NCBI GenBank assembly: GCA_026929865.2 | Contig: CM049403.1 | Coordinates: forward strand, 21,893,501-21,957,500 | Length of the DNA: 64,000 nucleotides | Reading direction: 5' to 3' | Origin: Hyperoplus lanceolatus | Taxonomy: Eukaryota > Chordata > Actinopteri > Uranoscopiformes > Ammodytidae | Part shown: positions 1 to 64,000 of the stretch, piece after piece | Layout: each line of letters starts with the position of its first letter | Position numbering within the stretch: position 1 is the stretch's first letter | Program-made: the position numbers and the translations under genes | Notes under the pieces: model-generated | Told to the model about the DNA's origin: nothing | The model's input: the letters and a program-made list of their open reading frames with translations, nothing else | Database searches by the model: none

Positions 1-166
1 CTATGTGGATACAGGAGACTGGAATCACCACCTGCAAGAGCACATGCCCAAGAAGAGAAATCATGATTTGCAATAAGATGAATAGATTTAAAATGGTGCA
101 TATAATAAGTTGAACAAAAAAAAAACATTAGGAAAGGGAGGGAGCCAGAGTAGAGCTGAAGCCTAC

Positions 167-10613
<10,447 letters not shown>

Positions 10614-10880
10614 CCTTTCCTCCGCCAGTGGTCGTCGGTTCGCGTAGAAACGACGGTCCACGCCAAACTCCGTCCACCGTTCTTGTTCGGCTTATGATTT
10701 TTTTTTCGTCCCCTCACTTCAACCTCGGGTGATAAAGATAATGAGCTCAAATCGGACCAAGTCAGCCGACCAATCAGCATCGCGACGACGCGGGAAAAAC
10801 GGTCATGTCAGACTGATCCTCCAATCAGAACGGGGTAGTTGGCTTTCAACGACCGCCCATTACCTTATATGGCAGTGGAG
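10614..10880 (-). promoter_or_regulatory. Probable promoter/5' UTR of the GRAM-domain gene
   Basis: This stretch lies immediately upstream of the first ATG (10613) and is locally CpG-rich. Reading the minus strand, two CCAAT-type boxes lie in the usual inverted form (CTGATTGG, near 10,772 and 10,812), suited to NF-Y. No clear minus-strand TATA box is seen between them and the ATG. A CpG-rich promoter with inverted CCAAT boxes fits a broadly expressed gene. The start site itself is not determined. Confidence 0.45.
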
Positions 10881-11399
10881 TTGTCCTTTCGTTTAGACCT
10901 ATGGTTGTGCCGGTGTTTTTATTGTGCTAGTGTAGTCCTTTTAAGTAGCTTAATAATTCACACGTCTATTTAAAATGTAACGTTGGGACAACATAGGACA
11001 TATACTTTTCGGTTGACCAACAGATAAACAATCCCACATCATACTACACCATATCCGAGAAAAAAAAATACTGCTCATACATTAGGGTGGGGCATATACA
11101 GTTCACATAGGCTATTGCTTTACATCTAATATGCATACATAATCAGTGGCCTACTCCTTCCCAAAAGAGAATTTGTATAAATAAGTATTTGAACTGCAAA
11201 TATTCGCAGCACCCATGATGTTCAGTAGTAGGGCGTATTTAGTGGCATGCCAAAGTTCCTCTCCACGTTCAGCAGCAGCAGCAAAATGAAAACCCTAAAG
11301 TGCAGTCCAACACGTGCTGTGGACAAGGATAGAACATTTGTTAATACACGTACAGGCATAGCAGAGGTTTGTAGATGCTGATAACACTAGAGACTCACA
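10881..11399. other. Intergenic sequence left of the hAT insertions
   Basis: This is AT-rich sequence between the minus-strand promoter and the repeat cluster at 11.4 kb. There is a short CAG trinucleotide run near 11,270. I see no coding signal. Confidence 0.4.
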
Positions 11400-11407
11400 C
11401 TGGTCAG

Positions 11408-11686
11408 CAGGGCCGGTGGCAGCCAGGGGCCAGGGTGGGCCGTGCCCACCCAAATGTGGGCTGCGCCCACCCAATCTAAAAAATAATATATATATATATA
11501 TATATATTAGGTGGAAGTCCAGACCCAGTATCGGACGGACCTGTTCATTCGCTGTCCAAGAAAATGTCTAATCAAATTCATTAATTAATACTAAAGAATA
11601 TACCATTACCATGCATTGCTTCTAATTATATTATTGGGTGGGCAGGACAGCCTGCCTCAAAGTTACCCACCCACTTATAGTGGTCA
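11408..11686. mobile_element. Short hAT-type non-autonomous element (left member of a tandem insertion)
   Basis: The left end CAGGGCCGGTGGC is a typical hAT terminus (CAGNG...). It is preceded by the 8-bp sequence CTGGTCAG at 11400-11407, and the same 8 bp recur at 11687-11694 directly after the element. The interior carries GCCCACCC motifs and a (TA)n run near 11,490, and has no transposase. The right terminus (about GTGGTCA(CTG)) is only partly complementary to the left one, so the exact right border is uncertain by about 3 bp. Confidence 0.6.
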
Positions 11687-11694
11687 CTGGTCAG

Positions 11695-12848
11695 CAGCGC
11701 CGGCCCGAGGCATAAGCGAAATGAGCGGTTGCTTAGGGTCCCGACTGCCAGGGCCCCCCCCCAATTAATTTTTTATTTATTTATTTATTTAGTTTGTGTG
11801 TTTGATGTCAACATCATATTATGTGAATGTAAATTATCATACGATAGAAGGAATACAATGTTTTGGTAGATAGTTAATATCTTATTAATTGAATCAGTTC
11901 ATCTGGGAGGTAATCCGAGGTTAACTGATCACGTCACATTCAAGTCCATGGCATGCACAGTGTGTATTGAGTTTATTTAAAAATATTTGAAAATGGGGCT
12001 GCCCTCAGTTGCCCATGCACTGTGTATAGTCTATAGCCTATTTCAGCCTTGTCTGTGGAAAAAAAGATAACTGGACAACAGAGTTCTTCTGCTTCGTTCC
12101 TCTCACTGCATTTAAATGAATTCATTATATTACAGAAAAATATGTCCCCTAAAAGAAAAAGAGCTCCAAGTCCGTCCCAGAGGACCCTGCATAATATTTA
12201 ATTTCTAATTTATATTTCTATGGGAAATCCATGTGCCTTTCTTCAATAGCTTCTAATTCATCCGACCCAGTGTCTCCAAATTATTTGTTCACACAAAATT
12301 CCTCAGATTTAGCCTCTTAATTTTCCTCTCAAAGTGCACCAGATTCATGCATTTCACTTTAAAAAGGTTAAAAAAAATCTCCCCCGGATCCCCCTAGCAG
12401 GGTCGTGACCTCGGCTGGCTACTATCTTCACCCAGCTGGACATCAGAGGCAATAGTGGAAAGTAGTGTGTATAGTATATAGCTCTGGACTACCACCATAC
12501 AGGTTGCCCAGTCCCAAAACTTTCTCTTCAATCAGCTCAGGCTGCCTACAATTAAAAAAAAGATACATTATGTTGTATATAATGTATATTATATGTTATT
12601 CATAAACATTTGGGAAAAAAACATGCAAGAATCAAATCTCCCACACAGCAACACTCCAAGTTTATTTGCATATTGTGTTCTACACAATTCACAGTAAATG
12701 TGCCAAAAAGCAGACGCAGAGATCTTACAAGGGCTAAAAATTTCGGCTCTCGCGCTCTGCGCGCTCGCATCTTCGGTCTCTCTGCCCAGTGTGCCCACCT
12801 AAGATTTCTACAGGCCCACCCAAATCTAACTGTCTAGAACCGGGCCTG
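11695..12848 (+). mobile_element. hAT-type element, composite, flanked by 8-bp target duplication
   Basis: It starts CAGCGCCGGCCCGAGGC and ends GAACCGGGCCTG. The 8-bp CTGGTCAG directly precedes it (11687-11694) and follows it (12849-12856), as hAT insertions require. From the start to about 12,470 it is clearly related to the element at 50166-51076. The right part (about 12,480-12,848) differs and its end resembles the GCCCACCC type of its left neighbour, so the two ends may come from different families. A short frame starting ATGTCCCCTAAAAGAAAAAG near 12,140 (MSPKRKR...) could be a remnant of a transposase start. No intact transposase is present. Confidence 0.7.
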
Positions 12849-12856
12849 CTGGTCAG

Positions 12857-13990
12857 CCCAGGTCTCATTCATGGAGTAGTAGAGTATAGTCCAGATTATC
12901 CAGCTCATCGCTGCTCAGGACCTTCTGTTATTGAAACAAAAATTTAGGTTTATTTTAATAAAAACACAGACTATAAAGTCTCATCTTCCCCCCAAAAAAC
13001 AACACACTTTATTTGTTTAGTCCTACCTTTTATTGAAGTCACAGAGCTTTCATAAAAGCACCAACTGCTCTTGATGGAAGAAAGAGAAAGAGCAACACGC
13101 GTCACATACCTACTGTGCAATCACAAGACCAGGGCCACAAGGTCGAAGTCAATATCATCAGCTAAGTGACAATGTAAAGTCACACAGGATGACTGTGCAT
13201 GTAACTTGTGACAACCTTATGACTTCAAATAATAATGGAAATATGCTCAGAACGGTGGTGTATTGAAACAATTGGATAACCTGCAAGAGAAATTATTTGA
13301 AGGGTCGTGTGAGGGTTTTCTGAATAGCTGACACATATCTTCTCAACGAGAAGAGGTCTGGGTGTTGTAGGCCCCCATATTATAATCATAATAATCATCA
13401 ATAAAACATAGAGTGTGGCATTGCTGGTAGAAAAATACGTTAATTTGATAATAGCAGACATTCTTCATATAATCAACATGTTTTTTCAAGGCTAACAACA
13501 TTTTACAATGCTGGATATTTAAAATAACTAACTAAACTGAAACATGAACAGCTATCATGCTAAAACACTGCCTCTCAGCTCCTCCAGTGATTTTCCCTGA
13601 ATATTCCTGATATTTTTCAGGAAGGTGATACCCATATACTGTAGTGACAATTAGTCAATAACAAAATTGTTTTGGAAAAAAATATGGCAAATACAGTTCA
13701 CTTTGATTGCAACTCAGTCAGGCTATAATTCCCCACTCTGACAGAGACCTTGGGCACATTGTAAAATGACAAGAAAAGGAAGAAAATCAATCATGATCAG
13801 TAGCAATTCAGAGAAATGTGCACAAATGTGAGCATTTGGAGCCTGTTTTTTTTTCATCACCAGGCAGCTGAGGCGCTATACTACGCCACTAGGAACAGAC
13901 GAGGTAGTGTACTACCACATGACACAGCAAACACACCACCCTCACACAGTCTGCCTTACACAAGCCAGCCCATTCCCTCTGCCTGGAACC

Positions 13991-14028
<38 letters not shown>

Positions 14029-16880
14029 GAAATCACTTTTCATAAGGCAGTACGTGATGCAATGAGGGGGTGCTGATGCAGCGTAGGCAGAAACGCAGGC
14101 TTTTCTGTGTTGACTCAACACTGTGACGGCTGGGATAATAATTGGGCAAAGTGGGGAACTACGCAAGTGCCTTGCAAAAGCTGTCAGTCGGTTTGAGGTC
14201 GTTTGACTGGGAATATGACACAATATCAAGACCTTGAGGACCTCTCCTGTTGTAGAGAATAGACGTGTAATTGACGTAGCATTCACATACAGTGCAGTGC
14301 ACCTTCATTGAGCCAAACATGTATTTTCAAATGTACAAAAAAACAAACAAAAGGAAAGAGAATAAAAGAAAACACGCTTATTAATTGCCGTAAATGCTTT
14401 TAGTCCTTTGGGTCCACGCAGTTAGCTAATATTAACAGTCTGAGTCATGAAGCCGGACTTACTCAGCCTATCCTGTCAATATTTGAAATGGACTATAGAA
14501 TAATTGGGGGAAAAAACAAAACACAAACACACCATATGCTCAGAGCCAATGGGCTGAACGTCAGTCAACAAGGGCATATCTAAAATATGCTTTTGCAAAC
14601 ATTTGAAGTACTTCCCCGTAGCATTAATTCACTGGCTCTTATTGCTTTCTTTTGTTCTTCTCTATAGTCACTGCAGGACATGGAGCTTTGGCGGGCCATT
14701 GATGTTAGGAATCCTGCATGTTTACATTTTTGATTGAGTATAAAGTTGTAGAGGTGTCATAATGAAGTTTTAATTGTACGTGAATTAATTCCTACGGATT
14801 ACACCTGTACTAAAAACTACTTGAGCAGAAAAATATACATCTTGAAAAGAAAAGCGCTGGCGGAGTGTAAGCATATCAACATTTAAATGTTTCAGTAATG
14901 CAAAAAAAGGCTTTCACTCTTCCAGAGACAATGAACAATAAAGACCTCTGGGATGGAGGATGCAATGGCCACACCAGCCAATGTCAGACATCTGTTTTCT
15001 TTGAATAAATGAAGACATACAGTATAAGTTATCATGTTGGTCTCTACAAGACAAGATAATATTGACAGGGTTGATCATTATCTGTTGTAAAAAGAAATGT
15101 GTTGCTAGAGAGGTCCATATTATCAGCTGCTGGAGTAAACACTCTAACCTTGAGAGGCTAGCAACACCTTGGCCTTGAAAAATGGGGCTATGACGCACAA
15201 AAAAGCTGCAGCCACACATTACTGCCCAGGTGTGCTAGAATGCCTATGAGGCAGGATAGAAAAAAGTACATCACAGTCTGTACCCCTATACTCTATGACA
15301 ATTGGATTTACAGTTTTGGCTCAATATTACACTTAAAAAATGTATCTTTACATGCAAAATCTAATATAAGGCATACTCACTCTATATGTGAAAATGCCTT
15401 ATATTAGATATACAAGGTTGTACATCTGTTGGAGAAATCAACAGAGGCAAACATGTATTATAAACAGTATAGAATTGTGTTATGGCAGCATGCAGTGGCA
15501 ATGTGACTGCCATTCAAATAGGAAAGGAAAATTCCATCAGGTATTTAAATCAGTCAGCTATTTGAGTATCTCAAACCCTGTGTTGAGTTCATACCGCAAA
15601 TACCATCACTGTAAGGAATCTTTGTCTGAGGGGGAATTATAATAGGATCACACTGGTGACACGTTGCCAGCTGGCAAATGGAAATGTGTTTTTTTTTTGT
15701 GGAATTTCCAGATCCAGATGGAGAGATAGATAGCTGTTTGTGTCCTGACACAAACGCTTCCTTGACTGACACTGGAGTAACGTGTCACATGGGAGCAAGT
15801 GTGACAGATCAAAATTGTACAGATGATTATGGCTGACCACTGTGTTGATCAAATCATGAGATTTTGTGTTTGGGAGTTCATCCACTATCAAAAGAAACTT
15901 GGCCAGTTAACAAAAACATTTCTTGGTCATGGTCAGGTTTGTCGTGCAACCCATTATCGCCTTTGGCTGGCTGATGATTGCAAATCCTCTTACCAAGCAA
16001 CCTAGCACTTTTATCTATTTCAATCTATCATTTTACATGATAGAGAAAATGTGTGTCTCATAATACATTTTACAGTACCTAAGCATTGTTTCCATTATAG
16101 GATATCAGGCACTTGAATCTAAGTCAATAAATTCAAATGTATTATAATTATATTCTTCATTTACGTAATTAAACAGCATTGTGTAGGTTTTTTGGAAACA
16201 AGGGAATGATCCGTGGTTTACCTGACCAATCGGTAGAAACATTGGTTGGCTTTAACTGTCATCTGTGTCTGTCGGCTGCCTGTTGGGTCAAAAAGGTCAG
16301 TGCATCACCAAGGATTCACCCAGGCAACAGCCAACTTCATTCAGTGGGGCCAGCGAAAGGGGAGCACCCAATAATATCATCTTACCTGTAACACTGGGAG
16401 ATTGTCTGTGGCCATCTTGAGAGGGCAACTTCTAGAGTCATTTTGCAGAGTTGCAGACATTTTCACACTTCAGAAGCATGTTCTATGCATTCAGGGTCGT
16501 GTGTGTCCAACATGACTCGCCTATCAGACTGATATCGGGGATTAACCTTCTCATGTGTATGAAGAAACCTTTACCTGTTGTGTTTTGTTAGTGTTGGCTA
16601 TGTGTGAGCTGCCAGAGGCTCAGGTGTAATACATTCAATCCTCAACTCAGAGGGTGTTGGGTTTCTACCCAGCAGGGTCTGGCTGGCCTCTTCCAGCTAC
16701 TGTTACCAGGCTACTCTCATCAATATTTCATCGGTCTTCACCCCAAAAGGCTCTGGGTGGTTAGTTTGGGTGGTTGGTTGGACGGCTAAGTGGGGGGAAG
16801 GACAGACTTGCTCCCTCTCTTTGCCAGAGCAGTGCATCACCACGGCTCCCAGAAGAGGAGCATTTGTGATCTGGGGCCCA
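12857..16880. other. Intergenic sequence between the hAT cluster and gipc3
   Basis: This is about 4 kb without a recognised gene. It includes a (GA)n tract at about 13,995-14,024. The last few hundred bases up to 16,881 must contain the gipc3 5' UTR and promoter, but I see no TATA box or other decisive element. An open frame continues upstream of the gipc3 start to 16,770 without clear coding character. Confidence 0.4.
13995..14024. repeat. (GA)n microsatellite
   Basis: This is a pure GA/AG run of about 30 bp. Confidence 0.95.
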
Positions 16881-30541
<13,661 letters not shown>

Positions 30542-30616
30542 AAATTTATCAAATTCGAAACAATATACAAAGGAAATAGAGAGAGAGAGAGCGACATACA
30601 GACAGACAGACAGACT

Positions 30617-30660
<44 letters not shown>

Positions 30661-30915
30661 GCTTTGTACTGTGGTACATCTAACTAGAACAACAAGAAAA
30701 AAAACTGTTCGTCCTACCTAGATTTTTAAAACCAATCCTGTAAAACCCTGATTGGGACTGCAGTTATTTCAACAATTTCCACTTTAACGGTCAAATGACA
30801 ATAATTTGCCCATAAACAGATCATCACTCTCTATGTCAAATCTTTACAGTAAACAAAGAAAATGAGTGCAGTTTTTAAGCAAAGTGTTTCAAAATAAAGA
30901 TCAAAATTAACCTTT
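30542..30915 (+). other. Probable gipc3 3' UTR
   Basis: It follows the gipc3 stop codon (TAG ending at 30541). The first canonical AATAAA is at about 30,893-30,898, which would give a short 3' UTR carrying the GA/GACA microsatellite. Cleavage about 15-20 bases later is inferred. Confidence 0.45.
30576..30662. repeat. Compound (GA)n-(GACA)n-(GA)n microsatellite
   Basis: GA runs flank a short GACA tetramer block, in the gipc3 3' UTR. Confidence 0.95.
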
Positions 30916-31337
30916 ATGGCGTAGGTCTTTTGCTGATGAGCTTATATTATTCAGATTGTGTTATTTAAGATGAAACACTCTCTGCCCATTAGTATAGAAC
31001 ATTTTATGAAGTCAAAGTAAACAATGTGGCAGCAAACTCGACTGCAAAAGCGTGTTCAATCATCCGAGAATCTAGGATTCAAGGAAGTTGCATAAGCTAC
31101 TGTGAAACTTTTTGTCCTGTGCTGCAGAACCACTGAGAAAAACAGGAAGGGCACAAAGAGTAAATGGCTTGTCGCAAAGTCACAATGTGTTAGTCTATCT
31201 TTCACTTACTAATAACTCATACAAGACAGAGATCTACAAGCACGATCTATAAATGATAAAGCAAGTGACTGATCCATGTATTAGTATATGAATTCACCCT
31301 TTTAAAATACCTAAGTGATCCCAGTGCAACTTTAACT

Positions 31338-31711
31338 TAGCCTGGCTCCGCCCGCCCGCCTACTTCCGGCCAAATTTTATTTTCCCTTCAGTAGTCAGTC
31401 TGGGTGTACAGCCCATTTCCCAGTTTTGCTGGAGATTCGACAGCCGGTCCAATCAGCGAACAGAGCGAGTGGCTGAGAACGATGACGTCGAAGTCGCGCT
31501 CCAGTTTCAGTTGCCAGAAGCCGGCTCATGACACACGTGACGACCAAACGTTATGCGATTGGTTGGCTAATCCAGAGTGGCACTGGGCAGATCCAATAGT
31601 TTTAAACTTTAACAGACACCCGCCTCCATGAGTGAACATTTGCCAATTAAAGCACTGCCAGACCTTCTGTATAAATGAAATGAAGTACGATGGTCTGGTA
31701 GCACCAGGCTA
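31338..31711. mobile_element. Non-autonomous DNA element with 9-bp target duplication, 374 bp
   Basis: It starts TAGCCTGGCTCC and ends AGCACCAGGCTA, so the termini are short inverted repeats. ACTTTAACT flanks both sides (31329-31337 and 31712-31720). A diverged copy lies in the opposite orientation at about 39,486-39,775. Both copies keep a comparable short open frame (31404-31631 here). Confidence 0.75.
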
Positions 31712-31950
31712 ACTTTAACTCAATGTGATCAGAAAATAGAATCAGCTGAGAATGAATGCCCAAGGGACAGCCTCCAGCTGCACTGCAATTCACATTTTTC
31801 CCACATGATCACACTGTAAAAGAAAAAAAACATAGTTTCCCACGGGCTAAAACAAATCATAAAACAAGGAGCAAATTATATGGTTCCTTTTGCTTAGATT
31901 CTGCCTGGGGGAAACATGAAGGGTCTTATTGAAGGGTTACATTGTATGAG

Positions 31951-32049
31951 GCAAGGCAAGGCAAGGCAAGGCAAGGCAAGGCAAGGCAAGGCAAGGCAAG
32001 GCAAGGCAAGGCAAGGCAAGGCAAGGCAAGGCAAGGCAAGGCAAGGCAA
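31951..32049. repeat. (GGCAA)n pentamer array, about 20 units
   Basis: This is a near-perfect tandem of a GCAAG pentamer. It abuts a minus-strand LINE 3' end, so it is best read as the expanded TTGCC-type 3' tail of that element. Confidence 0.95.
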
Positions 32050-32275
32050 ACTTATTTATATAGCACAATTCAGACACAAGGCCATTCAAAGTGCTTTACA
32101 AGATTAAAATATATTAACCTGTAATAAAAATTACAGGTTAAAATAGAAACAGAAAAGTTTTCAGACTTGATTTAAAAGAGCTGAGAGTTGCAGCAGACCT
32201 CAAGTTTTCTGGGAGTTTGTTCCAGAGATTTGGTGCATAAAAACTAAAAGCTGCTTCTCCTAGGCTAACACATTC
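32050..32275 (-). mobile_element. 5'-truncated L2/CR1-type LINE 3' end
   Basis: On the minus strand an open frame from about 32,270 to a stop at 32,138-32,140 encodes EAAFSFYAPNLWNKLPENLR, followed by a SFKSSLKTFLF motif. This is the characteristic C-terminal tail of L2-type LINE ORF2 in fish. It is followed by the 3' UTR motif GTAAAGCACTTTGAATGGCC and ends in the TTGCC tail. Only the last few hundred bases of the element are present. A small perfect hairpin (TAACCTGTAAT/ATTACAGGTTA) lies near 32,115-32,140. Confidence 0.7.
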
Positions 32276-33321
32276 ATTTGATTCCCCTTTTGCTATGAGT
32301 ATATAGAAAACGTTCTGGTTTGTTTCAAAGAGGGAATGTAAATAATACTACAACCGTTTGTTAATCTTAGAGTTTGACAGTCCGCAATGTGTAAGCATAC
32401 GTGCATTTCCATAGTAGGGCAAGTAAATACTGAACCAACTTTTGGATTGTAGTTTTACTGTTTCAACTACACTTTGTATATGATTGCACCTCTTTTTGAA
32501 GACCTGAACAAATGCAAAAAAAAGGCTGAAATCATTGTTGTGGAGCCTGTCTGTGTAGAAAAGATACCATTTATTTGACTTATCCTCTACTTACATGAAC
32601 AATCACATGCAATTTCTGTCAAGCACATTCAACATTAACACTTAATTTTCAATGGACAATGGATGAAATCGCCAATGAGCTAAAGCAAGAAACATCTCAA
32701 TCGCTACCAGTCATGGGTTCGGTCACTTTTCTCTCTGACTGTGTGTGACAATGTTTAAAAAACATGAATTGCGAGAAAAGAAATCAATTCATTTCCAATT
32801 GATTGATCCAAGGATCCCTATTCATTGCGTTCATACAGTAAATACCTTCTTGGTTTTACTTAACCCTAGCTAAACTTTTATGTTTTAGTTAAACATCTGA
32901 GAAACAGAGATGTTTTAAGCTGTAATACATTTTTTTAAAAGGTCCTTATATTTTTCTCTGAAAATCTTTCTTTAGTTAGAATTGTCTTACCTCATGAGCA
33001 ACTCGGAGTCTAAGCACTATTTGCATGTAGGTAATATTCTTCTGATCTAAAACAGAGGTATTCACACTCATATATTCTAGTTGAGATAATAAAATTGTGC
33101 TTTCTCCTGCCGGAGATATTGGACTCTTCATTCACTTGATTGATTCAAAGACAAGTCAACTGAGTAAGCCTGTTATTAAAAATGTCACTTGACCCAGGAT
33201 TTATTTTCTTACCTACCCTTACTCACACTTGCACTTCACATTTGAATGTTTTGCAATAATCACATTATCATTGAGATTCACATTATTCATTTATTTTGCT
33301 TTTTTCTTTCCGGCCGACCAG
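32276..33321. other. Intergenic sequence between gipc3 and tbxa2r
   Basis: This is AT-rich sequence with no recognised gene or element. Confidence 0.4.
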
Positions 33322-33354
33322 AATGTGTCCATTAAGGACAAGCCTAAGAACTGA
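33322..33354 (+). other. Candidate short terminal exon on the gipc3 strand
   Basis: A pyrimidine-rich acceptor (TTTTTTCTTTCC...GACCAG) precedes an open stretch NVSIKDKPKN followed by TGA (33352-33354). It could be an alternative last exon of gipc3 if a donor inside exon 6 (GAATG|GTAGAA near 30,531, or GAC|GTCAAG) is used, although the resulting frames are short. The signal is weak and may be chance. Confidence 0.2.
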
Positions 33355-33430
33355 ACCAGAAGAACCTATGAAGGGTTCGGAAAAAGAGTTAATAACGGAT
33401 CATTTAAAAGGAATGGAAAAAAAGTCTGGT

Positions 33431-33436
33431 TTTATT
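33431..33436 (-). terminator. Possible tbxa2r poly(A) signal
   Basis: AATAAA on the minus strand lies about 760 bp downstream of the tbxa2r stop. It is plausible but not proven; other AT-rich candidates exist. Confidence 0.3.
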
Positions 33437-33859
33437 TACGGGCCATCATCAAAACATTTACTATATAGAAGATAAATGCATTGTTATTATATGTATTGTA
33501 TACACTCTTGAAATGAAAAATGTATTTGTGGCATCTGGAGGGCAAAGCAATATTTAAATTCAGTCAAATATTTTTTTACTTTAATCACCCTGTGTTAGAC
33601 GCTCAATTAACTGTTCCACCATTAAAACCACCTTCAACATTCAACACATGTCAATTTATACAAAAAGGGACGGATACATATACTGTACATGGACAGCTCT
33701 CATGACGAGCCTGGTGACACGCTGTAATAAATAATTCTTCCTGCTTCCAACAGCATCAGAACATAATGTCCAAGAATGAAAACAATTGCTTGAATGACCA
33801 ACACAAGTCCTCCTATCCACTGAACAATAGAACAACAATATAGTAGTGCATATAATTAC

Positions 33860-33995
33860 CTTGATTTTTTCTTCTAGCAGACTGCTGAGTTCCATAAAGT
33901 GGTTACAGAGACGGTGCTCTATTAACAGATCAGTCGGTTTCCACTCAGCGCCTGTTCCGTCTTCATACTTTGCTAGGATTGGGATATTGCTAATA
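33860..33995 (-). other. Unassigned exon-like segment
   Basis: On the minus strand an AG acceptor (TTTAGCAG) precedes an open frame with protein-like composition: NIPILAKYEDGTGAEWKPTD, then an EHRLCNHF and a SSLLEEKIK motif. It ends at a good donor (AAG|GTAATT). I do not recognise the family. The acceptor lacks a good pyrimidine tract. It lies just downstream of tbxa2r on the same strand. It could be an exon of an unmodelled gene, a relic of a duplicated gene, or chance. Confidence 0.3.
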
Positions 33996-34190
33996 CTGCT
34001 AAACATGTTCACTTGCATGCAATAAAACACATCCTTTTGAGATTACACAAACCTGCTTTGTGCTCTGGACTGAGTTGACATGACAACTCATCAGAACTAT
34101 AAAAAACAACAACACAAAAAAAAAGCATGTCACTCAGTCTACTGCAACAACAACAATAAGAACAATAAGAACAATTCCAAATCCCACCAT

Positions 34191-37181
34191 TCAGGGAGAA
34201 GAAGAAGAAGGAGGAGAAGGTGGTGGTTCTAATGAAGTTGTGACTGTTATGTTGTATTTGCCGCCTGTTCCTTCTTCTCTTTCCTCCGGGCCCAGGGTGC
34301 TGCCCAGGGAGGAGCGTGTGAACCTGCGGATGGTGCTGTTGAAAGATGCGTGGCTCATGAAGGAGTCCCGGGACCAGTCGAGGCGGGGGTTGATCCTCTT
34401 GAGGACCGCCCTCCGAAACAGGATGTACACCCACGGGTCCAGGATCTGGTTCCAGGTGGCGAATCGGATCCAGAGCAGCAGGTATTTGATCTGGGTAGGA
34501 CCTCCTGACAGCACAGTTTTTGCAATGAAGACCTGTTGGTGTGGGGGGCGGGGGGGTGATTAAAGTGGGTATATGGATAGAGAAACAGTGAGATAAAGCA
34601 TAGTAAGAGGCAAAGAGAGGAAATAAAATTATGCGGGGAAGAGATGTGGAGGATGGATGGAATGAAAATGGAATGGGGGTTTTTGCAGAGAGAAAGTTGT
34701 AGGGAAAACAAAGAGAGGGAAATGACAAGACAACACATTTTAGTGGAAAAAGAATGGGGAAGGAAAGATTAGTCATAAGGAATGAGAGGGAAAATATTGA
34801 ATGTGTTAATAATGCTAATTTACAATGACACACATATATCATTGTTTAGTCCACCAAGGGAGAGGCTGAGATCATTTTGACACGGCCCTCCTGAGGCAGT
34901 GGCTGCTGCAACACAATTATCTCCCCCCTGCTTAACTCAAGCAGCAGCATTTTATGTGAGGCATAGCCTTATTAACATTGGCCCAACCGTCTGTTGTGGG
35001 GGCAAACCGTGTTAACAAGCTCCTTCAGGAATGACAAATTGGCTTATTGTTGTCTCTGTTCCAAATTCAGCTGGTCACAGAAAAAAAAACTGCTCGTGTG
35101 TTTTACATGCAAGCAGTGCAAGCAAAACTGTTCAAAAACTCCACTCAATAGTTTTATACAATGGTTGCGTCTTGCATGTCTTGTCTTGCAAGTGTTTAAT
35201 TCCAAACTATTTTTCAATCGCAGATATACTGTATGCTCCAGAAACTGAAATAACAAAGTAGGGAAGGTGAGGAGATATTCATTGATTTCGGGGGTAAAAA
35301 GTGTTTTTGACAACAGGCATTTTCCAGAATGGCTGACTCCACCTTTAACACAATAAAACCACATTCTGCAGTTTATTAAGTTATCAGGGTTTTGATGGGA
35401 AATCAGTTGTGTAAGTTCCAGTCAGAGATTTGAAATCAGGCACATGCAGGGGCAGTGAACAGTCAAAGGCCTGGAACTTTTTAAGCCTAATGTTTATTAA
35501 GTTAGGAATGGAATGAAGCAAAATCAGCAGCAAAACAAAGATGGAACACTGGACGCATTATGAAGCACGCAACCAATGATACTTTGAGCAAATGGGTAAT
35601 GGTTTGGAAGCTGCAAGGCATTGGGTAAGATGTGACGTAAAAATAATGAGTCCATCCATGGGTTTCATTGTCAGATGATCAGAACATGCTGAGGTAGCCA
35701 GCCAAAACAGCACAACGTTATGATGGGGGTGAGCAGTTCCTATTAGGAAGCTGTGTTATGGTGACAGCATTAAGACAATCTGGTTTTTACTCGCCTTATT
35801 CGAGACACTTGACACATGATGTATATCCAGGGGTCAAATATCTGATTCCAAGTAGCCATGCGTATGTAGGACAAAATAATTTCATCTCTTACGGGCTCAG
35901 CAGTCACCACGTTCATCAGAATATGTATCTGCGCAGGGTGTCACACAATTGAGGTTAGACAGGACTACAAAATATGTATTTGAAGTGGCTTTGACCCTTC
36001 TATTCCTTTCTCTAATGCGCCGTCCAATGTGCTGACACACAAACGTTACGTTGTAGAACGTAATAGAAAGTGGTATGGGTTGAGTGCTTTAATATAACTT
36101 TGATGGACACCATTACTCGAAGTGCTTTGCATTACCATGGCTGACTGTGTTTTTTCAACTTCTTGATCCTTATTTATTTTTTTGCCAAAGTTGAGTCTAT
36201 TCAATCACACATTTTTAAGATTTTTTTCACTCGTGCAAATGTATTGAATGCGCTCTGAAGTCCTCCATCAGTGCTCGCTAACGCAGTAGCCTAATATGCA
36301 TTTCATTGGAGCTTAATCATTTTCTATAAGACCACAACTAAACATTACATACACACACACTGTATATGTTTGGACATACTCACCAAGAGGGGGCACCAGC
36401 ATATAGAAGCGATGACCATGATGAGGATGAGCTGAACCATCATCTCTATTTCGTGGTCTCGGCGGCGCCGGTTCCCTCCCTGTCCGCAGCACACTTTGAT
36501 CAGGGTCACAACGCTCACCGTGTTCAGCACAAAAGACACGGCGATGCATGTCAGCCCCACAGCAGAGAAGAGCAGGCAGAAGGCCATGTCGTTTCCCTTG
36601 TGGCTAATGTTGAAAAAACACCAGGAGCCGGGAAAGTACATGTGGTAGCTCCCAACGCCCGCCAGGGGCAGCAAAGCTATGGAGCCAGCGATTAACCACA
36701 CCATTAGCACCATGGACACTGTCCGCCTCTTGGGCATACTGGAGGAGCGTGCGAACGGAAGATTGATCCCAACGAAGCGCTCCAAGGCCATGGTGGCACC
36801 CAGCATCAGCGGGCAAAGTCCGTAGAAGACCATGGACATGCCCATGAAGTTGCAGAAGTGGCAGTTTGGATCCAACTGCCGCCAATTAAAGCTGGTCACA
36901 TAGAAGGAGATGACGATGGAGCCCGTGACCAGTAGACCCATGAAGTCAGTAACCACCAGGCCACCGAGGAAGATCATGAAGAAGGAACGTGAGCGAACAT
37001 TTTTCTGCCGGAAAGACTTGATGAGAACTATGAAGGCAATCAAGTTAGAGGCGAGACCCAAGGTGGTGAAGATGGATGAGAATTTGACTGAGGTGATGGA
37101 GGGTATGAACTTGAATGGAGGGCTGTTGATGGAATAACAGAGTGGGGTGTAGTTGGCGAGTGGCAGGGCTGAGTCATTCAT
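34191..37181 (-). CDS. tbxa2r: Thromboxane A2 receptor (prostanoid TP receptor, class A GPCR)
   Basis: There are two coding exons, 37181-36384 (266 codons, TM1 to the end of TM6) and 34532-34191 (113 codons plus stop), joined in phase 0 to give 379 residues. Human TP isoforms are 343 and 407. TP couples mainly to Gq and drives platelet and smooth-muscle responses to thromboxane A2. Visible features are N-glycosylation sites at N2 and N10, TM2 [10 protein letters not shown], the prostanoid ERF motif (134-136) in place of DRY, ECL2 [15 protein letters not shown] with a disulfide Cys at 188, TM6 [20 protein letters not shown], the TM7 ligand-contact Arg at 289, and [14 protein letters not shown]. 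The C-tail is Ser/Thr-rich and ends PPSSSSP. TM2, ECL2 and TM6 fit TP better than FP or EP1. The intron after TM6 is the conserved prostanoid-receptor intron. Tail-to-tail placement with gipc3 matches human 19p13.3. An alternative last exon lies in the intron. Confidence 0.93.
34533..35769 (-). other. tbxa2r intron segment between the two terminal exons
   Basis: This contains the minus-strand AATAAA signals at 35493-35498 and 35372-35377 that could end transcripts using the alternative exon. I see no mobile element. Confidence 0.5.
35770..35928 (-). CDS. tbxa2r: Alternative/duplicated TM7-encoding terminal exon of tbxa2r
   Basis: On the minus strand, the acceptor CCTGCGCAG is followed in phase 0 (the phase left by the first coding exon) by a 52-codon open frame and TAA. 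It begins [16 protein letters not shown] and contains [20 protein letters not shown]. It ends with a basic tail, [11 protein letters not shown]. Joined to residue 266, its Arg falls at residue 289 and its DPW at 298-300, exactly as in the normal exon, with no indel. The rest differs strongly: the ECL3 half is unlike, and the C-tail stops at residue 318 without the Ser/Thr-rich region. Minus-strand AATAAA occurs at 35493-35498, about 270 bp past the stop. The product would be a TP variant with changed ECL3/TM7 and little tail. It could instead be an unexpressed remnant of a tandem duplicate, but the intact frame and spacing argue against simple decay. Confidence 0.7.
   Translation of the reverse strand: MHILMNVVTAEPVRDEIILSYIRMATWNQIFDPWIYIMCQVSRIRRVKTRLS
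35929..36383 (-). other. tbxa2r intron segment before the alternative exon
   Basis: This 455-bp segment separates the TM1-6 exon donor (CTCTTG|GTGAGT) from the alternative exon acceptor. Reading through the donor adds only about 12 codons before a stop. Confidence 0.6.
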
Positions 37182-37261
37182 GGTGACCAGCTGGTGTGGG
37201 CTCCGCTTCAGACGACTCAGAGATGGAAAGACAGTGCCAGTGTGAGGGGTTTCATTTCAAC
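37182..37261 (-). other. 5' UTR part of the first coding exon of tbxa2r
   Basis: Immediately upstream of the ATG, a strong minus-strand acceptor (TTCTCTTTTTTTTCCAAG) ends just before 37261. This implies that the coding exon is spliced to one or more upstream non-coding exons, as in mammalian TBXA2R. Confidence 0.55.
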
Positions 37262-40200
37262 CTTGGAAAAAAAAGAGAAATATAATTTCTTCAAAATGAC
37301 AGAGGACACTTAAATAACAATAAAAAAATAATTAAAAAGGGGGTAAAGAAACACAATAAACTTTTCTTTTGCACTTCAAATGTGACAACCTTCATGGCAA
37401 TGCCTATGTGAAGAAGTACTTTTTGGTTTACTCCTGAGGATACAATGCTAAATGGTGCTTATCTTACTCTTTATTCAGGCTGGGTATATTGCAAAACTGC
37501 GGGGCTGAACATTTGGAGTGGAAAAGTTTCCATTCACTCATCTACTTTCTAACAAGCAAACAGTGTTACCGGATTTTATAAACCGCTTCATTCTGAGGCA
37601 AAGCTGAAACTCATAGCACCCAAATTGTGATAATTCCTCATTCTAAAGGAAAACTGGGCTCTAAGAATTACCGCAAGGTTGAAGCTGTTTCTGTAATTAT
37701 TTCACAGTTCTCTTGTGTTTTCTCTTTCTGACCTGAGGGTTTTAAAACATGACCGATCATTGCCCGGCCTGACATATTTTCAGTGAGTTAGCAATGCACC
37801 AACATCACAGCTATTTACTTGGTAAGTACAATATTATTCCTATCAATACGAATGATTTCTTAAACTACAAAAATAAGACATAAAAGTTCTAACAAACCAG
37901 AATTATCCTTTGAAAATCTATGTTTTAATCCGAAACCGTTACGGAGTAGTTTTAGGATGGCTAATGTTACAGCTCAGTAACAGCATGCACATACATAACA
38001 CCCACACAGACACATGCAGACAGTGACAGCATGGGACAGAGATGGAGAGAGAGTGACATTAAGACTGAAATAGAAAGGCAGTAGGAGAGCTGGCATATCC
38101 TGGCAGGAAATGCAGTTATGTGAACTGTACTGACAAAGACAGAAACAGGAAATAAACAAAGTATCACGATGCTGTCCCCAGTGGTCTGTCCCCCAAAATA
38201 CTGCCCGTCATTGTCAGATTGCATAAGACTAACTTCAAGCAAAGTGGAGGTACGAATTAGACCAGATGATTCAGTGAAACCCTGAAACCAAATATATTGT
38301 TTGATGGCATATTACAAGGGTATTGGTAGCATCCTGAAATAAGCTAAAGGAATAAATTGGCAATCTACAAATTCCATAAGAAGTTACCTCTCAAAAAATA
38401 ACCTTTATCGAATTAACTCACGCTACATAATCTAAACTGACTTCACCTGATGTGGCATCTAGGTCTTTGCTGACTTTTTAAAAGTCATCGCAAGTATATC
38501 ACAGCTAATTTGGATCGACATACAGAAGCTAAGTCTATCATATCAAACTGTGGGTTTAACTTCCTGTGAGCATCCCAACACAGATTGTATCAGTGTACAG
38601 AAGGATGTCATGACAGTTAACAGTAGGCATGCCCATGTTGGTTTAATGTTAATGAAGTAAACATAAATAATAAAGAATACACTAGAATAAAACGAAAGCT
38701 GTACCAGACAACTTTTCATGCTAGTGGGTAATCGTCAGAAAAAACACGTAGATTTATTTGTCTTTCAAAGGTTTTCAAAGGTTTTTTTATTCATCAAAAG
38801 AATTTGCAAAGCAAATACAACAATGATTAATTATTCCACCCCCCCCCCCCCCAGACACACAGGTCGGGTCTACATCGGAGAACAATACGAGCTACTTTAG
38901 TTTTAGACATGTGGATTTATTTGTCCAGGTATTTTCCAGTAGTCTATTGTTTAGCTTGTGTATTTTAATTTAGTGGGATGCCTGCTGGACTCCACAGGAC
39001 ATTAAACATTGAGGATAAAACGTTTACAAACTTGACCTAAATAGCAGGAACACTTTCTTAAATCATTTGACGTTTTGGCACCAATATCTGTCAATTTAAT
39101 GTGCTCCAGTTTTTGCATCTAGTTCCTACATTCAGCTTTCATTTCCCCTTCAATAATAGTGTTCAAGTCGAAGAAAGTGAATATCAAAATGGTAAAGACA
39201 AAACTTTTGGCAAAATGATGTGCAGAGATGGAATTGTGCATTGCTGCATCGCACACTTTGAAATGCTTGATGTAGCACACACTGGTAGTTTGCTAGGAGA
39301 AAAACCAAAAACATCAGAGAGTCCCAACTGCAAAAAATACAAAGCCTGTCCAACCCATGAATTTACATCTCCAAGGAGAGCAACAACACATAACTATGTA
39401 GAATATGTGTTGAATCCCATATACAATGTTACGCTTTTAACTGTCTTTGACAATCTTGTTATTTTGTTGCAAATCACTAGACTTTCCTGGCCTGGTCCTA
39501 CCAGACCATCGTACTCCATTTCATTTGTACAGAGGGTCTGGAATCGCTCAATTGATAAATGTTAACTCACTTTAAGGCGGGTGTCTGTTGAAGTTTAAAA
39601 CTATTGGATCTGCCCAGTGCCACACTGGATCTGCCAACCAATTGCATAACGTTTTGTCGTGACGTATGTCATGCGCCGGCTTCTGACTACAATTAAAACT
39701 GGCGCACTTCATTGTTCTCAGCCACTCCCTCTGTTCGCTGATTGGACCGCCCAAAAATCTGGCAGAGAAAACCAACTAATATACCATAGGCTGTTTCTGT
39801 ATATTCTATTTACATTTTGGGAAAGTGATGTTTAAATTATGTGTATGATTGTTCAAATGGTATAATTGCTATTTATGATATTCAATAGCAATATTTTTTG
39901 TCTGTCACATTTCCCTAAAAGGCAGGAATGAGAGAGACCTTTTCAACTTCTGCTAAAAGCTAACCAGGCTATTCATTCCTTAGAGAATGCTAGGATGAGA
40001 CTGATAGTGCTTGGCGCCAGCTCTTCTGTGACCCTGAAAACCTTTTGAGTGTGCCATTAGCAAAAAGTGCCTGTTCGCATCTAAAATCAATATGCCATAT
40101 CCAACATTGCACCACTGAATCAGTCCAATGGCTTCTCATTTAAACTAATGGGAAACCACATTAATGAACTACACTTTCGGAGTGTGGACACTCTGGTAGC

Positions 40201-41624
40201 TGGAGAAGTGACAGGTCACCTCCTGGGCACTGCTTGCGCAAGGTACTGCAACCCCTAAGTGCTCTTTGCGACCTCTTTCTCTGACATCTCTGCATACATT
40301 AAAGTATGGGGTGGGTAACCTTTTCACTGTAATATTTGGCAAAAATGTCATATTAGCCATTCAGCTATATGTAAGTGAAGTGGTCTGAGAATATCTACTC
40401 ATCACTTTGCTCTCCCCTGCCTCTGTGTGCTGACCCCAAAAATTGCCACTGCTCATGTACACTTTGACCAATCAGAGCGAGGCTCCGATTCTCCGTTCTT
40501 ATTGGCTGTTGGGACTGTCCATTCACTTTGGCACCGACGTTGTTGGTGTACAGCGTGTCAGGGAGGGACCATAGGGGAGGGACCAAAGAGAAAAAGTGGA
40601 GCGGTTGAGGTATTTGGATTCGAATCTCTATCCCAACTGCTATTTTCTCTCAACTCATATACCCCAGCTTTAATCTAATTTTATAAGGTCCTGTTTGTGC
40701 ATTTGTGTTTTTCAGGCCTGCACACGTTATACTGCAACATAGTTCAAAAATGTAATGTCCTTGAGAGGATTTAATTAAATTCTTCTGTTTCACTTTATTT
40801 TAAAATCACACAAGTCAATGAGCTTGTACAAGACACTAAATACTGTATATATTTGTATTTACCTTTTGTTTCTGTATTTTGGTTGCCTGAAAAAAACATT
40901 TTGACCTCTAGAATAGTCTGCAGTCCCTCCAATATCCTACTCAATCCATCTTTAATTTGAATAGTGATTTGTTTTCATGTTTGTATTTTACATCAAATAT
41001 GCTGATTCGACTTTCGACTGAACATGTATCGATGATGCTGCTGGATTAACCAATTATTTTGGAAGATTTTAGAGTTGGCCTGTGCTGACTCGAAGTACAT
41101 CAAATATTATTCTATAGAGACAGGTGGAGGAATCAATCAGTGCACAGAGCATGGGCAGGAAGAGCATATACGTAGTTTCCGGCATCATTTAAAAAAAATC
41201 TAGGGTCACTGGGTTCAGTTTTCCCAAATGGGTCATATAATGGTTTATTTGACCATGTGAAACATCCGTAGGAGTGAATTTATGGAGGTCGGCCACACAT
41301 TAATAAAATCTACAATAGCACAAAGGTAGTGCTAATGAGGATTATAAATTCAAGTAGATATGAAGTTAAAGAAACGTAGTATTGAAATTGTTCTTCAGCT
41401 CACTTTAACAAAACCAGAGTTTGAATGTTAACTTATTAAAATGGCGAACAATGTTCTATCATTACATTATAGTAATCCCGATTCTGTGTTTGGCCAATTA
41501 GCACTTAATTTAGTAAGTTTAGCATCTCCTCAAAGCTACCCAAATACCCTGAAACTGACAGTTCATAATGGTAAAGGTGAGACGTTAAACACGTGTAAAA
41601 AAAAAACTATGCTTTATAATTCTA
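37262..41624. other. Region upstream of tbxa2r
   Basis: This is probably the 5' intron of tbxa2r or intergenic DNA. It contains a short poly-C run near 38,840 and a reversed copy of the 9-bp-duplication element. No other gene is recognised; the 154-residue frame at 39101-39565 runs into the repeat. Confidence 0.4.
39486..39775 (-). mobile_element. Diverged, reversed copy of the 31,338 element
   Basis: Reverse complement of this stretch aligns by eye with most of 31338-31711 (shared GGTCTGG, AGATCCAATAGTTTTAAACTT, CGAACAGAG). The far end is missing or decayed, so no target duplication is visible. It keeps a 67-codon antisense frame resembling that in the other copy. Confidence 0.65.
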
Positions 41625-41626
41625 TA

Positions 41627-42572
41627 GGGGAGAACGGGGTAAGTAGGCACACTTTTTACTCTAGTGAGAATTGCTCATCACCAAAACATCTGTCAATAGC
41701 CATTCCTACATTAAATTGAAGCTTAAGGTGTTGGCTAGAAATGTGTGTCTCTCTTTTTTTCCAACTTATTGTAATGAAGAAGTAATTTACCATCAAAGAC
41801 ACTCTGACACATTGTGACAACCAACCCCATCAAGGGGTCGGTTGTCACACACTATGGGGTTGTTTGTCACAATGTTATCTTAATGGGAAAAATCTTAAAA
41901 AGAAGGCAAGGAGGCAGAACCAAATTTGAATGTTTAATTGCATTGTCAAGTTGACAAATAGGCCTACATAACGTTCTGTAGCCTTGGCAGCTGGTCTAGT
42001 TTGGGATGCACTGGGTTGTTTTGATTTTGTTGCCCTTTTTTCTTTTGCTTGCTAGCTGCCTTTTCCTGCTCTATTCTTTCCTTCTCTGGGGTGTCAGTGA
42101 GGATACAGCTTGACAATTTCTTTCGTTATTGGGTTCCTTTTCTGGCTGCAGCCTTGAGATAACATGTGACAACCAACCCCCCAAAAAATTTGACGACCAA
42201 CCCCAACTTGAATTTCTTGCTAGCATCAAGGCCAACAACCATCTGACAACTAATTAGCTTGCTAACCACAATCTAAACTATAGTTTACCCTTCACACTTT
42301 CTGAGGGTAACAAGTGTTTTGTTATAAACCCATTGTGTAAAAGCCTAGAAGAAAAATACTGAGAAGCAAAATATTTTGAATTTGACATGAAAAACACAAA
42401 ACATCCTCTCACCTGAAATGCAGCAGTCTAACTCCAAGGAAGTCTATGTATGTGACCTCTGATCCCAATTCTGGACCTTTTTTATATCAACATTTCAGAG
42501 CTAGCGCGCTCTGGTGGCGAGATATAACGAATGTGACATCCAACCCATGTGACAAATTACCCCGTTCTCCCC
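41627..42572. mobile_element. TA-flanked MITE (mariner/Tc1-like), 946 bp
   Basis: It has perfect 16-bp terminal inverted repeats, GGGGAGAACGGGGTAA and its complement. TA sits at each outer edge (41625-41626 and 42573-42574), as for Tc1/mariner insertion. There is no transposase. Near the ends it carries at least five copies, in both orientations, of a GTGACAACCAACCCC-like motif (41814, 41834, 41856, 42166, 42191), which could be transposase-binding repeats. Confidence 0.8.
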
Positions 42573-42574
42573 TA

Positions 42575-44059
42575 CTGGGGTACATTTGCAAATGGATAGC
42601 AATGAAACAAAATGAAACCCCTAAACGGAAAGGGCGATTTTAACTGGCTGCCCTGACAAATAAGAATCCTAGAATAATCTGATTCATTGTGATAAACTAC
42701 AACAGCATTTATAAAGATGAATATACAATGGGAGAACATAACATAAACAACCCTTAAATGTATCATAACCAAGTCTCTATGTAGAACTATTCCTTATTTT
42801 CCTCTATAGTTTCTGCCCAATATGGAAATGGGGTATCATGATTATTATCATAATTTTTTTCAAAGATTGCTGTTGGCAAATGGAATGTAACTTTGCTCAT
42901 TAAATTAATTAAAGTTTTTCTCACCATCACAGGAGTTTCTTCAAGCACCAGGTAGACTGTCAGTTGGGAAGTTTGCACTACTCTTTCTAAACCATATTTC
43001 TGCACTTGTGAGAATAACAATGATGAAGAAAAGAAAAAATCGCAGGAAGGAGTGGGGAAAAAGTGCCTCATGCACCGAGTCCCATCTGATGAATAAATAC
43101 AAGTCTAAAAGTCCCCAGGCAGGCTGTTAGCAGGAACCCCAGCGATCATCTGCACTCCCTTCCCCCTGCCTCTGCTACTGCAGCTATAGATACTCATCTC
43201 CAACCCTCCAGTTGCTCTTCCTTCTGAAAAATTCTCCCCTCCCCGGAAGACAAAGGGGAAGGACTCTTAAGAAAGGCACCACTTAGTACTTTAGGCAGGA
43301 TAATGGGCAATAGAGACAAGCTGTAAGCAGTGGGGGTCAGGATTGGGAGGGGCATTTTTTTTTATAGTGTTTGGTTAAATATTTTTGTACATGTGTGAGT
43401 GTGGAGGCTGTGAAAAATCTGTTACCAATAATGTTGTTGTTACTGTTCCTAAAGGCTACAAAACAAGGCTCAAGGAAAGATTAGTCAGTGCATCAAAACA
43501 TAGACATTTTTGTTTGCGCTGAAAACATTTGGGGTTGAACAGCTAGAGTCGTCAAAATAGCAATAAAAGTAAAGATGGTTGTCCTTACAATATGTATTCT
43601 ATTTGATGCTTTCCTTCTGAAAAACCGACTGAAGCTTGAAACATCAAAACACTTTAGCCAACAGAGTAGTCAACCTTTAAGTGCATGGACATCAGATTTA
43701 AGGAGAATTACGGAAAACAAGTGGGAAAAGATGGACATGCCATCAACAGATGTTTATATTATTTGGATTCGGCTTGTATAATAAAATCTGAACTTCTCCC
43801 CAGTTAACTGAATGACATGTGCAGTGCAGATGTGGGTCGTGGCTGCCAAACATGCTCGACTAAGATCAGCACAGTAAGTCACTGTAGAGGAGAATCCAGT
43901 TGGAAGGCGTGTGGAGATGAGACGGTGTGGATTTGGTCCCCCCTCTGGCAGCATCTGAAGTCTTCCTGCATCCACACTATTCACACTTTACTTTAGTATT
44001 AACATGTAAACATCTGGTCAATGATCAAATTCCTTTGTGATTTTCTCTACTTATGACAT
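42575..44059. other. Intergenic sequence
   Basis: This is non-coding and has no recognised element. Only short open frames without splice or family support are present. Confidence 0.4.
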
Positions 44060-44300
44060 CTATTGCAGTAGGTCCGTCCTGGGAGAGGGATCCCCTACTT
44101 TGTCGACTCTCCCTGAGATTTCTTCAAATTCTTTAATCCCGGTAAAGAGTTTTTTACTGGGAGTTTTTTCTCAGCCGAGCTAAGGGTGTAAGGGCAGGGT
44201 GTCATATTGTATCATATTGTATGGAATGTAAAGCCCACTGAGGCAAATGTCTATTTGTGATTTTGGGCTATACAAATAAAACTGATTTGATTTGATTTGA
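44060..44300 (+). mobile_element. 3' end of a fish non-LTR retrotransposon, 5'-truncated
   Basis: It contains GGTCCGTCCTGGGAGAGGGA, a TCTCCCTGAGATTTCTTC block and the terminal motif GATTTTGGGCTATACAAATA, followed by a short TTGATTTGA tail. This 3' end is abundant in fish genomes. I read it as a LINE (L2/Rex type) or a SINE sharing that tail. Its 5' limit is approximate. Confidence 0.55.
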
Positions 44301-45071
44301 AAGTAAAAGAGCGTCCATTTTCTTGTCCTTCTTTCAGTACAAAGGATATTGAATCTGAGAAAAAAACAGCCTCTAACTGCAAGTTTTGGTCAAATGAAGA
44401 AATGATCATCAAGATTTTTCAATTTCTAAATTGTGATCAAAGAAGTTTCGGAAGCGATTAACTACACGATAAAATACATTTGAATTACAATATCACCGAG
44501 GTGCAAGAAAACCTTGTTTATTAGCTATAGTCCAACTCCAACTACAGGGCAGTCTGAAAAGTCAGTTTGGCCAGGCTCACAAATACCAGCATGAGAGAAT
44601 AAACAAACAGCAGCAAAAAGTAAGCAACTATGACAGTGATGGAGTACAGTGTTATTTTCAGTCAGACATAGTTGCAATTTCTCGGCCCCCAGCCATCACC
44701 AGTGATATAACTTTAAGTCTGGGAAAACCTTTGAAGCCAGAGGCCTGTACTATTGGTGTGATCTTTGATACAGACCTGTTCTTTAATTCTCAAATAGCAA
44801 AATCATTCATCAATAACAATCATCCCCCCTCACAATGATCACATACCTGTATGCCCCACTAAAATGTGTGCTTGTGTGTTTATCTTCTGGCTGTATTTTG
44901 CTTTGCTTTGTTTTACTTTGCTTCGGGACAAGCAACAGGGGACATGGGGTTAAGTCTGAAAAAATACATTCCTAACCCCAGCCAGCCTGGGGGTATATGA
45001 GGGGCAGGACACCAATGTCCTACCAATGACCATTGATAAATCTTACAAAATGTGGTATCACTGCTATATAG

Positions 45072-45480
45072 TGTGAGGAAACGGAGTGTTTCGCCTCCGT
45101 GAGAATGGTGACTGATTCACTCACTGCAATCAGGTGTGTGTGCACTGATTGGCTGATTGATCCCAGGTGTGAAGAGATTATATATGCTCTGAGACCCCAG
45201 TGTTCTGTGCTGCTCATTGTCTCACCTTCAGAGGTAGTGAGAGGTTGTCTCTGAGTGCTCTCTGTGTTAAGTGTAGCAAAGTCAACTGCTTTACTTGTGT
45301 ATGTCTTCAGCTGCTTGGCAGCGGTGGTTTTGTTGTCGCTTTAGTTTTTATTATTAAAAGGTAGCCTGTGTGGCCCTTTACAGCTTTGTGCATTTTTGTT
45401 TTCTCCCCTTCCCTGTAGTCGCTTTGCGATTTAGTGGTTATCCCTCCGGAGATAACTTTCAGACACCCCTTGGTCCTCAC
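45072..45480 (+). repeat. Dispersed repeat, possibly a solo LTR (copy 1)
   Basis: It begins TGTGAGGA and ends TCCTCAC, a short inverted pair. Inside are a TATA-like ATTATATATGC and later a TTATTATTAAAAGG stretch, in the order expected for an LTR promoter and poly(A) region. A related copy lies reversed at about 52,240-52,660. No coding region is attached. A poly-C run follows at about 45,489-45,507. The LTR reading is an inference. Confidence 0.45.
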
Positions 45481-45509
45481 CTGTGTCCCAACCCCCCCCC
45501 CCCCCCCAC

Positions 45510-48500
45510 ATAGATTGATGATATACACAAATACAAACTCAACCAATTACAGAAACACAGGTAAAAAATATTTGAATTAAGCATTCACTTTTCCAAGCCA
45601 GAGCTTCAGCGCAGTGGATGTTTTCCTCTCAGAAAAGATCAACTGATATTCCCTCATCTATTCGCCATGTGGCAGATAAAAGGGTTTGAGATAAGGTACC
45701 AAATGGTGGGCGTCTGTATAGCTTTAATGTCTTCCACTTAAACAATCCTTTGGACTTCTTATGCTGGGTATGTGAGTGAAGACCTTTGGTAGAAAACAGA
45801 TGCTGTGTAGAGCAAAGCCCAAAATGAAAGGCATAAGGTTAAAGGGAACTAGCAGACTAAACACAGTTTCTCTTACTATCCGGATCTAACATACTGGATA
45901 CCGTTTCAAGCTTATGGTGTTCAGGTGAGTCGTGGCATATCATATTTGTATTGTGCCGGTGTTTTATAGATGTTATGATCTCTGACACAATCAAAATGCT
46001 GCAAACTCAATAGAATGAGTTACAAGGGAAAACATTTTTTTTTTCCAAGGGACACTTAAGGGAGGAATTAGCCGCTAAGTTCATGCTACTGAGGTCAATA
46101 GTCTGTCAATGGAAAATGAGCTGTTGGTTATCATGTGTTCTCTTGGGTTGCAGTGAATCATTTAGCTCTCAGGGCTACTGTGTACATTACAGGCATTGGA
46201 CCAAATCCCAACAGAGCAATTCTCCAATGTGTCAACCATATATATGGTGTCCTTAAATGTTACATTCTATCTGAACCAAGAGCCTTGCTTCAACAACCAC
46301 TGAAGGCTTACCTCAAGTAGTTGTGCCAACAGTGTTATTGTAATTACAACAGAAGTTACGCACTAGAGCTTTTTTCACTAGCTTGAGTTTTCTTTTCATC
46401 CCTCTGTACTTTTGTAAAGTGTCTTTGGGCTTCTCGAAAAAAAATGAAAACATTTATTGGCTCTATGCTGATTCACTCTCTAGGCCCCTCTTTTCCCATT
46501 TACATTGAGCCAATACATTAGCCAGTCATTTGACAAATTATCAACACAACAGAAACCCTTTTTCTTAACACTAGACACAGAATCAGCATATACGCTATCA
46601 CGGTCATTTGACATGCAGATATACTGTCACTATAAGAAGACTTCCCAAGAGACTTTTAAAAAAATATTATAAAAAATATATATATTTTAAAGAGGACTTA
46701 GATTCAATAACTGCAGAACTATTATTGTGTTTTTCCACAAGCAAATTCAAGAATTTTTTTGTTGCATCAATCCATCTCATCTTACACAATAGTATTACAT
46801 TGACTGGAGAGAGAACATGCTGATATGGGTATAGTAAATATGAGTTTATCTATATGTCTGAAATCTGTTAAACAATGCACACAGAATCCTGATCACCACA
46901 CCCCACCACACTAAATCCATGAAGCCATAGATAATAAAACTCTGGTTATGTTTCACCATGATTCTGATGCACCACCGGCCCACAGATATTTGACAGACAT
47001 ATTTCTAAAACATTTTTAGCCAGTGTGGACAACATGCAAAATAATTGGCAAATGGTCAAAATGACAAAAGGGATGCCTCCTGTCTTCAATTTCCTAATGG
47101 CACACTTGAGCCATTTAGATTTTTTTTATATCAACATGGACCACTTGGTATTCTGCTTAAAGGTCTATTTAGACACAATATCAGACCCAAGATACCATAG
47201 ACTTGACACAGTTGCCAGACACAAAGCTATGACTGACAAAAGATCTTTTCCCGTAACGTCCTTTCTCAGACTTAAAACGTTTCATTCGTGATTCGAATTA
47301 CATTTTATTGAGGTCTTTACAGAAGGAGCTGCTGCCCTTGAGACTGGGCTCAATTTGAGCCAGGCACAGCTCAATACACTCACTGAACAAGACCTCAGCA
47401 ACATATAACAAAGAAAACAAGCAGAGAGAACTGAGGGATAGCATGAATAAACTGCTTAGTAATGCCATGGCTAACAGCCAACATACTTGTGATGGTAATT
47501 TATCACATAACTATGTGCGTTGAGATATTCATCATTACTCAGTTATATATGTATTTGTGACTTAGGAAGTTAAGAGAAGGATTAATCAATTGGAGGTGTC
47601 GTTTACAAAAAACAATTAATAGCTGTTTGTCGGTGTGGTATACAAGGAGTCACTATGAACTGTTTATTGGTATAATAGGACAGTTGGCCGTAATGTATTA
47701 AGAATAAACTTTGTAAGGGGTTAAAGTTAAACCTAAAGCCCTCTGGCTGGTCAAACATAATGTAAACTGACATAAAAACTGTGACTTGTGAAATGTTCCG
47801 GTCAGAAAACCTAATGGTGTATTTGTTCATTTCTCAGGGGAATTGAAAATGCCTAGACAACACCCATTGGCCAAAGTAGTAAGCACCTAGTTGTAGACAG
47901 GAGAGAGAAGAAACTGGAAACTAGGAAGCCCTTTCTGTTTGAATGAAAAGTTAAATGTGTCCTGTGAAAAAATTGTATGAAGATGGCCTGTTTTTTGGAT
48001 TAGTCTTTTATCAACCAACCCTATAACTCAACACATTTCCTCACGGCACAACTTTACATTTGAACATGGCCTCAGCAGCAGTAGTGTATCTTTGCATAGA
48101 GTGCATACATCTGTTTCTATCTACTTTCCTGCCTTGCTCCTTTTACCCTCCCTCTTCTCTTCCCTTCATCTCAAATTTGCAAAACCATTTATATTTGTAC
48201 AGACAATGTGCCACCTGCACATTCACACTTATTATTCTCAACAAAAACATATTACAGAACTTCACTGTCTATTCCCTAAACGGGATAGAAGGGGAAAACG
48301 CAAATATGAATAACCGCATAGTCATCAGAGACACCTTGAAGCATACTGCCCTCTGTTTTTTTAATTTTGTACGCCCTCTGATCTCATTACGCCAACTTCA
48401 ATCCTCTTTCTTTGTCAGTGTGAACTGAATATTAGATCCATTGTTTAACCAAAGACCAGCCTGAGACTCCTATTAACAATACAATTTAGTTTGCATGCAT

Positions 48501-49280
48501 CACGTCCTACAATTCTGTCCAGATTATAAATGAGCTGCTCTGCCCCACGGTTATCTTTCTCACCCACTCAGTGTGTCAGTAGTATTGTGGGAATTAATAT
48601 TCCACTGCATATAGGTTAAGACCTTAAGGATTCTTAGGGATTGTTTTTTCAACATTTTGTGGAATCTAGCCTGACCATAGTACAGTTCACACTGAATATC
48701 GTAAATCTCCTTAGAGCCTATTTTTACTCCCAAACTAGCATATTTCTCACCATATGATCGCTCTTAGTCTTCGTTAGGAACTAGTTGCCTACGGAATATC
48801 GATCGGCTATTGTTTTGTCGCTGAATAGTTCAATTTCACATTTTTGCGAAGTTGGACTTTATCTACAGTATGCCCTCAATGATTTAGTTGCTGTACAACA
48901 CGTATTTTTTATATTAATAATAACCAACTCTAATCACCCACTTTAGTGCTTCTTTTTTCTTCAAATCATTATATTTTAGCCAGTGTAGACAAGGTGCAAA
49001 AAATTATTCATGATGCTGGTTTCTTCTACTTTTCTCTATTAAAAGCCATGCATTTTAACAGGCAGTTTGGTCCAGTGAAGCTGCACAGCTGTAAAACCTG
49101 GAGTTTGTCCAGGTTCCAATGCATACATGTGCACCTTAATCAGCGTAAAGCAAGTCAGACGTTTTTACTTTTGTTTCTACTTTAATGAGCTGTAAAGGTG
49201 TAGCAGAGAAGATACAGCGCACCAAAGCTGCCCGAGGAAAGAAATGACTGAACCGAACTGAACCTTACCTCAGCCAGAGG
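45510..49280. other. Intergenic or tbxa2r upstream intron sequence
   Basis: This is 3.8 kb of AT-rich sequence with no recognised exon, RNA gene or transposon end. Confidence 0.4.
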
Positions 49281-49287
49281 GTCATAC

Positions 49288-49460
49288 CTGTGGCTTCAGA
49301 CGTCTCCATTGCTGCTGCCTTGACACGGCAGATATGTTTAGTCCTGCTTTTAAAAAAACAGCGAGAAACACATTTGACGATATATTCCCTGGGAAAAGCG
49401 AGTTGCAGATGCTTTCTTGCAAGATCCTCGTAGACGTGAGAAACCTCAAAGTATATAGCT
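49288..49460 (-). promoter_or_regulatory. Candidate minus-strand promoter and first exon (possible tbxa2r 5' exon)
   Basis: Reading the minus strand, a TATA-like AGCTATATAC (49460-49451) is followed by about 140 bases. They end at a good donor, CCACAG|GTATGA (exon end 49288), with an ATG at 49309. If spliced to the tbxa2r acceptor at 37261, that ATG would open an 8-codon upstream ORF closed by TGA just inside the coding exon. No transcript evidence is available, and it may belong to another gene or none. Confidence 0.25.
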
Positions 49461-50094
49461 AAGGGTCTCCTCTCCCTTCATTGCCATCCATGTGTGCAGG
49501 CATGTCTGAACAGAAATGAAAAAGCAAATAACACAAGTTGAAAGGAGTGAGTCACACTGCATGAGGTGGACACATTGATTCTTACAAACAGCCATGTGAC
49601 ATGTCAAACCTGTTAGATGACAGTCTCTTAGGGGCCACTCACACTAGGACTGCGGCCCTGTGCCCGAGCTCATTTGCATACTAAAGTCTAGAACGTTTGG
49701 CTAGTGTGACCACGCCATCCGTATTCCAGCACGGAACAGCCCCTTGGCCAAAGTACAGATGCTAATGAGATGACACGCGCACAAGCAAGCGCACAGGCGG
49801 CGTTCGTGAATTTATTAAGGATGCATAGTCCGTTAACGTCCCCTGCCTTAAATGCAGTTGCTGTTCTGAACTCTGCAAACTTTCAAAATTAAGGCATTTA
49901 CATCATGCTTTTATTTAATACTGTAGATACGAAGTAGAATACATTGTGAACAGTGAATACCTTTCGTGCCCCAATTAATCGCTCTCCCTGCACGCAGCTC
50001 CAGGAGCAAAACAACTCACAGACAATGCAGGCCCACTGGAATGCTATTTGGTATGCTCCTGTGACCCCCAAATAACCCCAGGCTCTCACAGTAA

Positions 50095-50231
50095 GGCCCT
50101 GTTCTCACGGCAACACGAAACGGTGCAAACGCGGAAAAATTCCCGCGGTTGCACTATCATGTACACAGAGCCGGCCCGAGGCATAAGCGAACTAAGCGGC
50201 CGCTTAGGGCCCCGACTGCCTGGGGGGCCCC

Positions 50232-50268
<37 letters not shown>

Positions 50269-52068
50269 TATTTTTTTTTTTTTTTAGTTTTTTTTTAGTT
50301 TGTGTGTTTGATATTAACATCATACTATGCAAATGTGAGTTATCATCCAAAAATAGGAATAAAATGTTTAGGTCTAGATAATTAATAGCCTAAAAATGTA
50401 ATTAGTTCATCTCGGAGGAAATCCGAAATTATCTGATCATGTCACCTTCACATCCATGCACAGTGTGTATTGAGTTTATTTAAAAACAATTGGAAATGGG
50501 GCTGCCCTCAGTTGCCCATGCACTGTGTATAGTCTATAGCCTAGTCTGTGGAAAAAAAGATACAGTAGCTGGATAACAGTTCTTCTGCTTCGTTCCTCAC
50601 ACTGCATTTAAATGCATTCACTATATTACGGAGAAATATGTCCCGTAAAAGAGAAAGAGCTCCAAGCCCAACCCATAATATTTTATTTTATATTCATATT
50701 TTTATGGAAAATCCATGTGTCCTTCTTCAATAGCTTCTAATTCATCTGACCCAGTGACTCCAAATTATTTGTTCACACAAGATTTCTCAGATTTAGCCTC
50801 TTAATTTTCCTCTCAAAGTGCACCAGATTCATGCATTTCACTTTAAAAAGGTTAAAAAAATCTCCCGGGGGGGCATACCCCCGTACCCCCCTAAGAGGGT
50901 CTGAATCTCGGATGTCTAATATTTTCGCACAGCCGCAAAGTGGAGGCACTAGCAGAAAACACTGGGTGTGTGAATGATATTTAACAAAGATCTATAGTTT
51001 CAGCAGCGCTAACATTGGAGAGGGGCCCCCTAATCATATTTCGCTTAGGGCCCCCTGAAGGCTTGGGCCGGCTCTGCATGTACATGAAAACAGCAAATGC
51101 AGGCATGAAACCACAAGTTTTTGAGATGTACTCCCAGGGAGGATTTTTTGGAAAACACAACGGTTTTGGTTTCTTGTAAACATCGAAACCATTTTCCCTG
51201 ATAACACTGACGTCACGGCTCCACTTCACGTATGCATAGTCTATAACATTTGCTGTCAAAATACCCACACGCGAGTTATAAAGTTAGAAGACAACATAAC
51301 ATGCACGGTGTCTCCGCGGCACCATCACTGTGATCAGCGGAGAGTGTCGAGCAGGGCTCAAATATAACACTCGCCAATATAACACTCGCCAATTTAGTCT
51401 ATAGTCTATTAGTAAGTTATTGATACCATGCAGCCGCCACTTTGGAGAAAGATTTGTGCTCTGCCAGTTTTTCTAGCAAAATAAACGTGTGTAGCTTCTA
51501 TATGCCAGGGACACGGCTCTCTCTACATTAAAAAACACTTTCCATAGTCCGCAGCGGTTAAGTTACTGTTCAACAAAAGGAGCATTAAGGCTACGGCTTC
51601 ACAGTGAAAGCATGTCACTGGCTAAACATTAATAGCATTTCACTGGACAAACGTGAGTTGACTTTTATTTTGAAGTACGCCTAACAGGAAAGTAGCCGCT
51701 CACAAAGCCCCTTCACTACCAGCAAGTCTTCTGTTTTCACGAGTTCAATGCGGTGAAATAAGAGGACAGAAAGCTTGTCATTTACAATACTTGTAACCCC
51801 AAGCTTACACCAACCGCTTTATGAACGTTAGTGGCATTACTTTTCGGTTACAGTAAGGTTTTATGCATCAAATTGTACCGGAAAAGCTATCTACTACTAC
51901 CTTGTACCGCCAACTGCTGGCCTGGCATGCTTACTACAGCGATTTCGTCCCGTTTCCTCTGAAAACATGTGTAGGAGTGAAGAGGGCAGATGAATTGTGT
52001 CTGAACGGGGTTTTTTTTTTAAACCAAAAACGGGAAAACCGTCACGTTTTCACCGTGAGAACAGGGCC
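50095..52068. mobile_element. Harbinger-type element interrupted by a hAT element
   Basis: Its 16-bp perfect terminal inverted repeats are GGCCCTGTTCTCACGG and its complement. TAA flanks both sides (50092-50094 and 52069-52071), a TWA-type duplication. The hAT element at 50166-51076 with its own 8-bp duplication lies inside, so the host element is about 1.06 kb without it. There is no transposase. Confidence 0.8.
50166..51076 (+). mobile_element. hAT-type non-autonomous element, 911 bp
   Basis: It starts CAGAGCCGGCCCGAGGC and ends GGGCCGGCTCTG, which are inverted repeats. CATGTACA flanks both sides (50158-50165 and 51077-51084), the 8-bp duplication of hAT. A poly(A) run of about 30 bases followed by a T run lies near 50,234-50,286. 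The body is related to 11695-12470. A short frame beginning ATGTCCCGTAAAAGAG (MSRKRER...) near 50,639 parallels that in the other copy. Confidence 0.88.
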
Positions 52069-52239
52069 TAAGGCCATGCTTTGCATGCTCTCCATATTTC
52101 CCAAATTTGTTGGCTCGAATTCGCTCACGCGTGCTGGCAGGCAGGCACGCACGCACTCTTTTTTTTTTACCCGAACTGTGTTAACATATTGCATTCCTGC
52201 ATCAACTTGTAAGGATTCGGGGGAGGGGGAGGGGCGGAG

Positions 52240-52660
52240 GGGGGTGTTTGACAGTTATCCCTGGAGGGATAACCACTAAATCGCATAGGCGACTACAGGG
52301 GAGGGGGAGAAAGCACAAAGCTATGAAGGGCCACACAGGCTACCTTTTTAATAATACAAACTAAAGCACGAACAAAACCACTGCTGCCAAGCAGCATAAC
52401 AGATAGACAAAGTAAAAAAGTTGACTTACAAAACTAAACACAGAGAGCACTTGGAGACAACCTCTCACAACCTCTAAAGGTGAGGCAATGAGCAGCACAG
52501 AGCACTGGAGTCTCAGGGCATATATAACCTCCTCACACCTAGGCTCAATCAGCCAATCAGTGCCACACACCTGATTGCAGTGAGGGGATCAGTCACCATT
52601 CTCACGGAGGCGACACATTTCGTGCCCTCGCAGGGCTGAAATCTTCTGTGTCCTCACACA
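52240..52660 (-). repeat. Dispersed repeat, possibly a solo LTR (copy 2, reversed)
   Basis: Its reverse complement matches the repeat at 45072-45480 over most of its length (for example CGCCTCCGTGAGAATGGTGA, GCTGCTTGGCAGC, GATTTAGTGGTTATCCCTCC). It has about 35 extra bases near its start that copy 1 lacks. The orientation is opposite to copy 1. Confidence 0.5.
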
Positions 52661-55479
52661 ACTTTGATTTACCATACTTGCTGAGACGACTGAGAGCACT
52701 CACGGATTTAATCTGCAAATAGGGATTATGAGTGACATGTGGGCGATGCAATGTTTTCACTATCAAATAAAGTGGTAGCTACTTCTGGCTTGTTTTAAAA
52801 TCCTCATGATTGTCTGGCCTTCTTGTGCTTTCATTCTACCCCATTGGACCCATTGTGTTCTGAGAACTCAGCAATTACTTCATGGAGCGCAACATTATCT
52901 TTATATGACTGAAGGAAAGTGCCGGTCGGAGCTGCAAAAATAAAACCCTAGCAGCAATAAACGATAGCTCTTCTTTAGGAATACAACAATCTTCCAAATT
53001 GCCTCTCCAGAGCATACTCAACCATGTTAAAGATACACTGGAAGAGCAAGGACAGTAGGGTGAGAGAGAGATTTATTGTATTTAAAAGACCTCGGAGGAG
53101 CCGGATATTGTTACACATTTACCATAGGGCTCATGTACTTAAATAGTCACATGTCGATGGCCTGCACCACTTCACTCTTCACTTCATGTTAAAACCAAAC
53201 CACACCGGTCAAAGAAAGGATACAAATGGAAGTTAAGCTTAGTTCATTTAGCATCATAACTTCATACATAGACTGCTTTTACCCCCCGCAACTCAACTAT
53301 TCATTATGTGGTGAACTTCAGTGGATGCAGTGGTGAGTGAACACCCTCTTTTTTTAAAGGGCTCATATAGGGTGCATTATGCTAAATGGCATCGCCTGGA
53401 ACCCAATAGGATGATAGGTCAAACAAGCAGAGCCCCGGTAGAGGGCCCCGCTAGTTCTGTGTTAGTTGAAGTAGAATTATTATACACTTTCATAATTTCT
53501 CCCCCTTAACTCTATTTCCCAGCTCATCCCTCCCTCTGCTGGAATGTGATTTAATTGTGCTCAAACAGACATGTTTACAGGGAGACTTTAATGGTACCAC
53601 TGCTGATGGTTTCATGTATCCTAATCGTTACTGTAAAATTCACTTGAGAGCATCGTAGAGCAGATAGCACTGTAGGGTTTCATTCTCTGCCATTATTCTT
53701 GTGCCCTGTTTTCCATTACGGCGCCATTATCCCCACAGTACTGAGCCTATTTTGTTCTAAACCGAGTGTTAGCTGATATTTGAGACCAAAATCCAAATGT
53801 GTTTTCAGAAACAGCTGAAAAAGAAGAGCTTTTTTCTTTTCTTTTTTTTAAATTTAAGACTTTTATGTTTTAGCACAATGTTGTATGCTGCTTGGAGTTC
53901 ATAGGCCACTGTTGCTAAATCCACCCCAAGTTATTATCATTATCCAACTCATTTCTTACAGGAGACATTCCTTGTCCTACTCTAAATAGAACGATGTTGG
54001 CCTTCTTCCAATTCATACACTTCTTTATACAGTGGATCAAACACATCCCAAAAAGAATGCTTTGAGAAGCAAACACAATAGAGAACAAATTGCCATATTT
54101 GCACAATATTTTTGTGTGAGATCTTGAAACCAAATCAGTCAATGTTTTGAATGATATTGCTACTTGGATAAAGAAAGTTCCTGACACGTGTTTAACCGCA
54201 TTGTAAATAATAACATTAATGACACCATCATGACAAATGAAGTGATTGCAAAATAATGTGGTGATACTAAGAATAGAACCCAAGGCTCATATAAGACTTT
54301 GCAAATCTGGAAACCACACAGGTAGGAATGAATACAAATGTAAGTTACAAGTACCGTGTGCTTTAAGAAGTGGTAGTAAAGGAGTGACTACACCTTCACA
54401 CAGCAACAAGATTGCCAAGAGGTACATTTCTTAAAAAGTCAGATCAAAATGGACCAATATCCTGACAAAAAAAGCCTGCCTTTAACATACTTCAACTAGA
54501 TCGTCTTTCATTACACCTCCTGCTAATGCAAATAACCCTGATGAAATCCCTGAAAAGGATAATTAAGACCATCATATATTTTTTCAATGTGTTTCACCCC
54601 TGGACTAACATTGGACTAATCTATTAGCCTAGCCGTCCCACGAACAGGGGCACTAAAGTGTGGCTATGAGTCAAAATATAATCAGAGAGAGGAGAGAGGT
54701 ATTGACAGTGTAGAGAGAGAGGAAGTAATAGCAAACAATGGAGGACAAGTCGAGGAAAAGGCAAATGAAAAGAGCAAGAGCTAGAGTGGAAATAAAAGAG
54801 TAGCCCTTCTTCCCACTCCAGCAGGAAATGGTTTTAATAGCAGCAATCACTCAGTGGTAGAACACTGGCTGCAAACGGAGGGACAGAGAGAATGGAAGGG
54901 GGAACATAAAACAGATTACGGGACATACAGGCATGACAGCATAAACATGGTACCCATGTCACAGAAGAGTTTTATAAATACCACAGTTTACTGCTGGCAG
55001 ATGACCAAACCGGCGGTCAGAAGCTGGGGGAAAAGAAAAATATAGCACACATACTTCTCAAAACTATGTATGTTTCATATGTAAATCTGGTAAAAAAAAA
55101 CCTATTTTGGTTGTGGAAAAAGACTAAAAGTATTGCATCAACATGCACAACAACATCCATGTGTTGGGGTAATAAAACTGATGTGTCCCTGCTAAACAGC
55201 ATTAGTAAGCATATGTAGTACTAACGTCAAAAGTACTGAGAGCGGGAGTCTCTTGAGAGGAAAATGCATTTCAGCACATCATCCATGTTAATCTTTGATT
55301 TAATTGAATGGAAATTGCTATTTAGTGTGGCTATCCCAATGAAGACAAACCTTATAATATCCTGCAGATGGCAGCAAATCCTTTTGAGAAACAGCTCACC
55401 GATTTCTCTTGAGGGGAAGCAGAATTCTGTGAAAATATAGTTTAATGAGAAAAGATTTGAAGTTCAATGTTACTAAATG
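52661..55479. other. Intergenic sequence
   Basis: No gene is recognised. A 122-residue hydrophobic antisense frame at 53915-54283 has no family motif. A (TTTTCT)-rich patch lies near 53,835. Confidence 0.4.
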
Positions 55480-56031
55480 TAGGGGAGACCGGGTACAGTT
55501 GTAACACGGGACGGATGTAACACCTTGAATTCCTCCAATCAGAAATAAGCTAGAGTGATGAAACTCACTGTGCTCGTGCTCCGTCAGTGTCCCTCCTTTC
55601 ATTCAAAAGGAGAGCCACATCAGATACTTTAAGAAGAAGTTATCAACAAAAGTCTGTTTTTGAGGTAAAAAATGTACTTTTTTTTCAGACGCACTTTTTT
55701 GGATTCTGTCCTCATATCAAATTTCTATGAATCCAAACAAGTATTATTAGAATCACTGTTTTGTAAGCTAAAAGTAAAAATGGCTAACAAGTGTTAAACT
55801 AGCATTCAAGCTAGCTCACATGAGATGAAAACATGGTTGGTGATACTGGGACAGTTGTAACACCCTGTTACAATTAACACACACAATTAAATAACTCCGG
55901 GAACCATCACCTTACCGTGGTGGAGAGGTTTGTGTGCCCCTGTGAACCTGGGAGCTGTGTTGTCCGGAGCCTAGTGCTCCTGGTAGGGTCTCCCAAGGCA
56001 AAGTGGTCTCAGGTGAGGGGCCCGACTAAGA

Positions 56032-56631
56032 ATGGTTCAAAAAGACCCTATGGAAAATCACCAAAGAGGAGGAGAGACCCTGCCCGGAGGAAGCCCGGGG
56101 CCCCCGTCTGGAGCCAGGCCCAGAAAGGGGGCCCGCCTGCGAGCGTCTGGTGGCCGGGTCTGCCACGGGGCCCGGCCGGGCACAGCCCGAAGAAGCTACG
56201 TGGCACCAACCCCCTCTATGACCGATGGGCCCACCACTCGTCGGAGGAACCGCTGGGGTCGGGTGCGCTGCCTAAAGGGTGGCAGTGAAGGGCGGGGACC
56301 ACAACGGACCAGACCCGGGCGGCAGAGGCTGGCTTTGGGGACGTGGAACGTCACCTCGCTGTGGGGGAAGGAGCTGGAACTGGTGCGGGAGGTGGAGCGC
56401 TACCAATTAGACCTGGTGGGGCTTACCTCCACGCACAGTCTTGGCTCTGGAACCGTACTTCTGGACAGGGGTTGGACTCTATTCTTCTCTGGAGTTGCCC
56501 AAGGTGTGAGGCGCCGGGCCGGTGTGGGGATACTCACGAGCCCCCGGCTGGGCGCTACTATGTTAGAGTTTACCCCGGTGGACGAGAGGGTCGCCTCCCT
56601 ACGCCTCCGGGTTGTGGGGGGAAGACTCTGA
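56032..56631 (+). pseudogene. LINE endonuclease, N-terminal part (frame 1, before the frameshift)
   Basis: An open frame of 199 codons. Its first ~100 residues are Arg/Pro/Gly-rich and may be leader sequence. From about residue 104 the apurinic endonuclease domain begins with GTWNVTSLW. It continues through [15 protein letters not shown] and [13 protein letters not shown]. It closes at TGA directly after a run of six G at about 56,614-56,621, where the reading frame shifts relative to the rest of the polyprotein. Confidence 0.75.
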
Positions 56632-59231
56632 CTGTTGTTTGTGCGTACGCACCGAACAGCAGTTCGGAGTATTCGGCCTTCTTGGAGACCCTGAACGGAG
56701 TCCTGCATGGGGCTCCGGTAGGGGACTCCATAGTTCTGCTGGGAGACTTTAATGCGCACGTGGGCAATGATGGAGACACCTGGAAAGGCGTGATTGGGAG
56801 GAACGGCCTCCCCGATCTGAACCCGAGTGGTCGTTTGTTGTTAGACTTCTGTGCTGGTCATGGTTTGTCTATAACGAACACCATGTTCGAACATAAGGAT
56901 GCTCATAAGTGTACATGGTACCAGAGCACCCTAGGCCGAAGGTCGATGATCGATTTCGTGATCGTTTCATCTGATCTGAGGCCGCATGTTTCGGACACTC
57001 GGGTGAAGAGAGGGGCGGAGCTGTCAACTGATCACCATCTGGTTGTGAGTTGGGTCAAAGGGTGGGGGAAGACTCTGGACAGACCTGGTAAGCCCAAACG
57101 GGTAGTGCGGGTGAACTGGGAACGTCTGGCGGAGGCCCCTGTTCAAGAGATCTTTAATTCGCACCTCCTGCAGAGCTTTTCTAGCATCCCTGTGGAGGTT
57201 GGGGGCATTGAACCCGAGTGGTCGATGTTCAAAACTTCCATTGCTGAAGCCGCGGCAGACAGCTGTGGTCTCAAGGTCTTAGGTGCCTCAAGGGGCGGTA
57301 ACCCTCGAACGCCGTGGTGGACCTCGGTGGTCAGGGAAGCCGTCCGACTGAAGAAGGAGTGCTTCCGGGATATGTTATCTCGGGGGACTCCTGAGGCAGT
57401 TGCAAGGTACCGACAGGCCCGAAGGGCTGCAGCTTCTGCCGTGACCGAGGCAAAGCAGCGGGTGTGGGAGAAGTTCGGAGAAACCATGGAGAAGGACTTT
57501 CGGTCGGCACCAAAGTGTTTCTGGAAGACCGTCCGGCACCTCAGGAGGGGGAAGCGGGGAACCATCCAAGCTGTGTACAGTCAGGATGGGACGCTGTTGA
57601 CCTCAACTGAGGAGGTAGTCGGTCGGTGGAAAGAGCACTTTGAGGAACTCCTGAATCCGACTAACACGCCCTCTATGTTGGAGGCAGAGCTGGAGGCTGA
57701 TGGGGGATCATCGTCAATTTCCCTGGTGGAAGTCACTGAGGTAGTCAAACAACTCCACAGTGGCAAAGCCCCGGGGGTTGATGAGATCCGTCCAGAAATG
57801 CTGAAAGCAATGGGTGTGGAGGGGCTGTCTTGGATGACACGCCTCTTCAACATTGCGTGGAAGTCGGGTACAGTGCCGAAGGAGTGGCAGACCGGGGTGG
57901 TGGTTCCTATTTTCAAAAAGGGGGACCAGAGAGTGTGTTCCAACTACCGGGGTATCACACTTCTCAGCCTTCCCGGCAAAGTCTACTCCAAGGTGCTGGA
58001 AAGGAGGGTTCGGCCAATAGTCGAACCTCAGATTGAAGAGGAACAATGCGGATTCCGTCCTGGCCGTGGAACAACGGACCAGCTCTTCACTCTCGCAAGG
58101 ATCCTAGAGGGAGCTTGGGAGTTTGCTCATCCAGTCTACATGTGTTTTGTAGATCTGGAGAAGGCTTATGACCGGGTTCCCCGGGAGATACTGTGGGGGG
58201 TGCTGCGGGAGTATGGGGTGAGGGTGTCTCTTCTGAGGGCCATCCAATCTCTGTACACTCAAAGCGAGAGCTGTGTACGGGTTCTCGGTAGTAAGTCAGA
58301 CCTGTTTCCGGTGGGGGTTGGCCTCCGCCAGGGCTGCGCTTTATCACCAATCCTGTTTGTGATATTCATGGACAGGATATCAAGGCGTAGTCGTGGTGGG
58401 GAGGGGTTGCAGTTTGGTGGGCTGAAGATCTCATCTCTGCTGTTTGCGGATGATGTGGTTCTGATGGCATCATCGGCCTGTGACCTTCAGCTCTCATTGG
58501 ATCGGTTTGCAGCCGAGTGTGAAGCGGTTGGGATGAGGATCAGTACCTCTAAATCTGAGGCCATGGTGCTCAGCAGGAAACCGATGGATTGTCTACTACA
58601 GGTAGGGAATGAGTCCTTACCCCAAGTGAAGGAGTTTAAGTACCTCGGGGTCTTGTTTGCGAGTGAGGGAACAATGGAGCGTGAGATTGGCCGTAGAATC
58701 GGAGCAGCAGGGGCGGTTTTGCACTCGCTTTACCGCACTGTTGTGACGAAAAGAGAGCTGAGTCGTAAGGCAAAGCTTTCGATCTACCGGGCGATCTTTG
58801 TTCCTACCCTCACCTATGGTCATGAAGGCTGGGTAATGACCGAAAGAACGAGATCGCGGGTACAAGCGGCCGAAATGGGCTTTCTCAGGAGAGTGGCTGG
58901 CGTCTCCCTTAGAGATAGGGTGAGAAGCTCAGTCATTCGTGAGGAACTCGGGGCAGAGCCGCTACTCCTTTGCGTTGAAAGGAGCCAGTTGAGGTGGTTC
59001 GGGCATCTGGTAAGGATGCCCCCAGGGCGCCTCCCTAGGGAGGTGTTCCAGGAGCGTCCAGCTGGAAGGAGGCCTCGGGGAAGACCCAGGACTAGGTGGA
59101 GAGATTATATCTCCACACTGGCCTGGGAACGCCTCGGGATCCCCCAGTCAGAGCTGGTTGATGTGGCCCGGGAAAGAGAAGTTTGGGGTTCCCTGCTCAA
59201 GCTGCTGCCCCCGCGACCCGATTTCGGATAA
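56343..59231 (+). pseudogene. LINE endonuclease C-terminal half plus reverse transcriptase (frame 3)
   Basis: A 962-codon open frame. The first ~90 codons are out of frame with the endonuclease; genuine protein starts near residue 92 with [15 protein letters not shown]. Endonuclease motifs GDFNAHVG and STDHHLVV follow. The reverse transcriptase shows PIFKKGD...[43 protein letters not shown] and the catalytic FADD at about 701-704 (LLFADDVVL). The C-terminal region has a [15 protein letters not shown] motif. Apart from the frame change near 56,620, the frame is uninterrupted to its stop, so the copy is young. It acts in target-primed reverse transcription in the family; this copy is probably non-autonomous because the endonuclease is split. 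Confidence 0.85.
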
Positions 59232-59821
59232 GCGGTTGATGATGATGATGATGATGATGAATTAAATAACTTCATCATATACCTGTTTGAGGTAGTGAAT
59301 CTTGGTCTTCATCTCATGTTTGTGGATGTGTGTTATAATCATTAAATCAATCTCATGTTTGAGGATGTATGATCTATAATCATTAAATACATATCTTGCA
59401 TTGTAATTTGATGGCTTCTTTTTTGTCATGCAGTATGAAAAAAGGTAATGATTACTTAAAAACATGAAATTAATATTCATAATAATATGACTGATCAATA
59501 ATATATTTCATTTTGAGTATATGATTGATTCATTCTGAATATTTTAGACATGTTACAACTGTCCCTGACATGCGTTACAACTGTCCCTGTATACTGGGAC
59601 AGTTGTAACAGTAGAGAGCCTGTATTAGAATTAATTTTGCAACCGTTACACATTTCATTAAACCACTTAAATACATTGTTTCAGTAGCTAACAGATTGAA
59701 GTTTATAATATAACAAATTGGTTACTCTAGTTTAAATAGTTTTGGATTTATCGCAAAAATTGCAAAAAGTGTTACAACTGTACCTGGTCTCCCCTACTCT
59801 GTAAATCAAGAGTCTCAAACA

Positions 59822-59822
<1 letters not shown>

Positions 59823-59880
<58 letters not shown>
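59823..59880. repeat. (ATCT)n tetranucleotide microsatellite
   Basis: About 14 perfect ATCT/CTAT units just outside the right end of the TA-flanked MITE. Confidence 0.97.
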
Positions 59881-62800
59881 GTAGCAAACTATCATTGCTC
59901 CTTGACTGTTCATTTACTTCTTTTAGATGACAATGCAGAGCGACTCTCTCCTCTGTGAATCATAGGCATGTGGTACGGTAGGCCTACCCCTCTGACACCT
60001 TTACCATTCTGTCTGGAGTTCAAAAGTCGGTAAATCTCTTATTATAAAAGGTGGTCATAAACATCTAATGGTCGGTCATGAATATTTTAGAGCTCTGAAT
60101 ATCATACAGAAAGGACCTCTGGAAAACCACAACCTTTAACAAGGCACATCTCAGATACATAGGCTCAACAGCCAGTGCAATGCGAGGCCCCCTTCTCTGG
60201 TTCTTTTGGCTTTTTTTTCGTGACATGATTGGATTGATTTGTCATTTGCGACAGAAAGAGCTTGGCCATGGGGTGTTGGATAATCCAATTTATCGCTTTG
60301 CCATTTATTACACATTTCTGTGGCTTTTGGGTCCACTGTCACATTGATTCGTTGATTGCTTGCTTAGCTGGGTCCTAATGAGCTGCTGTCTGAATCACTG
60401 CATAATCACCACCCTAATTCACTTCCTCGCCTGCCCTCACACTCGGTCTGTTGGCTCGCCACTATTAGAAAAGAATGGACTGAAACACCGCTCTCTGAGC
60501 AGACAATTAGTAACATCATCCTTGAAAGTGAGTGTCATTCTACGTATATATTACCCTTTAATAAATGACAATTCTCTTGCGACTCAGTGGAATGTTGAAA
60601 CAGAGTGCTGTTTTAAGTAACAAGGAGCTCGTTGGCACATCATCTGCGGCTGCAATATGTGTGAATTACACCGTCATGTTCAGTGAGACAGCTTTTGAGG
60701 TCCATCAAACCACCACCAAACTCTGCAGTCTAAATATGAATAATTGCAGCTACGCTTTAGAATACAGCCGCTAGCCTTTAAATATTTTGTACACGAGGGT
60801 GCCAATAAAATAATTAGTTAATGGTAGGCAAAGAGAAAAACTACAGGAATAAGGTTAATTAAGCGCAAACCCATTTTGAAATGAGAATTAGTTAACCCCT
60901 TACTTCTTTATGTCTTTCACCTCCCTCTGTGCGTTACATGTTTATCTTGGTATAGATAGTATTTTATTGATTCCCTGGTATACTTGATAATCACAACTTT
61001 AATTTGTTAGCTGTAATTTAAAGCTAGTACAGTAAGGTTTTGTACCAACATTTACAAATCAGTTGCAGACACTCCGCTTTGAGGTTTATGCTAGATTGAA
61101 GAGCCAATAGCACCAGGTGAAGGTTTACCTCTGCACCAATACCAGCTGGCCTGGGTGACATTTATCAAGCCTGAAGCGGGTCCTATGGGACACTTCGGGA
61201 AATGTTTGCGAAGAGTCTGGGCGGACTACTATAGGGCCAAGCTAATCAAGCCATCAATCAACAAAAAAAAATTGCACCATCTGTGTGCTTCATCACTTGT
61301 CATCATGAGATCTCTTGTATCCCAGATTGTATTTTAAAGCTTCTCCCAGTTTGATGAATATTTTGTGCAATGTAAGCGCTGGTGCGATTTAAATATTGCA
61401 GTTAAAAAAACAATCATGAGCTATTTGCACATTGAATTATGATAGGGATATAAGAAGGCACACAATCTGACATGCAAAGCGATATGCAGAATAATCACAC
61501 GGTTACACATCATACTGTTTCAGCAAAACATCACAAATCACAGGCAAACTGGTTTTCAGACAACATTTCTTTAATACAAAGTCAACATATCTACATACAC
61601 AGTGGCTTTAAACCAGTTATTGTTTCAGTTAGAAGTAACAGTTCGAAAGTGATAGCTCTTGGCCCTCATACAAAGGAAAAACTATTTTGCTGAGTTTGGG
61701 TTCTTTTCCATTTTGTCGGTATGTACTGTATATGTTCTTTTCTTTTTGATGTCATTTTTTTGTTAGCGGTTTTTGTTTTTTTGTTTTGTTAGTACCCCAC
61801 CCTCTCTACCCCAAATATTCTGCGACATGATCCAATTTGGCGGCTGTTTTTCAAAAGTCTAGCTTCTTTACATGAAGTCAAAAGAGTAACACATTGCACA
61901 AAGTTCCAAAGACCTCCTTGGTTTCCGTTTTGGCATGGGCCCATTTTTTGCCAGCCTGTTCGATTTTCCAAAAGACTTCATCAGGATTTTAGTTCATCAT
62001 GAAACATCTCAAGGTTCCCACTGTTTCGGAAAATGACGTGCTAAAAATGTGAATTTGCAGCAAGTTTTTGGTTGTTTGTCTTCCCCTTGCATCACACTGC
62101 TCTGTTTCATTGAGTCCTGGTTTCTCCCTGCATCCCACATTGACACATGGCTGAACAAAAAACACAGTATGGTTCTATACAAAGCTTAAAAAAATTTACC
62201 TGGGAGAAAATAAAATGTCATGTTGCATCTGAACTATTTATGGCCTTTAGCAGATGCAGTTGTCCATCAGACAATGACATATTCATGGACAACATATTGG
62301 CATTGTACAGCTGGGGACCTTCTGGAGATTTTTTTGCAAACCTTTGGGGAATGAAGAAAACTTTTAGGGCGATTTCCTCACACAAGAAATTAAGAATATT
62401 CACCTTTGAAAATCCTCTCTCTTTTTTTTTTGGAATTTGAGATTTTGGAGTCCCAATTAATTTGAACAAGTCAGTTTTTTCAAACCCCTGCAGTTGCTTT
62501 AGTTCCGTTCTGTGATAGAAAAAAGTCCAACTCATCCCTGATAAACCCACGCTCATGCCAGGGCAGTGAAATGCTCACCTTGAATTTAAGGTTGAATAAC
62601 AATTCAAATGGTGAGATGGTAGAGTAAAACTTTCAATCCTCAGCTAAATTACACCAGCAGATCACTGATGCTGATTTTGTACCCTCATTGAGGCTATAGG
62701 TCTGAGAACAGATCTGGCTTGTTTTCCAGTTGAACTGCTAGCAGGGGAAATAAAAGGCAGCAAAAAACAGAAGTGAGTGGTAATTAAAGAGCAGGGAGCA

Positions 62801-63557
62801 GGGCTGGAGAAAGAACATTTTTAGAAGGAGAGAAAACAGGCGTTTAAAACAGTAGGACGTCGGAAAGGAGCAGAACCTCGATCTTTGTAATTCTGTTCCC
62901 ACTTAAAAGTATGAGATCTTGAGGGTCAAATGATACAAATACATATAATCTATATATTTGTTTATTTACAGGTATATTCTAGTTCATTGTGGATATCTAA
63001 CAAAATGAATGACCACATTATGTCTGTAAATAATAAAAGTAAAAAAAGAAGAAGAAATAACTTAGAGGATTTTCATAAAAAAAACTGCGAGGGTCATAGT
63101 CTGTACATGATCATAAGGTACAGTACGTCAAGTTGGGCTGACAGTTTTTGATTGATAAGATATTTCGTAGACCACCAGTTCATCATTCAACAGTTGTTAA
63201 AAAAAAGAATACTAATGCCTACATGTTAATGATAATAAAGAATCTCAACCATTTTTTTTAAATGGTGTCTCCCAGAAGATAAATCGGTGAGTTGAGGCGG
63301 AGGATTCAGTCATAGTGCTGACAACACCTCAGCTTTTTCTCAAGAAACACACTGGCTTTCTAAGATTACAAAAAAATAGAAATAAAAACACAAAGAAAAA
63401 GAAAGAAACTAATAAAAAGTCTTCATATTTTTTTTAAACACAAGCACTGGCTGGTATAAAAACAAAGGATGATGTGGAGAAAATTGAATTAATACTAAGG
63501 GTTTGGATATATCTTTATATTCTGCATTTAAATATATATGCATGTGTGAGTGTGCAG
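59881..63557. other. Intergenic or 3'-flanking sequence
   Basis: This is AT-rich sequence without a recognised gene. It could include 3' UTR of a minus-strand gene entering from the right edge, but no stop codon or poly(A) signal could be tied to it. Confidence 0.35.
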
Positions 63558-63625
63558 TATATATATATATATATATATATATATTTTATATATATATATA
63601 GATATATATGTATATACATATATGC
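63558..63625. repeat. (AT)n / TATA-rich microsatellite
   Basis: AT dinucleotide runs separated by a TTT and a G, grading into ATGTATAC variants. Confidence 0.95.
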
Positions 63626-63896
63626 ACACGTACACACAGACATGTTATACTTAACTTTTTCTACAGTGAAAAAATAGAATGTCTTTTAACGTAATATGAA
63701 CAAATAAGCATTTCTCTTTTCCTACTAATTCAAAAAAATGTGATACATCTCTGTTAAAAAACAAAAACAAAAATAAAATAAAGAGTCAACTATGTAATGT
63801 AAAATAAGTCATCATACTACAACATTAATGTTTTCATAATGAAACAATAACAATAAGGCTTTTTTGGAAATAAGAAAAGATTACACACAGTTCTTA

Positions 63897-64000
63897 CCAT
63901 CGCTCTGGATTTTGTGCACGCCCATTGGAAAACCTTCCGTACACTAATCGACACCAAAGCACTGATCTCGAAACGAAAACCTGTTGATCTCGAAAGCTTG
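63897..64000 (-). other. Possible exon at the right edge
   Basis: On the minus strand a good donor (GCGATG|GTAAGA, exon end about 63,897) is preceded by sequence open in two frames to the window edge (one reads NGRAQNPERW at its end). The family is not recognised, and the exon start would lie outside the window. Confidence 0.2.

Follow-up and report, generated by a model that had tools for sequence, protein, structure and literature searches.

The thromboxane (TP) receptor gene of this fish carries a second intact exon for TM7 and helix 8, located between the exon for TM1-6 and the normal last exon. We read it as a tandem copy of the TP TM7/helix-8 exon, made long ago, that could serve as an alternative last exon, and put the probability of this reading at roughly 0.6. 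The window analysed is the whole 64,000-nucleotide stretch (C9:21893501-21957500), with the TP receptor gene on its minus strand.

The gene and its two TM7/helix-8 exons

The gene is a fish thromboxane (TP) receptor, and the identity given in the preliminary description is thereby borne out. Pfam 7tm_1 matches the TM1-6 exon (E=1.3e-22), and when this exon is joined to the second exon the top solved relative is human TP (E=1.2e-84), followed by FP (7.4e-60). The coordinates of the coding exons and of the candidate processing signals are collected in Table 1.

Table 1. Features of the TP receptor gene, in window coordinates
Feature	Position	Strand	Description
TM1-6 coding exon, TP (tbxa2r-like) receptor	36384..37181	-	266 codons from ATG; donor TTG/gtgagt, phase 0
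Putative branch site CTAAC and acceptor ..CGCAG of second exon	35929..35958	-	consensus and crude-matrix score
Second TM7/helix-8 exon	35770..35928	-	52 codons and TAA (35772-35770), phase 0
Two AATAAA poly(A) signals	35372..35498 (35498-35493; 35377-35372)	-	consensus match only
Normal last exon: TM7, helix 8, Ser/Thr-rich C-tail	34191..34532	-	113 codons and TGA; human TP E=1.3e-14

The second exon had been described beforehand as an intact 52-codon terminal exon lying between the TM1-6 exon and the normal last exon, and this is what we find: an AG acceptor (35930-35929) is followed by 52 sense codons and a TAA, in phase 0. None of the marks of a pseudogene (stops, frameshifts or a lost splice site) was seen in it. 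Compared on its own with solved chains (PDB sequences), the exon matched human TP at E=1.9e-8, FP at 7.9e-6 and EP1 at 6.6e-5; its closest solved prostanoid receptor is thus human TP, as would be expected of a TP TM7 exon. A six-frame search of the 807-Mb, 527-contig genome returned the normal TP exon as its top non-self match (E=1.7e-7), and then the FP exon (9.2e-6). A chance open frame is ruled out by the E-values for human TP and for the normal exon in the whole genome. Two neighbouring homologous exons of equal phase in one gene constitute a tandem duplicated exon. Pfam models gave no score to either TM7 exon on its own, and their silence is therefore uninformative.

The two exons align with 0 indels. 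Because 266 codons precede the junction and the Arg occupies position 23 in the exon, this Arg is residue 289 in both forms, with DPW at 298-300, as had been claimed. The accompanying statement that the second exon is identical to the normal one and free of indels holds for register, motif and gaps, but not for the sequence, in which 20/52 residues are identical. Identity is distributed unevenly: 3/16 over residues 1-16, 14/22 over residues 17-38 (12/16 within 23-38), and 3/14 over residues 39-52, which make up helix 8. What the earlier interpretation says of the gene, of a duplicated exon and its phase, and of a lost phosphorylatable tail stands; that fish make two receptor forms is a possibility. 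The copy is old and strongly diverged.

A GIPC family gene exon was also found in the window, at 16899-17180 on the plus strand (GIPC1 E=5e-17; GH1 domain of GIPC1-3). TBXA2R and GIPC3 presumably adjoin in human 19p13.3, and the presence of a GIPC exon in the window is consistent with that synteny.

Divergence, constraint and processing signals

Silent sites between the second and the normal exon are saturated (pS 0.84 over all codons), 12/20 of the codons that specify the same residue differ, and codons 19-38 give a dS of 2.3 and a dN of 0.24. Codon positions 1, 2 and 3 differ at 27, 18 and 35 of 52 sites, respectively, position 2 being the least changed. Differences between the two exons concentrate in columns that are variable among ten other rows (p=0.0055). 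Where ten other exons are invariant (11 columns, with the second exon left out), the second exon keeps the residue in 8/11, the three broken columns being changes of L to F, L to M and R to Q. Its residue recurs in at least one other row at 24/31 positions, fewer than for any of the other rows (25-30).

Neutral drift was simulated with 4000 draws per point under K80, at an assumed 0.1 indels per substitution. When drift started from the normal exon, 0/4000 draws at 1.0 substitutions/site (the third-position scale, indels uncounted) had both an open frame and at least 12/16 core residues, and about 4 in 4000 did so at 0.5/site; the overall identity of 20/52, taken alone, is compatible with 0.5 neutral substitutions/site (simulated mean 21.0). 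As an open frame and a TM7 core together rarely survive drift, the second exon has probably been under constraint for most of its history. A self-written codon model was fitted to ten fish exons, with w=1 tested on the second exon's branch. It rejected w=1 with 34 codons (2dlnL 5.31, p=0.021) and, with 40 codons, on two topologies (2dlnL 5.57, p 0.018; 2dlnL 8.08, p 0.0045), in a test that is weak inasmuch as it does not reject w=1 on the normal TP and FP exons, whose function is beyond doubt (p 0.87 and 0.70). The background w was not rejected on the second exon's branch. A third topology gave 2dlnL 48.1, which we do not count because its w=1 fit came to a halt with a branch length at an extreme, apparently through failed optimisation. 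Free branch lengths ran from 23 to the bound of 60, and are therefore not meaningful.

Constraint in the past may have been followed by a late loss. The exon would then be recently dead: through most of its existence it would have served as an alternative last exon, and it would now be unspliced in the species, stops and indels not yet having gathered in it. Its long branch and its three broken invariant positions speak for such a history, as does its GC3 of 0.46, which lies near the intron GC of 0.38-0.41 (GC3 is 0.74 in the TM1-6 exon and 0.66 in the normal exon). The simulation also leaves some room for it: drift from today's second exon gave an open and indel-free exon in 11% of draws at 0.1 substitutions/site, 4% at 0.15, 1.5% at 0.2 and ~0.01% at 0.5, so that ~0.1-0.15 neutral substitutions/site are permitted. 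However, no damage is seen in the frame, the acceptor, the branch site or the stop, and the reading requires the present to be a special moment; we judge it unlikely.

The TM1-6 donor scores 8.6 and is the top donor of 37300-34000, whereas the best donor in or after the second exon (35928 to 34533) scores 5.2. This argues for a terminal exon and makes a poison cassette, or an in-frame insertion ahead of the normal exon, unlikely. Upstream of the exon, the CTAAC consensus puts the branch A at 35955, 26 nt from the acceptor's last G and with no AG in between. The acceptor had been called proper; it has this branch site, but its pyrimidine tract is moderate (10/16, against the normal exon's 12/16). 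Scored with a crude matrix, the acceptors of the second and the normal exon reach 3.82 and 4.37 and rank 12 and 10 among 82 intron AGs (11 score above the second exon's), so neither is conspicuous. The AATAAA that had been noted about 270 bp downstream is found at 35498, 272 bases past the second exon's stop; another lies 393 bases past it and is followed by a GT-rich stretch, TGTGGTTTTATTGTGTT. AATAAA/ATTAAA occur elsewhere in the intron too, and acceptor, stop and poly(A) signals alike are consensus matches only.

The second exon, possibly terminal and followed by poly(A) signals before the normal exon is reached, could also be a regulatory decoy, the inclusion of which ends transcription early or yields an unstable message and so lowers TP output, the protein being irrelevant. 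Early polyadenylation is a known means of tuning genes, which counts for this reading. A decoy would not, however, need the retained TM7 core or the signals of constraint, and its operation as a poison cassette is disfavoured by the donor scores given above. We hold it to be quite improbable.

Predicted receptor forms and their known counterparts

If the duplicate is used as an alternative last exon, splicing of 36384 to 35928 and cleavage near the poly(A) signals at 35.5-35.35 kb would produce a 318-residue receptor (266+52) that keeps the TM7 ligand and switch residues, differs in ECL3 and helix 8, and ends directly after helix 8. Skipping of the second exon would give a 379-residue receptor (266+113) with a Ser/Thr-rich tail. 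We infer that the second exon would be used in mRNA, and that the resulting form would bind thromboxane but desensitise and couple differently.

Residues are numbered as in human TP by alignment, Arg 7.40 being R295. According to PMC13039517, R295 7.40 holds the agonist carboxylate, T298 7.43 contacts the agonist ring in simulations, Q301 7.46 may serve as a switch, the Ala mutant of N300 7.45 is inactive, and the activation motif runs from D304 7.49 to Y308 7.53. R7.40, T7.43, N7.45, Q7.46 and D7.49PxxY, to which that paper assigns these roles, are all present in the second exon. The preliminary description had the two forms differ in "ligand-gating TM7/ECL3"; this stands for ECL3, but since the reported ligand and switch residues of TM7 are retained, the exons differ less there than in ECL3, at 292/296/303 and in helix 8. 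With Ser at 292, Met at 296 and Phe at 303, the second exon changes lipid-facing TM7 positions, which PMC13039517 lists in a cholesterol cavity arising on closure of the TM1/TM7 gap.

In its helix 8, the second exon replaces F311 7.56 by Cys, R312 8.47 by Gln and R313 8.48 by Val, and leaves R317 8.52 unchanged. In the active state R312 fastens helix 8 to TM7 and R313 pairs with E242 6.32 (PMC13039517); E242 6.32 is present in this fish's TM6 segment. Arg 8.47 is invariant in the ten other exons compared and, with Gln in its place, the usual working of helix 8 is not claimed for the second exon. The exon stops right after helix 8, at the equivalent of residue 324, and has no C-tail, in agreement with the loss of the phosphorylatable tail that had been claimed for the second form. 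We predict that this form keeps ligand binding, with altered helix-8 coupling and basal activity and with weak arrestin-type desensitisation. A wider proposal, which we make tentatively and rate somewhat below even, is that two TP receptors arise in fish from a single gene through mutually exclusive homologous TM7/helix-8 exons: the second would share the ligand anchor, would differ in ECL3 and in the face by which the ligand enters, would lack both the helix-8 latch (R8.47, R8.48) and the phosphorylatable tail, and would be a natural desensitisation-resistant or biased receptor, its ratio to the other set by splicing and poly(A) choice.

Should the second exon be used, nature itself would have exchanged the TM7/helix-8 unit of a drug-target receptor while leaving the ligand site as it was. 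What the helix-8 arginines and the C-tail contribute to TP activation and desensitisation could then be tested directly, a role for these arginines having recently been proposed from structures (PMC13039517). A prostanoid receptor would also join the genes in which duplicated terminal exons serve for tuning.

Splicing gives rise to human TP-alpha and TP-beta, and the FP variant hFPS and a rat EP1 splice variant diverge from their receptors at the intron after TM6. The human TBXA2R forms are likewise two C-terminal forms of one TP gene, but they have the first 328 residues in common, and what sets them apart is confined to the tail that follows helix 8 (PMC13039517). The fish forms would instead diverge beyond residue 266, owing to a second homologous exon, so that ECL3, TM7 and helix 8 would differ. 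hFPS and the rat EP1 variant (PMC3477067, PMC7509579) resemble the fish case in being splice forms of prostanoid receptors whose TM7 region is altered; hFPS, however, is described there as a six-TM, functionally inactive form, whereas the fish second exon encodes a homologous, complete TM7 and helix 8. The Drosophila octopamine receptor forms OAMB-K3 and OAMB-AS belong to an insect amine receptor, and there the last exon is swapped from the third cytoplasmic loop on, before TM6 (PMC2650798).

Homologous neighbouring exons that are spliced one for another are known as tandem duplicated exon substitution (PMC9741552). Among human tandem duplicated exon events, 77/236 swap C-terminal regions, with bony fish orthologs for >90% (PMC9741552); the main text of that paper, whose gene tables are in its supplements, has 0 occurrences of "GPCR". 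By the anatomy of its exons, the fish TP case would fit the class with tandem duplicated C-terminal exons. Titles and abstracts of open-licence PMC papers, among the matches listed, contained no duplicated TM7 exon in TP and no fish TP splice form, which is no proof of novelty.

Origin of the duplicate and the other receptor loci

The simplest origin of the second exon is duplication within the gene. A tree was built from 40 columns and 12 rows, comprising the fish's own TM7 exons and human TP and FP segments; the row labels FP, EP1 and EP3 were confirmed on their TM1-6 exons, and EP4 and the remaining fish receptor rows carry presumptive labels. This tree puts the second exon with fish and human TP at 91/88, a value that is not starred, for a branch flagged as long and its place as unsure. 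The end branch of the second exon measures 2.37 changes per column and that of the normal exon 0.45, a difference of about fivefold. Duplication before and after the fish-tetrapod split received the same support (p-AU 0.48 each way). As traces of the event in the flanks, only 9-10-base matches were seen in the stretches compared.

The exon might instead derive from another prostanoid receptor, FP or EP1-like, and have been copied into the TP intron. Neither the FP placement (p 0.11) nor the EP1-like placement (p 0.25) is rejected by the AU test, and by plain similarity over 34 columns these exons are as close to the second exon as TP is: residues in common number 16 with fish FP, 18 with the EP1-like exon, 16 with normal TP and 17 with human TP, and the BLOSUM62 sum is best for fish FP (108), followed by human TP and the EP1-like exon (102 each) and normal TP (97). 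The second exon moreover begins IH.., a start that it shares with this fish's inferred FP exon and with one of its EP1-like exons. Against such a transfer, the best tree unites it with TP despite the long branch and unsure place, the E-values rank TP first, and it sits, in phase, inside the TP gene. Two features noted by eye are also confined to TP, namely an aromatic residue two before the Arg (Tyr in the second exon and human TP, Trp in the normal exon, Gly/Ala/Val in the other rows) and Arg-Leu at the end of helix 8 (the second exon and TP only, among the rows compared). We rate an origin outside TP as very improbable.

The search with TM1-6 gave 13 matches besides TP, of which two weak ones (L030, L031) were excluded on inspection as probable other GPCRs, leaving 11 prostanoid-like loci; the next match after TP itself is 40% identical. 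Matches to three TM7 query exons were assigned to these loci by coordinates and by eye. A second TM7 exon was seen in none of them: 10/11 had one TM7 match and the locus on C4 had none, and only TP had two. Two weak TM7 matches fit no receptor, one at C18:9030348 (one stop, E 0.83) and one TM7-exon-like match on the plus strand at C19:26782729-26782860 (E 1.1), with no TM1-6 partner among the matches listed. Neither the second exon nor TM1-6 had relatives in viral and prokaryote collections, as expected.

No second TP gene was seen in the genome, the DNA search returning the locus itself and a repeat among the 40 candidates scored of 1853. This repeat portion lies in the intron, from about 35360 to 35244, and the same 40 candidates include 39 further genome places that are 81-89% identical. 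For some 15 of the 39, by a visual count, a partner on the opposite strand lies within ~400 bases, an arrangement like that of a short inverted-repeat transposon; no inverted partner of the 35244-35360 repeat was seen in window positions 34900-35420. Elsewhere in the window, a non-LTR retrotransposon occupies 56289-59231 on the plus strand, with a 980-residue open frame that has endonuclease and reverse transcriptase domains, and a long CA/GT microsatellite at 3200-3500 was noticed in the open-frame translations. Four prostanoid receptor loci (FP, EP3, TP and one further) lie on one chromosome, C9, at 13.96, 19.42, 21.93 and 24.13 Mb. A third gene with EP1 as its best solved relative is located at C16:1.18 Mb (L023/L006), the others being on C5 and at C16:9.2 Mb.
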